Positions 1 through 64,000 of a stretch of 64,000 bases of DNA are shown here, piece by piece (the stretch's first letter is position 1; the number at the start of each line of letters is the position of its first letter). The notes beneath the pieces were generated by a model. The model was not told the DNA's origin. It did no database searches and saw only the letters and a list, made by a program, of their open reading frames with translations. Source of the DNA: an uncultured Geobacteraceae bacterium (lineage in GTDB: Bacteria > Desulfobacterota > Desulfuromonadia > Geobacterales > Pseudopelobacteraceae); NCBI GenBank assembly GCA_903925005.1, contig CAIYDX010000219.1, positions 1 through 64,000 on the forward strand, in the 5' to 3' direction. A program made the translations under genes and the position numbers.

Positions 1-1
1 C

Positions 2-376
2 GAAAACGGCTACTGCAAGATCACCGGCCGCATCAAGAACATGATCATCCGCGGCGGCGAGAACATCTATCCGCGTGAAATCGAAGAATTCCTCTACACC
101 CATCCCAAAGTTTCCGACATCCAGGTCTATGGCGTCCCTGATAAAAAATACGGGGAACAGGTCATGGCCGCGATCATCCTTAAAAAAGGGATGACGATGA
201 TGGAAGATGAGGTTCGCGATTTCTGCCGGGACAAGATTGCCAACTACAAGTTCCCGAAATACGTCACTTTTGTAGAGAGCTACCCGATGACTGCATCCGG
301 CAAAATCCAGAAATTCAAAATGAGAGATATGGCGATCAAGGAGTTGCAGCTGGAGGATATGGGCGAAACGGCGTAG
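2..376 (+). CDS. Acyl-CoA synthetase / AMP-binding enzyme, C-terminal fragment (5' end outside window)
   Basis: Open frame from the window edge ([31 protein letters not shown]...), typical ANL C-terminal domain with ...[12 protein letters not shown] catalytic-lysine motif. Confidence 0.93.
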
Positions 377-962
377 CCCGTTTTTTTCTGAAGAGGAGGC
401 GGGCTGTCGGCATGTCACAGCTGCAGCTCTCCTCCGAATAAAGAATATTACCGCCTAATGCTGCAAATATCCTGTGCAACTCTCCCGGTTGCAGCAGATA
501 GGCCGGATCATGAGTTTGCAGGAGTAGTTCCGATGCCATGATTGTATCAAAAAGCAGCAGACCGCCCGGATTCAGCGAGGCGACTTCGGACGGAATCAAA
601 TCCCGCTGCAGAAAATTGAAATTAAGAATCAGATCGTATCTCTCTTTGATGATATGGCCATCCAGATCAACCCTTAGGAATTCAACGTTTACCCCCTCTG
701 TTTGAGCCCGGTTTCGCCCCTTGGCGAGCCCGATATCCGAGATATCAAGGGCGGTGACCTTGAAGCCGTGCCGAGCCAGAAACAGACTGTTTCTTCCTTC
801 ACCACAGGCGATATCCAAGGCATTCAAGCCAGGAACCAGAGATTTGATCCTCTCGATCTCCCGTGCCAGAAACGGCGAGGGGTGTTCTCCGAGAAACGAA
901 TCCTGCGACTCAAAGCGTTTATTCCACTTTATTCTGTCCGCGTCCATAATTTCCTCGTGCAA
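336..962 (-). CDS. Class I SAM-dependent methyltransferase (TehB-like)
   Basis: [18 protein letters not shown] motif I. Start may be the internal ATG at 944. Confidence 0.85.
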
Positions 963-3900
963 TATTATTCAGGTCAGTTTTTACGGCCATGACCCGCTTC
1001 ATTTCGGCCACCAATTCCTCGACCGCCAACGGTTTGGAAACATAACCGTCAAACCCCTGTTCCATAAAACGCTCTTTCTCTCCACTCAGCGCGTAGGCTG
1101 TCAAGGCAATGACCGGTTGATGATAACCCCTGGCCCGCTCATTTTTTCGTATCTCAAACAGAGCATCTTCTCCGTTCATGACAGGCATCTGGATATCCAA
1201 CAGCACAAGATCGAACGTATCCTGTTCCATCGCCGTGAGACATTCCCTGCCGTTAGTCGCGGTAACTAAGTCGTGCCCCAGTTTTTCCAGCAGTGCCATT
1301 CCAAAGGCAATATTTATCTTTTGATCATCGACAAAAAGTATTCGTAGCGGTGGGCCATCCCAGCTGTCGGCAGCTGATTGAGCTGTTTTCTCCACCAGGT
1401 CTGTATTTCCGATTACGTCAAATGGAATGGCAACCCTGAAGCAGCTGCCGACACCAGGATTGCTTTCCACGGTAATGCTCCCCCCCATCAGATCGGCCAG
1501 ACGGCGGCTGATAGTCAAGCCGAGACCGGTACCGCCGAATTGGCGGGTTGTTGAACCATCCTCCTGAACGAACGGCATGAAAATCTTGTCAATTGCTTCA
1601 GGTAAGATGCCGATGCCGCTGTCGCTCACCGCCAGTTCGATAACAACGGAACTCTCCTGCTGTTCCAATAGTCGTGCCGTGACGGAAATCCCGCCATTAT
1701 TAGTGAACTTGACTGCGTTCCCCAGCAGATTGAGGAAAATCTGTCTTACTCGCAGCTGGTCCCCCACCACAACATGGGGAATATCTTCCGCTAAATCCAC
1801 TTCCAGAACAAGTCCCTTCTCATCCATGACTGATTTCTGCGTCATAACAACATCATTGATACAGTGCCGCAGGCTGAATCCCGCCGCTTCTATAACGATT
1901 ATTCCGGACTCGATCTTGGAAAGGTCGAGAATGTCGTTGATCAATGCCATCAGATTTTTTCCTGAATCCTTAAGGGCATCAACATACAGCCGCTGTTCCT
2001 CGGTCAGATCACCCATCGCCAGGAGCTGGGCCATGCCGATGACGCCGTTTAACGGGGTACGGATTTCATGGCTCATGTTTGCCAGGAACTCAGATTTGGC
2101 GCGGTTGGCGGTTTCAGCTTGCTCTTTGGCTTTTCGCAGCTCTTCCTCAGCCAGCTTGCGTCCAGTAACATCCTCCGACAGCCAAAGCGCCCCCTTGGAC
2201 ATATCTGTCGGATCAATTGCCTTGCCGATAAACCTGACTAAAACATGAGCCTGATCCTTACGAACCATCTCCTGTACAGACTCGAAAAGCAAACCTTGGG
2301 ACAGGATTGGATATGCTTCCTGACCCAATTTTTCATAGGCTTCATCGGAAGGGTAAAGAAATCTGGTTGTTACAAGATCCATCTCTTCCTTTGAATATAA
2401 AAAAATGTCTTCCAGTTTTCGGTTTACCCAGACCTGTTTTCTGTCGATGAGTTTGGCAATCCCTATGGGGGCATTTTCGAGAATGATGTTTAGTTCCTGC
2501 ATTATGCTGGCCAGTTCGTTGGTCCGCTTCTCCACCCGCTGTTCCAGAGTTTCATTGATATGCCTGGTCTCGTTTAACTGTTCCAGCAGCAAATCCGCCA
2601 TTTCCCTGAAGTTTGCGATCAGGTGAGTTATCTCTTCAATTCCGCTTTCAGGCCAGTGAATCTCAGAACTATCCACTTTTGTCAGTAGTTTAACCGGCAG
2701 CTCATTTGTCAGCGTGCGCAGTAGTCCCAATGTGACTACAATTCTGCGACTCAATAATTCTGCCAGCGCCAGAGCTCCCAGCAGAATAAAGAACAAAATG
2801 GTTATCTTCCCAGTGTAGTTGATATAAAGCATTTTTTGGAAGGGCGCTACCGGTTGCTCCAAAATCAGTCGCCAGTCCGATAAGTTGTCCATGCCGGTTT
2901 CCGCTACATAGAACGATTTCTTCCATCGTTCAGAGACGGGGGTGTTGGGAGGCAGTTCCGGAATCCATTGATTGATCCTGTCATCAAGGCGATTGAGAGA
3001 CCCTCTGCCGTGTACAAAAGGTTTCATCACAATTTGATTGGTGCGGTTGGTCATAACTACGTTGCCGTTTTTATCAATCATAGAGTAGAGCGTATCAAGA
3101 TGACTTATCGCATCCGAGAGGTGTTTTCGCAACTGCTCCATGTCCAGGACCCCGATGACGTAGCCTCCGTATTTTCCGTCCATGGTTACAGGAGCAAGTA
3201 TCGAAACTATCGGTTTGGGTGTACCGATCTTGCGCATGACAACTTCCGAGAGCATCGGCTTGAATGTCTGTTTGAGCTGAGGAATGTAGGGACGGTCCGC
3301 ATAATTAATACCGATGGCGCTCTTTCCAAGGTCGTCTATCAGTGGAAATATCGCGGTTGTTGTCGCTTCTCTGTTTTGAAGACCGATCCGCAAAAAATTG
3401 ATACTCGACTTTTTAGCCTGCTCCAGATGAGCTTGCATCTGTTGTGGAGATTTTGATGCAGCCATCTCCGCAAGATTGACTACGATATTATTATTGCTAA
3501 TTACCCATGTTTCCGCAATGCGATGCATTAGCTGACTGTCTTGAATCAGTGTTGTCCGAATATGCTGGTCGGTTTCGATGAAATCGGCCCGACCGTCGAT
3601 CACCAGCGTGATCAGTGCAGGACACAATACGAAAAAGGATAGCAGGGTATAGATGATTTCACGGTATGACATCTGTGCTTTGTGTGACTTGAGCGCATAA
3701 GCGGTAAAGATCATCCGGGCTATCAGAGCGTTTGCGATGCCGTTTACCGCCTGTTTGGTCATGGCAATATGGGTAGAACTGGAGGGAACGTGCATGAAAA
3801 AGTGATAGAATAGATAGACAAACGGCATGCCGACCAGGAGCCAGTAAAGCGTATCGGCCAGAACCATCCCTATCTTTCGCCGCCCCATCAGCCAGCTGAC

Positions 3901-4176
3901 TACCGCAACCTCGGCGGTCATGATGATGATGGCATAGGGGTGATTCCAAAGGATGTAGGTATAACCGGCAATCAGGGCGGCCGCCGCAATGCCTCGGCCA
4001 ACCCCGAAGAGCTGCAGTGCCAGCATCGCGAAGATGCTGCCGAAGAGGAAATCGATATTGAGGAAGAGCGGAAACTTGAAATAGTTGCCCGCCAGACCTG
4101 CGACAATCAGGATCAGAAAGATAGTTTTGCCGTATCTGTTATCTTTGCTGAAGAGGGCGGGCGGAGTTGGGGGCAT
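919..4176 (-). CDS. Hybrid sensor histidine kinase/response regulator (membrane region, Cache-like sensor, PAS, HisKA, HATPase_c, REC)
   Basis: 1085 aa; FLANMSHEIRTPLNGVIG H-box, N/G boxes, C-terminal receiver ILFVDDQ...LLDIQMP...KP. Confidence 0.95.
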   Translation of the reverse strand: MPPTPPALFSKDNRYGKTIFLILIVAGLAGNYFKFPLFLNIDFLFGSIFAMLALQLFGVGRGIAAAALIAGYTYILWNHPYAIIIMTAEVAVVSWLMGRRKIGMVLADTLYWLLVGMPFVYLFYHFFMHVPSSSTHIAMTKQAVNGIANALIARMIFTAYALKSHKAQMSYREIIYTLLSFFVLCPALITLVIDGRADFIETDQHIRTTLIQDSQLMHRIAETWVISNNNIVVNLAEMAASKSPQQMQAHLEQAKKSSINFLRIGLQNREATTTAIFPLIDDLGKSAIGINYADRPYIPQLKQTFKPMLSEVVMRKIGTPKPIVSILAPVTMDGKYGGYVIGVLDMEQLRKHLSDAISHLDTLYSMIDKNGNVVMTNRTNQIVMKPFVHGRGSLNRLDDRINQWIPELPPNTPVSERWKKSFYVAETGMDNLSDWRLILEQPVAPFQKMLYINYTGKITILFFILLGALALAELLSRRIVVTLGLLRTLTNELPVKLLTKVDSSEIHWPESGIEEITHLIANFREMADLLLEQLNETRHINETLEQRVEKRTNELASIMQELNIILENAPIGIAKLIDRKQVWVNRKLEDIFLYSKEEMDLVTTRFLYPSDEAYEKLGQEAYPILSQGLLFESVQEMVRKDQAHVLVRFIGKAIDPTDMSKGALWLSEDVTGRKLAEEELRKAKEQAETANRAKSEFLANMSHEIRTPLNGVIGMAQLLAMGDLTEEQRLYVDALKDSGKNLMALINDILDLSKIESGIIVIEAAGFSLRHCINDVVMTQKSVMDEKGLVLEVDLAEDIPHVVVGDQLRVRQIFLNLLGNAVKFTNNGGISVTARLLEQQESSVVIELAVSDSGIGILPEAIDKIFMPFVQEDGSTTRQFGGTGLGLTISRRLADLMGGSITVESNPGVGSCFRVAIPFDVIGNTDLVEKTAQSAADSWDGPPLRILFVDDQKINIAFGMALLEKLGHDLVTATNGRECLTAMEQDTFDLVLLDIQMPVMNGEDALFEIRKNERARGYHQPVIALTAYALSGEKERFMEQGFDGYVSKPLAVEELVAEMKRVMAVKTDLNNIARGNYGRGQNKVE

Positions 4177-4215
4177 TACTGTTTCCTTAATAAATAGTAT
4201 TCACATGACTGCGCT

Positions 4216-4602
4216 TCAAACCAACAGGTTGAGCTCGCGCAGCAGACCTCGCAACTTTTCGGAATCTATCGGTTTGACCAGATACCCTTCACACTGGTTT
4301 TTGAAGGCGGTCATGATATTGTCGGCATCCGTCAGTGCGGTCGTCATGATAATCTTGGCCGCGGTAAGACCTTGTTCTTCCTCAATCCGCCTGATACGTT
4401 TTAAAACCTCCTGTCCGCTGATTTCCGGCATCATGATATCGAGCATGATAAGATCATAATACTTTCCCGCATCGTTGGCCATCATGAAGGCCTCAATGGC
4501 CTCCGTGCCGCTGGCGGCAATATCACATTCGCTCAGGGGGGATAGGTAGGCAAGCATCAGCTTGCGGCTCAGGAAGTCATCTTCAACGATCAATGTTCTC
4601 AT
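4216..4602 (-). CDS. Stand-alone response regulator receiver
   Basis: 128 aa REC only: MRTLIVEDDFLSRKL...LIMLDIMMP...MTTA...VKP. Confidence 0.92.
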   Translation of the reverse strand: MRTLIVEDDFLSRKLMLAYLSPLSECDIAASGTEAIEAFMMANDAGKYYDLIMLDIMMPEISGQEVLKRIRRIEEEQGLTAAKIIMTTALTDADNIMTAFKNQCEGYLVKPIDSEKLRGLLRELNLLV

Positions 4603-4668
4603 GTTGTATTCTCCTCGGTAATTTATCAGCCACTTGCAACTTGCTGCTCGCGATTAGCCACTAACCAC

Positions 4669-5079
4669 TCAGTTCAAATATTTATCCAGAATAGCGAAGA
4701 GCTCCTCCCGCTGGGTCGGTTTGGTCAAAATGTCATTAAAGCCGGCGGAAAGATATCGCTCGCGTTCGTTGACCATGGCATGCGCCGTATATGCGATGAT
4801 CGGCAGGTGACGTTTCTGATCCTGAAGGCTGCTCCGTATGGCCCGGCAGACATCAATGCCGCTTAAGTCTTTCATGCCTATGTCCAGCAGAACAAGATCG
4901 ATCAGATCATGGTCCGCCATGACAATGGCTTCGGCTTCCCGGCCGCTTGTCGCTTCCCTGACGTTGTAGGGTGATTTTGCCAGCATGGCAGCGACCAGTT
5001 TGCGATTCAATAAATTGTCATCGCATATTAGAATACTTCTCTTGTTGTCGTTTTTCATTATTTTTGCTCCCTTGCACAC
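4669..5079 (-). CDS. Stand-alone response regulator receiver
   Basis: 136 aa REC only: ILICDDNLLNRKL...LVLLDIGM...YTAHA...TKP. Confidence 0.92.
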   Translation of the reverse strand: MCKGAKIMKNDNKRSILICDDNLLNRKLVAAMLAKSPYNVREATSGREAEAIVMADHDLIDLVLLDIGMKDLSGIDVCRAIRSSLQDQKRHLPIIAYTAHAMVNERERYLSAGFNDILTKPTQREELFAILDKYLN

Positions 5080-5085
5080 CGCATA

Positions 5086-6477
5086 TCAAAGCGGCAGAAC
5101 AACATGAAATGCGCTCCCCTTACCCAGACCGTCGCTCTCGGCCCAGATATCTCCTCCGTGCAGTTCAAGCAGCTTTCTGGTCAGGGCCAACCCCAGGCCG
5201 GTTCCCTCAAAGTCTCTGGTTTCACTATTGTCGGCCTGTTCAAAGGGGTTGAATATGCGTTTAAGATCGTCCGGCTTAAGTCCCAAGCCGGTGTCGAAAA
5301 CGGTAATCATCAGGTACTGCCGGGTGCTTTGTCCCATTTTGACAAACTTGTCAAGTGTCTCGGGTGGAAACTCCGAGGGGGTGCTGCTGATACAGGCAGC
5401 AATTGTAACACTCCCGCCGGCGGGGGTAAACTTTATGGAGTTGGAGAGCAGATTATAGATGATCTGTTTCAGCTTTCGCTCATCGACCCTGACGGTAACC
5501 GGCAGATTTTCGGCAAATTTGTCCCTGAGCTGAACTCCGCGACGATGAGCCAGTTCCTTGACCATGATCAGGCTGTTGCTCAGCAGGTTGCGAATAGCGA
5601 CATCGCTCTGATCAAGCTCCATCTTATCGGCCTCGACCTTGGACAGGTCAAGAATGTCGTTAATCAGCTCAAGCAGATGTTTGCTGCTCTGGAGGACATA
5701 TCCCAGATACTCTTCCTGTTCCTCGTTCAGTGGGCCAAAGTTCTTCGACAGCACAACATCAGTAAACCCAATGGTCGCATTAAGAGGGGTACGCAATTCA
5801 TGGCTCATGTTGGCCAGAAAAGCGCTCTTGGTCTTATTGGCCGTCTCAGCCTGTTGCCTGGCGCTTTGCAGTTCTCTGGTGCGTTCATCCACTTTCTGCT
5901 CCAGATTGTTCATATTATCTCGAAGCATGGTGTAGAGTGTGGCACTTTCAAGCGCATAAGCTGTGTTGGCCAGAACAATCGAAAGCGCATTCAGAGATGG
6001 GGCATCGACGGTTGCCTGACTACCCGGAAACAGTCCCACAAACATTCCGCGAATGCGTGACTGGGTGGAAAGAACGTGCAAAATAAGGGTCTGTTCGCTA
6101 TTGTCGGCCGGGTACAGTACCGGATGGTTCTGATTGATTGCCCAGGCAAAGCTGCCATCCATAATCCTGGCATCGACCTCGCGCTCCAGTTCCTCTCTGC
6201 TGGTGGGAGGAACGCACTGCACCAGATCAAAAGCGCTTTCGTCCGAATTTATGTAGAGCCCCATATATGAGAACGTAAACAGCCGCTTGACCTGCTGCAG
6301 CGTTGCCTTAATGATGGAGTTATTATCCCTATCCCGGTTCAGCTCCGCCTGAAAGTCGTTGCTGGAGGTCAGCATGTCCAGGATGCCGACATAGCGAAGA
6401 TTGCACTCTTCCAAATAGAGGTTGCGTTCCTGTGACTTCTTCAGCTCTTGTTGCAATGTCTCTATTGTTTTGCTCAT
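5086..6477 (-). CDS. Sensor histidine kinase (N-terminal GAF-like, HisKA, HATPase_c)
   Basis: 463 aa; FLANMSHELRTPLNATIGF, NLLSNSIKFTPAGG, FEGTGLGLALTRKL. Start overlaps the stop of the upstream gene (TAATG). Confidence 0.94.
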   Translation of the reverse strand: MSKTIETLQQELKKSQERNLYLEECNLRYVGILDMLTSSNDFQAELNRDRDNNSIIKATLQQVKRLFTFSYMGLYINSDESAFDLVQCVPPTSREELEREVDARIMDGSFAWAINQNHPVLYPADNSEQTLILHVLSTQSRIRGMFVGLFPGSQATVDAPSLNALSIVLANTAYALESATLYTMLRDNMNNLEQKVDERTRELQSARQQAETANKTKSAFLANMSHELRTPLNATIGFTDVVLSKNFGPLNEEQEEYLGYVLQSSKHLLELINDILDLSKVEADKMELDQSDVAIRNLLSNSLIMVKELAHRRGVQLRDKFAENLPVTVRVDERKLKQIIYNLLSNSIKFTPAGGSVTIAACISSTPSEFPPETLDKFVKMGQSTRQYLMITVFDTGLGLKPDDLKRIFNPFEQADNSETRDFEGTGLGLALTRKLLELHGGDIWAESDGLGKGSAFHVVLPL

Positions 6478-8228
6478 TACCCAACGTTTCCTGTAAGAAT
6501 TGCCATGGCTTCCGCCAGCTGTGCATCTGCCTGATCCATGATAGTTGCCATCATGCTGACCGGTATATTCAGACGTTCCCAGGAGCGCTCATCAAGGGGG
6601 GGGACGAACGGTTCCCCGCCGAAACCGATCTGCATGGCGTGACCGATCACGTCGGCCGCATGCATTGAGGCTGTTTCCACCGGGTATAGCTCAGCCCGTC
6701 CGGGGGTATGATGACATGTCACCGGTTCAGTGATGATTGCTGGAATCTTCCACCGCTTCAGCAACTCTCCTCCAACATCGCCATGGTCAAACCCCAATAT
6801 TGAACGCTGAATGATAAAGTGCGGTTTACCGGACTCCCTGCTCATGGCGATCATCTCCCGCACCAACTCCGGCGCCTTGACACAGAGAATAAGCTGGCCG
6901 ATATCGTGCAGCATTCCGGCGAGAAAAAAACGTTCCACATTTGCTTCTCGCCGGCAGGTGGCCAGGACGCGGGCAATTATGCCGCAGAAGATGCTGTGCT
7001 CCCAGAAAGAGGTCATGTTGATCACATCATCCGGAATGCCGTTGAAGGCACCCATTACTGAGGCGGCCATGACCATGTCTCGCAGCTGTTGGGTGCCGAT
7101 AACCGTAACCGCCTTGGAAATGGAGTCTATCTCTGAATGATACCCGAACATAGGGCTGTTGGCCAGTTTAAGTATGCGAGAGGAGAGCGCCGCATCCTCT
7201 ATTATGATCTTGGTAATGTCGGTTATCCGGCATGTAGTTACGCCGTCTTCTACCGGCATTGTGATGTCGAGCAGGATCATGCACGGCTGTTCCTGTACTG
7301 CCAGAAGTCTCCCATCCCGGCCGGAAAACGCCTTGAGCGTTCGGTAACCGGCCGGTCGGAGAATCGCATCAAGCAGGGTGACATTGAGAGGCTGATCGTC
7401 AATAATCAGGATTGTAGGTTGTGTTCCAACCTCACCATGCGCGGCAGAATTTTCAACTGCAGTCATCGATTCCTCCAATGTCGTAATAGACTTTTTATAG
7501 TCTAGCTGTCCTTGTGGTAACTTTTTCTCTTTCAGCTCACAGATAATCTCGTGTTGGTGCTTGAAGATGAACTGTGACAAAAATCCATCTATTTCGGACG
7601 TATGGTTAAATGTAGCAGCATATACGTTGGATTTTGTGTCATTTTCACTCCGCAGAAGACTGATCGGGATATCGGCCAGTTGGACTGTATTGTCGTGAAA
7701 CATCTTGAGATGGAGAATCAAGGATTTTGATTTCTCAAGAATCAAACCCGCAGCGGATATGATTCTGCAGCCGCCGAACGAAATGTCGCTCATCATGCCG
7801 GATATTTTGTTGTCGTCAGCCGTCAGCAGTACATTTATCGGTTTATTCAGGTGTACGCGAACAGTCATCCGTTTGTTGTGTGAGATCTCTGCATAGGAAA
7901 AGTCTCCCAAGGAGACAATGTTGCTAGTAGTGTCGATACTGGTAAGCTTTCCGATCACACCGGCGGTCAGCATAGGTGATTGAATAAGGGTTTCACAGCA
8001 ATGGTGAATCACGGCAAGTTGCAGGGAAGTTGCTCTGAATTTAATGGTGTTTTCATTGATTTCATGCAAACTGGCATTGTTGATGAAGGGAAGTTCCTTG
8101 TACACATTGGAAAAAGAAAAATCCATTTCCGGCATGTGTGTATGAATATTTTTAAAGCTGGACAGAATGGAGCTTTCATCGTGGTGCTTTGATGCCATGA
8201 TTTTTTCCTGGTAAGCAGCTATGCTCAT
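6477..8228 (-). CDS. PilZ - truncated REC - HDOD domain protein
   Basis: 583 aa; PilZ motifs RMTVR and DISFGG; REC N-terminal half ILIIDDQ...ILLDITMPVEDGVTTC; HDOD ITKIIIEDAALSSRILKLANSPMFG...GMLHDIGQL. Confidence 0.9.
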   Translation of the reverse strand: MSIAAYQEKIMASKHHDESSILSSFKNIHTHMPEMDFSFSNVYKELPFINNASLHEINENTIKFRATSLQLAVIHHCCETLIQSPMLTAGVIGKLTSIDTTSNIVSLGDFSYAEISHNKRMTVRVHLNKPINVLLTADDNKISGMMSDISFGGCRIISAAGLILEKSKSLILHLKMFHDNTVQLADIPISLLRSENDTKSNVYAATFNHTSEIDGFLSQFIFKHQHEIICELKEKKLPQGQLDYKKSITTLEESMTAVENSAAHGEVGTQPTILIIDDQPLNVTLLDAILRPAGYRTLKAFSGRDGRLLAVQEQPCMILLDITMPVEDGVTTCRITDITKIIIEDAALSSRILKLANSPMFGYHSEIDSISKAVTVIGTQQLRDMVMAASVMGAFNGIPDDVINMTSFWEHSIFCGIIARVLATCRREANVERFFLAGMLHDIGQLILCVKAPELVREMIAMSRESGKPHFIIQRSILGFDHGDVGGELLKRWKIPAIITEPVTCHHTPGRAELYPVETASMHAADVIGHAMQIGFGGEPFVPPLDERSWERLNIPVSMMATIMDQADAQLAEAMAILTGNVG

Positions 8229-8273
8229 AATTTACCTTTCACTTCAGGATAAGGTGCTATTTGCTAATACGTA

Positions 8274-9392
8274 CTAAACTTCTACACCCAACAGGATAAT
8301 GTCATCTCCAGGTGTGGAACCTACTGGAAATATGTGTGAATAGATCGCAGGTACTGCCTCGCTAAGCGGCAGTAAAGCGGTTTTGCTACAGAGCGACATA
8401 AACCTTTCGATACACACAAGACGATCCAGGCTCTTACCGCTAAGCTCTACCAATCCGTCGGTGTAGATAAAGAGACGGTCCCCAGGTTGGACATTGATTA
8501 CAGTTTGTCGGAGCACCAGTTCATCGAAAACCCCCAAAATGTCGCCCTCCGCTTCGATCAGCTCTACAGTCCCATCAAGAGCCAGATGTACTATCGGAAG
8601 ATGCCCGGCATTTACCAGTGTCGCGGTTGCGGAGCGGCGGTCCAGCCGTACAAGGGAGGCGGTCATATGCATGCCGCCGTCAAATATCGGCATGACGCCG
8701 CTGTTGATGGAGCGCAATATCTCTTCGGAACTGTTGCTCCCCCCGGCGCTCTGCTGAAACAGTGCTTTGATAGCTGAGGTATTGAATGATACATCCAGGT
8801 CATGGCCGCTTATGTCGGCGACAAAATAAGCAAAGCTGCCGTCACTCATTCGGCAGACGTCGTAGAAATCGCCACCTACGGAGTGAACGGCGCGGTAATA
8901 GACGGCAAACGCCGCTTCCGGCATATCCTCCGGCTTGACAAGCATCCCATGTTGAGCGCTCTGCAGCTTGTCCAGGATGTGGTGCTGTTGGCGGACAGCA
9001 GCAACATACATTTCCCTCATCTTGAGATGCGAAGAGACCCGTGCCAGCACCTCGGTCATTTCAAAGGGCTTGGTGATGTAGTCAACCGCACCGTTGGAAA
9101 AGCCGGAGACCTTACTTTCGGCGGCATCGAGAGCTGATATGAATATTACCGGAATATCAGCGGTGCACGGGTCGGCTTTAAGTAACTTGCAGGTTGTAAT
9201 GCCGTCTTCCACCGGCATGGTTATGTCAAGCAGGATCAGTGACGGTTGATCCTGCAGCGCCAAATGCCGCCCCTCCAGTCCGGAATGTGCCTTGAGAGTC
9301 TGGTATCCGGCTTTGCGAAGAATTCCATCAAGCAGGATAACGTTGAGCGGCATGTCGTCAATGATCAAAATCGTGTGTTCTGTTTCGTTCAT
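8274..9392 (-). CDS. Response regulator with PP2C/SpoIIE-type serine phosphatase output (RsbU-like)
   Basis: 372 aa; REC with complete ...ISAL...TKPFE; SpoIIE motifs GGDFYDV, FVADISGHD, YTDGLVE, DDIILL. Confidence 0.94.
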   Translation of the reverse strand: MNETEHTILIIDDMPLNVILLDGILRKAGYQTLKAHSGLEGRHLALQDQPSLILLDITMPVEDGITTCKLLKADPCTADIPVIFISALDAAESKVSGFSNGAVDYITKPFEMTEVLARVSSHLKMREMYVAAVRQQHHILDKLQSAQHGMLVKPEDMPEAAFAVYYRAVHSVGGDFYDVCRMSDGSFAYFVADISGHDLDVSFNTSAIKALFQQSAGGSNSSEEILRSINSGVMPIFDGGMHMTASLVRLDRRSATATLVNAGHLPIVHLALDGTVELIEAEGDILGVFDELVLRQTVINVQPGDRLFIYTDGLVELSGKSLDRLVCIERFMSLCSKTALLPLSEAVPAIYSHIFPVGSTPGDDIILLGVEV

Positions 9393-9412
9393 GTCAGACT
9401 TCCCTGTAATGC

Positions 9413-9619
9413 TTAAAATCGTTTTATGTTCTTGTCTAACTGTTTAGACACGATGTCGATACGGATAATGTCAGCATAAGTAATCGCTTTTTGTTCATCA
9501 GCGTTCAGGTTATATCCGGTCTCCCGACACAATTCAGCGATGGATTTTTCTGATTCTTTCCGGAACGTATCATCCGTGAGCAATCTTCCCAACAGACGCT
9601 CTAAAGCTTCCTGACTCAT
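9413..9619 (-). CDS. Small Os1348/NHLP-clan-like protein (orphan)
   Basis: 68 aa MSQEALERLLGRLLTDDTFRKE...; opening resembles the Os1348-family NHLP-clan consensus from memory. GGAGA-type RBS upstream (revcomp of atctcctgg). Confidence 0.6.
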   Translation of the reverse strand: MSQEALERLLGRLLTDDTFRKESEKSIAELCRETGYNLNADEQKAITYADIIRIDIVSKQLDKNIKRF

Positions 9620-9823
9620 GGAAATCTCCTGGCCCTGGTAATTCGGATAGTTGCATTAAGGTGATTGTACTTTTTTAGAACAATAAAGGACTACGTTACT
9701 ATAGTAGAGCAGTATTAGTGCCAAATAGCTTTATGATGTATAATCAGCTGGTTAGATAATATTAGAAGGTGTAATAGTACTATTTTGGTACAGTGCGGGG
9801 ATATAAGGTACGGAAGTGGTGGG

Positions 9824-11197
9824 TTAGTCGCGGTAAAACATTTTACGGTCTATTTTCAGCATCTGGGCGGCCTTGGTCTTGTTGCCTTTGCAGAGTTCGA
9901 GTGTCTGGGAGAGTATCTGGCTGGTCAGAGCCGATAGCGACAGGGAATTAACCGGGGTTTTCAGGTGATATGTAGAATAGAGCGGGTCATTGTCTTGTTG
10001 ACTCCCAGGCTGGGATGTCGTCAGCATTAGCCCAAGATGTTCAGGACGAATCAGATCACCTGACGTTAGGATCGCCGCTCGTTCAAGACGGTTGCGTAGT
10101 TCACGCACATTACCCGGCCAATCATGGTCGAGAATGGCATCCATCGCTTTTTGCGAAATTCCGGGGAGAGATTTCCCCAAATGCTGCTGCAGTTCGGTAA
10201 CAACATGCTCGCAGATCTGTCTGATATCCTCCTTCCGTTCGCGCAACGGAGGAATGTGGAGAGGAAACACATTGATGCGATGATAGAGATCTTCGCGAAA
10301 GGAACCTGCCGCCACCCGCTCCGCCAAGTTGGCGTTGGTCGCGGCAATGACTCTGCAGTCAAGCGGGATAGCTGTATTGTCGCCAATCCTTTCAAAGGTG
10401 CGTTCCTGCAGTGTGCGAAGCAGTTTGGTCTGCAGCGGCAGCGGCATATCGCCGATTTCGTCTAGGAGCAGGGTGCCGTTTCCGGCCTGACTGAATTTTC
10501 CTGCGCGATCCCTGTCGGCACCGGTGAAGGCGCCCTTGACATGTCCGAACAGCTCGCTTTCCATGAGCTGCTCTGGTATGGCGGCGCAGTTGACCGCCAC
10601 GAACCCGGTCGGCATTCCGGTGCTGGCAAAATGGATAGCCTTGGCAAGTACCTCTTTGCCGACCCCGCTTTCGCCGAAAATAGCAACGGTTGTATGTGGG
10701 GAAGATGTCACTTTTGCCGCCATCTCAAGCATCTCTTTCATAGCGGGGTTGACGGTTATGATATTTTGGAAAGTAAAGTGCTCCTCAAGGTATGCCTTGA
10801 TCTGGCGGTTTTCCGACAGGGCACGGTGATAATCGATGGCACGTTGCACCGTTAACTGTAGTGTGTCGGGATTGAATGGTTTTTCGAGGTAATCACAGGC
10901 TCCTTGGCGCATGGCTGCAACGGCGCTTTCGATGCTGCCGCAGGCGGTCACCACAATGAAGGGGGCGGTAATATCGCGCCTGCGCATTTCCTTCAGAAGT
11001 TCGATGCCATCCATGCCCGGCATGCGGAGGTCTGAAATCAGTAGGTCGAAATCACGTTTTCCAAGAACCTCCAGTGCCTGCAATCCACCGGATGCGGTAG
11101 TCACATTGAAACCAAAGCTTCTCAGGTAGGCGTCCAGAACGAGAAGAGAGGTTTTGTCATCGTCAACAGCGAGAATGTTGGCTGGTAAATTATTCAT
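9824..11197 (-). CDS. Sigma-54-dependent response regulator (NtrC family: REC-AAA-Fis)
   Basis: 457 aa; GESGVGKEVLAKAIH, GAFTGADRDRAGKF, REC at N-terminus, Fis-type HTH ending abruptly at KIDRKMFYRD. Confidence 0.96.
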   Translation of the reverse strand: MNNLPANILAVDDDKTSLLVLDAYLRSFGFNVTTASGGLQALEVLGKRDFDLLISDLRMPGMDGIELLKEMRRRDITAPFIVVTACGSIESAVAAMRQGACDYLEKPFNPDTLQLTVQRAIDYHRALSENRQIKAYLEEHFTFQNIITVNPAMKEMLEMAAKVTSSPHTTVAIFGESGVGKEVLAKAIHFASTGMPTGFVAVNCAAIPEQLMESELFGHVKGAFTGADRDRAGKFSQAGNGTLLLDEIGDMPLPLQTKLLRTLQERTFERIGDNTAIPLDCRVIAATNANLAERVAAGSFREDLYHRINVFPLHIPPLRERKEDIRQICEHVVTELQQHLGKSLPGISQKAMDAILDHDWPGNVRELRNRLERAAILTSGDLIRPEHLGLMLTTSQPGSQQDNDPLYSTYHLKTPVNSLSLSALTSQILSQTLELCKGNKTKAAQMLKIDRKMFYRD

Positions 11198-11199
11198 GA

Positions 11200-11613
11200 T
11201 CAGTACGTCATGCAGGCGGCGTTGAGAATGCCGATTGAAATGGAACTGAATGCCAGCAATGTTGCGGCGGCGGTATGGTCGTTTTCAATTTCGCGCACCA
11301 AGTCCCTCAGTGCCATACGTACCAGGCCGAATAGCGCTAATTGTATCAACATCGCAATCAGGGCCCATATCAGCATATCTAATAAACCGACACTGTGGGT
11401 AATCGCGCTGTAGAGCGGCAGAACAAAGCCGAGTAAAGCACTGCCAAGTGTGATAGCCGCCGATCTGTTGCCTGATTTGATCAGTTTGAGTTCGTCATAT
11501 GGGGTTATTTTGCAGTAGACGACACAAAATAGTGATACGAATCCAAGTGCCGCGACAAAATAGGAACCGAAATCTAAAAATCCTGATATTGAATCAGTAA
11601 ATGAACTATTCAT
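11200..11613 (-). CDS. DUF350 family membrane protein (YjfL-like)
   Basis: Start placed at ATG 11613 behind GGAGGTATATC; multi-TM DUF350-like sequence, within ORF 11200..11661. Confidence 0.8.
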   Translation of the reverse strand: MNSSFTDSISGFLDFGSYFVAALGFVSLFCVVYCKITPYDELKLIKSGNRSAAITLGSALLGFVLPLYSAITHSVGLLDMLIWALIAMLIQLALFGLVRMALRDLVREIENDHTAAATLLAFSSISIGILNAACMTY

Positions 11614-11638
11614 GATATACCTCCGTAAAATAACGATA

Positions 11639-12766
11639 TCAACTAAACAAATGCGGTACAAAACGGCTGGTATTGGTGGTTACTTCCGAACGGTCTTCCC
11701 GAATTCCGATACCGGCCGGCTCCCCCTGGATTATCCATGAGCCGAGTACCGGATAATTACCGTCAAAGCAGGGGAGGGGGGCGAGCTCTTGGTAAATGGT
11801 ACCCGAGCCGATATAGCTGCCGCCATACTCGGTGATTGTGCCGTTTCGGTGGACGCTTATGTTGCACCACTCGCGTGACAGAAACGGCTTGCTGACGTAG
11901 TTGTCCCGGAAATATCCCGTATCGAAACTGGCTTCCAGCAGATTGGGGTGATGCGGGTACAACTCCCAGAGAATCGGCAGAATCCCCTTGTTGCTCAGAA
12001 TCATCTTCCAGGCCGGTTCAATGAGGATAATACTGCTCGTTTCGATGTGGCGCCCGAACGCTTCGTGCAGAAGCCATTCCCAGGGATAGAGCTTGAACAG
12101 CTGTTCGATAACCTGATTGTTGTGATCCACGAACCGTTTGCTGCAGTAATCGAAGCCGATATCCTCGATGAAAAGCTGCTCGGTCCGGATACCTGCCTGC
12201 ATGGCGGTGTCACGTAAATATTCGAGATTTCCCAGATCTTCAGGAGCGTTTTTGACACTGCTGAAATAAAGCGATTCTTTGAAGTATTGCTTTAAGTCTT
12301 TCCAGCCATCAATCAATTTTTCATGAATTGAGTTAAACTGGTCGGCTTCGGGAAACAGCTCCTTGAGCCAGAACCATTGAATGACACTTGCTTCGAGCAG
12401 TGCCGTGGGGGTGTCGGCATTGTATTCCAGCATCTTAGGCGGTGAGTGGCCGTCGTAGACCAGATCGAAGCGCCCCAGGATGGAAGGCTCGTCGTTTTCC
12501 CAGGATCGTTCGATCAGCGGGATGGCTATTGGCGGTATCTGTAGTTTGTCATATAGTTTATTGGTAATAACATGATCGGCAGCGGCGATGCAAATTTCCT
12601 GCAGGGACGCAGACACGGCTTCAAGCTCGTCTATTTCGGTCGCCGAAAACAAATAATAGGCACTCTCATCCCAGTATGCTTCGCCATCAATGGTGTGAAA
12701 AAGCATACCGTACTCTTCAACCTTATCCTGCCAATCGGGGCGGGGGGATGTCACAATTCGCTGCAT
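11639..12766 (-). CDS. Glutathionylspermidine synthase-like ATP-grasp protein (YjfC/YgiC family)
   Basis: 375 aa; family-typical GRFDLVYDG...PKMLEYNADTPTALLEASVIQW. Confidence 0.9.
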   Translation of the reverse strand: MQRIVTSPRPDWQDKVEEYGMLFHTIDGEAYWDESAYYLFSATEIDELEAVSASLQEICIAAADHVITNKLYDKLQIPPIAIPLIERSWENDEPSILGRFDLVYDGHSPPKMLEYNADTPTALLEASVIQWFWLKELFPEADQFNSIHEKLIDGWKDLKQYFKESLYFSSVKNAPEDLGNLEYLRDTAMQAGIRTEQLFIEDIGFDYCSKRFVDHNNQVIEQLFKLYPWEWLLHEAFGRHIETSSIILIEPAWKMILSNKGILPILWELYPHHPNLLEASFDTGYFRDNYVSKPFLSREWCNISVHRNGTITEYGGSYIGSGTIYQELAPLPCFDGNYPVLGSWIIQGEPAGIGIREDRSEVTTNTSRFVPHLFS

Positions 12767-12772
12767 ATCGTG

Positions 12773-13093
12773 TTACCCTCCCGAAGAGTGGAAGCTGCCC
12801 AGACTGCCGAAGCCACCGCGAGAAACGCTCACACCATGAATGGCGCGTGTCCCCTGACCTTCTCTGAACACAGTTCCGGAGCGGTACCAGGGACCGTAAT
12901 AATAGCGGGCATTGGAGCGGTAGTGCCGGCTGTCTTTTCCGACTTCTTCACAGTTTTTTGGGTCATTGTTCCAGTCGTCGAGACAATCCTGCTTATTGGT
13001 GTAGACGTGTCGCTCCTCTTTTTTGCTGCATCCGGCCGCAGCCAGAGTGCCGATCAGAACAAGAGTAATCTGCAAGGTACTTTTTCGGCGCAT
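12773..13093 (-). CDS. DUF1190 / YgiB-like putative lipoprotein
   Basis: 106 aa; lipobox LAAAGC; NKQDCLDDWNNDPKNCEEV and Gly/Ser-rich C-terminus; next to a YgiC-like gene. Confidence 0.72.
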   Translation of the reverse strand: MRRKSTLQITLVLIGTLAAAGCSKKEERHVYTNKQDCLDDWNNDPKNCEEVGKDSRHYRSNARYYYGPWYRSGTVFREGQGTRAIHGVSVSRGGFGSLGSFHSSGG

Positions 13094-13242
13094 AGTTTAC
13101 TCCCCGGTCGGCGGATCGGTGCATTTGAAATTTGCCTCTTCAATACATTTCGGTTTATAAGATAACTTCAAGTTAAATGCAACAAAGATGGGCTGCCGCG
13201 AGGTTGCATCCTGATTTTAATCTGCTTTCCAAGGTGGCCGAC

Positions 13243-14505
13243 ATGACCAAAAAGCGCGTAGTTATAGCCGGAATGGGGTTTGGCGGGTTACGGGCCGCAA
13301 AAGCTCTGGCCGGAAGCGATGTTGAATTGATAATGGTTGACCGGAACAATTACCATCTGTTTCAGCCGCTTCTGTATCAGGTGGCGACCGCCGGGCTTGA
13401 ACAGGAAGCGATAGCTTATCCGCTGCGCGGTTTGACCCGTCGCTGGCAAGGCGCTTCGTTTCTGCTTGCCGAAATTAATGGGATCGACCTGGCCGAAAAA
13501 TGTATCCTGACCGATGCCGGCCCGGTTGCGTACGATTATCTGGTCGTCGCGGCCGGCAGTCGTACCAATTTTTTCGGCATGGAGAGCGTTGCTTTGCACG
13601 CCTTTGATCTCAAACGACTTGATCAGGCCGAGGATCTGCGCAACCATATACTGCTGATGTTCGAGCAGGCATCCCGTGAGCCGGATCCTCAGAGGCGATC
13701 GGCGCTGCTGACCTTCGTGATCGTCGGAGGCGGGCCGACCGGTGTTGAATTTGCCGGTGCTCTGCGGGAGTTGATCGTATATGTGCTGTCGCAGGATCAT
13801 CCGACCATTTCCTCCGCCGAGACCAGAATAGTTCTGGTTGAGGCCGCTGATTCACTGTTGACCGCCATGCCGGACGATCTAAGGCGGTATGCGCAGCGAA
13901 AGCTTAGTTCGATGGGCGTTGAAGTGCTGCTGGAGAGCCGGGTTGTCGGAGCGACAGCCGAGTCGGTCGAACTGTATGGCGGCGACGTAATTGCTTCCCA
14001 TACCCTGTTCTGGTCAGCCGGAGTTTCGGCTGCGGAATTGGCGGGGTACCTTGAAGGGGTTGAACGTGGTGCTTCCGGGAGGATCGTGGTTCAGCCCGAT
14101 CTCAGTATCAAAGGGTATCCGGAGGTGTTTGTCGTAGGCGATATGGCGTGTTATCTGGCGGATGGCACACCACTACCGATGATGGCGCCGGTCGCGAGCC
14201 AGCAGGGGGATTATGCCGCCAGGATAATTCGTGCGCGAGAACAGGGGGGGACGATCCCTCCGTTCCGTTATTTAGATAAAGGTTCGATGGCGACAATCGG
14301 CAGGAGTTCCGCCGTAGCCGCTGCCGCCGGTTTCAAATTTCGCGGTTATATCGCCTGGGTGGCCTGGCTGCTGCTGCATCTGTATTATCTGATCGGATTT
14401 AGGAACCGGTTGGTCGTGATGATGAACTGGACCTATGCATATTGGTTTCAGGAACGGCAGGTACGGCTTATTACGGCAAAAAAACGGCGTGCGGTTTCTT
14501 TGTAG
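13243..14505 (+). CDS. NAD(P)/FAD-dependent oxidoreductase, type II NADH dehydrogenase-like
   Basis: [13 protein letters not shown] dinucleotide motif, [17 protein letters not shown], second [13 protein letters not shown]. Start at internal ATG of ORF 13177..14505. Confidence 0.92.
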
Positions 14506-14624
14506 AAAACAGGAATTCCACCCCGTTGGTATTGACTTTTATTGTTCAAATCTCGTATTGTTCCATAAATCAGTTTAAAAACGTGAAGCCTTTTACGCTT
14601 CAAGAGGCGTCGCACGGAGATATT

Positions 14625-15347
14625 TTGAAGGCATTTGTCGTCATACCGACCTACAACGAAAAAGATAATGTCAGGACTCTGGCAAGCGCTGTCCTTGCAC
14701 AACATCCCGACATCCATATTCTCTTTGTCGATGATAACTCTCCGGACGGTACCGGTGTCATTATCGATGCACTAGTCGCAGAAAATGACCGTATTCATGT
14801 GCTGCATCGCGCAGGAAAAATGGGCTTGGGTTCCGCATACCGGGAGGGATTCAAGACCGCTCTCGCGATGGGTGCGGACTATCTGCTCGAAATGGATGCG
14901 GACTTTTCCCATGATCCGGCGACGTTGCCGCTTTTTCTTGCCGCGATCAAGGAGAGTGATCTGGTTATCGGCTCCCGCTACTTAAATGGCGTCAGTGTCG
15001 TCAACTGGCCGATCAGGCGCTTGATTCTGAGCTATTTTGCCAGCGTCTATACCAGGTGGGTTACCGGTTTGCAGCTGCGCGACTGCACTAGCGGCTTTAA
15101 ATGTTTCCGACGCGCAACAATTGAAGCCATTGATTTGTCACGCATAACATCGGACGGCTATTCGTTCCAGATCGAGATGAATTACCGCTGCATGGAAAAA
15201 GGGTTCCGCATTACCGAAATTCCGATTATCTTTATTGATCGTCACGCCGGCAGTTCAAAAATGTCCGGTACAATCGTCAGGGAGGCGGTGCTAATGGTAT
15301 GGAAGCTTCGTCTGCAGACTATTTTTTCAAAAATATTAGGGAAATAA
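14625..15347 (+). CDS. Polyprenol monophosphomannose synthase / GT2 glycosyltransferase
   Basis: [12 protein letters not shown]...[11 protein letters not shown]...MDADFSHDP...GSRYLNG; probable TTG start with upstream CGGAGA (ORF 14442..15347). Confidence 0.88.
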
Positions 15348-15354
15348 GTTAACC

Positions 15355-15540
15355 ATGGCGCATGATATTTGGTCGGTCATACTCATATCCGGGTTAATCG
15401 GATGGTTGTTTTCCAGCATCATGCTGATGTTGAAGACATTTCCGGAAAAGGATGTATTTGTCGCAGCGAGCGGAATCCGGTGGGGTTCGGCTGCGCTGAT
15501 TTCATTCATTATATGGATTGCCGGCATGTTGAATGCCTAA
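15355..15540 (+). CDS. Small two-TM membrane protein, unknown function
   Basis: 61 aa hydrophobic ORF immediately downstream of the GT2 gene. Confidence 0.5.
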   Translation: MAHDIWSVILISGLIGWLFSSIMLMLKTFPEKDVFVAASGIRWGSAALISFIIWIAGMLNA

Positions 15541-15587
15541 TTTTATTTCTTGAAAGGTTTTCAATATATAAATGAAGGGAGTAATTG

Positions 15588-15616
15588 AAACCACAGGCGC
15601 CATGTCTGTGGTTTTT
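15588..15616. terminator. Hairpin AAACCACAG/CTGTGGTTTTT (terminator or leader hairpin)
   Basis: Stem AACCACAG...CTGTGGTT followed by T-rich tract, between the small membrane protein and gspF-like gene. Confidence 0.7.
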
Positions 15617-15657
15617 ATATTTTATTATGGTGCAGGCTATGGTATTAGATCAAGGTT

Positions 15658-16866
15658 ATGGCGCTCTATACCTGCAAACTCGGTGCATCGGACGGTAAAA
15701 TTCTCATCCGGGAATTTGAGGCTGCGGATAGTGGCGTCTTGCGTAAAAACCTTGAGGACCAGGGCTTCTTTGTTTTTGACGTAAAAAAGAAACCCTTTCA
15801 GTTTCTGTTCGACAAAGGACTCAAGCGCCGTAAGATCGACAACCGGGCTCTTTTGACCTTTAATCAGGAAATGCTGGTATTGATCAAGGCCGGCATGCCG
15901 ATCATGCAGGTACTTGATGCGATTCTGGAACGTCATGATACCGGCGCTTTGTATGAAGTTTTGGTACAGGTGCGCGAAGACGTAAAATCGGGAGCGGCAT
16001 TGTCGGTTGCGATGGAAAAACATGGCCGGGCTTTTCCGTATCTCTACATCGCCTCCATTCGCGCCGGCGAGCGGACCGGCGACCTTCCGCAGACCATCAG
16101 ACGCTATATCGTATATTTGAAGAGGGTAGGCGCACTCCGGAAAAAAATTGTGGCCGCCATATTTTACCCGGCCATTCTTGTCCTCTTTGCCCTGCTCGCA
16201 ATCACGCTTCTGCTGATATACGTCGTCCCTACCTTCAGCCAGGTGTACACCGACTCCGGGTCTCAGCTTCCCGCTCTGACTCAACTATTAATCAGCTTTA
16301 CGTCGTTTCTGAGACGATATTTTGTTTTCGGGATCATCGTGGGTATCGGCTTGTCAGCCGCATTCAGGTCTTGGAAAAACACGGCAGCGGGACGCTATGC
16401 GTTTGACCGCTTCAAACTGACTGTCCCGCTGGCCGGCGATGTCTTCACCAAATATTCGGTGGCCGGTTTCACCCGAACCCTGGCAACCGTTCTGGGGAGC
16501 GGCATTCCGATCATCGAATCGTTGCGCATGTCGATCGGTACATTGGACAACGTCTTTATGGAAAAACGGCTATTCGAGGCGGTGCGCTTTATTGAAGAGG
16601 GGGGGCAGCTCTCGGTGGCGCTTGATCGCATTCATATCATGCCCCCTTTGGCGCTGCGGATGCTGGCGGTAGGCGAAACCACCGGATCACTCGAAGAGAT
16701 GCTGATCGATATTGCCAACTATCTGGAAGACGAACTCGAAGAGCGGATGCATCTGTTAACGACCGCGATTGAACCGGCGATCATGCTGGTAATGGGTGTA
16801 GTTATCGGCGTAATCATCATCGCGATGTATCTTCCGATATTCAAGATTGCCGGTACGGTAGGATAG
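15658..16866 (+). CDS. gspF: Type II secretion inner-membrane protein GspF-like
   Basis: 402 aa; GspF repeats, IRAGERTGDLPQ and AVGETTGSLEEM motifs. Confidence 0.94.
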   Translation: MALYTCKLGASDGKILIREFEAADSGVLRKNLEDQGFFVFDVKKKPFQFLFDKGLKRRKIDNRALLTFNQEMLVLIKAGMPIMQVLDAILERHDTGALYEVLVQVREDVKSGAALSVAMEKHGRAFPYLYIASIRAGERTGDLPQTIRRYIVYLKRVGALRKKIVAAIFYPAILVLFALLAITLLLIYVVPTFSQVYTDSGSQLPALTQLLISFTSFLRRYFVFGIIVGIGLSAAFRSWKNTAAGRYAFDRFKLTVPLAGDVFTKYSVAGFTRTLATVLGSGIPIIESLRMSIGTLDNVFMEKRLFEAVRFIEEGGQLSVALDRIHIMPPLALRMLAVGETTGSLEEMLIDIANYLEDELEERMHLLTTAIEPAIMLVMGVVIGVIIIAMYLPIFKIAGTVG

Positions 16867-16868
16867 CG

Positions 16869-18587
16869 ATGCAAACCTTCAAAAGAAAAAATATCGGTAC
16901 GATACTGATCGAACAGGGAAGCCTGAATCCCGAGCAGATGCCGATCATCATCGAGAAACTGACTACAACCAGGCAGCGTTTCGGTGAAATTGCCATTCGT
17001 GAAGGCTTTATCTCCGAAGAAGATCTGGCCCGGGCGCTGGCGGAACAGTTCGGCCTTGCCTATGCCGATCTGCGCAACTTCAAGATGGACTCGGAACTGC
17101 TGAACCAACTGCCGCCGGATGCCATATACCGGTTTCATTTTGTGCCGCTGGAGATACAGCCGCATGCCATGATAGTTGCGGTATCCGATCCGACCGATGT
17201 CGTGAAGCTGGATGAACTTGAGCTGATACTTGACCGGCAGGTTCAGATTCGCATCGCCTCCGACTCCGCAATTGCCGCGGTAACCAAAGCGGGCGAGGGG
17301 ACCCGCCGGGTTCTGCGCGAAGTATCCGAAGACTTTATGCTGCAGCTGGTCAAGGAAACCGACCGTGGTGAAGAGGTGTTGTCGGTAGAAACGCTCTCCG
17401 ACGATACCAGCCCGATAATCAAACTGATAAATACCACCATCCTGGACGCGCTGAATCGCAGGGCGAGCGATATCCATATTGAAACCGGCCTTGACGGCGT
17501 CGATATCAAATACCGTATCGACGGCGTGCTGTATAAAGCGAACGACACGATAGACCAGCACTTCCAAGCCCCGATCATTTCCCGGCTGAAGGTCATGAGC
17601 GAGCTGGATATTTCCGAACGCCGCGTTCCGCAGGATGGCCGCTTTAAAATCCGCTTCGGAGAAAAAACGGTCGATTTCCGCGTCTCGATCATGCCGAGCT
17701 CGATGGGTGAGGATGCCGTAATCCGTATTCTCGACAAGGAGAGCATCGCCAGCGACCTGAAAGGGTTGACGCTGGAAAACCTCGGCATCAGCGAACGGGA
17801 AATCAAGCGGCTGCGAAGAAAAATCCGCGAACCGTACGGCATGGTGCTGGTGACCGGCCCGACCGGCTCCGGAAAAACGACAACGCTCTACGCCGCCTTG
17901 ACCGAGATCCACACCGGAGAAGATAAAATCATTACGATCGAGGATCCGGTCGAATACATGCTGCGCGGGGTGCTGCAGATTCCGGTTAATGAAAAAAAAG
18001 GGCTGACCTTTGCCAAAGGGTTGCGCTCGATTCTGCGGCATGATCCGGACAAGATCATGGTCGGAGAGATCCGGGACTCGGAAACCGCGCAGATTGCCGT
18101 CCAGTCGGCCCTGACCGGGCACCTGGTCTTTACGACGGTACACGCCAACAACGTATTTGATGTTATCGGCCGCTTCATCCATATGGGGATCGACCCGTAC
18201 AATTTCGTCTCATGCCTAAACTGCGTCCTGGCGCAACGGCTGGTGAGGAAGGTCTGCACCGCCTGCCGCCGTCCGGTCCGGTACAGCGATGAACAGCTGA
18301 GCGAAGGCGGCGTCGATCCGGAACGCTTTCGGGGAATGACGCTATATGAAGCGCATGGCTGTGATGAATGCCACGGCACCGGCTACCGGGGGCGTGTCGC
18401 CATTGTCGAGCTTCTGGAGCTGAACGACCGGATCCGCGACCTTATCATAGCCAAAGTCCCCGCTACCCAGCTGAAAAACGCTGCCCGCGACGCCGGTGTC
18501 CTCTTTTTGCGCGATTCGGCGGAAGAGAAACTGGCGGCTGGAGTAACGACACTCAAGGAGATAAACCGCGTCACGTTTGTTGAATGA
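16869..18587 (+). CDS. gspE: Type II secretion ATPase GspE-like
   Basis: 572 aa; GPTGSGKTTTLYA Walker A, tetracysteine module CTACRRP...CDECHGTGY. Confidence 0.96.
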   Translation: MQTFKRKNIGTILIEQGSLNPEQMPIIIEKLTTTRQRFGEIAIREGFISEEDLARALAEQFGLAYADLRNFKMDSELLNQLPPDAIYRFHFVPLEIQPHAMIVAVSDPTDVVKLDELELILDRQVQIRIASDSAIAAVTKAGEGTRRVLREVSEDFMLQLVKETDRGEEVLSVETLSDDTSPIIKLINTTILDALNRRASDIHIETGLDGVDIKYRIDGVLYKANDTIDQHFQAPIISRLKVMSELDISERRVPQDGRFKIRFGEKTVDFRVSIMPSSMGEDAVIRILDKESIASDLKGLTLENLGISEREIKRLRRKIREPYGMVLVTGPTGSGKTTTLYAALTEIHTGEDKIITIEDPVEYMLRGVLQIPVNEKKGLTFAKGLRSILRHDPDKIMVGEIRDSETAQIAVQSALTGHLVFTTVHANNVFDVIGRFIHMGIDPYNFVSCLNCVLAQRLVRKVCTACRRPVRYSDEQLSEGGVDPERFRGMTLYEAHGCDECHGTGYRGRVAIVELLELNDRIRDLIIAKVPATQLKNAARDAGVLFLRDSAEEKLAAGVTTLKEINRVTFVE

Positions 18588-19528
18588 CCGGAACAGGAAA
18601 CGCCATGCTGTTTGCCAGTAAGCCAATCGGAGTCGAGATCAGCAGGGAAGGGGTGACATGCGCCCTGACAGGCGGCACTGCCGTGCCGACTGTCGAGCGG
18701 GTATCATTTGCCCCCTTTGCACCGCAGACGCTTCAGATCTCGCTGCGGGAGCCAAACGTACTCGATCCGGACGCTTTTGTAGCCGGCTTGAAATCCGCCG
18801 GCAATCTGCTGAACTGCCGAACATCGAGGATTGCGGTATCTCTGCCCGATGCGGTAAGCAAAATCATGCTGCTTGATCTGGAGGGGCGCTTTAAAAACCG
18901 TGCGGAAGCTCTGGATCTGATCCGCTGGAAACTGAAGAAAAGCATTCCGCTCGACAGTGCCGACACCCAAATCGACTATCAGCAGTTGACGGTCCGGGAA
19001 AATGGCGATCTGGCGCTTCTGGTGGCAATCGCGTCGCGCACGGTCATTTCCCAGTACGAGGAGCTGATTACCAGGGCGGGGCTCTCTCCGGCGCGTATCG
19101 ATTGCAATACGTTCAATATCTGCCGTCTTTTCGATCGGCGCTTGTCGCTTCAAGATGACTGCATCCTGATATCGTTTTACGGCACGACCTTGTCGATAAT
19201 GGTATTTGTTCAGGGAGTTCCGGAATTTATCCGGAGCAAGGAATTGCCCGGCACCTTGGCGACCGACAGCCGGGTATATATGGAAATAAACAGCTCGCTA
19301 TTGACATATAACGAACGCTTTCCGGAACATGCGGTACAGACGGTATTCTGTATGGCCGCGCCGGATGTCGCTCAAAACTTTTCGGCGCTGATCGCGGAAG
19401 CTACCGGGATAACGCCGCTGCTCCTCGAAACCAAAGGCGCCGTAACGCCCGGCAATTACGCGCCGGGTGACCAGGCGCGGTTATTTTCCTGCACGGCGGC
19501 TATCGGCGCCTCCTTGAGGAGCCTCTGA
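18584..19528 (+). CDS. PilM/GspL-like actin-fold assembly protein
   Basis: 314 aa; FASKPIGVEISREGVTCAL..., gene order before PilN/PilO-like ORFs. Confidence 0.78.
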   Translation: MTGTGNAMLFASKPIGVEISREGVTCALTGGTAVPTVERVSFAPFAPQTLQISLREPNVLDPDAFVAGLKSAGNLLNCRTSRIAVSLPDAVSKIMLLDLEGRFKNRAEALDLIRWKLKKSIPLDSADTQIDYQQLTVRENGDLALLVAIASRTVISQYEELITRAGLSPARIDCNTFNICRLFDRRLSLQDDCILISFYGTTLSIMVFVQGVPEFIRSKELPGTLATDSRVYMEINSSLLTYNERFPEHAVQTVFCMAAPDVAQNFSALIAEATGITPLLLETKGAVTPGNYAPGDQARLFSCTAAIGASLRSL

Positions 19529-20064
19529 TGCGTTACACCATCAATCTTGCGACCCGCATCTATCTCGACCATCGCCTGCTCAACAGAGTGGCCTTGTGCC
19601 TAATCGCGGTTCTTCTTATCCTGCTGGCATTGAATATCACCCGGATATCGTCGAATCGGGGGGAGATGAGCCGGCTGAACGTCGAAACAGCCGCTATCCA
19701 GAGCAGACTCGGAGCTAAACCGAACGGCATTTCCGAAGCTGAATTCAATCGTCAGAAGAGTCATATCCGCTTCTACAATGAAATTATAGCGCGCAAAAAC
19801 ATAAACTGGCTCAATCTGCTGGGACTGTTCGAGGCGGTAACACCGGAAGGGATCGCGTTGTCGGCGCTCTCACCCGGTAAGGACACCAAAGAGTGGAAAC
19901 TGGAGGGACGCGCCAGATCTTTCAAGGTGGTGCAGCAGTATCTGGAAAAGCTGGAAGCGTCCGGCAACTTTGCCAACGTGCTGCTGTTATCCCATCAGAA
20001 TATAACTGCCGGCGAAAGCGTGCGCGGCGTACAATTTGCGATCTCCTGCATGGTCGTGAATTGA
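19528..20064 (+). CDS. PilN-like assembly protein
   Basis: 178 aa; MRYTINLATRIYLDHRLLNR + TM, PilN-like. Confidence 0.75.
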   Translation: MRYTINLATRIYLDHRLLNRVALCLIAVLLILLALNITRISSNRGEMSRLNVETAAIQSRLGAKPNGISEAEFNRQKSHIRFYNEIIARKNINWLNLLGLFEAVTPEGIALSALSPGKDTKEWKLEGRARSFKVVQQYLEKLEASGNFANVLLLSHQNITAGESVRGVQFAISCMVVN

Positions 20065-20609
20065 TGAGACAGTATCTTTTTGAAATAGTCCGCCAGAAAT
20101 GGCGCCTGCTGAGCGTAATTCTGTTATTGCTGCTGCTTGATGTGACGCTGTCCGTTCTGGTCTCTGCATACCAGCTCCCTAGAGTGGCGGATCTGCAGAC
20201 GAAGTGGAGCGCTCTGCGCCTGCAGGCTGCGCGCAGCGGAAAGGTCGATGCCGCGGCGCTCCATCGGCAGGGCGCCGCCGATCTCGAAGAATTGAAAACC
20301 AGGATACCTCAAAAGCGGGAGTTTGCCGCAATTATCAACGAACTGCTTGAGGCCGCCGCAGACAGCAGCGTCGAAATAAGCACGATCAGCTACAAACCGG
20401 TACAGATCAAGGAATATGCGCTCTTTTCCTATCAGCTGTCGTTCTCCGTCAAAGGTGACTATGCCGCGGTTAAAAGCTATCTTGCCGACCTTCAGAATAA
20501 TCCGGAACTGATCGTAGTCGACGCCGTAACATTCTCGAACAGCGACCAGTTTGCAGAAGAGGTAACCATGAATCTGCATGTAACGGTTTATCTCCGAGAG
20601 GGTGTATGA
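20064..20609 (+). CDS. PilO-like assembly protein
   Basis: Start at ATG 20064 overlapping preceding stop (within ORF 19893..20609); one TM, coiled coil, PilO-like C-terminus. Confidence 0.72.
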   Translation: MRQYLFEIVRQKWRLLSVILLLLLLDVTLSVLVSAYQLPRVADLQTKWSALRLQAARSGKVDAAALHRQGAADLEELKTRIPQKREFAAIINELLEAAADSSVEISTISYKPVQIKEYALFSYQLSFSVKGDYAAVKSYLADLQNNPELIVVDAVTFSNSDQFAEEVTMNLHVTVYLREGV

Positions 20610-21199
20610 ATCGCCAACGCTTGATTCTCTTCATCCTGGTGATACTCCTTGGCATAGCCACCCTCTGGAGCTACAGCGCCATGCCGCGTTTCAAAACGGT
20701 CGGCACGGCGGTCTCCAAGCCTGACCGGCCAAAACCGACTGCTGCAACGACTGCAGCTATACCGGCCGGCGCAGCGGATGACGGCACCAGATTAAATATC
20801 AGACTGCTGGACAAGGAACCGGGCAGCTTTACCGGATATCGGCGCAACTTATTCAAGCCTGTTTTTGTCGATGAAATGAAAATTGCCCGGCAAAAAGCCG
20901 TAGCAAGCAAACCAATCGTAAAAGTGCCGGCGACTCCGGTGCTGCCGGTAATTACTCAACCTGAAACCGCTCCGCTGGCGCGCTTCACGTATTTGGGCTA
21001 TTTAAAAAAAGGGGCCGTTAAAACTATATTTCTGGCAAATGGTAAAGATATTTTGCTGGTCAAAAAAGGGGATAAAGTTGCCGATCGGTATGAAGCCGCC
21101 GATATTTCGGATCAGGCGTTAACGCTTACGGTCATCGATACCGGAGATGTAATCGTTATCCCATTGCTGGAAAACCGTCCGCTTTCCATGACGAAATAA
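20606..21199 (+). CDS. GspC/PilP-like protein
   Basis: 197 aa; N-terminal TM, Pro-rich linker, RFTYLGYLKKGAVKTIFLANGKDILLVKKGDKV. Confidence 0.72.
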   Translation: MNRQRLILFILVILLGIATLWSYSAMPRFKTVGTAVSKPDRPKPTAATTAAIPAGAADDGTRLNIRLLDKEPGSFTGYRRNLFKPVFVDEMKIARQKAVASKPIVKVPATPVLPVITQPETAPLARFTYLGYLKKGAVKTIFLANGKDILLVKKGDKVADRYEAADISDQALTLTVIDTGDVIVIPLLENRPLSMTK

Positions 21200-21227
21200 A
21201 CAAGATACTCCGAGGAGACGTACTTAA

Positions 21228-23636
21228 ATGCGCTACCTGAACCTGACTTCATATATAGCTTTATTACTGGCTATTTCCCTGCTCTCTGCCTGTGCCTCCC
21301 CAGCTTCCCGCTCTTTCAGGACGGCGGAGAAACTGGAGAGCGAGGGGAAATTCGAAGAAGCGATGTATCGCTATGCCGACGCCTTTAAAAGCGATCCGAC
21401 GCTCGTCGAATCACGGGTTAGTTTTTTAAAAACCCGCCAGAAGGCCGCCGATCTGCATTTCAGACAGGGGATGGTTTTAGCTGAAAAAGGGAATCATATA
21501 GAGGCGCTGTCGGAATTCCGGGCGGCCCAGGGTATCGATCCGAGCCAGGATCGTTTCAGGCAGCAGATCGAAATATCAACCCGGTTCAAAGATGCGCAGC
21601 TGGCGTTCCAGGAAGGGCGTGACTTTGAAAAAGGGAACAAACTTAAGGATGCCCACCGTCAATACATCAAGGCCGCGGAACTGTTTCCCAAAAACGGTGA
21701 ATATCAAGAGGCCCTTGAGCGAATTGTCCAGCTGCGTAAAAGCAAGCTGGAAGGGTATGAACTCCGCTTGAAATCAACCAAGCCGATAACGCTCAAATTC
21801 AAAGATGCCAAAATGAAGGATGTATTCACGATCCTGACACAGCTGTCGGGGATTAATTTTGTCTTCGATGACGGCATCAAGGATACCCCGGTCTCCATTT
21901 TTCTTGAAAACGCGTCGTTCCAGCAGGCGCTCGACCTGCTCGGCACCATGAACAAGCTCTACACGAAAAATCTCAACGAATCGACCGTGCTTCTGTACCA
22001 GAATACGCCGGATAAGAGCAAACAGTATGAAGACATGGTTCTGCGCACCTTTCATCTCAACTACATGGACGCAAAAAAGGCGATAAACCTGATCCGAACC
22101 ATGATCCAGGTCCGCAAGGTGTATGTGAACGAGGAGTCAAACTCGATTGTCATCCGGGACTCGGCGGATGTCGTTGCGGTTGTCGAAAAGATCCTCGATG
22201 CCAACGACATGCCTGAGGGTGAGGTAGTGCTTGATGTTGAAGTGATCGAGGTCAGTGATAACAATGTTGAAAACGTCGGACTGCTGCTCAGCAATTACAA
22301 CGTACAGTTAGGGGCATTCTCGGGCAGCAATCTGATGGCGACGTCGCTGACCAGCGCGACGACAATTATTCCTTCCGGATCAACAGTGCAAACAACAGGA
22401 ACTGCAGCCCCGTCAAACCTGGTGCAGGCCTTTTCAACGAAGGGTGGCGGCGGGTTTATTACCCTGCCGAACGCAACGTTCAATTTCGGCAAAACCCTTG
22501 CCAATGGCGATGTGCTGTCAAACCCGAAAATCCGGGTAAAAAACAAGGAAAAAGCCAAATTCAACGTCGGCACCAGGGTGCCGATCACGACGACGACCAT
22601 GAACGGCGTGCAGTCGCAGGTAAACGTCCAGTATGTCGATGTCGGCGTCAAGGTGAATGCCGAACCGACCATCCAACTCAATAACGAAATCTCCATCAAA
22701 CTGACTCTCGAAGTCAGCTCGATTCTGACCAGGGATAAGGTGGGGGCGGATGGCTTAACGACGGTCGTCACCATCGGTACCCGAAACATTGAGACGGTAC
22801 TCAGCCTTAAAGATAACGAAACCAGCGTCATCGGCGGCCTGATACAGCGCAACGACAGCAACAGTAAAAACAAATTTTACCTGTTGAGTGATATACCGCT
22901 GCTCGGACCGCTCTTTACCAACTCCAACTCATCCAAGGACAAGACGGAACTGATGCTGGCGATTACCCCCAGGCTGGTTCGGGGGATACCTGTGCCGCTT
23001 CCCGGTCTCGCCTCGTTCGGTTCCGGCAAGGAGGAACATCCGTCGCTTATCAAGCCGATGTCCTCATTCGATCAGGAACCGGTTTATGAGGGGGATAATC
23101 AGTCTAAAGGGGATCAAAAGAAAAACGACGCCCTTCCGGCTACTGTCAAAACGTCGGCGCCTGCTGCGCCTCAGGCAGATGAAATACTCCCCGCCATGCC
23201 GGCATCGTCACCCATGCCGGTTCAGCGCAGCCTTCTGCAGCTTGCCGCTCCCTCGTCCGCGGCTATCGGCCAGCAGTTCACCCTGGATATTAAAATCAGT
23301 GACGTAAAAGATCTTGCCAATGCCCCGTTTGTACTGACATTCGATCCGGTTTTTGTCGATTTTGTCGCAGTCAGCGAGGGCACTTTCTTGAAAAACGACG
23401 GCAAGCCGACCGTTTTTGGCAGCACAACCGATCCCTCCGGTGGTACTGTGACGGTCAATCTGGGGCGGACGGCGGGAAACGGCGGCGTATCGGGCGGCGG
23501 CACAGTTGCGACAGCGTTGTTTAAGGCTAAAAAGCAGGGTCCGGCGAGCTTTGCTTTCAGAAACGCCTCTTTCAAGGGATCAGACGGTTCGGCATTGAAC
23601 ATTCTCCCGTTCAGCACCGCAGTGGATATCCGCTGA
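21228..23636 (+). CDS. gspD: Secretin GspD-like lipoprotein with TPR, N domains and C-terminal cohesin-like domain
   Basis: 802 aa; lipobox LLSAC, secretin ETVLSLKDNETSVIGGLIQ...IPLLGPLF, C-terminal cohesin-like IGQQFTLDIKISDVKDLANAPFVLTFDPVFVDFV... Confidence 0.93.
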   Translation: MRYLNLTSYIALLLAISLLSACASPASRSFRTAEKLESEGKFEEAMYRYADAFKSDPTLVESRVSFLKTRQKAADLHFRQGMVLAEKGNHIEALSEFRAAQGIDPSQDRFRQQIEISTRFKDAQLAFQEGRDFEKGNKLKDAHRQYIKAAELFPKNGEYQEALERIVQLRKSKLEGYELRLKSTKPITLKFKDAKMKDVFTILTQLSGINFVFDDGIKDTPVSIFLENASFQQALDLLGTMNKLYTKNLNESTVLLYQNTPDKSKQYEDMVLRTFHLNYMDAKKAINLIRTMIQVRKVYVNEESNSIVIRDSADVVAVVEKILDANDMPEGEVVLDVEVIEVSDNNVENVGLLLSNYNVQLGAFSGSNLMATSLTSATTIIPSGSTVQTTGTAAPSNLVQAFSTKGGGGFITLPNATFNFGKTLANGDVLSNPKIRVKNKEKAKFNVGTRVPITTTTMNGVQSQVNVQYVDVGVKVNAEPTIQLNNEISIKLTLEVSSILTRDKVGADGLTTVVTIGTRNIETVLSLKDNETSVIGGLIQRNDSNSKNKFYLLSDIPLLGPLFTNSNSSKDKTELMLAITPRLVRGIPVPLPGLASFGSGKEEHPSLIKPMSSFDQEPVYEGDNQSKGDQKKNDALPATVKTSAPAAPQADEILPAMPASSPMPVQRSLLQLAAPSSAAIGQQFTLDIKISDVKDLANAPFVLTFDPVFVDFVAVSEGTFLKNDGKPTVFGSTTDPSGGTVTVNLGRTAGNGGVSGGGTVATALFKAKKQGPASFAFRNASFKGSDGSALNILPFSTAVDIR

Positions 23637-23644
23637 TTTTCGGA

Positions 23645-24382
23645 ATGAATTATCAGGCCGGCAAAGAAACAGTGAAAACAGCCGCCATCAACCGGAACGG
23701 TTTTACTTTTCTGATGGCGCTGATGATAATTGTGATAATCGGGATTATGTCCGCCTTTGCCGGTAAATCATGGACAATGTTCATGAAGAGGGAGCGCGAA
23801 AAGGAGTTGCTTTTTAGAGGGAACCAGATCAAGGAAGCGCTCGAAAACTGGTATAACCCGAAATATACCGTACCTGGCGTTCAGCCCAGAAGCGGAATTC
23901 GGCCGCTCATGGATCTGAAAGATCTGCTTCAGGATCCGTATTCGCTCACACCTATACGTTATTTGCCGCAGAGTTATGCTGCAGAATTTTATGATAAAAA
24001 TCCGAGGTGCGCCCCTGATTGCGCCAAGCTCAAGATTTATCAGGATCCGATAACCGGTAGGGAGTGGACCATTATCCGGGGAAATATTGTTAATAGCGGC
24101 GTCACACCTATTACCGGTACCCAAGGGAGCATAATCGGCGTTGCAAGTAAAAGCGACGATGTTCCGCTTAAAACCGACTTCAAAGACACGTCACTTGAAA
24201 ACATGGGTTCAGTTGCAGTTCCGGATTACAATGGAGCGCCGCGTTCCGTTTTTGCAAATGTGACTTCTAAATCGTCTCCCGGTTTGGGTGATAAAATAAC
24301 CAAGTACAGCGAATGGAAGTTTATTGCTGATCCCAAAAACGACCACACCAAAATATACCGATCGTATCACGAAGGGTGGTAG
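23645..24382 (+). CDS. Type II secretion pseudopilin lacking Glu+5
   Basis: 245 aa; NGFTFLMALMIIVIIGIM prepilin-like N-terminus. Confidence 0.82.
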   Translation: MNYQAGKETVKTAAINRNGFTFLMALMIIVIIGIMSAFAGKSWTMFMKREREKELLFRGNQIKEALENWYNPKYTVPGVQPRSGIRPLMDLKDLLQDPYSLTPIRYLPQSYAAEFYDKNPRCAPDCAKLKIYQDPITGREWTIIRGNIVNSGVTPITGTQGSIIGVASKSDDVPLKTDFKDTSLENMGSVAVPDYNGAPRSVFANVTSKSSPGLGDKITKYSEWKFIADPKNDHTKIYRSYHEGW

Positions 24383-24410
24383 TCCAAGGTGTTTATATGA
24401 GCATGATGGT

Positions 24411-24902
24411 ATGAATTACCTGGAATTGTTATTGACACGCAAAGGGGTTTCCCTGATTGAATTGATAATTACTATCACCATCCTGGGGATTCTTGCCGCC
24501 GGAGTGATGCCGTTGATTCGTAACAGTGCGATCAGAACGAAGGAGATCGAACTGCATAGAAACCTCCGCACCATTCGCATCGCTCTTGATGATTACAGAA
24601 AAACTTTTGACAAGATGCCGGATGGACCATTGAAATCGGGAAGCGGCTACCCGAAAGACCTTCAGGAGCTGGTTGAGGGACATGATTTTGGGGATCCCAA
24701 AATCGGCACCGTCAAATTCTTGCGGAGACCGGTACTCAATCCGATGAATAAGGATAGTTCCACGGACAAAAAATGGGGCTGGGAGCTTCGCTGCTACAAA
24801 GATAAACCTAGTTCGTCAACCTGGTGCGGCGATGATGTATTTGATGTTTATGCTCCGCAAGATGCAATCGCAATTGATGGCTCCAAATACAATGAATGGT
24901 GA
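24411..24902 (+). CDS. Type II secretion pseudopilin
   Basis: RKGVSLIELIITITILGILAAGV; start at internal ATG of ORF 24324..24902. Confidence 0.86.
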   Translation: MNYLELLLTRKGVSLIELIITITILGILAAGVMPLIRNSAIRTKEIELHRNLRTIRIALDDYRKTFDKMPDGPLKSGSGYPKDLQELVEGHDFGDPKIGTVKFLRRPVLNPMNKDSSTDKKWGWELRCYKDKPSSSTWCGDDVFDVYAPQDAIAIDGSKYNEW

Positions 24903-25374
24903 TGAATTGAACAATTCCAGAACAGGATGCCGGCGCATATCCTTTGCCACGATTCGTTGTAACCCCGATCGTCGGGGTTTTACACTGATTGAGTTGATGA
25001 TTGTTGTGTCGATTATTGGTATCATGGCCGCCATCGCCGTGCCGAACTATCAGTGGGGCATAATTAAAGCGCGGGAAGCGGTACTGCGCGAAACCCTGTA
25101 TAATTTTCGATCGGTCATCGATCAGTTTCACGCGGATCAGGGAAAGTACCCGGATTCCATAACCGATTTGAAGGACAAGGGGTATATGCGGGAAATTCCC
25201 AAAGATCCCTTTACTGTCAGTAATTCAACGTGGGAAACAGTTGAACCGCCGCCTCAAACAGCTTCAACCGGTTCTACAACCGGGGCGGCGGCTGATTCCG
25301 GAAAAGTATATGATGTAAAAAGCGGTTCAGACAAGATAAGCCCTACAACTAACACACCTTACAATACATGGTGA
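24892..25374 (+). CDS. Type II secretion major-type pseudopilin (GspG/OxpG-like)
   Basis: RRGFTLIELMIVVSIIGIMAAIAVPNY; ATG 24892 overlaps preceding stop. Confidence 0.86.
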   Translation: MNGDELNNSRTGCRRISFATIRCNPDRRGFTLIELMIVVSIIGIMAAIAVPNYQWGIIKAREAVLRETLYNFRSVIDQFHADQGKYPDSITDLKDKGYMREIPKDPFTVSNSTWETVEPPPQTASTGSTTGAAADSGKVYDVKSGSDKISPTTNTPYNTW

Positions 25375-25377
25375 TCT

Positions 25378-26070
25378 ATGATCCAGCTGCATAACGTATC
25401 GCTCGCTTACCAAACGGATGCTTCGGCGCTGAACAATATCAATTTGTCAATCGGCAAGGGTGAATTTGTCTTTCTGACCGGGCCTTCTGGAGCGGGAAAA
25501 ACGACTCTGTTGCGTCTGTTGTATGCGGCGCTTACTCCGAATCGCGGCCAGGTATTGATTGACGGGCAGAATATAACCCGTATGTCTCCATCTCAGATTC
25601 CTTTGCTGCGGCGCTCGATCGGGGTGGTATTTCAAGACTTCAAGTTGCTGCAAAACAGGACCGTTTTTGAAAATGTTGCCATAACTCTAGAAGTGCTGGG
25701 GTGGGGCAGAGGGGATATCGGCAAGAAAACCATGCATATTCTCAAACAGATGGGAATTGAATCCAAATATAACCTTATAACAGAGCGTCTTTCCGGTGGT
25801 GAACAGCAACGGGTGGCTCTCTCCAGGGCTCTGGTGAATGATCCGAAAATCCTGCTGGCAGACGAGCCGACCGGCAATCTTGATGATGCAAATAAAAATC
25901 AGATTCTCAATATCTTCAAAGAAGCAAATATTCGTGGTACAACAGTTGTAGTTGCGACTCATGACCGTCGTCTGATAGAACAGAGCCATAAACGTCTTGT
26001 CATGTTAAATAAGGGAGAAATCGTTGAACAAATGGAAAAAGAAACAACCGGCGACGATCAAGCCTTTTAA
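25378..26070 (+). CDS. ftsE: Cell division ATP-binding protein FtsE
   Basis: 230 aa; GPSGAGKTTLLR, LSGGEQQRVALSRAL, followed by ftsX. Confidence 0.95.
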   Translation: MIQLHNVSLAYQTDASALNNINLSIGKGEFVFLTGPSGAGKTTLLRLLYAALTPNRGQVLIDGQNITRMSPSQIPLLRRSIGVVFQDFKLLQNRTVFENVAITLEVLGWGRGDIGKKTMHILKQMGIESKYNLITERLSGGEQQRVALSRALVNDPKILLADEPTGNLDDANKNQILNIFKEANIRGTTVVVATHDRRLIEQSHKRLVMLNKGEIVEQMEKETTGDDQAF

Positions 26071-26992
26071 GCGCCCTACGCTTGCTGGTGATGGTTTGTT
26101 CGGCCGAGCAGGGTTCTTCCTTTCTCGGGCTATAACAAATATTCGTCAAAACGTTTTTGTCAATGTAGTGACAATAGGTACGATCACGCTGGCGCTGTTG
26201 ATCGTTTCCCTGTTCTTGCTTGTTTTTGTGAATCTGGAAAGCGCTGCGGAGAATTGGAGCGAGCGGGTACAGGTTACCGTCTATTTTGACAAGGAGCTGA
26301 CAACTCAGGATCAGAGTGCGTTACGAGAGAAAATATTCGCGCTGTCCGGGGTATCCCGCGTCGGTTACGTCTCGCGCAGCGAAGCCCTGAAACGCTTCAG
26401 AAACCGTTTAAAAGGGCAGGAAACCCTTCTGGAAGGTGTTCGTCCCGATATACTTCCAACCTCTTTTGAGATTTCTTTAAAACGCTCCCATCGTGAAACG
26501 GCCTCGGTAGAAAATTTTGTCGCCGCGTTAAAAAAGATTCCCGGTATTACCGAAGTTCAGTATGGTGAGGAATGGGTGCGCCGCTTTAATCTGTTTTTAA
26601 ATTTCATGCGGTTGCTCGGAGCTCTGCTCGGCGGATTTTTGGTGATTGCCGTGATTTTCATTGTATCAAATACGATCAAGCTTACCATATACTCCCGTCG
26701 CGACGAATTGGATGTCATGGCTCTTGTAGGAGCAACAAGTTTTTTCATCAAGGCCCCGTTTCTTCTGGAAGGGGTGATACAGGGGGCGATTGGTTCTATC
26801 CTTTCCGTTGTCCTGCTGTTTGGTCTGTATGAAGCTTTTCTGCATAATGCCGGAAGTTTTCTTACCTTTAATCCCGCCACTTCGGGATTGGGCTTCCTCC
26901 CCTTGGAGTACGTCGGCGGATTACTGCTGGCTGGCGCCATGCTCGGATTCATAGGAAGTCTTACGTCATTGAAGCGCTTTATTAATGTATAG
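26024..26992 (+). CDS. ftsX: Cell division protein FtsX
   Basis: 322 aa; FtsX-like TM architecture; overlaps ftsE. Exact start uncertain. Confidence 0.93.
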   Translation: MNKWKKKQPATIKPFKRPTLAGDGLFGRAGFFLSRAITNIRQNVFVNVVTIGTITLALLIVSLFLLVFVNLESAAENWSERVQVTVYFDKELTTQDQSALREKIFALSGVSRVGYVSRSEALKRFRNRLKGQETLLEGVRPDILPTSFEISLKRSHRETASVENFVAALKKIPGITEVQYGEEWVRRFNLFLNFMRLLGALLGGFLVIAVIFIVSNTIKLTIYSRRDELDVMALVGATSFFIKAPFLLEGVIQGAIGSILSVVLLFGLYEAFLHNAGSFLTFNPATSGLGFLPLEYVGGLLLAGAMLGFIGSLTSLKRFINV

Positions 26993-27013
26993 TTACAATC
27001 CCGAATTGGTATA

Positions 27014-28201
27014 TTGATGAAGCAAACAATAGGTATATTCACACTTCTGATGGTTGCCGCTTCCCTCTCTTTGGCACAAAACCCCAAAGACGAGCTAAGT
27101 GGTGTCAAACGGGATATCAAGGCCAAAAAGCAGCTTATTTCCAAGACTCGCAAAGTCGAAGCGGTTATCTCCACCGAGCTTAAAGAAATTCTTAAAAATC
27201 TTGAACAGAAGGAGGCTGACCTCGGCCGTCTCGGGCGTGATCTTCGAGGTGTTGAGTCAAGTCTCGACCGAACCGGGCGTGAAATCCACAGGGTAACGGA
27301 TGAAGCAAACCGCAAAAGGCAGGAAATAGAACGGCGCTTGTTGTCATTGTATAAAGCGGGCGAACTTGGAGCCCTGCGAATGTTCTTTTCGGCGGAATCA
27401 TTTCCCCAACTTGCCGAAAATATCCGTTACATGAAATCGATTCTTGATAATGATAAACGAATTTATCTTGAATATAATCAGAAAATCGATCAACTTAAGA
27501 GCCTTAAGGCGGATCTGGAGCGCGATGCATTAAAAAAAGAGCGCATCATGACCGGGATCGAGCAGAAAAAACGTGAGATCGAGGTGGAGAAGGGTAAGAA
27601 AGCAGCCTATCTTGGCAAGGTGCGTCAGGATCGCAAGAGCTACGAAACTTCGCTTAAAGAGTTGCAAGCCAATGCTGACCGGCTTCAGGCAATGATTACC
27701 CGTCTCGAAGCTTTAAGCCGACGAAAGCTCGCTTCCCGTCACGAGAAGCCGGGAGCCAGACAGAAACCGCTCGCGGAACTCCCGCCGGTGCCTGATCGTG
27801 GATTTGCCTCTCAAAAAGGTCGATTGCCGCTTCCGGTTCGGGGCGAAATACTTGAGTCATATGGCAAACATAAACATCCCGAATTTAACTCTTTTACCTT
27901 CAGCAAGGGGTTGTCGATTTCTGCTTCATCCGGAACCGAGATAAAATCAATTTATGAAGGCACCGTTATTTTTGCGGATTATTTCAAAGGTTTTGGTAAT
28001 ATGATCATAGTCGATCATGGCGGCGGTTATTTCACCCTGTATGCCCATGCATCGCGGCTTGCAAAAAAAGTCGGTGCCGAGGTTGCACGGCATGAAACAA
28101 TCGGAACGGTTGGCGATGTCGATTCAAGCAAGGGGAGCATGCTCTATTTCGAAATTCGGCATCAGGGCAAACCGGTTGACCCGGTCGGATGGATTCATTG
28201 A
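27014..28201 (+). CDS. Murein hydrolase activator EnvC-like (coiled coil + M23/LytM domain)
   Basis: 395 aa; signal peptide, long coiled coil, LytM region ...GNMIIVDHGGGYFTLYAHAS; directly after ftsEX. Confidence 0.92.
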   Translation: MMKQTIGIFTLLMVAASLSLAQNPKDELSGVKRDIKAKKQLISKTRKVEAVISTELKEILKNLEQKEADLGRLGRDLRGVESSLDRTGREIHRVTDEANRKRQEIERRLLSLYKAGELGALRMFFSAESFPQLAENIRYMKSILDNDKRIYLEYNQKIDQLKSLKADLERDALKKERIMTGIEQKKREIEVEKGKKAAYLGKVRQDRKSYETSLKELQANADRLQAMITRLEALSRRKLASRHEKPGARQKPLAELPPVPDRGFASQKGRLPLPVRGEILESYGKHKHPEFNSFTFSKGLSISASSGTEIKSIYEGTVIFADYFKGFGNMIIVDHGGGYFTLYAHASRLAKKVGAEVARHETIGTVGDVDSSKGSMLYFEIRHQGKPVDPVGWIH

Positions 28202-28240
28202 TAATTTTACACGAAGTATAAATATATTCGGAGGAAACAA

Positions 28241-29614
28241 ATGAGTGTACCAGGCAGTAAAAAAACAAGAATGATCGCAGGTTTTGCAGTTGTTGTGGCT
28301 TTTTTGTCCATCTTTATCATCAGCTCCCAACGTCACAGCTCGGCAGAGGGAAAAGGGAGCGATTATGAATCGATAGAGCTTTTTACGGACGTCATGGCGA
28401 TTATCAAAAAAAGTTACGTTGAAGACGTCGATACCAAAAAACTGGTATACGGCGCTATAAACGGCATGCTGTCGTCGCTTGATCCGCATAGCTCATTTAT
28501 GTCTCCCGATAGTTATAAAGAGATGAAAATTGATACTAAAGGCGCATTTGGCGGGCTGGGGATTGAAATATCCATCAAGGAGGGCGTTCTTACCGTTATC
28601 TCGCCGATTGAAGACACTCCGGCATTTAAAGCCGGAATCAAGTCAGGCGACATGATTCTTAAAATAGACGATAAATATACCAAGGATCTGAATATCAACG
28701 ATGCCGTCAAGCGCATGCGGGGCCTGAAAGGGTCCAAGGTGATTCTTACCATCATGCGTGAGGGATTCGATAAACCTAAAGAATTTCCGCTTGTCCGGGA
28801 TATTATCCAGGTTAAGAGCGTCCGGTTCCACCTTATGGATGGCGGTTATGGTTATGTGCGCATTGCCCAGTTCCAGGAAAAAACCGATGACGATTTATCA
28901 AAAGCCCTTAAAACAATGAAGGAAGAATACAAAGGTGAGCTTAAGGGACTGGTGCTTGATTTACGCAATGATCCGGGCGGGTTGCTTGATCAGGCGGTCA
29001 AGGTTGCTGAGCATTTCGTCCAGGAGGGGCAACTGATTGTCTACACCGAAGGGCGTGAAAAAGACTCAAAAATGCAGTTTAACGCCAAAAAAGGTGGCAA
29101 AGAGTCCAATTATCCCATCGTGGTCGTAATAAACGGCGGCAGTGCCAGTGCCTCGGAAATTGTTGCCGGCGCTCTACAGGATCATAAGCGGGCAATTATT
29201 CTGGGAACCCAGAGCTTCGGCAAGGGGTCGGTGCAGACCATTATTCCGCTGTCTGACGACTCTGGACTCCGTTTGACAACCGCCCGTTACTACACTCCCA
29301 AGGGGCGTTCAATTCAAGCCAAGGGGATAACTCCGGATATTACAGTCGAAGCGGTTGAACTTCCCAAAACAACCGGCAAGAAAGACTCACTGCATCTGCG
29401 CGAAAAAGATCTTGAGAACCATTTTGAAAGTGAAGATAAAACCGGCGTCAGTGAAACAAAAAAAGATGATAAAAAGAACGAAAAGATTGAAGAAAAAACT
29501 GATAAAGTGCCGTCAAAACTTGAAGACAATCTAAAAACCGATTACCAGGTGCTCAGGGCTCTCGATCTGCTCAAAGGGTGGGAGTTGATTAAGGCAATGG
29601 GCAACGAAAAGTAA
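28241..29614 (+). CDS. S41 family C-terminal processing protease (PDZ)
   Basis: 457 aa; VLDLRNDPGGLLDQAVKVAEHF, NGGSASASEIVAGALQDHKRA, SFGKGSVQT. Confidence 0.95.
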   Translation: MSVPGSKKTRMIAGFAVVVAFLSIFIISSQRHSSAEGKGSDYESIELFTDVMAIIKKSYVEDVDTKKLVYGAINGMLSSLDPHSSFMSPDSYKEMKIDTKGAFGGLGIEISIKEGVLTVISPIEDTPAFKAGIKSGDMILKIDDKYTKDLNINDAVKRMRGLKGSKVILTIMREGFDKPKEFPLVRDIIQVKSVRFHLMDGGYGYVRIAQFQEKTDDDLSKALKTMKEEYKGELKGLVLDLRNDPGGLLDQAVKVAEHFVQEGQLIVYTEGREKDSKMQFNAKKGGKESNYPIVVVINGGSASASEIVAGALQDHKRAIILGTQSFGKGSVQTIIPLSDDSGLRLTTARYYTPKGRSIQAKGITPDITVEAVELPKTTGKKDSLHLREKDLENHFESEDKTGVSETKKDDKKNEKIEEKTDKVPSKLEDNLKTDYQVLRALDLLKGWELIKAMGNEK

Positions 29615-29658
29615 ATAATGAAAGCAATGAACTTAGGCATAAAGGTATCCGGCACGTA

Positions 29659-30630
29659 ATGGCCGGTGCAAACAGAAGAAAATCCCGAAAGCAGTCATCC
29701 GGGTCCCGGATGGCTGCTTTCGTAGTACTGCTGCTTATAGTCGCAGCGGTTGCCGGATATATGTTCTTTTCTCCCCCCTGGAAAAAAGAGGCACCGCCCA
29801 GAGGACCGGAAATCAAACCTGAACAACTGTCTGATTCACCGCCTCGTAAACCGGTCTTTCCTAAGTTAACTACCATCCATCTCCCTGTACAAAAAACAGA
29901 ACAGAGCGATTATACGGCGCCGCCAACGATCCCTGAAACTTATAAAACCAGAGTTCTGCCAAACAAGGCCGCGCGTCTGGCAATAATTATCGACGACATG
30001 GGAAGCAGTTTGACTGAAGCACATTCTCTGGCCGCAATAAAAGTACCGCTGACTTTTTCGATAATTCCGGGGCTTCGTAACGATAAAGACGTTGCGTCCT
30101 ATGCTGCCGTCCATAAAATTGAAACATTGATCCACGTTCCGATGCAGCCCAAGGGGTGGCCCGCACACCGTCTGGAAGCGAATGGTCTTCTGGTGGCAAT
30201 GGCTGATGACGAGTTGCGGGAGCGGATGTCCTGGTTTGTGCAACAGTTTCCCGGAGCGGTCGGAGTAAATAACCATATGGGATCGGAATTTACCGAACAA
30301 GAGGAAAAGATGGTTGTCGTACTTCAGACACTTAAGAATAGGAATCTGTTCTTTATCGACAGCGTAACATCACAGGGGAGCTCCGGTTTCAGAGTGGCAC
30401 AGCGGCTGGGTATCAAGACTGCCAAACGGAATGTTTTTCTGGATAACGAGCAGGAACGGAGCTACATTCTTGGCCAACTTAATCAGGCGGTTATGCTGGC
30501 CAGAAAAAACGGCTCGGCAATAGCAATCTGCCATCCGCATCCCGAAACGATTGCAGCTCTTGCCGCGGCGCTCCCGGAGTTGGCCGGTCGGGGTATCCGG
30601 CTGGTTCCGGCGTCGCAGCTTGTCAAATAG
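29659..30630 (+). CDS. Divergent polysaccharide deacetylase family protein
   Basis: 323 aa; AIIIDDMGSS, MHVPMQP-like HVPMQPKGW, GVNNHMGSEFT, FFIDSVTS. Confidence 0.92.
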   Translation: MAGANRRKSRKQSSGSRMAAFVVLLLIVAAVAGYMFFSPPWKKEAPPRGPEIKPEQLSDSPPRKPVFPKLTTIHLPVQKTEQSDYTAPPTIPETYKTRVLPNKAARLAIIIDDMGSSLTEAHSLAAIKVPLTFSIIPGLRNDKDVASYAAVHKIETLIHVPMQPKGWPAHRLEANGLLVAMADDELRERMSWFVQQFPGAVGVNNHMGSEFTEQEEKMVVVLQTLKNRNLFFIDSVTSQGSSGFRVAQRLGIKTAKRNVFLDNEQERSYILGQLNQAVMLARKNGSAIAICHPHPETIAALAAALPELAGRGIRLVPASQLVK

Positions 30631-32026
30631 GTAAAGTTACCTCTTTGGCAAAATGCTTCTGCAGCCGGTGGATGGCTTTGTAAGATTCATCATGCAGAAC
30701 GGCCTCGGGGTTGCCTGGATCCACAGGATACACCGAAAGCCAGCTCTCTTTCCGCAATGCACCTTCAAATCCCGCCAGAGCTTCGTTCAACAGCAGATAA
30801 AGACGGTCATGAACACCATTGAACTCCCCGGCATCAAACCCTGGCATTTCCACATTCTTCTGCAGCAACTGTTCTCCAGCCATGTTGAACTGGCGATAAT
30901 CAAGCCGACATAATTCAGAACCGATCCGTGGAAACAGAAGCGATACCGCTTTTGAACTCTTGTCGGCGACAAGAGCCTTGGCCGCATCGAATGTCGGAGC
31001 GTCTTCCTTCAGGCCATAAAGCGCCGAGCAGAGCATATTGCTGACACAATTCCCATGCAGAAAACCGCGAGCGGAACGATCGGACGTTTCAAAATAAAAA
31101 CTGCGGTCATCGGGATGCTCAGCAAGCAGGGCGCCGCAAATCAGGCAGCGTTCCGCCAGACCTTCAAGCCGCGCCAGATATAATTCTTTCTTGTGGGCCT
31201 CTTTTTCAAGAAGCCAGGTGTGATACAGACATGCCCTGTTTTCCTTGGTTGCATCAACACTTCGGAGGATGTCGCGGGTTACTTCCATGAATTGGCTATG
31301 GACGTCGGTCCCACGGGCGTGGGTCAGGATCGGATATATTTTTCCATCGGGATTTGTATTGAGGCTTTCAACCTTCGGGCTCTTGGAAATAAATGTGTCC
31401 ATGCAACGATAACCTCGGTTGACGGCAATCGCTCTCAGGAGCGTTTTCTGATCCTTGAAAATCCCCTCGAATTTGATCCGCTCGTCTATGAGGCAGGGGA
31501 GCAGTGCCAATGATTTTTTGTCGATGCCGCGCTGGTCGAATAGCGCGAAGATGTTTTTACAATTTTCAAGACTTGGCAGATCCTTGACCGGGATGAGCAC
31601 CCGGTCGGCGGCATATAGCGCATTCTGGGTAAGGATGTTGAGGTCCGGCCTTGTATCTATAATGACGATACCGGAGATGCCTGATTCGGCAAGCATTCTG
31701 GTCAGGGTCATCGGCCCTTTGAAGCGTTCATGGATATCTCCAAGCTCGGTTGAAGAGCGGATATAGCCGACCCCATACTGGCCGGTCTGGACGACATTGA
31801 CTGCTTTCTCGCCCATCAAAAGGGCGTGGACATCGCAAGCTTCCTCATTACGCTTTTGTAGTTCGAACATTTTGTCAATGGTGAAGTGATTGTCAAAGGA
31901 AAATATGGTTACTGGCATATCTTCCCGCATCGCTTTCAGATAGATTGCCAGATTGGTTGCGAGGGTTGTCTTGCCGACCCCCCCTTTTTCGGAAGAGATA
32001 GTGATAGTGTAGGGATATGTACGCAT
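30623..32026 (-). CDS. ParA/MinD-like ATPase with uncharacterised Cys-containing C-terminal region
   Basis: 467 aa; SSEKGGVGKTTLATNLAIYL; C-terminal CLICGALLAEH...HGNCVSNMLC. Confidence 0.85.
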   Translation of the reverse strand: MRTYPYTITISSEKGGVGKTTLATNLAIYLKAMREDMPVTIFSFDNHFTIDKMFELQKRNEEACDVHALLMGEKAVNVVQTGQYGVGYIRSSTELGDIHERFKGPMTLTRMLAESGISGIVIIDTRPDLNILTQNALYAADRVLIPVKDLPSLENCKNIFALFDQRGIDKKSLALLPCLIDERIKFEGIFKDQKTLLRAIAVNRGYRCMDTFISKSPKVESLNTNPDGKIYPILTHARGTDVHSQFMEVTRDILRSVDATKENRACLYHTWLLEKEAHKKELYLARLEGLAERCLICGALLAEHPDDRSFYFETSDRSARGFLHGNCVSNMLCSALYGLKEDAPTFDAAKALVADKSSKAVSLLFPRIGSELCRLDYRQFNMAGEQLLQKNVEMPGFDAGEFNGVHDRLYLLLNEALAGFEGALRKESWLSVYPVDPGNPEAVLHDESYKAIHRLQKHFAKEVTLPI

Positions 32027-32229
32027 GAAGTCAGGTTACCGCCATAAGTAAATTTGGATCGATCTCAACTGCATCGGGAGAACGATAGTAGCCAATTTAC
32101 ATGGGCCGGTCAACCGTTTGCTTGGTGATGCCAATAAATGCCTACTCTCAAGGCATCGCTTGCATCCGGCACAAAGTTGTTTATAATCCAGCATCGTAGT
32201 ATGTAGTACATTCGGAACAGGAGAATTCG

Positions 32230-33423
32230 ATGCGCTTGACTCCCGCAACAGAGCTGGAATATCGCTGCAAAAAACTTCAGGAACAGATGCAGTACGACTC
32301 ACTGGATGCAATAATTATCGTCCAGAATGCCGACCTGTTTTATTTTACCGGTACTGTCCAGAGTGGCAACCTGTACATTCCTGCGGTCGGTCAGCCGCTT
32401 TTCATGGTACGCAAGGATGCCGGACGGGCCAGGATGGAGTGCGGGCTCAAGGAGGTGATACCCTTCAACTCGATAAAAGATATTCCATCTATTCTGACCA
32501 GTTACGGATACAGCGAACCGAAGCGGATCGGATTGGAGCTGGATGTTCTGCCGGTGAATTTCTATGAACGCTATCGATCGCTCTATCCGAAAGGACTGTT
32601 TGTTGATGCAACTCCACTGATTCGAAAAGTCAGAATGATCAAGTCGCATTATGAAATCCATCTTATGAAGGATGCCGCCGATCAGGTGGACATGGTCTAC
32701 CGCCGTGCCAGGGATATTATCCGCGTCGGCATGACCGATCTTGATGTGGCCGCCGAACTTGAATACATTGCCCGCAAGGATGGCCATCAGGGGCTGATAC
32801 GAATGAGGGGATTTAATTCCGATATCTGCTATGGCCAGATTTTTTCAGGCACAGATAGCGCAGTGCCGGCTTATTCAGATACACCGCTTGGGGGGATGGG
32901 TCTAAATCCATCTTTCGGCCAAGGCGCCGGCCTGAAGCTTATAGAACCTAATGAACCGGTTATTATCGATTTTGTCGGATGCGTGGACGGGTACCTGAGC
33001 GATCAGACCCGCGTGTTTTCGGTGGGAGAGTTGTCTGATCGGCTCATGAGAGCTTATGATGACATGTTGAAGGTCCAGACATTGATGATGCGGTCCGCTG
33101 AAATCGGACAGAGCTGGGGCGCTCTGTATGATATTTGTTTTAAATGTGCCGTGGATATGGGGTATGCCGACAATTTTATGGGGTCAAAAGGGTCGCAGGT
33201 TTCATTTATCGGTCATGGGCTTGGTGTGGAAATAGACGAATACCCGTTTATCGCTCGTGGGTTCAATAAGATGTCTCTGGAAATTGGAATGGTGTTTGCT
33301 TTTGAGCCTAAAGTCGTCTTTCCGGGGGAGGGAGCAATCGGCATTGAAAACACCTTTTATTTGAGTAATGAAGGGCTTAAGCGTCTTACTCACTCCAGCG
33401 ATGAACTGGTAATTTTAAACTGA
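32230..33423 (+). CDS. M24 family metallopeptidase (Xaa-Pro aminopeptidase-like)
   Basis: 397 aa; conserved metal-ligand segments IIDFVG, SDQTRVF, GHGLGVEIDE, FEPKV, GIENTFY. Confidence 0.93.
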   Translation: MRLTPATELEYRCKKLQEQMQYDSLDAIIIVQNADLFYFTGTVQSGNLYIPAVGQPLFMVRKDAGRARMECGLKEVIPFNSIKDIPSILTSYGYSEPKRIGLELDVLPVNFYERYRSLYPKGLFVDATPLIRKVRMIKSHYEIHLMKDAADQVDMVYRRARDIIRVGMTDLDVAAELEYIARKDGHQGLIRMRGFNSDICYGQIFSGTDSAVPAYSDTPLGGMGLNPSFGQGAGLKLIEPNEPVIIDFVGCVDGYLSDQTRVFSVGELSDRLMRAYDDMLKVQTLMMRSAEIGQSWGALYDICFKCAVDMGYADNFMGSKGSQVSFIGHGLGVEIDEYPFIARGFNKMSLEIGMVFAFEPKVVFPGEGAIGIENTFYLSNEGLKRLTHSSDELVILN

Positions 33424-33444
33424 TTTCCCCTCGTAAAAAAAATG

Positions 33445-33496
33445 TTGCATTTTCTGTATACGGTCGAGTATAACTGCCTTACAAAATCGTATACAG
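33445..33496 (+). promoter_or_regulatory. Putative gltA promoter (TTGCAT-18-TATAAC) with overlapping CTGTATAC/GTATACAG inverted repeat
   Basis: TTGCAT at 33445-33450, TATAAC at 33469-33474; CTGTATAC 33454-33461 and its reverse complement GTATACAG 33489-33496. Confidence 0.55.
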
Positions 33497-33611
33497 TATG
33501 CTAAATAAGAGTCCTGCTCCTCTCAGTAAGAAGTGATGGTTCAGATGTTTGAAAGCCGAAAGAGCTTTTTATCCGGGTTCACCCCCACACCACAAAAAGG
33601 AGATTAAAACC

Positions 33612-34937
33612 ATGGCCCTGAAAGACACACTCAAGCTGAAGATCGAGGAGCATCGTCCCCGTACCGCCAAGCTCGTCAAAGAATTTGGTCAAGTTGTTAT
33701 CGATAAAGTCACCATTGATCAGTGTATCGGTGGTGCTCGTGATATCCGTTCACTCGTAACAGATATCTCCTACCTGGATCCGCAGGAAGGGATACGTTTC
33801 CGCGGCAAGACCATTCCCGAGACTTTTGCGGCACTGCCTAAGGCTCCTGGTTCTGCCTATCCTACCGTTGAGTCCTTCTGGTACATGCTTCTTACAGGAG
33901 ACGTTCCGACTGATGCTCAGGTTTCTGAAGTTGTTTCAGAGTGGAAAACTCGTCAGGATGTTCCTCAGTATGTATTTGATGCCTTGCGCGCACTGCCGCG
34001 TGACAGTCATCCGATGGTCATGCTCTCCGTTGCCATGCTGACCCTGCAGAAAGACTCCAAGTTCGCCGGTTTTTACAACTCCGGTAAATTTAACAAAATG
34101 ACCGCCTGGGAATATGTCTATGAAGATGCCTGCGACATCGTTGCCCGTATCCCAGTTATTGCCGCCTTCATCTATAACCTGAAATATCGCGGCGACAAGC
34201 AGATCGCTATCGATCCGACCCTCGACATGGGGGCCAACTTTGCCCACATGATCGGCCAGAAAGAAGAGTACAAAGACGTTGCCCGCATGTACTTCATCCT
34301 TCATTCCGATCACGAGTCAGGTAACGTTTCGGCTCACACCACTCATCTGGTACACTCGGCTCTCTCTGATCCTTACTATGCTTACTCCGCTGGTCTGAAC
34401 GGCCTTGCCGGTCCTCTGCACGGTCTTGCCAATCAGGAAGTTCTTGACTGGACTCTCAAGTTCCAGGAAAAATACTGCAAAGATGTCGAGCCTACCGCAG
34501 AATTGATCAAAGCCGCTCTCTGGGACACTCTTAATGCCGGTCAGGTTATTCCTGGTTACGGTCATGCCGTTCTCCGTAAGACCGATCCCCGCTATTCCTC
34601 ACAGCGTGAGTTCTGCCTGAATACTGAGGGCCTCAAAGATTACCCGCTGTTCAAAGTTATCGCCATGATCTTTGAAGTTGCTCCAGGCGTTCTTACCGAG
34701 CACGGCAAAACCAAAAACCCATGGCCAAACGTTGACGCACAGTCCGGCGTTATCCAGATGTACTACGGTCTGACTGAGTTTGAATTCTACACCGTTTTGT
34801 TCGGTGTAGGCCGCGCACTCGGCTGCATGGCAAACATCACCTGGGACCGTGGCCTCGGCTACGCTCTTGAGCGTCCGAAATCAGTTACCACGCCAATGCT
34901 CGAAAAATGGGCTGCTGAAGGCGGCCGTCAGCTGTAG
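33612..34937 (+). CDS. gltA: Citrate synthase, eukaryotic-like type
   Basis: MALKDTLKLKIEEHRPRT...; LAGPLHGLANQEVL and GYGHAVLRKTDPRY catalytic segments. ATG 33612 behind AAGGAG. Confidence 0.95.
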   Translation: MALKDTLKLKIEEHRPRTAKLVKEFGQVVIDKVTIDQCIGGARDIRSLVTDISYLDPQEGIRFRGKTIPETFAALPKAPGSAYPTVESFWYMLLTGDVPTDAQVSEVVSEWKTRQDVPQYVFDALRALPRDSHPMVMLSVAMLTLQKDSKFAGFYNSGKFNKMTAWEYVYEDACDIVARIPVIAAFIYNLKYRGDKQIAIDPTLDMGANFAHMIGQKEEYKDVARMYFILHSDHESGNVSAHTTHLVHSALSDPYYAYSAGLNGLAGPLHGLANQEVLDWTLKFQEKYCKDVEPTAELIKAALWDTLNAGQVIPGYGHAVLRKTDPRYSSQREFCLNTEGLKDYPLFKVIAMIFEVAPGVLTEHGKTKNPWPNVDAQSGVIQMYYGLTEFEFYTVLFGVGRALGCMANITWDRGLGYALERPKSVTTPMLEKWAAEGGRQL

Positions 34938-34969
34938 TAATTTCCGGCTTACTGACCCGAACCACACGA

Positions 34970-34997
34970 GGGGATGCAGAAATGCATCCCCTTTTTT
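34970..34997 (+). terminator. Rho-independent terminator after gltA
   Basis: GGGGATGCA-gaaa-TGCATCCCC then TTTTTTATTTT. Confidence 0.9.
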
Positions 34998-35078
34998 ATT
35001 TTCCTGCTTGCAATATAAAATAAGTGCGGTATAAAAGACAATATCAGTCGTATTTAAATTATTTCAACAGGAGGCAAA

Positions 35079-35657
35079 ATGGCAGTTTCAATCAAGGGTA
35101 CCAAAACCGAGCAGAATCTGCTCAAATCTTTTGCCGGCGAAAGTCAGGCGCGCAATCGTTACACCTATTTTGCAGGTGTTGCCAAAAAAGAGGGTTTTGT
35201 TCAAATTGCCGATATTTTCGAAGAAACGGCCTGCCAGGAGAAGGAACATGCCAAACGTTTCTTTAAATTTTTAGAGGGGGGCGATCTGGAAATTACCGCC
35301 TGTTTCCCTGCTGGTAAAATCGGCACAACGGCAGAGAATCTTCTGGCAGCGGCCAACGGTGAGCGTGATGAGCACACGCATCTCTACCCAGGATTTGCGG
35401 CAATCGCCAAAGAAGAGGGGTTCCCGGCAATCGCGGCGGCCTGGACGGCTATATCGGTAGCCGAGAAACAGCATGAAAAGCGCTATCGCGACCTGCTGGC
35501 AAATATTGATGCCGGCCGAGTATTTACCAGAGATGGCGACGTTGTCTGGCGCTGCCGAAACTGTGGCTATCTTCACACCGGCAAGGAAGCGCCGGAAACC
35601 TGTATAGCCTGTTTGCATCCGAAGGCGCATTTTGAATTATTGGGCGAGAATTGGTAA
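35079..35657 (+). CDS. Rubrerythrin
   Basis: 192 aa; [31 protein letters not shown], rubredoxin-like CRNCGY...CIAC. Confidence 0.96.
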
Positions 35658-35664
35658 TTACTTG

Positions 35665-35682
35665 AACCCCGTTGCGGGGGTT
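35665..35682. other. Intercistronic hairpin between rubrerythrin and desulfoferrodoxin
   Basis: AACCCC-gttgc-GGGGGTT. Confidence 0.5.
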
Positions 35683-35709
35683 ACTACATGGAAAAGGAGA
35701 AATATAACT

Positions 35710-36090
35710 ATGGCAAAATTACTTGAAGTCTACAAATGTGATCTGTGCGGCAATATTGTCGAGGTTATTCATGCGGGCGAGGGCGACCTGTCCTGTTGCG
35801 GCCAGGAGATGAAGCTGTTGTCGGAAAACACTGTTGACGCCGCCAAAGAGAAGCATGTCCCGGTTATTGAAGTCGGTAATGGTAACGTGAAAGTTACGAT
35901 CGGATCTGTTGCCCATCCGATGGAAGAAAAACATTATATCGAGTGGATCGAGCTGGTCGCCGACGGCAAGGCGTATCGTCAGTTCCTCAATCCTGGTGAT
36001 GCCCCGACCGCTACGTTTAACGTCACAGCAACAAAATTGTCCGCCCGTGAATTATGCAACCTGCATGGAGTTTGGTCGGCACAGAGCTGA
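35710..36090 (+). CDS. dfx: Desulfoferrodoxin (superoxide reductase)
   Basis: [34 protein letters not shown] desulforedoxin-like domain; HYIEWIEL and CNLHGVW centre II motifs. ATG 35710 within ORF 35632..36090. Confidence 0.95.
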
Positions 36091-36104
36091 TTTGTATACT
36101 TTGA

Positions 36105-36130
36105 GCGGGAACCTGATTACCGGTTCCCGC
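36105..36130. terminator. Hairpin downstream of desulfoferrodoxin gene
   Basis: GCGGGAACC...GGTTCCCGC perfect 9-bp stem; weak T tract. Confidence 0.6.
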
Positions 36131-36185
36131 CTATTTGACTGTTGAGCCCTTTACACAACTCTTCAGCTCATGTATCATCCCCTCC

Positions 36186-37334
36186 GTGAAACGCATTTTA
36201 TCCCTCTACATAATTCGGGAAATCTCCTCGCTCTTCCTGCTCGGCATTGTCATTTTTACTTTGGTTCTGCTGATGGGACGCTTGATCACCCTGACTGATC
36301 TTGTCGTGTCACATGGAGTCCCGCTGGCGGATGTCAGCAGAATGATCCTGTATCTGGTCCCTTCCTTTCTGGTGTTTACGATTCCAATGGCCTTTTTGCT
36401 GGCGGTACTGCTGGCTTTCGGGCGGCTTTCCGCCGATAACGAAATTGTTGTTCTCAAGGCCGGCGGCATAAGCCTTATTCAGATGTTGCCGCCGGTGATT
36501 ATTTGCGCGATTGTAGCGGTGCTGCTGGCCTTGGGGGCCAGTACCATCGGTGTGCCATGGGGCAACAGCGCCTTCAAAGAGCTCAGCCTTCAGGTGCTGA
36601 AACGGAACATAACAGCCACCATTCGCGAAAAGACGTTTTGGGATGATATACCGGGTGTTGTCATGTATACCGATCAGTATGACGAACAGAGTCACACGCT
36701 GAAAGGAATCGTCATTCACGATGGCCGCAATCCCGACCGGCCCATGACGATTTTTGCAGGAGACGGAATCATTGCCGGCGCGGAAGGCGGTCAGGCGCTG
36801 CTCTTGTCTCTGCATAATGGTTCCATTCATATAAAAGGAACCGGCGGCCTTTACCGGTTGGTTCATTTTGGTGAATACAGTATGACGGTCGGCGAAAAAG
36901 GGAACGGTACCGGAATATCCAGAAACGAGCCGGATATGTGGTTGTCCGAGCTGCAGAGTACTCTTGACGATCCGGGTACTTCGGCTAACAACCGTCTGAA
37001 AGCACTTGCTGAAATTCACAGTCGCTTTACCTTTCCGATCGCTTCGCTGGTTTTTGCAATCCTGGCGGTCCCGCTGGGACTACAGAACCGTCGTTCGGGT
37101 AAATCGGGTGGTTTTACCGTAAGTATCGCAATAATACTTGCCTATTACGTTCTTATGTCGGTTATGCGGACTCTGGCGGAGAAGGGGACTGCCCCCGCTG
37201 CCGTTGTGCTCTGGATTCCAAATTTGATCTTCTTTGCCATTGGTTGGTACTTTTTACGAATGGCATCACTGGAAAAGAGAATTCCACTTTTTCCGATGCG
37301 AAGATTTCTTGATTATTTCAGGAAGGCGACCTGA
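36186..37334 (+). CDS. lptF: LPS export permease LptF-like
   Basis: VKRILSLYIIREISSLFLLG..., YjgP/YjgQ-type; GTG start likely (ORF 36135..37334). Confidence 0.9.
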   Translation: MKRILSLYIIREISSLFLLGIVIFTLVLLMGRLITLTDLVVSHGVPLADVSRMILYLVPSFLVFTIPMAFLLAVLLAFGRLSADNEIVVLKAGGISLIQMLPPVIICAIVAVLLALGASTIGVPWGNSAFKELSLQVLKRNITATIREKTFWDDIPGVVMYTDQYDEQSHTLKGIVIHDGRNPDRPMTIFAGDGIIAGAEGGQALLLSLHNGSIHIKGTGGLYRLVHFGEYSMTVGEKGNGTGISRNEPDMWLSELQSTLDDPGTSANNRLKALAEIHSRFTFPIASLVFAILAVPLGLQNRRSGKSGGFTVSIAIILAYYVLMSVMRTLAEKGTAPAAVVLWIPNLIFFAIGWYFLRMASLEKRIPLFPMRRFLDYFRKAT

Positions 37335-37335
37335 T

Positions 37336-38415
37336 ATGGGTATCATCGACCGTTATATTGCCCGGACCTGGTTACGCCTGCTTCTGCTCTGTTTGAGCGG
37401 TTTTGTCGGGATTTATCTGGTTATCGATCTGATTGAAAACATTCCGCGCTTTCTGCGTGCCGGAGGGGCTGCGGGCGATATGCTGCAGTACTTTATCTGG
37501 AAATTTCCAGAAATGATAAGCCGGACCGCCACATTTTCGATTCTCATGGCTACGTTGCTGACACTTGGCACGCTTTCACGCGACAGCGAAATCATTGCCC
37601 TGCGCAGTTGCGGTGTCAGCTTGTTGAGAATATCGCTGCCGATGCTGGCTCTCGGGTTAATTGCCAGCATTCTGTTGTTGATCAATGCTGAACTGATTTT
37701 GCCACACAGTTATGCGCGCACTGAACTGCTGGTTCGGGTCAAGATCAAGAAAGAGGTTGACCACGCCGCGTTCAAACGGAACAACATCTGGTTCCGCTCC
37801 AAGTCAATGATCCTGAGGGCCCATCTATTTGAGCCGAAAACAAAAACATTAAGCGGTGTGGTTGTCTGGAACGTTGATGAAGCCATGAATCCGGTCAGCA
37901 GGATTGACGCCGTTTCGGCGGTCTATCGGGAAGGGGGCTGGCTGCTTAATTCCGCAACAACGAGGAATTTTCAGACTCCGGCCGGTTATGCGCCGCGGCA
38001 TGCGCAAACGATGCCGCTCGATCTAAACCTCAAAATAGAAGATTTGAAGGTTCTGGAAAGCGATGCCGATAACATGAGTATCCGTACGCTAAAAGAGTAT
38101 GCGGAAAATCTGAAGCGTGGCGGCTATCAGGCCTATCGTTACCTGACGTTGATGCATACCAAAATTGCTTCACCATTCGCGGCTCTGATAATGGTGCTGC
38201 TCGGAATTCCTTTTGCAATGCGAAACAGCCGCACCGGAAGCATTGCCATGGGGGTCGGCGCCAGCATCGGGATCGGTTTTGCTTATTTTGTTGTCAATGC
38301 GGTACTGCTCTCATATGGCCGAAGCGGTGTTTTGCCCCCTATGGTCGCTGCATGGGGCGCTAATGTTCTATTTATGATGAGCGGGATTTGGATGGCAATG
38401 ACGGTTAAATGCTAG
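37336..38415 (+). CDS. lptG: LPS export permease LptG-like
   Basis: MGIIDRYIARTWLRLLLLCLSGFVGIYLVIDLIEN..., follows lptF (within ORF 37234..38415). Confidence 0.9.
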   Translation: MGIIDRYIARTWLRLLLLCLSGFVGIYLVIDLIENIPRFLRAGGAAGDMLQYFIWKFPEMISRTATFSILMATLLTLGTLSRDSEIIALRSCGVSLLRISLPMLALGLIASILLLINAELILPHSYARTELLVRVKIKKEVDHAAFKRNNIWFRSKSMILRAHLFEPKTKTLSGVVVWNVDEAMNPVSRIDAVSAVYREGGWLLNSATTRNFQTPAGYAPRHAQTMPLDLNLKIEDLKVLESDADNMSIRTLKEYAENLKRGGYQAYRYLTLMHTKIASPFAALIMVLLGIPFAMRNSRTGSIAMGVGASIGIGFAYFVVNAVLLSYGRSGVLPPMVAAWGANVLFMMSGIWMAMTVKC

Positions 38416-38453
38416 GTCATAAAAATTGTGCCTAAATGGTCGGGAGTGTCTCT

Positions 38454-39380
38454 ATGCTGTTAAAATCCTTACGAACACTCATTATTGTTTGTTGCTTTTG
38501 CCTGGCATACGAAGAAGCGTCTGCCGCTGAACGTCCGACTCGTACAAAGAACGAGATAACTCCAAAATCTGTTCCGGCAGCAGCGTCAATCACTATACTC
38601 AGTATCATCCCGGCCCAGGCAGAACCAGGTGCGAAGGTGACGTTGTCCGGTTCAGGCTTCGGGGAAAACGCCGCCGTTTTTCTCGGCAGCGTTGAAGTTC
38701 AAATACGGGTTGTCAATGACAAACAGGTTGAATTCAATATACCGCAACAGCTTGAAGCAGGCCTGTACGCACTCTACCTGAAACGCTCCGACGGCATTAC
38801 CGGCAGATCCTATAATTTTACGGTACTTCCAGTGCGCCCGGAACTCAGCTCTCTGGAACCGGCAGTGATCAGCTCCTGTGCCGCAGGCAAGGAGCGCGAA
38901 GTGATTACCCGCGGTAAAAATTATCGCGAAACTTCAATGATCTTTTTTGATGGGGCTCTGCTTGCCGGCACCTTTATTTCTCAGGAGACCATCTCTTTCG
39001 CCGTCCCTGCCGTGTCTGGCGGGCTTCACCAAGTGTTGGTGAAAAACAATCCCGAAATCGGTTCCGTGCCCTTGAATCTCTTTATTGAAACCAGACCTGA
39101 AATTAGCCAGATATCGATAGGCGATGAACATGTAAGCTTCTATGAACTGATTATTTCCGGAAGAAACTTTCATCAGAATTCATCGATATATGTGGATGGC
39201 ACACAGATCGGCGGGCGCGGTGGGCAGGATATGGCCGAACGGGAAAAACTGATATATATCGACTGCAAAAAACTGATCTACCAGCGGCACCCCTATTCTC
39301 CGGTCAATAAGGATTTTCGCCTTCAGGTCGTCAATCCGGGAGGGGAGGGGAGCCAGGTCATCACGGTGTCGGCCCCGTGA
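38454..39380 (+). CDS. Secreted IPT/TIG domain protein
   Basis: Signal peptide; IPAQAEPGAKVTLSGSGFGENAAVFLGSVEVQIRVVNDKQVEFNIP TIG-like fold repeats. Start uncertain (38436 or 38454). Confidence 0.75.
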   Translation: MLLKSLRTLIIVCCFCLAYEEASAAERPTRTKNEITPKSVPAAASITILSIIPAQAEPGAKVTLSGSGFGENAAVFLGSVEVQIRVVNDKQVEFNIPQQLEAGLYALYLKRSDGITGRSYNFTVLPVRPELSSLEPAVISSCAAGKEREVITRGKNYRETSMIFFDGALLAGTFISQETISFAVPAVSGGLHQVLVKNNPEIGSVPLNLFIETRPEISQISIGDEHVSFYELIISGRNFHQNSSIYVDGTQIGGRGGQDMAEREKLIYIDCKKLIYQRHPYSPVNKDFRLQVVNPGGEGSQVITVSAP

Positions 39381-39390
39381 CCTCGGGTTA

Positions 39391-42141
39391 TCACTCCCGT
39401 TTTCCCCACACGCTCAGCAGTGCCGGTAAAAAAGCCATAAAGACCGCCACGCTGGCGAACATGCCGAGCGACATGACCGCTCCGATGCTGAAAACTCCCT
39501 GGTGGTGCGCCACCATCAAAGCGCCGAAGCTGAAGAGGATCGTCAGGGCGTTCAGGAATACCCCGATTCCGGCGCTGCTCATGGCTACCTGCGGAGGCGT
39601 TTCGTTCCCCAGACGATACCGGTTGATGATATAGATGGCCGAGTCGATCCCCACCCCTAGTATCAGCGGCAGGACAATAATGTTGGCTGAGTTGAAGCTG
39701 ATCCCGGCCAGCCACATCCCCCCCACCATCAGCAGCAGACCGGCGGCCAGCGGCAGCGCACCGATCAGCGCAAAGCGGATGCTTTTGAAGTTGATCAGCA
39801 GGATCGCGGCGATGCCTATGAAAGCGTAACCGAAAGCTCGCAGGTAGGAATCACGCAGAATGGTCAACGACTCATAGACCATTACCGGTTCTCCGGTTGC
39901 ATGCGGAACTACCCCCTGAACCTGTTTGACAAACTCCTCCAGCGGTTCATGCTCGAAGATCTCTTTTTTAGCAGCCACCTGCAGCAGCAGTTTGCCGCTC
40001 TTGCCTACAAAGCGTTGTATCAGTTGTTCCGGTACATCGGCCTCGCTGACTCGTGACGCCTCAAGGCTCTCTTTCATCATGCGCAGTTTGTCGGGGAGTT
40101 CGGCAAACATCTCCCCTTGAAATTCACGTAGCATTCCCAGAGCGTTCTTATCCTTTTCTTTTTCCAGAGTTTTGAAAAAGCTGTCCAGAGTCGTCAGAAA
40201 GGCGGCAATTTGTAGAGCTTCCGGAGCTTTTCGAGTTTCCAGCGATTTTTTGAGCATCTCCACCCGATTACGGAAATTTTCAAAGACAGCCGGAAGGGCC
40301 ATGACCTGCATATTTTCTTCATAAGGGACCGGTTTGACCTCAGCCATGATCTGTTTCAGCGATGCCAGTTCCGCCAGCTTTGCCTCCTGCTGATCCGGAA
40401 CCAGGGCCGGCAGGTTGACTACATGATCCACGGCCGGCAGCCTTTCGAGCCGTTCAGTCAGCTGACCGGCTTCCGCCCTGTCGCGAGCGGTTACAACGGC
40501 AAAGTAACCGGAGTTCTCCTTACTGCGCATCAGTTTGTAGGCGTACGTTACCGACTGCAACCCCTTCGCTTGCAGATTCATCAGATTATAGTCGAAGCGC
40601 ATCGACAGGGCAGGGTAGAGGCAGATCAGTGACAGAGCGAGTGTTGCTGCAATGACGGTCCGAGGCTTTCCGAAGAGGGTGTAAATAAAAGTACCGCAAT
40701 CTACCCCATCCCCACCCTTACCTTCCCCTTGAAAGGGAGGGGGAAAGTCAAGATCTATTAAGTTGTTAGTCCCTTCCCCTTCAAGGGGAAGGTAAGGATG
40801 GGGTGATGGTGCATGTTTCTTGAATTGTTCCAGCAGTATCAGCATGGCCGGCAACACGGTAAAGGTAGCGATGACGCAGATAACGACCCCACCGGCGGCG
40901 ATGATGCCGAGTTCGGCAATACCCTTGAAGTCGGTGAAAGCAAAGGTGGCAAAGGCCAATGCCACGGTGGCGGCGGCCATAATAATCGAACGGATATTGG
41001 TGGAGAGACCGGTTTCGATCGCATCCATGCCGCATGCGCCTCGCTTCAGTTCCTCCTGATAGCGGAGCACAACCTGGATGCCATACTCGATCCCCAGGCC
41101 GATCAGCATGATAGCGAAGACCATCGACAGGATATTTAGATGTCCGACGGCAGCGGTGGCGAAGCCGAACGAAAGGCAGATTCCGACGATCAGCGAGACC
41201 ATCGCGGCAATCACGTTCAGCAAACCGCGAAAGGCGAACAGTAGCAGTATAACAGTCAGCGTCAAAGAGAGAATGGTGGCAATTTCCAGGTCGTGCTTGC
41301 TGGTGGCCATCTCTTCGTATTCTAGGACCGGCACGCCGGTCAATCCTCCGGTAACCCCCTTAAACTCCGGTTTTTTCAGGATTTCGTCCAGCGCCGCGCG
41401 GGCAGCCTTGATCGACTTTTCCGAGGCGACAAAGCTCCCCTCATCCTTGACCGGCAGCATGGTAATTACCTGCTGTTTACCGGCGTTCTCCAACATGGAT
41501 GGTTTGCCATCACCGCCGCCTTTCAGGAACGAATCCATCGACAAGCCGCTTGTTTTGCCGTCAAAGGCCTTGAAACCCTTGTCCAGCGTGGTCAGCATGA
41601 AGGTGATGCTTTGTAGAGACGCATGATCATGCGTCTCTACGGAAGACGCCAAATAACTGTCGATTTGACCGGTCAGGCTAGTAAAGAGCGTTTGCACAGA
41701 AGGCGCGGCGGCCAAATCTTTCAATACCGGCGCCGCCATTGTCAAGGTTTTACGCAAATTTTTAATGTCGTCAAGTGGCATGAACAAAAGGCCGTTGGTA
41801 CGGAAGTAGGGGAGGCCGCCGGGGTAGAAAACATCCCTGAATAATCCTCGCTCCTTGTTCAGGGTTGCGTACAGTGCATCAGCAGCCTTGGTTGATTTAG
41901 CCGCGTCTTCTGACTCTATCACCGCGACAATCTCTTCCTGATCACCGAATTCGGCGCGATAGGCACGGTAATCGACCTGGAAGGCGGTGTTACTCGGCAT
42001 AAGATCGTCGCGACCTGTCAAAAACGTCATGTTCCTGACCGTGTAGGCAACTGAGATGGCTGAAAATAACAGGGCAAACATCAGAATCGAACGGGGATGT
42101 TTCGATATGAAAGCGAACAGACGGCTATGTTTGTTGGACAC
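39391..42141 (-). CDS. MMPL/RND family transporter
   Basis: 916 aa; two RND-like halves with GLGIEYGIQV and GVGIDSAIYIINRY motifs. Confidence 0.92.
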   Translation of the reverse strand: MSNKHSRLFAFISKHPRSILMFALLFSAISVAYTVRNMTFLTGRDDLMPSNTAFQVDYRAYRAEFGDQEEIVAVIESEDAAKSTKAADALYATLNKERGLFRDVFYPGGLPYFRTNGLLFMPLDDIKNLRKTLTMAAPVLKDLAAAPSVQTLFTSLTGQIDSYLASSVETHDHASLQSITFMLTTLDKGFKAFDGKTSGLSMDSFLKGGGDGKPSMLENAGKQQVITMLPVKDEGSFVASEKSIKAARAALDEILKKPEFKGVTGGLTGVPVLEYEEMATSKHDLEIATILSLTLTVILLLFAFRGLLNVIAAMVSLIVGICLSFGFATAAVGHLNILSMVFAIMLIGLGIEYGIQVVLRYQEELKRGACGMDAIETGLSTNIRSIIMAAATVALAFATFAFTDFKGIAELGIIAAGGVVICVIATFTVLPAMLILLEQFKKHAPSPHPYLPLEGEGTNNLIDLDFPPPFQGEGKGGDGVDCGTFIYTLFGKPRTVIAATLALSLICLYPALSMRFDYNLMNLQAKGLQSVTYAYKLMRSKENSGYFAVVTARDRAEAGQLTERLERLPAVDHVVNLPALVPDQQEAKLAELASLKQIMAEVKPVPYEENMQVMALPAVFENFRNRVEMLKKSLETRKAPEALQIAAFLTTLDSFFKTLEKEKDKNALGMLREFQGEMFAELPDKLRMMKESLEASRVSEADVPEQLIQRFVGKSGKLLLQVAAKKEIFEHEPLEEFVKQVQGVVPHATGEPVMVYESLTILRDSYLRAFGYAFIGIAAILLINFKSIRFALIGALPLAAGLLLMVGGMWLAGISFNSANIIVLPLILGVGIDSAIYIINRYRLGNETPPQVAMSSAGIGVFLNALTILFSFGALMVAHHQGVFSIGAVMSLGMFASVAVFMAFLPALLSVWGKRE
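40704..40804. repeat. Imperfect palindromic interspersed-type element inside the MMPL CDS
   Basis: CTTACCTTCCCCTTGAA (40717-40733) and its exact reverse complement TTCAAGGGGAAGGTAAG (40780-40796), flanked by CCCCATCC / GGATGGGG. Confidence 0.85.
41613..41640. repeat. Perfect 28-bp palindrome inside the MMPL CDS
   Basis: GTAGAGACGCATGATCATGCGTCTCTAC equals its own reverse complement. Confidence 0.95.
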
Positions 42142-42314
42142 GAGGGCTCCTTAGATAAAATGCACGATCCTGAATAGCATCGGAAGCGGTTAAAAGTCAA
42201 TCTGATGGGGAGATCTGTTTTGATGGAGGAAGCTTAGTACGTTATGTATCAGGCACTGAAATCGAAATGTATTGCCCCTTTACAGGAATTTGTGCTACTG
42301 TGTTCAAGTTCGTG

Positions 42315-42347
42315 AACCACAGAGCTCACCATGCCCTGTGGTTTTTT
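42315..42347. terminator. Hairpin AACCACAG...CTGTGGTTTTTT
   Basis: Stem followed by T tract upstream of ABC-F gene 1. Confidence 0.65.
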
Positions 42348-42426
42348 ATTTCTTGTTCCGATAAATCGGGATAAGTGCGTGAACGAAAATATTTCCAACT
42401 TTCAAAATGAGGAGTACCAGACCAGC

Positions 42427-44064
42427 ATGATTGCAGCATCTAATATCACCCTTTCTTACGGTAAACGAGTACTTTTCAAAGACGTCAACATCAAGTTCAC
42501 CCCCGGTAACTGTTATGGGTTGATCGGCGCAAACGGGGCAGGGAAATCGACGTTTCTCAAAATTCTCGCTGGCGAGCTTGATGCCGATAAAGGGGAAATC
42601 ATAGTCGGTCCACGGGAGCGGATTGCGGTTCTTCGACAGGACCAGTTTGCCTTTGACGAAGAAACCGTATTCAACACGGTTATCATGGGACACAAGCGGA
42701 TGTATGATGTCATGACGGAACGCGAGGCGATTTACGCCAAAGCTGAATTTTCCGAAGCGGATGGAGTACGTTCCGCCGAACTTGAAAGCGAATTTGCCGA
42801 GATGAACGGCTATGAGGCTGAATCCGAGGCTGCGGTGCTTTTGAACGGTCTCGGCATACCGGAAGAGCTGCGGACAAAACAGATGAAGGAGCTGGAGGCG
42901 GGGGACAAGGTGCGTGTCCTGCTGGCCCAGGCCCTGTTCGGCAGCCCGGACGTACTGCTGCTGGACGAGCCTACCAACAATCTCGATCTGAAATCTATAC
43001 AGTGGCTGGAAGAGTTTCTGTTCCGGTTTCCGAATACCGTTATTGTCGTGTCTCATGACCGTCACTTTCTCAATCAGGTATGTACGCATACCGCAGATAT
43101 CGACTTTGGGCGGATTCAGATTTATGTCGGCAACTACGATTTCTGGTATCACGCCAGTCAGCTAAACTTAAAGCAGAAGCAGAACGAAAACCGTAAAGTA
43201 TCCGAAAGGGCTGACGAACTTAAAGCCTTTATCCAGCGCTTCAGCTCCAATGCCTCCAAAGCGAAACAGGCGACGTCGCGCCGGAAACTGCTTGATAAAC
43301 TCACTCTGGAGGATATGCCGACCTCATCCAGAAAATATCCTCACGTGGTCTTCAAGCCGGAGCGCCCCTGTGGCGATATCATCCTGGAAATCCAGGGGCT
43401 TACCAAAGAAATCGACGGGGTCAAGGTGTTGAATAATTTTGACCTGATCGTACGCAAAGGGGACAAGATTGCGTTCGTTGGCGGCAGCACCCTTGCTCGT
43501 ACGACACTTTTTCAGATTCTTGCCGGTGAGTTGGAACCGGACAGCGGCAGCTTTCGCTGGGGTATTACCATTACCAGCGCCTATTTCCCCAAGGAAAACA
43601 GCCAGTACTTTGAACGCGAGATGACTTTGATCGAATGGCTGGGGCAGTATTCACCCCCAACCGAAGGTGAAACCTTTGCGCGCGGTTTCCTCGGCAGAAT
43701 GCTCTTCTCCGGCGAAGAGGCGATGAAAAAAACCACCGTGCTATCTGGTGGCGAAAAGGTTCGCTGTATGCTGTCGCGTATGATGCTGACCGCCGCCAAT
43801 GTAATTATCCTTGATGAACCGACCAATCACCTCGATCTCGAATCGATCACCGCCCTTAACGATGGCCTGATTGCGTTCAGTGAAGTGATTATGTTCGCCT
43901 CGCACGACCATGAATTTGTCTCAACGGTCGCCAACCGGATTGTCGAGATCACTCCAGGGGGCGTAATCGACCGCACCATGGGCTTTGAAGAGTATATGGA
44001 AAGTGCAGACGTATCACAGGAACGGGATGAACTGTATCATGGCCATGCTGATTTGAGCCTGTAG
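42427..44064 (+). CDS. ABC-F family ATPase (YbiT-like) with atypical second Walker A
   Basis: NBD1 GANGAGKST / KELEAGDKVRV / LLLDEPTNNLD; NBD2 GGSTLARTT / LSGGEKVRC / ILDEPTNHLD. ATG 42427 within ORF 42331..44064. Confidence 0.93.
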   Translation: MIAASNITLSYGKRVLFKDVNIKFTPGNCYGLIGANGAGKSTFLKILAGELDADKGEIIVGPRERIAVLRQDQFAFDEETVFNTVIMGHKRMYDVMTEREAIYAKAEFSEADGVRSAELESEFAEMNGYEAESEAAVLLNGLGIPEELRTKQMKELEAGDKVRVLLAQALFGSPDVLLLDEPTNNLDLKSIQWLEEFLFRFPNTVIVVSHDRHFLNQVCTHTADIDFGRIQIYVGNYDFWYHASQLNLKQKQNENRKVSERADELKAFIQRFSSNASKAKQATSRRKLLDKLTLEDMPTSSRKYPHVVFKPERPCGDIILEIQGLTKEIDGVKVLNNFDLIVRKGDKIAFVGGSTLARTTLFQILAGELEPDSGSFRWGITITSAYFPKENSQYFEREMTLIEWLGQYSPPTEGETFARGFLGRMLFSGEEAMKKTTVLSGGEKVRCMLSRMMLTAANVIILDEPTNHLDLESITALNDGLIAFSEVIMFASHDHEFVSTVANRIVEITPGGVIDRTMGFEEYMESADVSQERDELYHGHADLSL

Positions 44065-44078
44065 TCTTGGGACAAGTT

Positions 44079-44120
44079 GTATAAAAAGCCACAGGGACAT
44101 CTCTCTGTGGCTTTTTATAC
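44079..44120. terminator. Bidirectional-looking terminator
   Basis: GTATAAAAAGCCACAG (44079-44094) and perfect reverse complement CTGTGGCTTTTTATAC (44105-44120). Confidence 0.9.
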
Positions 44121-44132
44121 ACCGGAGCAACA

Positions 44133-44570
44133 ATGATTTCACCTTCGACCCTAAATATTAACTGGCTGAAGCCCGATATTGAGGAAGAATGCTGGGAGTT
44201 TTTTAATCATCCGGCCAAGCAGGAGTGGTATGGTTCTCATGCCGTCACGTGGGAACGGATTGTTTCCCGGTTTGACTACGGGGAGCTGGTCGCCTATCCT
44301 CGCGGTGAGTCGGTCGGCGAAATCCCGGTGGCGCTTTCATATCACCGCTATGAAGAGTACCAGACCTATCTTGCCCGGGCGAAACGGGGCTATAGAAAGA
44401 ACTATTCCAAGATGGAGGATGCTCTGCAGTGTGCCGGTTCTCTGTCTCTCAAAGCGCCGATAATCCTTTGCTCCAACAGGCAAGGACTCCTCTTTTCCGG
44501 TTACCGGCGGCTCTGCCTTGCGTGGAATTACGGCATGATCCCGTATGTCTGGCTGGTAAGTTTGGATTAG
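44133..44570 (+). CDS. Hypothetical protein
   Basis: 145 aa ORF with GGAGCAACAATG start context; no family recognised. Confidence 0.65.
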   Translation: MISPSTLNINWLKPDIEEECWEFFNHPAKQEWYGSHAVTWERIVSRFDYGELVAYPRGESVGEIPVALSYHRYEEYQTYLARAKRGYRKNYSKMEDALQCAGSLSLKAPIILCSNRQGLLFSGYRRLCLAWNYGMIPYVWLVSLD

Positions 44571-44606
44571 TTGCCAAACCGTTCAAAAGCACTTAAAACA
44601 AATAAC

Positions 44607-44787
44607 TCAAAGGCAATAGAACGCGGATCAAGTCTGATGAAACAACTAAGTGTCTGTAAGCTGCTAAATATGCAGCAACAGTCACTAACGATTTAAGCGG
44701 ATATACACGGATCAACAAGGCAGAAATAAGTATTAGAATCCGCGAAAATCTGCTCAATCTGCGTCATCCGCGTTCTATTGCCTTTGA
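44607..44787. repeat. MITE-like non-coding element bounded by 22-bp inverted repeats
   Basis: TCAAAGGCAATAGAACGCGGAT (44607-44628) and perfect reverse complement ATCCGCGTTCTATTGCCTTTGA (44766-44787), internal GCGGAT/ACGGAT repeats. Confidence 0.85.
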
Positions 44788-44842
44788 TTTGCTCTAATAA
44801 AGGCAAAGACTATTAATGCGATAGAACCAGGAGTTTAAAGTA

Positions 44843-46477
44843 ATGATTCAATTATCAAACATATCCAGACAGCATGGCTCACAGGTTCTGTTTTTGAATG
44901 CATCCTGCCAGATCCTCCCCGGAACGCATACCGGCCTGGTCGGCCCGAACGGTGCCGGCAAAACTACTATTTTCAGAATTATATCCGGTGAAGAAGAACC
45001 GGATTCCGGCGAGGTGATTCTTCCTAAAAAGACCACGATAGGTTATTTCTCACAAGAAGTTGGTGATATGTCCGGCCGCTCTGCGCTTGAAGAAGTAATG
45101 GCTACCTGTGGCTCTACCGTCCGTTTGGCGGCGGAGATGAAGGAGATGGAAGCGGCAATGTGCGAGCCGCAGTCCGATGATGAGATGACTGCGCTTCTGG
45201 AGCGGTATGGCACAGCGGTAGAGGAGTTTGAACATATGGAAGGGTACGACCTCGATTCCCGCGCCCAAGCAGTTTTGACCGGGCTCGGAATCGGCCCTGA
45301 CCGTTATAATCATCCGGTAGAATCATTCAGCGGTGGGTGGAAAATGCGTATCGCACTGGCCAGTATCCTGACTCTCAAGCCGGACGTACTGCTGCTGGAC
45401 GAACCGACCAACCATCTTGACGTCGAATCGATCATCTGGCTGGAAGAGTGGCTCTCCAGCGAATTTAAAGGGGCGCTCCTGATGACCAGCCACGATCGCG
45501 ATTTCATGAACCGCGTCGTGACCAGAATCATCGAAGTTGCCAACTCTACCGTCACAACATATGGCGGAAATTATGATTTCTATGAGCGAGAGCGAGATAT
45601 ACGCCTGGATCAGCTGATTGCATCACACAAGCGGCAACAGGACATGCTTGCCAAGGAGGAGGAGTTCATTGCCCGCTTTGCCGCCCGCGCTTCTCACGCC
45701 GCACAGGTGCAGTCACGGGTCAAGAAGCTGGAAAAGATCGAACGGATCGAGATTCCCGCCGAAGAGCGCGCCGTCCGCTTTGGTTTTGCCGAGCCGCCGC
45801 GCAGCGGTGACGACGTGGCTGCTTTTACGGACCTCGGCAAGGTCTGGATGACGCCGGACGGGCAGGAGAAACCGGTTTTCCACGGCGTAACCGGTATGGT
45901 TAAACGTCTTAACAAGATTGCCGTAGTCGGTGTGAATGGTGCCGGCAAGTCGACCTTTCTCAAAATACTGGCCAGTCAGACCGAAGCGACAACCGGCAGC
46001 ATGACTATTGGCGCCAATGTCGAAATCGGCTATTTCAGCCAGCATGCGATGGAACTGCTTGATCCGAGAAAGACAATCTTCGAAACCATGCAGGATTACA
46101 TGCCGCTCGCCACAATCGGCACAATTCGCAATCTGCTCGGCGCATTCCTCTTTTCCGGCGACACCGTGGATAAGCGTATAGAGAACCTCTCGGGTGGTGA
46201 GAAGAGCAGGGTGGTACTGGCTACGATTCTGGCCCGTCCGGTTAATTTCCTGATCCTTGACGAACCTACCAATCATCTGGATATCCGCTCCCGCGAGATG
46301 CTGCTTGAAACTCTCAGGAACTTCGGCGGGACGATTGTTCTGGTCAGTCATGACCGACATTTTCTCCGATTATTGGTAGATCGCGTTTTTGAGGTTGATC
46401 ATGGCGAGATGCGGGTGTATGAAGGAACTTATGATTATTACCTTTCGAAGAGTCATCATGCGGCGGGCTGCAGATAA
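44843..46477 (+). CDS. ABC-F family ATPase
   Basis: 544 aa; [17 protein letters not shown] and GVNGAGKST/LSGGEKSR. Confidence 0.95.
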   Translation: MIQLSNISRQHGSQVLFLNASCQILPGTHTGLVGPNGAGKTTIFRIISGEEEPDSGEVILPKKTTIGYFSQEVGDMSGRSALEEVMATCGSTVRLAAEMKEMEAAMCEPQSDDEMTALLERYGTAVEEFEHMEGYDLDSRAQAVLTGLGIGPDRYNHPVESFSGGWKMRIALASILTLKPDVLLLDEPTNHLDVESIIWLEEWLSSEFKGALLMTSHDRDFMNRVVTRIIEVANSTVTTYGGNYDFYERERDIRLDQLIASHKRQQDMLAKEEEFIARFAARASHAAQVQSRVKKLEKIERIEIPAEERAVRFGFAEPPRSGDDVAAFTDLGKVWMTPDGQEKPVFHGVTGMVKRLNKIAVVGVNGAGKSTFLKILASQTEATTGSMTIGANVEIGYFSQHAMELLDPRKTIFETMQDYMPLATIGTIRNLLGAFLFSGDTVDKRIENLSGGEKSRVVLATILARPVNFLILDEPTNHLDIRSREMLLETLRNFGGTIVLVSHDRHFLRLLVDRVFEVDHGEMRVYEGTYDYYLSKSHHAAGCR

Positions 46478-46507
46478 AATCCTGCGATAAAAAAAGGAGA
46501 AATTAAC

Positions 46508-46666
46508 ATGGCCAAGCCGAATTATTCGTTTGAAAAACGCAAGAAGGAACTGGAGCGGCAAAAGAAAAAGGATGAAAAGAAGGCGCGCAAGAGTGAGCCT
46601 AACAGTGACGGATCGGAAGAAACCGAAGGTGCTGAAGGGCAGGAAACGGCTGCCGAGGAAGCTTGA
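46508..46666 (+). CDS. Small highly charged protein (52 aa), not in supplied ORF track
   Basis: ATG 46508 behind AAAGGAG: MAKPNYSFEKRKKELERQKKKDEKKARKSEPNSDGSEETEGAEGQETAAEEA*. Confidence 0.75.
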   Translation: MAKPNYSFEKRKKELERQKKKDEKKARKSEPNSDGSEETEGAEGQETAAEEA

Positions 46667-46704
46667 ACCTGAACCGGCACTTGTGAACTGTTTTTTATTG
46701 GATT

Positions 46705-46753
46705 AAAAAACGGAGCGCCCTTCTTTATATCAAAGAAGATGCTCCGTTTTTTT
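46705..46753. terminator. Bidirectional terminator between the small charged ORF and the helicase
   Basis: AAAAAACGGAGC...TTCTTT/AAAGAA...GCTCCGTTTTTTT. Confidence 0.9.
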
Positions 46754-48140
46754 ATGCCTGTTCGGTTGCCGTGACAGCCGCCTGATCACCAGCCGGTTGC
46801 GGCTTTCTCTTGCGTCGCCTCGGCTTCTTTTTTACTTCCGCTTCAGACGAAGGAGCTGTAACTGCCGGCTTGGCAACAACTGCAGCCGGCTTTTTATGAG
46901 GAGCCGCGACAGGTCGTCTGCTCTTGTCGTTACCTCGCCCGGCACCCGGTTTGTCCCGCTTGATATCCTGAACCCGTTTCGGCCTGGCGGTCCGGACATA
47001 ATCGAGAACATACAAATCATCATCTGCCCATTCAGTCGGAATTTTGGTTTTAATATACTCCTCAATCGCCTCCAGGAAGAAGGCGCCATCCTCATCAGCC
47101 AGGGAAATTGCTTTTCCCTCGGCGCCGGCCCGCGCGGTCCTCCCGATGCGATGGACATAATCCTCGCAATCCTGCGGCAGATCGTAGTTGATGACGTGCG
47201 AGACGCCGTCAATATGCAGGCCTCGTGATGCGACATCGGTAGCAATCAGGATCGGCAACGAGCCGTCTTTGAAGTTGTCCAGGATTTTCATCCGTTTGCG
47301 CTGTTCAACGTCTCCCGAAATAACTTTACAAGGAAAACTATTGGCATTCAGGAGGTTATGCAGATGTTCAGCCTCGCGTTTGGTGTTGATGAAAATCATC
47401 GTGCGTGCCATGCCTTCACGCCGCAAAAGTCCCAGGAGCAGTGAAAATTTTTCTTTACGGGAACAGTGAAACAGTAGCTGTTCCACCCTTTCGGCGGTCA
47501 TGGCTTCCGGAGTTACCGAAACTTTGGTCGGCGAATTCATGAATTCATACGCCAATTCCATGACTTTTGGATTGAGGGTCGCAGAAAACATCAGGTTCTG
47601 ACGTTTCTCAAATGTCGGCAGCTTCCGGAGGATAAAACGCAGATCGGCAATAAATCCGAGATCGAACATCCGGTCAGCCTCGTCAATTACCAGTACCTCG
47701 ATATCCTTCAGACTGTAGATCTTCTGCTTGAGGTAATCGATCAAACGCCCCGGTGTGCCGACGACAATATCGGCACCGTCCAAAAGGGCGTTCTTCTGTT
47801 TCATATAATCCACTCCGCCATAAATCGCCTGGACGGTAAAACCGCAGTGGGCACCCAACTGTTTGGCGTCCGCATCGATTTGAACAACCAGTTCACGGGT
47901 CGGCGCCAGAATCAGTGCGCGTGGTCTGCCGGCAGGCTGTTTGTTTGCCAGCAAACAAGTAAAGAGTGAAATCAGAAAGGCGGCTGTTTTGCCGGTGCCG
48001 GTCTGAGCCTGACCGGCAATATCAGTTCCCGTCAGGGTAATTGGGAGGGTCTGTTCCTGAATCGGGGTGCATTCGCTGAAACCTGCTTCGGCAATGGCTC
48101 GTAGCACCTGTTCCGGAATTGGAAGTTCTTCAAATCTCAT
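46752..48140 (-). CDS. DEAD-box ATP-dependent RNA helicase (RhlE/RhlB-like)
   Basis: 462 aa; AQTGTGKTAAF, VIDEADRMFDLGF, HRIGRTARAG, basic C-terminus. Confidence 0.95.
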   Translation of the reverse strand: MRFEELPIPEQVLRAIAEAGFSECTPIQEQTLPITLTGTDIAGQAQTGTGKTAAFLISLFTCLLANKQPAGRPRALILAPTRELVVQIDADAKQLGAHCGFTVQAIYGGVDYMKQKNALLDGADIVVGTPGRLIDYLKQKIYSLKDIEVLVIDEADRMFDLGFIADLRFILRKLPTFEKRQNLMFSATLNPKVMELAYEFMNSPTKVSVTPEAMTAERVEQLLFHCSRKEKFSLLLGLLRREGMARTMIFINTKREAEHLHNLLNANSFPCKVISGDVEQRKRMKILDNFKDGSLPILIATDVASRGLHIDGVSHVINYDLPQDCEDYVHRIGRTARAGAEGKAISLADEDGAFFLEAIEEYIKTKIPTEWADDDLYVLDYVRTARPKRVQDIKRDKPGAGRGNDKSRRPVAAPHKKPAAVVAKPAVTAPSSEAEVKKKPRRRKRKPQPAGDQAAVTATEQA

Positions 48141-48327
48141 ACTGGTTCCTTTTGTGTTGCATCTATTTGTTCTTATCGGAGTACCATATACCGTGGAGTT
48201 AAGTCTGGCAATCGAAAGATGATGCCGCTCCGCCTGTAAACCTCCATAAATCCTTGCCAGAAAAGCTTTGACAAATCGGAAGCCCTTCTTCTATTATGAC
48301 ACGAATTTACCATAAGGACTCCATCAA

Positions 48328-49296
48328 ATGCAGGCTGCTCTCAACATAATCGGTGAAGACCTCAAGCTGGTCGAACAACAGTTTCGTAAAGATCTGCAGT
48401 CAGATGTTCCTCTGATTCGCAAAGTCGGCGAGTATGTGCTCTCCAGTGGCGGCAAACGTGTTCGCCCCGCGCTATTGCTGCTTGCGGCCCGTTTAAGCGG
48501 TTATACCGCCGATAAGGCCGTGCCGCTGGCGAGTGTGATAGAGTTTATCCATACGGCAACCTTGCTGCACGATGATGTTGTCGATAGCGCGACATTGCGG
48601 CGCGGCATCGCTTCGGCCAATACCCTGTGGGGCAACGAAGCCTCGGTATTGGTGGGAGATTTTCTCTTTTCCAAATCATTTTCCCTGATGGTAAATGTCG
48701 GTAGTCTGGATATCCTGCGGATCCTTTCCGATGCAACGACTGTCATAGCCGAAGGCGAGGTCATGCAGCTGCTCTGTACCGGCGAAATAGATTTGACGGA
48801 AGAGCGCTATATCAATGTTGTCCGCTCCAAGACCGCCATTTTGATGTCTGCTGCCTGTGAAGCAGGAGCAATTCTGGGGGCTGTACCGCAGAATCAGCGT
48901 CAGGCTTTGGCTGATTTCGGAATGGATCTCGGCATTGCGTTCCAGTTGATGGATGACATTTTAGACTATGTTGCTACCGAAGAAGAGTTCGGCAAGAGCA
49001 TCGGACATGATCTTGAAGAGGGCAAAATTACGTTGCCCCTGATCCATACTCTGCGTCAATGCAGCGAATCCGAGCGGACGGTGATCGCGACAGTAGTCGA
49101 ACAGGACGAAATGTCGCTTGATGATTTCAGGACTGTTTCCGGTTTCGTCAAACAGTACGGCGGCATCGAATATACCGTGGATACCGCCAGATCATACATA
49201 AACCGCTGCAATAGTCACCTGGACCAGTTTGCGCCGTCACCCATTCGAGAGGCTCTGCGCAGTATATCCGAATATGTGGTAACACGCAGCAAATAA
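48328..49296 (+). CDS. Polyprenyl diphosphate synthase
   Basis: 322 aa; GGKRVRPALLLL, LLHDDVVD, QLMDDILDY. Confidence 0.95.
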   Translation: MQAALNIIGEDLKLVEQQFRKDLQSDVPLIRKVGEYVLSSGGKRVRPALLLLAARLSGYTADKAVPLASVIEFIHTATLLHDDVVDSATLRRGIASANTLWGNEASVLVGDFLFSKSFSLMVNVGSLDILRILSDATTVIAEGEVMQLLCTGEIDLTEERYINVVRSKTAILMSAACEAGAILGAVPQNQRQALADFGMDLGIAFQLMDDILDYVATEEEFGKSIGHDLEEGKITLPLIHTLRQCSESERTVIATVVEQDEMSLDDFRTVSGFVKQYGGIEYTVDTARSYINRCNSHLDQFAPSPIREALRSISEYVVTRSK

Positions 49297-49350
49297 TTGC
49301 CATCCACTTTTCACCCCCTGTCTCATATGCATTGAATCACCGGAGGTTTC

Positions 49351-49872
49351 ATGCTGCGGATTTCCTTACTTTTTATTGCTGGTCTGTTTCTGGCCCTGGC
49401 CGCCTGCTCTAAAACAGATACGTCAATAACAAGTGTTGTTGCAAAAGAAAAAAGCCCTGCTCCCGACATTTCCGTCGTATCGTTGGTAAATGGCAAAACT
49501 CTTAAATTATCCGATCTGAAAGGTAATGTAGTTCTGCTTAATTTCTGGGCGACGTGGTGTCCCCCATGCCGTGCAGAGATTCCCACCATGATGAATCTGA
49601 ACAGCATAATGGCCGGCAAACCGTTTCAAATGGTAGCAATTTCAATTGATGAAGGGGGGAAGTCGGCTATTGATTCATATTTTAAACAGTCCGGACATTT
49701 CCTTCCTACGTACTTTGACGAAAGTGGCGTTTCAGCCAAGTCTTATGGCATCACCGGAGTGCCCGAGTCGTTTATTATCGACAAGCAGGGTATTCTGGTC
49801 AAAAAGGTTATGGGTGGATTTGCCTGGGATTCTCCGGAAGTCGTCTCCTTTCTGGAAGGATTGATGAAATAG
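49351..49872 (+). CDS. TlpA-like thioredoxin-fold lipoprotein
   Basis: 173 aa; lipobox LAAC; FWATWCPPCRAEIP. Confidence 0.94.
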   Translation: MLRISLLFIAGLFLALAACSKTDTSITSVVAKEKSPAPDISVVSLVNGKTLKLSDLKGNVVLLNFWATWCPPCRAEIPTMMNLNSIMAGKPFQMVAISIDEGGKSAIDSYFKQSGHFLPTYFDESGVSAKSYGITGVPESFIIDKQGILVKKVMGGFAWDSPEVVSFLEGLMK

Positions 49873-49879
49873 GAGTCTC

Positions 49880-50611
49880 ATGATCAGTCAGGAAGTATCT
49901 TACATCGGGGCATTCATTGCCGGCCTGCTCTCTTTCATATCGCCATGTGTGCTGCCGCTGATCCCGTCCTATATAACCTACATCACCGGCATTTCTTTTT
50001 CCGACCTGCAGGCAGAACACCCTTCACACATCATCCGTCAAAAAACGATACTTCATTCGCTCTGTTTTATCTGCGGTTTTACAGCTGTGTTTGTCCTGCT
50101 TGGCGCCTCCGCCACTTATATTGGTTCGTTCCTGCAGGAACATGCCACTTTAATCAGAAAAGTAGGCGGCGTTCTTCTGGTACTGCTCGGTATTCATGTG
50201 ACCGGAATCCTGCCTCTTAAATTCCTGCTGGGTGAGAAAAGGGTGACGATCAAGCATAAACCGGCGGGGTATGCCGGTAGTTTTCTTGTTGGGATTGCGT
50301 TTGCCGCCGGATGGACCCCCTGTATCGGACCGATCCTTGCGGCAATATTGGCTGTGGCCGCAACAGAAGAGCGGGTATATCAGGGAATTCTGCTGCTGCT
50401 GCTCTACTCGATGGGCCTGGGAGTGCCGTTCTTTCTTTCGGCGCTTGCCATGCATAGTTTTTTGGCTGTATTCAACCGCTTCAAAAAATATATGCATGCT
50501 TTTGAAATCATCACCGGAGTTTTCCTGACGGTGATCGGCGTACTGATCTACACCAACTGGCTTACCCGGCTTTCCGGATATGTCACATTTTTCTATAAGG
50601 GGTTTGAGTGA
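49880..50611 (+). CDS. ccdA: Cytochrome c biogenesis protein CcdA
   Basis: 243 aa; GLLSFISPCVLPLIPSY, AAGWTPCIGPIL. Confidence 0.95.
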   Translation: MISQEVSYIGAFIAGLLSFISPCVLPLIPSYITYITGISFSDLQAEHPSHIIRQKTILHSLCFICGFTAVFVLLGASATYIGSFLQEHATLIRKVGGVLLVLLGIHVTGILPLKFLLGEKRVTIKHKPAGYAGSFLVGIAFAAGWTPCIGPILAAILAVAATEERVYQGILLLLLYSMGLGVPFFLSALAMHSFLAVFNRFKKYMHAFEIITGVFLTVIGVLIYTNWLTRLSGYVTFFYKGFE

Positions 50612-51039
50612 AGGCACATCGCGCACCACATTCAATTCAGCTGACAGTTTCGCAACTGGTAGTGACGGAAGCTTTTTATGCCGGGATACTGGAATTGCCG
50701 GTACAGCGGTCATTTACATCGAAAGGGGCGCCTGACCATCTGCTGATCGATATGGATGGCATGGCAATTGTTTTTGTGGAGGAGGCCGATGTCATCAAAG
50801 CCCATCCGGTGTTGGAACCGCGCTTCAGCATGTTCCCGCGCGGCATAGGGGTTACCCTTCATTTCGAAGTGACGGAAATCGAGGATATACGTGACGCCAT
50901 CATGGAGGAGGGACTTGAGATTCTCTACCCGCTCGATATAAAACCGTACGGCGTCAAGGAGATGTGGTGCTTCGATCCGGATGGCTATCTGATAGTCCTT
51001 GATGAATCGATGCCGGTACAAAAAAAAGTTGAACAGTAG
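50608..51039 (+). CDS. VOC/glyoxalase superfamily protein
   Basis: 143 aa; single VOC fold, KEMWCFDPDGYLI. Confidence 0.88.
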   Translation: MKAHRAPHSIQLTVSQLVVTEAFYAGILELPVQRSFTSKGAPDHLLIDMDGMAIVFVEEADVIKAHPVLEPRFSMFPRGIGVTLHFEVTEIEDIRDAIMEEGLEILYPLDIKPYGVKEMWCFDPDGYLIVLDESMPVQKKVEQ

Positions 51040-51058
51040 GGGATAACGGCAGTTAAGG

Positions 51059-51481
51059 TTAATTTGATGATTTGCAGATAGATATCAACGCCTCGATCAG
51101 ATTAGTGTTGGTCAGCAGTCCCACAAGGTTGTTGTCGCCGTCAGTTACGCACATCCCGTTAAGTTTGTTGTCGTGAATTATCTGGGCGGCCTGGCAGAGT
51201 GGGGCGTCAGGAGTAATAGTCAGTGGATGAGGGTTCATTGCATCTTTGACGGTGGCTTTGGCAAGTATATAGTGCACCTCCCAGGTATCCAGAGATGTGG
51301 ATTGCCCGGGAGTGAAACTCTTAATCATAAGTTCTGTAATCACTCCGCAAAATTTGCCGTCACTGGTGACCGGCAAACGGCGTATGTGCTTCTCCTTCAT
51401 CAAATGCATCGCTTCGATAATGGAAGCGTCAGCTTCAATGGTATAGGGATTAAGCGTCATCCATTGTTCGACCGTCTGCAT
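51059..51481 (-). CDS. CBS-domain pair protein
   Basis: 140 aa; two CBS motifs (HIRRLPVTSDGKFCGVIT; KLNGMCVTDGDNNLVGLLT). Confidence 0.92.
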   Translation of the reverse strand: MQTVEQWMTLNPYTIEADASIIEAMHLMKEKHIRRLPVTSDGKFCGVITELMIKSFTPGQSTSLDTWEVHYILAKATVKDAMNPHPLTITPDAPLCQAAQIIHDNKLNGMCVTDGDNNLVGLLTNTNLIEALISICKSSN

Positions 51482-51494
51482 AGCTGCCCCCTCC

Positions 51495-52199
51495 TTACAT
51501 TCCGAGAAATGCCTTTTTTACATGATCGTTATTCAATAATTCGCTGCCGGTGCCGGACAGGACGACTCGGCCGGTCTCCAGTACATACGCCCGGTCGGCG
51601 ATCTTGAGGGATTGGAATACGTTCTGCTCCACCAGCAAGATGGTGACCCCCTGTCTGTTGATCTCCTGAATGATCTCGAAGATAATTTTAACAAATAATG
51701 GCGAAAGTCCAAGTGACGGTTCATCTAGCAGCAGCAGTTTGGGGTTGGCCATCAGGCCCCGTCCGATGGCCAGCATCTGCTGTTCACCGCCGGACATCGT
51801 GCCCCCCAGCTGTTTTTGACGTTCCTTGAGACGCGGGAACATCGTGAAGACCCGCTCAACGTTCGCCTCCCGATCCGGCCTCGCACTCTTAATGAAAGAG
51901 CCCATACGCAGGTTTTCGAGGACTGTCATCTCCGGGAATATCTTGCGCCCCTCCGGCACCTGGACAATGCCGCGCTCCACCACTTCATGCGACTCCAGAC
52001 TCTTGAGATCGTGTCCCTGGAACATAATGCTTCCTGACAACGGTTTGACCAGCCTGGAAATATTCTTGAGAGTTGTAGACTTTCCCGCACCGTTGGCGCC
52101 GACAACAGTGACGATCTCACCTTCACTGACGGACAGGTCGATGCCCCACAGTATCTGCATGTCGCCGTAGCTGAAATTGAGTTTGTCTATTGTGAGCAT
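51495..52199 (-). CDS. livF: Branched-chain amino acid ABC transporter ATP-binding protein
   Basis: MLTIDKLNFSYGDMQI..., GANGAGKST, MSGGEQQMLAIGRGLM. Start at 52199 within ORF 51495..52271. Confidence 0.95.
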   Translation of the reverse strand: MLTIDKLNFSYGDMQILWGIDLSVSEGEIVTVVGANGAGKSTTLKNISRLVKPLSGSIMFQGHDLKSLESHEVVERGIVQVPEGRKIFPEMTVLENLRMGSFIKSARPDREANVERVFTMFPRLKERQKQLGGTMSGGEQQMLAIGRGLMANPKLLLLDEPSLGLSPLFVKIIFEIIQEINRQGVTILLVEQNVFQSLKIADRAYVLETGRVVLSGTGSELLNNDHVKKAFLGM

Positions 52200-52230
52200 T
52201 TGTGAAACCTCTTTTTTAGAGTCAAGAGAG

Positions 52231-52298
52231 TCAGGGTCAAGGGTCAAGGGGCAAGAAAAAAAGGGGATCAAAAGCTTTTACTGGACCCTTGACCCTGA
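52231..52298. repeat. Intercistronic 15-bp inverted repeat with GTCAAGG direct repeats (livG/livF)
   Basis: TCAGGGTCAAGGGTC (52231-52245) and perfect reverse complement GACCCTTGACCCTGA (52284-52298). Confidence 0.85.
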
Positions 52299-52300
52299 TT

Positions 52301-53014
52301 TTACTCGCTTCCCAAGTACGCCGCCACGACTTCCGGGTTCTTGACAATCTCGTCAGGCGATCCTTCGGCAAGTTTTTCCCCGGAATTGAGTACCACGATG
52401 CGGTCGGAAATACGCATAATTGTCTTCATGTCGTGCTCTATAACCATTTGGGTGATACCCAGTTTGCGAATATCCAGAATCAGTTGGATGATTTCTTCAC
52501 TCTCAGCCGGGTTTAGACCTCCCATAACTTCGTCGAGCAGCAGCAGCTTGGGCTGAGTCGCCAGTACGCGCGCGACCTCAAGTTTTTTTCGCTCGCCGAT
52601 CGGCAGACCTCCGGCCATAAAATCAATGCGATGATCCAGTCGAACGACCTTGACCTGTTCCATGGCCATTTCACGGGCAACCTTGAGGGAGTTTGTCCGG
52701 CAAAGGGCGCCGACCATGACGTTGTCCACCACGCTCATCCTGGCCAGGGGGCGGACCTTCTGCCAAGTGCGGGCCATCCCCAGCTTACAGACTTTGTCAG
52801 GCTGCAGGCCGTTCATCTTTCTGCCGTCGAAGACGATCTCACCCTTGGATGGGGGATAGTAACCGGTAATACAATTAAACAAGGTGGTTTTGCCGGCGCC
52901 GTTTGGGCCGATCAGCCCCATTATCATCCCCTGTTCCAGTCCGAAGGAAACATCGGAATTGGCCGCCAAACCGCCAAAAAATTTACTGACGTGCTTGATT
53001 TCGAGAATGGCCAT
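52301..53014 (-). CDS. livG: Branched-chain amino acid ABC transporter ATP-binding protein
   Basis: 237 aa; [18 protein letters not shown], LivG-type. Confidence 0.95.
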
Positions 53015-54174
53015 CAGGCTGCCTCCTTACGCTTTTTTGCCGATAAGGCCTTGAAGAAGCCGAGTACGCCGTCCGGCATGAAGAGGATCACTACTACCAC
53101 CAGGATGCCGTAGATCAGGACATGGGCGTGGGAGAGATTCTCCATCAGGAAGTTACCGAAAGCAGAATCGGCACTTACCATGCCTGACGAAATAAGACTT
53201 TCTCCGATCATGTTGCTGCGCAGCGCCTCGGAGAGCGGTACCAGCACCAGCGCACCGACCACGGGGCCGAAGATGGTGCCGATACCGCCGATGATGCTGA
53301 TAAGGACGATCTGCACGGAAAGGTCCAGCGACAGTACGGTGGTCGGGTCAACAAACTTGATGTAGATAGCGTAAAAGCTGCCCGCAAGCGAAGTCAGCAC
53401 GGCAGATATAGCCAGGGCACTGTTCTTATAGAAAGCCAGGCTGATTCCCAAAGAGTGTGCCGCATCCTGATCCTCGCGAATGGCCTGAATAAAGTAACCC
53501 AGCTTTGAGTTCTGAACCATCCATGTCACTAGAATGGTAAACAGTGCCAGCAACAGTCCAATGTAATAGAAGGGAACCTTGTTGCTGAAATCGGTGATTA
53601 CCCTGCTTCCGATAGTGAAGGGGGGGAGCGTGGATATCAGAATCCCTTCGGCGCCCTGGGTAATGCCGGCCAGGTTCAGGACAGTGATACGGACTATCTC
53701 GGCCACAGCTATCGAGGCGAGGACGAAATAGGGGCCGCGGAGTCGAAAACAGATGCTTCCGATTATCAAGGAGAGGATCAGCGCGGCAATCATGCCGACG
53801 AATATTCCCGACCAAGGGTGCAGATCATGCGCGCTCAACATCAGTGAACTTAAACGGGAGTTCTTGGCAAGCTCCTGAAGCTCAAGCAGTTTGTCCGAAT
53901 CGAACTGCGACGCGTTCATAACGATCAGGGTTCCGTAGGCTCCTGCGCCGAAGTAGGCTGCATGTCCCACGGAGTATTGTCCGGCGTAGCCGCCAATAAG
54001 ATTCCAGCTTTCTCCCATTATGATGCTGAGGAACAGGAGGACCATGATATGCCGCGCATAGGGGCTTTCAATATAGACGGGAAAAGCGAACATCAGTAAG
54101 ACAATCACTATGAATGCAATCAGAGCTAACGAAGAAACGCCGCGCCGATTATTGAGGATACTGAAGCAATTCAT
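53014..54174 (-). CDS. livM: Branched-chain amino acid ABC transporter permease
   Basis: 386 aa; LivM-like [33 protein letters not shown]. Confidence 0.94.
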
Positions 54175-54191
54175 GCGTTAACGGCCTCCGC

Positions 54192-55061
54192 TCAGGTTCT
54201 TGACGTGCCCATCAGTCCGGACGGCTTGATGAGCAGTACCAGCAGAAATATTGCGAATACCACGACGTCCTTCCAGTCGGACGATATATAGGCGGCACCC
54301 ATTGATTCGACCACGCCGATAATAACGCCGCCCAGCGTGGCGCCGACAATACTCCCCATGCCTCCCAGAACGGTAATGACAAAAGCCTTGAGGGTGAAGG
54401 CGCTGCCGACCTGGGGGAAGATGTAATAGGTCGGCGAGATCAGAGCCCCGGCGGTTCCGGCCATCGAAGCGCCGATGCCGAAGGCCAGAATTGACATCCA
54501 TTTTACGTTGATCCCCATCAATTGGGCGGCTTCGCGATCCTGTGCAGTGGCGCGAATAGCCTGGCCTGTGTCAGTCTTCATAAGAAACCAGTACAACGCC
54601 GCAGAAATCGCAGCCGTAATCAAAAACGAAATGGCCAGCGGCTTGGAAACGGACAGACCCGCCAGACGGAAGCTGGAGGATGAGTACGAAGTGGTCAGTA
54701 TCTTGTAATCCGAGGTGAAAGCCAGCATCATGCTGTTGCTCATTATCAGCCCCATGCCTATGGTGAGCAGGATCTGGTTTTGAGGCAGTGCCCCCAGGAT
54801 CCGGTTGATGAACAGCTTTTGCAGTATTGCGCCGAAGACGAACATCAACGGTATGGTTACGAGCACCGAGACAAAGGGATCGATCCCGAGCAGCGTAAAC
54901 AGGAAATAGGTCATGTACATTCCGACCATCATGATTTCGCCGTGGGCAAAATTAATGACACGCATGACTCCGAAGATGATGGTCAGGCCGATGCCGATCA
55001 GGGCGTATACCCCGCCGATCAAGATGCCGCTGATAAGGGATTGCAGAAAAAGGATCATCAA
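54192..55061 (-). CDS. livH: Branched-chain amino acid ABC transporter permease
   Basis: 289 aa; GGVYALIGIGLTIIFGVMRVINFAHGE. Confidence 0.95.
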   Translation of the reverse strand: MMILFLQSLISGILIGGVYALIGIGLTIIFGVMRVINFAHGEIMMVGMYMTYFLFTLLGIDPFVSVLVTIPLMFVFGAILQKLFINRILGALPQNQILLTIGMGLIMSNSMMLAFTSDYKILTTSYSSSSFRLAGLSVSKPLAISFLITAAISAALYWFLMKTDTGQAIRATAQDREAAQLMGINVKWMSILAFGIGASMAGTAGALISPTYYIFPQVGSAFTLKAFVITVLGGMGSIVGATLGGVIIGVVESMGAAYISSDWKDVVVFAIFLLVLLIKPSGLMGTSRT

Positions 55062-55092
55062 GTTTCTCCCGAAGCGGAAGTGACGGGAAGTA

Positions 55093-55114
55093 GGCGCGGT
55101 TTTGCAACCGCGCC
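55093..55114. repeat. Intercistronic palindrome between livK-like and livH genes
   Basis: GGCGCGGTT-ttgc-AACCGCGCC perfect 9-bp stem. Confidence 0.85.
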
Positions 55115-55131
55115 CGGATGGTCAACTATAA

Positions 55132-56283
55132 TTACCACTTGAATGGATAAACAGATTTCCTGGTCGCAAATTTGGCCGGGAAAACGGTTTCGTACAGGCC
55201 GTTCTGTACCTGCTGCACAAGCATCATATGGTTGTTTTGGTTGGTATAACCGGCATAGTCGGTGAACTTGACCTCGCCCATGATGCCATTCCACTGGCCC
55301 GATTTCAACCCGGCGCGGGTCTTTTCGCGGTCACCGCCATTCTTGGCTGCCGTTTCGGCCATGATGATCATGGCTTCATAAGCGCAGGCGGCATGATATG
55401 AAGGTACCTTGCCGAATTTTGACTTATAGAGATTGTAGAAGTTGCGCGCGCCGGGCCAATTTACATCCTCGGTCCACTGAGTGCTTGAGAAAACCAGATT
55501 GGAAATATTCTTCTGTGCCAGGAACTGAGCCGTGGTAAAGCCCGCCCCCGCGCCCAGGAAAGCCTTGGGTTCCAGGCGGATCTCACGCGACTGCCGCATG
55601 AGAGTTATGGCATCGACCTCATAGGAAACCATAAAGACCAGATCCGGATTGAGGATCTTGATCTTGGTCAGGGTAGAGCGGAAATCAGGAGCCCCTTTCT
55701 GGTATTTCTCGTCGGCTACTTCCTGTATTCCCAGTTTTTTTGCATATTCCTTGGCCGTTTTTACCGTAGAGATGCCGAAGTCGGTATTGGCATATACGTA
55801 GGCAATGGTTTTGGGCTTGTCAACGGTAAGTATCGCATCCATCAGCACGGAAGAGTAGACATCCGCCGGAGCATTTAGGCGAAATACATATTTATGCCCC
55901 TTGCGTGTGATCTCCTCTTTTGCCGCAGCCGGAATCAATTGGGGCAGCTTGTATCTGTCTGCCTGGCTGGCTACCGCGTTTGCACAGGCCGAAGTATACG
56001 GACCGACCACGCCGACAACGTTATCGCGAGTGGCCAGTTTTTCAAAGGCGGAAAGGGATTTTTCCGGCTTGCCGGTATCGTCTTCTTTGATTAACTCAAC
56101 GTCGATCCCTTTTTTCTTGAGGTATTCCAGCGCCATGGTTACGCCGTTGGTCAGATTTTCGCCGATAGGGGCCTCGGCGCCGGTAATTGTGTTTATGAAA
56201 CCGATTTTTACCTTTGACGCCTGGGATACGCCTGGAAGGGCAAATCCTAATACAAGTGCCGTAACCGCAATTTTCCTGAACAT
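55132..56283 (-). CDS. livK: Branched-chain amino acid ABC transporter substrate-binding protein
   Basis: 383 aa; signal peptide, KIGFINTITGAEAPIGENLTNGVTMALEYL. Confidence 0.93.
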   Translation of the reverse strand: MFRKIAVTALVLGFALPGVSQASKVKIGFINTITGAEAPIGENLTNGVTMALEYLKKKGIDVELIKEDDTGKPEKSLSAFEKLATRDNVVGVVGPYTSACANAVASQADRYKLPQLIPAAAKEEITRKGHKYVFRLNAPADVYSSVLMDAILTVDKPKTIAYVYANTDFGISTVKTAKEYAKKLGIQEVADEKYQKGAPDFRSTLTKIKILNPDLVFMVSYEVDAITLMRQSREIRLEPKAFLGAGAGFTTAQFLAQKNISNLVFSSTQWTEDVNWPGARNFYNLYKSKFGKVPSYHAACAYEAMIIMAETAAKNGGDREKTRAGLKSGQWNGIMGEVKFTDYAGYTNQNNHMMLVQQVQNGLYETVFPAKFATRKSVYPFKW

Positions 56284-56322
56284 ACCTACCTCCCTTGAGT
56301 GTGATAGTTCATATCTGATTCA

Positions 56323-57150
56323 TTATATCACAAAAAACCGCCGGTCCATCTCTTCAAGCCCCAATGAATGCAGGACTTCGTGCCGTTTCTCGGACGGACG
56401 CCGGCGTGGCAGATCTTTATAGCTGGCGATAATCAGTTCGTTTTTCATTGAATGCTCCCATCCCACCAATTCGGTTACGTTGACCTGATAACCATGCGCC
56501 TCCAGCTGCAGACAGCGCAGGACATTTGTGACCAGACTGCCGAATTCGCGAGTATGCAGCGGGTGCCGCCATATCTCGGACAGGCTGTTCGAAGCGCCAA
56601 CCGCAGCTTTGTTCTTGCGAAGAACGGCTGCTACTTCAGCCTGGCAGCAGGGAACCAGCACAACAAAGCGGGCCTTTTTCTTCAGGGCAAACATGATGGC
56701 ATCATCAGTCGCGGTGTCGCAGGCGTGCAGCGCGGTGACGACATCTACCTTTTCAGGAAGTGCATCCGAATCTATAGATTCGGCAACGGAGAGATTCAGA
56801 AACGACATGCCGGCAAACTGAAGCCGTACGGCAAGCGCCCGTGATTTTTCGACCAGTTCCTCGCGGGTTTCAATGCCGAAAATATGCGAACCGTCGTCTT
56901 GATATTTGAAAAACAGATCGTAGAGAATAAAACCCAGGTACGATTTACCGGCACCATGATCGACCAGAGTAATTCCGGGATGATCCTGTTGAACCTCTTT
57001 CAATAACGGTTCAATGAACTGATAAAGATGGTTGACCTGTTTGAGCTTGCGTCTGCTGTCCTGATTCAGCTTGCCGTCGCGGGTGAGAATATGCAGTTCT
57101 TTCAGTAGCTCAAGTGATTGCCCCGGTTTTATTACATGTTTTTCTGTCAT
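56323..57150 (-). CDS. SAM-dependent methyltransferase (Methyltransf_32-like)
   Basis: MTEKHVIKPGQSLELLKELH...LVDHGAGKSYLGFILYD, VVTALHACDTATDDAI. Start at 57150 within ORF 56323..57249. Confidence 0.85.
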   Translation of the reverse strand: MTEKHVIKPGQSLELLKELHILTRDGKLNQDSRRKLKQVNHLYQFIEPLLKEVQQDHPGITLVDHGAGKSYLGFILYDLFFKYQDDGSHIFGIETREELVEKSRALAVRLQFAGMSFLNLSVAESIDSDALPEKVDVVTALHACDTATDDAIMFALKKKARFVVLVPCCQAEVAAVLRKNKAAVGASNSLSEIWRHPLHTREFGSLVTNVLRCLQLEAHGYQVNVTELVGWEHSMKNELIIASYKDLPRRRPSEKRHEVLHSLGLEEMDRRFFVI

Positions 57151-57152
57151 TT

Positions 57153-58037
57153 TCAGTCTCTGAACCGTTTCAATAAATCGCCGTAAGCGTCGATCCTCCG
57201 GTCCCGAAGAAACGGCCAGATGCGGCGTACCTGTTCGCTCCGAGCGCAATCGATTTCAACCATAATGATTTCTTCACACTCTTGTGAGGCTTCCGCAAGA
57301 ATTTCTCCTTGCGGCCCGGCCGCAAAACTGCCGCCCCAGAACTGAATACCGACATCAGCTCGCTCTGGTGAGCTTTCAAAACCGACCCGATTGACGGACA
57401 GAAGCGGTAGGCCGTTTGCGACCGCATGTCCGCGCTGCACCGTGACCCAGGCATCATATTGCCGACGCTGCTCTTCCTTTGTATCTCCAAGGTCCCAGCC
57501 GATGGCGGTCGGATAGATCAGCAGATCCGCTCCCGCCAGAGCCATCAAACGGGCCGCTTCGGGATACCATTGATCCCAGCAGACCAAGACTCCCAGCGTG
57601 CCGACAGAGGTTTTAACCGGATTGAAGCCGATGTCGCCGGGGGTGAAATAAAATTTTTCATAGAACCCGGGGTCATCCGGGATATGCATCTTGCGGTAGA
57701 TCCCGGCAATGGAGCCATCCTTTTCGAGTACAACCGCCGTATTATGATACAGACCAGCGGCACGGCGCTCAAACAGAGACGCAACGATAACCAGACCCAG
57801 TTCTCCGGCCAGTTTTCCCAATGTATCGGTTGAAGGCCCGGGGATCGGTTCGGCCAGATCAAACAGGGGAGGGGACTCAACTTGACAGAAATAGGTGGAG
57901 GCGTGCAGTTCCTGCAGCACGATTAGTTGCGCACCGGAAGCCGCAGCCTGGCGGATCATCCGCGCGGTTTCTGCAAGATTTTCGTCACGGCTGCTTCCGC
58001 AGCTCTGCTGAATCAACGCAACTTTCAGCATCTTCAT
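57153..58037 (-). CDS. aguB: N-carbamoylputrescine amidase
   Basis: 294 aa nitrilase fold (E, K, C catalytic segments; VLVCWDQWYPEAARL), coupled to agmatine deiminase. Confidence 0.94.
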   Translation of the reverse strand: MKMLKVALIQQSCGSSRDENLAETARMIRQAAASGAQLIVLQELHASTYFCQVESPPLFDLAEPIPGPSTDTLGKLAGELGLVIVASLFERRAAGLYHNTAVVLEKDGSIAGIYRKMHIPDDPGFYEKFYFTPGDIGFNPVKTSVGTLGVLVCWDQWYPEAARLMALAGADLLIYPTAIGWDLGDTKEEQRRQYDAWVTVQRGHAVANGLPLLSVNRVGFESSPERADVGIQFWGGSFAAGPQGEILAEASQECEEIIMVEIDCARSEQVRRIWPFLRDRRIDAYGDLLKRFRD

Positions 58038-59059
58038 GCCAGCACCCCCTGAGGAAGCTGCATAGTCACGCAGTGCAGGGAACCATGCTGTTCAAGCAGC
58101 GGCAGGCAGTCGATGCCGATTATTTCGCGCCCCGGGAAAACCTTGGCAATGCACGCAAGAGCGGTACTGTCATTCTCGTCATCACGGTAGGTCGGCACCA
58201 GTACCGCACCGTTTATAATCAGGAAATTGGCATAGGTTGCCGGCAGTCTGTGGGCCTGTTCGTCAAAACGGGCCATGGGAAAGGGGAGGGGAACAAGCCG
58301 ATAGGAGGAACCGTCCGGAGCAAAAAACGATTTAAGCTCGCCTTCCATCAGTTTCAGCGGTTCAAAATGCTCATCAAGAGGGTTCTCGCACGCCTGATAA
58401 ACAATCGTGTTGTCCGGACAGATACGGGCCAGGGTGTCGATATGAGAATCGGTATCATCGCCGGCCAGGCCTCCGTAATTAAGCCAAAGAACGCGTTTTG
58501 CCCCAACCAGCGAGGCCAGCGCCTGTTCAATCTCACTTTTGTCCAATTGAGGATTGCGGTTTGGCGAGAGGAGGCAATCGGCGGTGGTCAGGATTGTCCC
58601 AAGGCCGTCGCTTTCAATGCTGCCACCCTCCATGATTAATCCGATCGTATTCAGGTTTGGTTGCAGGAGCCCTTGCTGTTTGAGACGTTTTGAAATCAAG
58701 TTGTCATAATATGCCGGAAATTTGAGTCCCCAACCGTTGAATCCAAAATCCATCAAAGTGGGCTTGTTGTTGTAGATAACTGTAATAGGGCCGAAATCAC
58801 GCGCCCATGTATCGTTATTCGGAATTTCAGCAATGGTGACTCTGTTCAGGTCAATTCCGGCCTTATCAAGATATTCGGCTGCAGACGCTGCGTGCGGCGC
58901 TGTCAGCAGAACCCGTTCAAAGCGGGTGATATGACGGATAATATCGACAAACACCGGACGGACATCTTCAAGCATATAAGCCCAATCGGTTCCTTCATGC
59001 GGCCAGGCCATCAGCACGCCGTCTTGAATTTCCCATTCGGCGGGTAATCGAGGATTCAT
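58034..59059 (-). CDS. aguA: Agmatine deiminase
   Basis: 341 aa PPADF; WARDFGP, MEGGSIESDG, DDTDSHIDTLAR. Confidence 0.95.
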   Translation of the reverse strand: MNPRLPAEWEIQDGVLMAWPHEGTDWAYMLEDVRPVFVDIIRHITRFERVLLTAPHAASAAEYLDKAGIDLNRVTIAEIPNNDTWARDFGPITVIYNNKPTLMDFGFNGWGLKFPAYYDNLISKRLKQQGLLQPNLNTIGLIMEGGSIESDGLGTILTTADCLLSPNRNPQLDKSEIEQALASLVGAKRVLWLNYGGLAGDDTDSHIDTLARICPDNTIVYQACENPLDEHFEPLKLMEGELKSFFAPDGSSYRLVPLPFPMARFDEQAHRLPATYANFLIINGAVLVPTYRDDENDSTALACIAKVFPGREIIGIDCLPLLEQHGSLHCVTMQLPQGVLA

Positions 59060-59185
59060 GGTATTATCTCCAGTATGTTATTCACTAAAGCAAGTAAATC
59101 TGCGCCGCCACTATAGAACAGTTAACCATTACCATGCAAGACCTGACATTGTGTACTGTGTGCTGAGCTGCACCTTTTCCACGGC

Positions 59186-59222
59186 ATATTATGTCAAAGT
59201 ACTTTGTACTTGACATAATATA
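59186..59222. repeat. Long AT-rich inverted repeat (operator- or terminator-like)
   Basis: ATATTATGTCAAAGTAC / GTACTTGACATAATAT, one-base asymmetry. Confidence 0.7.
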
Positions 59223-59327
59223 TCTTATGAGACATTTCTTGAAAGCTGCTCTGGTGGACGACACTCGATTATCTAATGGGTTGGTTGAATTACTTGGGTG
59301 GGATGCTACAGCTATGACAGAGGTAAG

Positions 59328-59495
59328 TTAACTATACATTTCTGAAAACTCAAGTCGATCAGGGTGTGTGCAAAAGACATTACCGTAGCCTTTGACCTTT
59401 AGATACGGACAAAGATCACGTCCTTGTGTAGTTCTCAAGCATAAAAATTTATCTGTCTCGCCAATTCGGAGAACTTTGCACTGTTTTGGGTCCAT
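59328..59495 (-). CDS. Candidate 55-aa Cys-containing small protein, not in supplied ORF track
   Basis: Minus strand: MDPKQCKVLRIGETDKFLCLRTTQGRDLCPYLKVKGYGNVFCTHPDRLEFSEMYS*; four Cys; no obvious RBS. Confidence 0.4.
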   Translation of the reverse strand: MDPKQCKVLRIGETDKFLCLRTTQGRDLCPYLKVKGYGNVFCTHPDRLEFSEMYS

Positions 59496-59679
59496 ATTTA
59501 TGAGCTATCACACTAGGTCTTAATGTGCAATTAATTTAATAATGGAGTGCGTGAATGAGGTCCCATTATTTGATATAGTACGAATGCGGATCTCTAATAC
59601 AATTAGCTTGCATTTTCAAGGTACTATCAAGTAATGTATCGAAATTCGTATCAAACGTATCTGAGGAGCCGGTTAACGT

Positions 59680-59898
59680 ATGAGCAAAGAAGAAGCGATT
59701 GAAGTTGAAGGTACAGTTATCGAACCGTTGCCAAACGCGATGTTCCGCGTAAAACTTGAAAATGAACATGTTGTCCTTGCTCATATTTCCGGCAAGATGC
59801 GTAAATATTTTATCAAGATTCTTCCGGGCGACAAGGTTACCGTCGAGCTTTCTCCCTACGATCTCACACGAGGCCGTATTACCTATCGCGCTAAATAA
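59680..59898 (+). CDS. infA: Translation initiation factor IF-1
   Basis: 72 aa; [42 protein letters not shown]. Confidence 0.97.
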
Positions 59899-59985
59899 AG
59901 CTGCCTACTCTCTGATATATCTGTACAGGCCCGTCCATTTGTGGAGGGCTTGTCTTGTTTCATAAATACACTGTGCGAGGAACGA

Positions 59986-60549
59986 ATGTATACCGTAGCT
60001 GATTTGAAAAAAGGTTTGAAAATAATTCTGGATGGCGACCCGTATCTGGTTGTGGCTTTTGATTTCGTGAAACCGGGCAAAGGCCAGGCTCTGTACCGCA
60101 CCAAGATGCGCAACATGATCAATGGCTCGCTTCTTGACAGGACATATCGGTCCGGCGAATCATTTGAACCGGCCAGCCTCGAAGAGCGTACAATGGAATA
60201 TCTCTATAAAGAAGGTAATCACTACACCTTTATGGATCAGCAGACATATGAGCAGGTCGTAATGGAAGAAGAAACCATGGGTGATGCCAAAAACTACCTC
60301 CTTGAGAATCTGAAGGTCGAGGTAATGCTCTTTGGAGAAAAGGCCATCGGCATTTCTCTGCCCAACTTTGTAAATCTGCGCGTAACCGCGACTGAGCAGT
60401 GGGCCAAGGGCGACACCAGCGGCAATGATTCCAAGCCGGCCACCGTTGAAACCGGCTATGTGCTGCGGGTCCCCCCTTTCATCGAAGAAGGCGAGCTGAT
60501 CGTCATCGATACCCGCACCGGCGAGTACTCGACTCGCGTCAAGGGATAA
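59986..60549 (+). CDS. efp: Elongation factor P
   Basis: MYTVADLKKGLKIILDGDPYLVVAFDFVKPGKGQALYRTK...; ATG 59986 within ORF 59941..60549. Confidence 0.97.
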   Translation: MYTVADLKKGLKIILDGDPYLVVAFDFVKPGKGQALYRTKMRNMINGSLLDRTYRSGESFEPASLEERTMEYLYKEGNHYTFMDQQTYEQVVMEEETMGDAKNYLLENLKVEVMLFGEKAIGISLPNFVNLRVTATEQWAKGDTSGNDSKPATVETGYVLRVPPFIEEGELIVIDTRTGEYSTRVKG

Positions 60550-60552
60550 ACC

Positions 60553-61461
60553 ATGAAGATGGACGCCTTGCAGTTGCGGGCGCATGTAATCAAAACTGTA
60601 CGTGATTTTTTTTGGGACAGGGGGTTTCTCGAAGTTGAGACCCCCTATCTTATTCCCGCCAACGCCCCTGAAGAACATATTAATCCGGTTGCCGCCCTCC
60701 CCTCCTGGCAGCTTCAGACCTCCCCCGAAATCTGCATGAAACGCCTTCTCTGCAGAGGTCACCAGAAAATTTTCCAGATATCCCGCTGTTGGCGATCCGG
60801 CGAACGTGGTTCCCGTCATCTCTCCGAGTTTACCATGCTGGAATGGTATCGGGCCGATTCTGATTACCAGACTCTGATGGCCGATTGCGAAGAGCTGCTG
60901 CAGCATGTTGCCGCAGTCTGTCTGCCAGATAACCATTGTTTTAAACACGATTCGTCAGAAATCAATCCATTTGTCCCTTGGCAGCGCATAAGCGTCCAGG
61001 AGGCGTTTTTACGTTTTGGACAGGTTGACGTATTGGATTGTCTCAGAAAAGGTCTTTACGAGGAAATTTTGACGTCTGTCATTGAACCTGCGCTTGCCAT
61101 GCTTGACTCGCCGGTAATATTGCTGGATTATCCGACCGAGTTGGCTGCCTTGGCTCGCACAAAGCCTGGAAACAGAGAACTGGCGGAACGTTTTGAATTG
61201 TATGTCGGCGGATTGGAGTTGGCGAATGGTTTCAGCGAACTTAACGACCCGCTAGAACAGCGCCGACGGTTTGAAGAAGCCAATTCTGCCCGGAGTAAGG
61301 CTGGTCAGGTTGTGTTGCCGCTGCCGGAGCCTTTTCTTGGTATGCTGGAATCAATGCCGGCGTCGGCCGGAATTGCTCTGGGGGTTGACCGGTTGGTGAT
61401 GCTGACGGCAGGAGTTGATACAATCGATGAAATCGTAGCATTTACTCCTGAGGAGTTGTGA
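60553..61461 (+). CDS. epmA: EF-P lysine ligase EpmA/GenX (LysRS-like catalytic core without anticodon domain)
   Basis: 302 aa class II aaRS motifs (FLEVETPYL, FQISRCWRSGERGSRHLSEFTMLEWYR, GIALGVDRLVML); follows efp. Confidence 0.94.
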   Translation: MKMDALQLRAHVIKTVRDFFWDRGFLEVETPYLIPANAPEEHINPVAALPSWQLQTSPEICMKRLLCRGHQKIFQISRCWRSGERGSRHLSEFTMLEWYRADSDYQTLMADCEELLQHVAAVCLPDNHCFKHDSSEINPFVPWQRISVQEAFLRFGQVDVLDCLRKGLYEEILTSVIEPALAMLDSPVILLDYPTELAALARTKPGNRELAERFELYVGGLELANGFSELNDPLEQRRRFEEANSARSKAGQVVLPLPEPFLGMLESMPASAGIALGVDRLVMLTAGVDTIDEIVAFTPEEL

Positions 61462-61618
61462 TAGTCTGCCTGGTAGGCTTTCAGGTTATCTTTCGTAAAA
61501 ATTACGCCCACTTGGCTGATCGATTGCTTGGCAGTACCTTGAGATCATCCAGTAATACTGCAAGATCAATGTATTCAAGTCCCGGTGTGGAGGGTGAAGA
61601 GGTCAACTAAATAGCTTT

Positions 61619-61897
61619 TCAATGTGCAATTGGAACCTGTTTTCGCTTGTTTGGTACGATGTTAATAAGCATCCTTAAAGCATTGTTTACAGCCTCAGCA
61701 TTAGGAAAAAATACCTTGACGTCTTTGTCGAGCACGACAGCATCCTTATCGGGGATAAAACGTTGCACAGTTACCGTTCCGTCATCATGACCAATTTTAA
61801 CCGTATGTCCCCTGCGATAACTCTCGCAGTGTTTTCCTCGAACACCGCCGGAAAAATCAACCGGTTTTATTTCGGCTACCTTATCAACCTTTTTCAT
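61619..61897 (-). CDS. Putative antitoxin-like partner of BrnT
   Basis: 92 aa ORF overlapping the end of the BrnT-like ORF by 14 nt. Confidence 0.65.
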   Translation of the reverse strand: MKKVDKVAEIKPVDFSGGVRGKHCESYRRGHTVKIGHDDGTVTVQRFIPDKDAVVLDKDVKVFFPNAEAVNNALRMLINIVPNKRKQVPIAH

Positions 61898-62156
61898 ACA
61901 TTATCCTTTCAGCCGGCAGAGCCGGGCGCGAGCTGATTATCCTTATTTTAGTTCCTCTTTCGGTATACGACACAATGAGCAGCTTTCCGCTTTCAGAAAG
62001 ACCGATATCTATGAAGCGGTATTCTGATTCAGAGTGCTCCGGATCAGCAACCGTTAAAGAAAGCGTATCGCCAAAAACCGACTTGGCTTCCTGAAAGCTC
62101 ACACCGTGTTTTTTTAGATTGCTAGTGGCTTTCTGATCATCCCATTCAAAAATCAC
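61884..62156 (-). CDS. BrnT-family (DUF497) toxin
   Basis: 90 aa MIFEWDDQKATSNLKKHGVSFQEAKSVFGDTLSLTVADPEHSESEYRFIDIG..., classic BrnT pattern. Confidence 0.92.
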   Translation of the reverse strand: MIFEWDDQKATSNLKKHGVSFQEAKSVFGDTLSLTVADPEHSESEYRFIDIGLSESGKLLIVSYTERGTKIRIISSRPALPAERIMYEKG

Positions 62157-62402
62157 GGGCTACCATCCAGGTCAAATCACAATATTTATTCATAAGTATG
62201 CCTGTTAAATAGCATAATTTGTGGTTGACGTCAAAATAATGTGATTAGGTTTGACAGGACTGTTCAACCATCTTAGTACCATCCCACTCTCACTACCATC
62301 ATAAAGAGCAATAAAAGCAGAATGTCCCAGCGGGGCACGACAGGCATCTCTTAACAGAAAGCAGGAAACGAGCACATGTGCCAATAACCACCAGCTGCGG
62401 AG

Positions 62403-63530
62403 TTATTTTCTTGCCCATTGCACCGCTTCGGTCACGTCATTTTCGACAATCCCAAGAAGTTCCATTTTCTTTCTGATGTTTTCCAGTGACAAGTCTACTT
62501 TTTCTATCGTGATATCTTCGTAGGTTACCCGCTCCCCGGTATAAGTACGCAGATGCAGCGTGGTTCCATGTATTTCAACATCATCCGGCAGAACGGCAAC
62601 CTTTCCCTTCCCTCCCGGCAGGTCAATGACATAATGCGGCACGGCCAGGCCGGATATATGGCCGCGCAGTCCCCTCACTATTTCAAGGCCGGCCCGGACC
62701 GAGGTCCTGAAGTGAGCCGTTCCCTGGACGAGATCCATCTGGTGCAGATAATACGGCTTGACCCGAATGGCCAGCAGTCCGGTCATCAAACTCCGCATGA
62801 TCTCAACCGAATCATTAACCCCCTTCAACAGCACCGTCTGATTCCCGAGCGGTATTCCCGCATCCGCCAGCAGAGCGCAGGCCGCGCTTGAATCAGCCGT
62901 AATTTCATCCGGATGGTTGAAGTGAGTATTAATATAAAGCGGATGAAACTTCTTAAGCAGAGTACAGAGTTCCGGGGTTACCCGTTCGGGAAGAGTAACA
63001 GGTATCCGGGTACCGATCCGGATAATTTTTACATGAGAAATAGCCCGGAGCCCGGTCAGGATTTTTGATAACGATGCGTCGTCCAGCATCAACGGATCGC
63101 CTCCGGAAAGAATAACGTCGTGGATTGCAGGGTGCGAAGCGATATATTCCAGAGCATCACGTAGTTCATTTTCTCCCATCGGAGCATCGCCACTTCCCAC
63201 AAGCCGTTTTCTCATGCAAAAGCGGCAGTACACCGGGCAGCGATTGGATACCAGTAGGACCACCCGGTCGGGATAGCGATGAATAAGCCCAGGGACCGGG
63301 CTTAAGGCTGTTTCGGTCAAAGGGTCCGGGCATTGTTGTTTATCTTCAAGCTCTCGGATATCCGGCATGCACTGTTTCCAGATAGCGTCATCCGGTCGCT
63401 TGATAAGAGCGGCATAATAGTCACTCAAGCGGACCGGATATCGTGATAAGACGGAGCTAAAATAGTTTGATAATTCAGCAATAATATTGTTGTTACAGCA
63501 TGTTGTTGATTTGTATTTAAAGTAACGCAT
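62403..63530 (-). CDS. Lysine 2,3-aminomutase-like radical SAM protein (KamA/EpmB family)
   Basis: 375 aa; CPVYCRFCMRK radical SAM motif, SGGDPLMLDD, YYLHQMDLVQGTAHFR, ending with PGGKGKVAVLP. Confidence 0.92.
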   Translation of the reverse strand: MRYFKYKSTTCCNNNIIAELSNYFSSVLSRYPVRLSDYYAALIKRPDDAIWKQCMPDIRELEDKQQCPDPLTETALSPVPGLIHRYPDRVVLLVSNRCPVYCRFCMRKRLVGSGDAPMGENELRDALEYIASHPAIHDVILSGGDPLMLDDASLSKILTGLRAISHVKIIRIGTRIPVTLPERVTPELCTLLKKFHPLYINTHFNHPDEITADSSAACALLADAGIPLGNQTVLLKGVNDSVEIMRSLMTGLLAIRVKPYYLHQMDLVQGTAHFRTSVRAGLEIVRGLRGHISGLAVPHYVIDLPGGKGKVAVLPDDVEIHGTTLHLRTYTGERVTYEDITIEKVDLSLENIRKKMELLGIVENDVTEAVQWARK

Positions 63531-63709
63531 TATTTAAATCCTGCCTGATAAGAGAATAAGAGGTAATAGGGTGAACAAGACAATCGCCCTTGATTCTTCT
63601 TGAAAATAGTCAGCTTTTATGAAATACACAACTACTTAATAATGGGTATTCACGTTCAACGCAACTCTACCTGAACAGCAACGCGAACCTGACGTATCGG
63701 TTACCTGCC

Positions 63710-64000
63710 ATGTACACAAAATACTTCGGATTCAACGAAAAACCGTTTACCCTGACGCCAAACCCTCGCTTTGTCTATCTCAGCAAGAATCATAAGGAAG
63801 CCTTTGCCCATCTTCTATACGGCATCAATAATCATTATGGTTTTATTGAGCTGATCGGCGAGGTCGGCACCGGCAAAACGACCGTTCTCCGGACGCTTCT
63901 CAATCAACTTAATGAGGACAGCTACCGTTCCGCACTGATTTTCAATCCCTGCCTGACCGGAGTGGAACTGCTTCGGAGCATAAATCATGAATTCGGACTC
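63710..64000 (+). CDS. ExeA/GspA-like AAA ATPase, N-terminal fragment (runs off window)
   Basis: MYTKYFGFNEKPFTLTPNPRFVYLSKNHKEAFAHLLYGI...GEVGTGKTTVLRTLL; open to window end. Confidence 0.9.
   Translation, partial: MYTKYFGFNEKPFTLTPNPRFVYLSKNHKEAFAHLLYGINNHYGFIELIGEVGTGKTTVLRTLLNQLNEDSYRSALIFNPCLTGVELLRSINHEFGL

Follow-up and report, generated by a model that had tools for sequence, protein, structure and literature searches.

Rickettsia and scattered REPs provide the best-known cases of selfish DNA lying in frame within proteins. The Rickettsia palindromic elements (RPEs; Ogata et al. 2000), as summarized in PMC10969869, are multi-copy palindromes of about 100-150 bp, many of which lie in frame within unrelated genes and encode a shared peptide. 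Intragenic GTAG/CGTC REPs (Di Nocera et al. 2013, PMC3733652) are hairpins of 20-40 nt, often arranged as head-to-head dimers, and are found in uvrA, uvrB and DNA polymerase I genes, and recB carries one at nearly the same site in two Xanthomonas species; Geobacter is not mentioned in that paper. Two further systems deserve comparison, namely the REPINs with their RAYT transposases (PMC3116915) and, as cited in PMC10969869, the Chunjie MITE of about 235 bp from Geobacter uraniireducens.

The window analyzed here, a stretch of 64,000 nucleotides from an uncultured Geobacteraceae bacterium (contig CAIYDX010000219.1 of GCA_903925005.1), harbors in its hpnN gene one copy of a dispersed, non-coding palindrome, designated R1 (Table 1), whose mobility we infer from its dispersed copies and from filled and empty sites in orthologs. 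R1 resembles the RPEs in being a multi-copy palindrome, in frame in unrelated genes with a shared peptide frame, and differs from them in taxon (Geobacteraceae/Desulfobacterota), in being built from two 39-nt C-rich hairpins, which sets it apart by description, and in that differing families occupy one codon position in different species. With the GTAG/CGTC REPs, R1 shares short hairpin units, often in head-to-head dimers among 127 elements, as well as residence in uvrA, uvrB and polA; in contrast to them, its 30-unit consensus contains no conserved GTAG or CGTC tetranucleotide, its reading frame is nearly fixed, and several families are found at one site within one genus. By their definition, R1 falls outside the GTAG/CGTC superfamilies. 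Like a REPIN, it has a spacer of variable sequence or length between two REP-like units in inverted orientation, but no RAYT adjoined any R1 copy tested, so a REP affinity in the strict sense, whether by superfamily or by RAYT, did not hold up. The terminal inverted repeats (ACCCCATCC...GGATGGGGT ends) and dispersed copies recall MITEs such as Chunjie, whose host is a relative; unlike DDE-type MITEs, R1 lacks a target duplication, and Chunjie, in the account cited above, is not described as a protein-coding insert, again a distinction by description. By analogy, R1 would work like RPEs and intragenic REPs, as a known kind that differs in details. In open-access papers we found no description of the R1 family (a peptide-motif search gave nothing relevant) or of several families at one gene position in one genus.

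Table 1. Features of the R1 element and its host gene, in window coordinates
Feature	Position	Strand	Support or remark
hpnN (hopanoid-associated RND/MMPL transporter, 916 aa, element host)	39391..42141	-	ORF; TIGR03480; PF03176; aligned to solved HpnN 6wu0/5khn
Whole palindromic element, head-to-head unit pair, about 100 bp	40703..40805		codes on the minus strand for hpnN residues 446-480
Unit 1, 39 nt, C-rich tail and inner hairpin	40703..40741	+	R1 covariance model 62.4 bits, E 2.4e-12
Unit 2, inverted, 33 nt	40772..40804	-	R1 covariance model 45.9 bits, E 3.7e-8
Spacer separating units 1 and 2	40742..40771		
Unit 1 inner imperfect hairpin (CCTTCCCCTTGAAAGGGAGGG)	40721..40741	+	stem covaries across 30 units
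Unit 2 inner perfect hairpin (CCTTCCCCTTGAAGGGGAAGG on minus strand)	40772..40792	-	stem covariation

The original prediction of an inverted repeat of about 100 bp within the coding sequence was borne out, with arms of 33 nt each (40710-40742 and 40771-40803) that are 91% complementary and separated by 28 nt, and with an exact 17-mer pair, CTTACCTTCCCCTTGAA at 40716-40732 and its reverse complement at 40780-40796. Single-strand folding exceeded that of dinucleotide shuffles, with z-scores of -4.9 as DNA and -5.7 as RNA and none of 200 shuffles equal to it. In general, R1 is a pair of inverted 39-nt units (ACCCCATCCCCaCCCTnACCCTCCCCTTGAAGGGGAGGG), each with a C-rich tail and an inner hairpin, and the units fall into three subtypes set apart by compensatory stem changes. 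Across 30 units, the inner stem displayed 23 double-changed cells, a value matched by 0 of 500 shuffles, and sliding the pairing partner abolished the signal; given these compensatory changes, selection or copying seems to act on the hairpin itself as a structure. Relative to subtype C units (ACCCCATCCCCATCCTAACC...), the tail of unit 2 has apparently undergone a frame-keeping loss of 6 nt. Searching Rfam with R1 yielded no match at gathering score, and the sub-threshold matches to miRNA-type hairpins were judged to be chance.

The host had been recognized as an MMPL transporter, and its product indeed scores 818 bits with TIGR03480, above the curated cut-off of 752. Its 916-codon frame is continuous through the palindrome, as had been claimed, reading HPYLPLEGEGTNN...PPPFQGEGKGGDG; this mirrored peptide, placed between TM regions by the original prediction, lies in the cytosolic linker from TM6 to TM7, which has about 13 residues in solved HpnN. 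In the AlphaFold2 model of hpnN (overall pLDDT 82), values below 50 are confined to the N-terminus and residues 445-482, the latter being the sole such internal stretch, and this predicted loop most likely leaves transport intact. Among hpnN orthologs the linker is variable, with simple-repeat-like linkers at that place in other genera. The proposed alignment with orthologs succeeded in part, as the segment is absent from most of them, while no exact empty site for R1 was found because linkers evolve too fast for a clean cut. Ortholog linkers without the element and its position in a variable linker further support the proposed likeness to gene-inserted, read-through REPs or RPEs, already supported by multiple copies in frame in unrelated genes with one peptide frame.

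Copies elsewhere in the genome had also been anticipated, and the R1 covariance model detected 19 unit matches at about 11 sites, so the element is not single-copy; together with the lack of the segment in most orthologs, this defeats both refutations that the original prediction had foreseen. One extra weak match (C235) belongs to another palindrome family, F, of which the same genome (G000) carries at least six copies (C11, C22, C69, C116, C223 and C235), nearly all outside long frames. R1 was present in 30 of 58 related genomes, with a maximum of 67 units in one genome, and patchily across the phylum (11 of 198 genomes). We fetched 102 loci with 127 elements, some genomes being sampled in part only; 37 elements were arranged -+, 35 +-, 52 were single and 3 triple. 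Outside Geobacterales, 19 of 22 sampled copies were intergenic, and the gene-internal share there did not differ significantly from the 44 of 127 described below (p 0.08). For families F and D, 2 of 18 sampled copies were in genes, with F copies rarely so.

To call an element gene-internal, we required that it lie in a frame of 200 aa or more that is free of stops, with 40 aa flanking it on either side. This was satisfied by 48 elements, and exclusion of four without any family left 44 in 27 gene classes, most of whose host ORFs are backed by family matches and the rest by flanking sequence shared with those searched. The genome of the window contributes seven in-frame hosts (hpnN, uvrA, uvrB, polA, thiL, cobB and murE), with all seven products exceeding curated family cut-offs and the six besides hpnN serving in DNA repair, cell wall and vitamin synthesis; relatives add murB, murG, an msbA-like ABC transporter, cbiD, cheA, a FabA-type synthase, a P-type ATPase and several restriction-modification genes. 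The last recur as hosts (HsdM, Mod, Res, MmeI and Eco57I-type; L264, L265, L267, L284, L287, L294, L296, L298, L382 and L426), including one methylase gene with two elements (L382). A unit has one stop-closed and two open frames in the forward direction and three open frames in reverse. Gene-internal forward units were read in frame 2 in 29 of 34 cases, in frame 3 in five and in the stop-containing frame 1 in none, and frame 2 also accounted for 32 of 36 reverse units (32/3/1). Counted by gene class, the ratios were 20:2 forward and 21:2:1 reverse, differing from equal use of the open frames with p 1e-4 and 6e-8, respectively, values that are approximate since related species are non-independent through shared ancestry. 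The frame 2 peptide (PHPHPNPPLEGEG / PPLQGEGQGGDG) is soluble, acidic and of Pro/Gly character vs. hydrophobic or basic peptides in the other frames, and this dominant frame reads PHPHPNPPLEGEG...PPLQGEGRGGDG in nearly all gene-internal copies. In addition, the two-unit length was divisible by 3 in 18 of 22 gene-internal elements vs. 19 of 50 others (p 8e-4, likewise approximate), and removal would open a long frame in only 4 of 69 testable copies of the non-genic class. Together, the frame bias, the multiple-of-three lengths and the paucity of gene-breaking copies suggest purifying selection on gene-internal R1 at the protein level. In the four exceptions (L238:1988-2081, L296:3383-3505, L298:1393-1508 and L234:1984-2095), removal leaves a frame of 370-630 codons; these insertions may disrupt genes, or the frames may be spurious. 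As for position, residues 428 and 429 of solved UvrB (9gy7) exactly flank the UvrB insert, and the MurG insert separates the N- and C-terminal halves in the alignment. An AlphaFold2 model of UvrB was dropped as poor, with a shallow alignment.

The uvrB linker, between ..RPVTA and GQVDDL, measures 11-13 aa in 16 of 30 genomes, and in others it is filled, always in frame, by R1 (the genome of the window), family B (L329, L330, L334 and probably L336), C (L331, L333), D (L332) or F (L335). Hence one codon position accommodates at least five dispersed palindrome families across species and is empty in many others; families B, C, D and F are each dispersed and multi-copy in the genomes examined. 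On a partly resolved uvrB DNA tree, at least 7 changes of presence and at least 10 of family are required, and within clades of strong support some sites are filled and others empty, with different families side by side (B, C, empty). The hpnN linker holds R1 +- in the window and R1 -+ in L044, whereas L043 and L057 have family F there; at least five gains are required, and in a distant genus the linker holds another palindrome (L063 and L065, folding z -3.7 and -4.5). The latter, GTGAGGAGTAAGGGG...CTCACTCCTCAC, also occurs at L127. In an MmeI-like gene, a single place is occupied by R1 in L284 and by F in L426.

We consider it very probable that R1 is a dispersed mobile palindrome tolerated in frame in flexible linkers, with hpnN transport likely left intact. 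We surmise that R1 spreads as a non-autonomous DNA hairpin, presumably moved in trans by an enzyme, and that most insertions within genes would be lethal or lost; the insertions that persist would be those in flexible linkers where translation of the palindrome gives a soluble loop rich in Pro, Gly and Glu, and the few permissive linkers might be filled repeatedly by the palindrome family active in each lineage. Survival of translatable soluble loops would account for the single peptide frame, the multiple-of-three lengths and the refilled linkers. On translation, the gene-internal element apparently adds a floppy loop to the protein. The host genes may be impaired by their inserts. An origin of the linker by slippage or C/G-rich drift, with a fortuitous palindrome, might be suggested by the variability and simple-repeat-like character of hpnN linkers in other genera, but it is refuted by multi-copy homology, with 39-nt units at 60+ bits common to unrelated genes and genomes, and has next to no probability in view of the stem covariation and shuffle z-scores. 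Scarcely more credible is an artefact of assembly or binning. Many of the genomes are MAGs, from which the inserts in relatives mostly come, and the assembly of the window comprises 419 contigs with 6% contamination; however, independent assemblies show inserts at identical gene sites, R1 units adjoin hpnN in the isolate Geomesophilobacter sediminis (L124), and the isolate Geobacter argillaceus (L127) carries a different palindrome in its hpnN linker.

More pertinent is whether certain sites are preferred as DNA, through a target sequence or palindrome-swapping gene conversion, beyond what protein tolerance would yield. The uvrB position shared by R1, B, C, D and F, the number of changes on its tree with supported clades mixed, the repetition of this pattern in hpnN and MmeI, and a T/A bias at flank positions -1 to -3 all speak for such hot spots, which we regard as possible though doubtful, given that no target motif common to uvrB, hpnN and MmeI was seen, that the sites coincide with interdomain or inter-TM linkers as tolerance alone predicts, and that the uvrB tree is resolved in part only. 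For the refilled linkers, we favor tolerance with recurrent hits over targeting. That the loops are retained since they modify host proteins, e.g. in repair activity, a role also speculated on for intragenic REPs, is improbable; repair and replication hosts recur (uvrA, uvrB, polA), as for other REPs (PMC3733652), but host functions are mixed (murB/E/G, thiL, cobB, cbiD, hpnN, methylases), sites are empty in many species, peptides at one site differ by family, and several shorter uvrB inserts, including L337-L339, resemble and possibly represent decay.

R1 extends in-frame selfish DNA to free-living bacteria with larger genomes, in numbers of copies and relatives that suffice to test tolerance vs. 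targeting vs. use, and the uvrB site, with at least five families in one genus, amounts to a natural replicate experiment. We also offer, as a speculation that we think rather unlikely, that a few interdomain linker codons in core genes (uvrB, hpnN and MmeI) genuinely serve as sites of repeated landing or exchange, where unrelated families replace each other in frame during speciation; if so, a selfish DNA population would steadily supply and rewrite Geobacteraceae protein linkers. For annotation, PHPHPNPPLEGEG-type peptides should be taken as translated repeats and not as domains.

With respect to mobility, no R1 unit lay within about 1.5 kb of Y1_Tnp at the 50 loci tested, a subset of the Y1 genes, and Y1_Tnp is present in genomes both with and without R1. 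In the flanks of the 35 +- elements, direct repeats of 4-9 nt were not in excess; this missing target duplication would agree with transposition as a single-stranded hairpin, as in the REP/IS200 type. The T/A bias noted above lies just outside the ends of the +- elements and could mean either that the terminus extends farther or that certain targets are weakly preferred.
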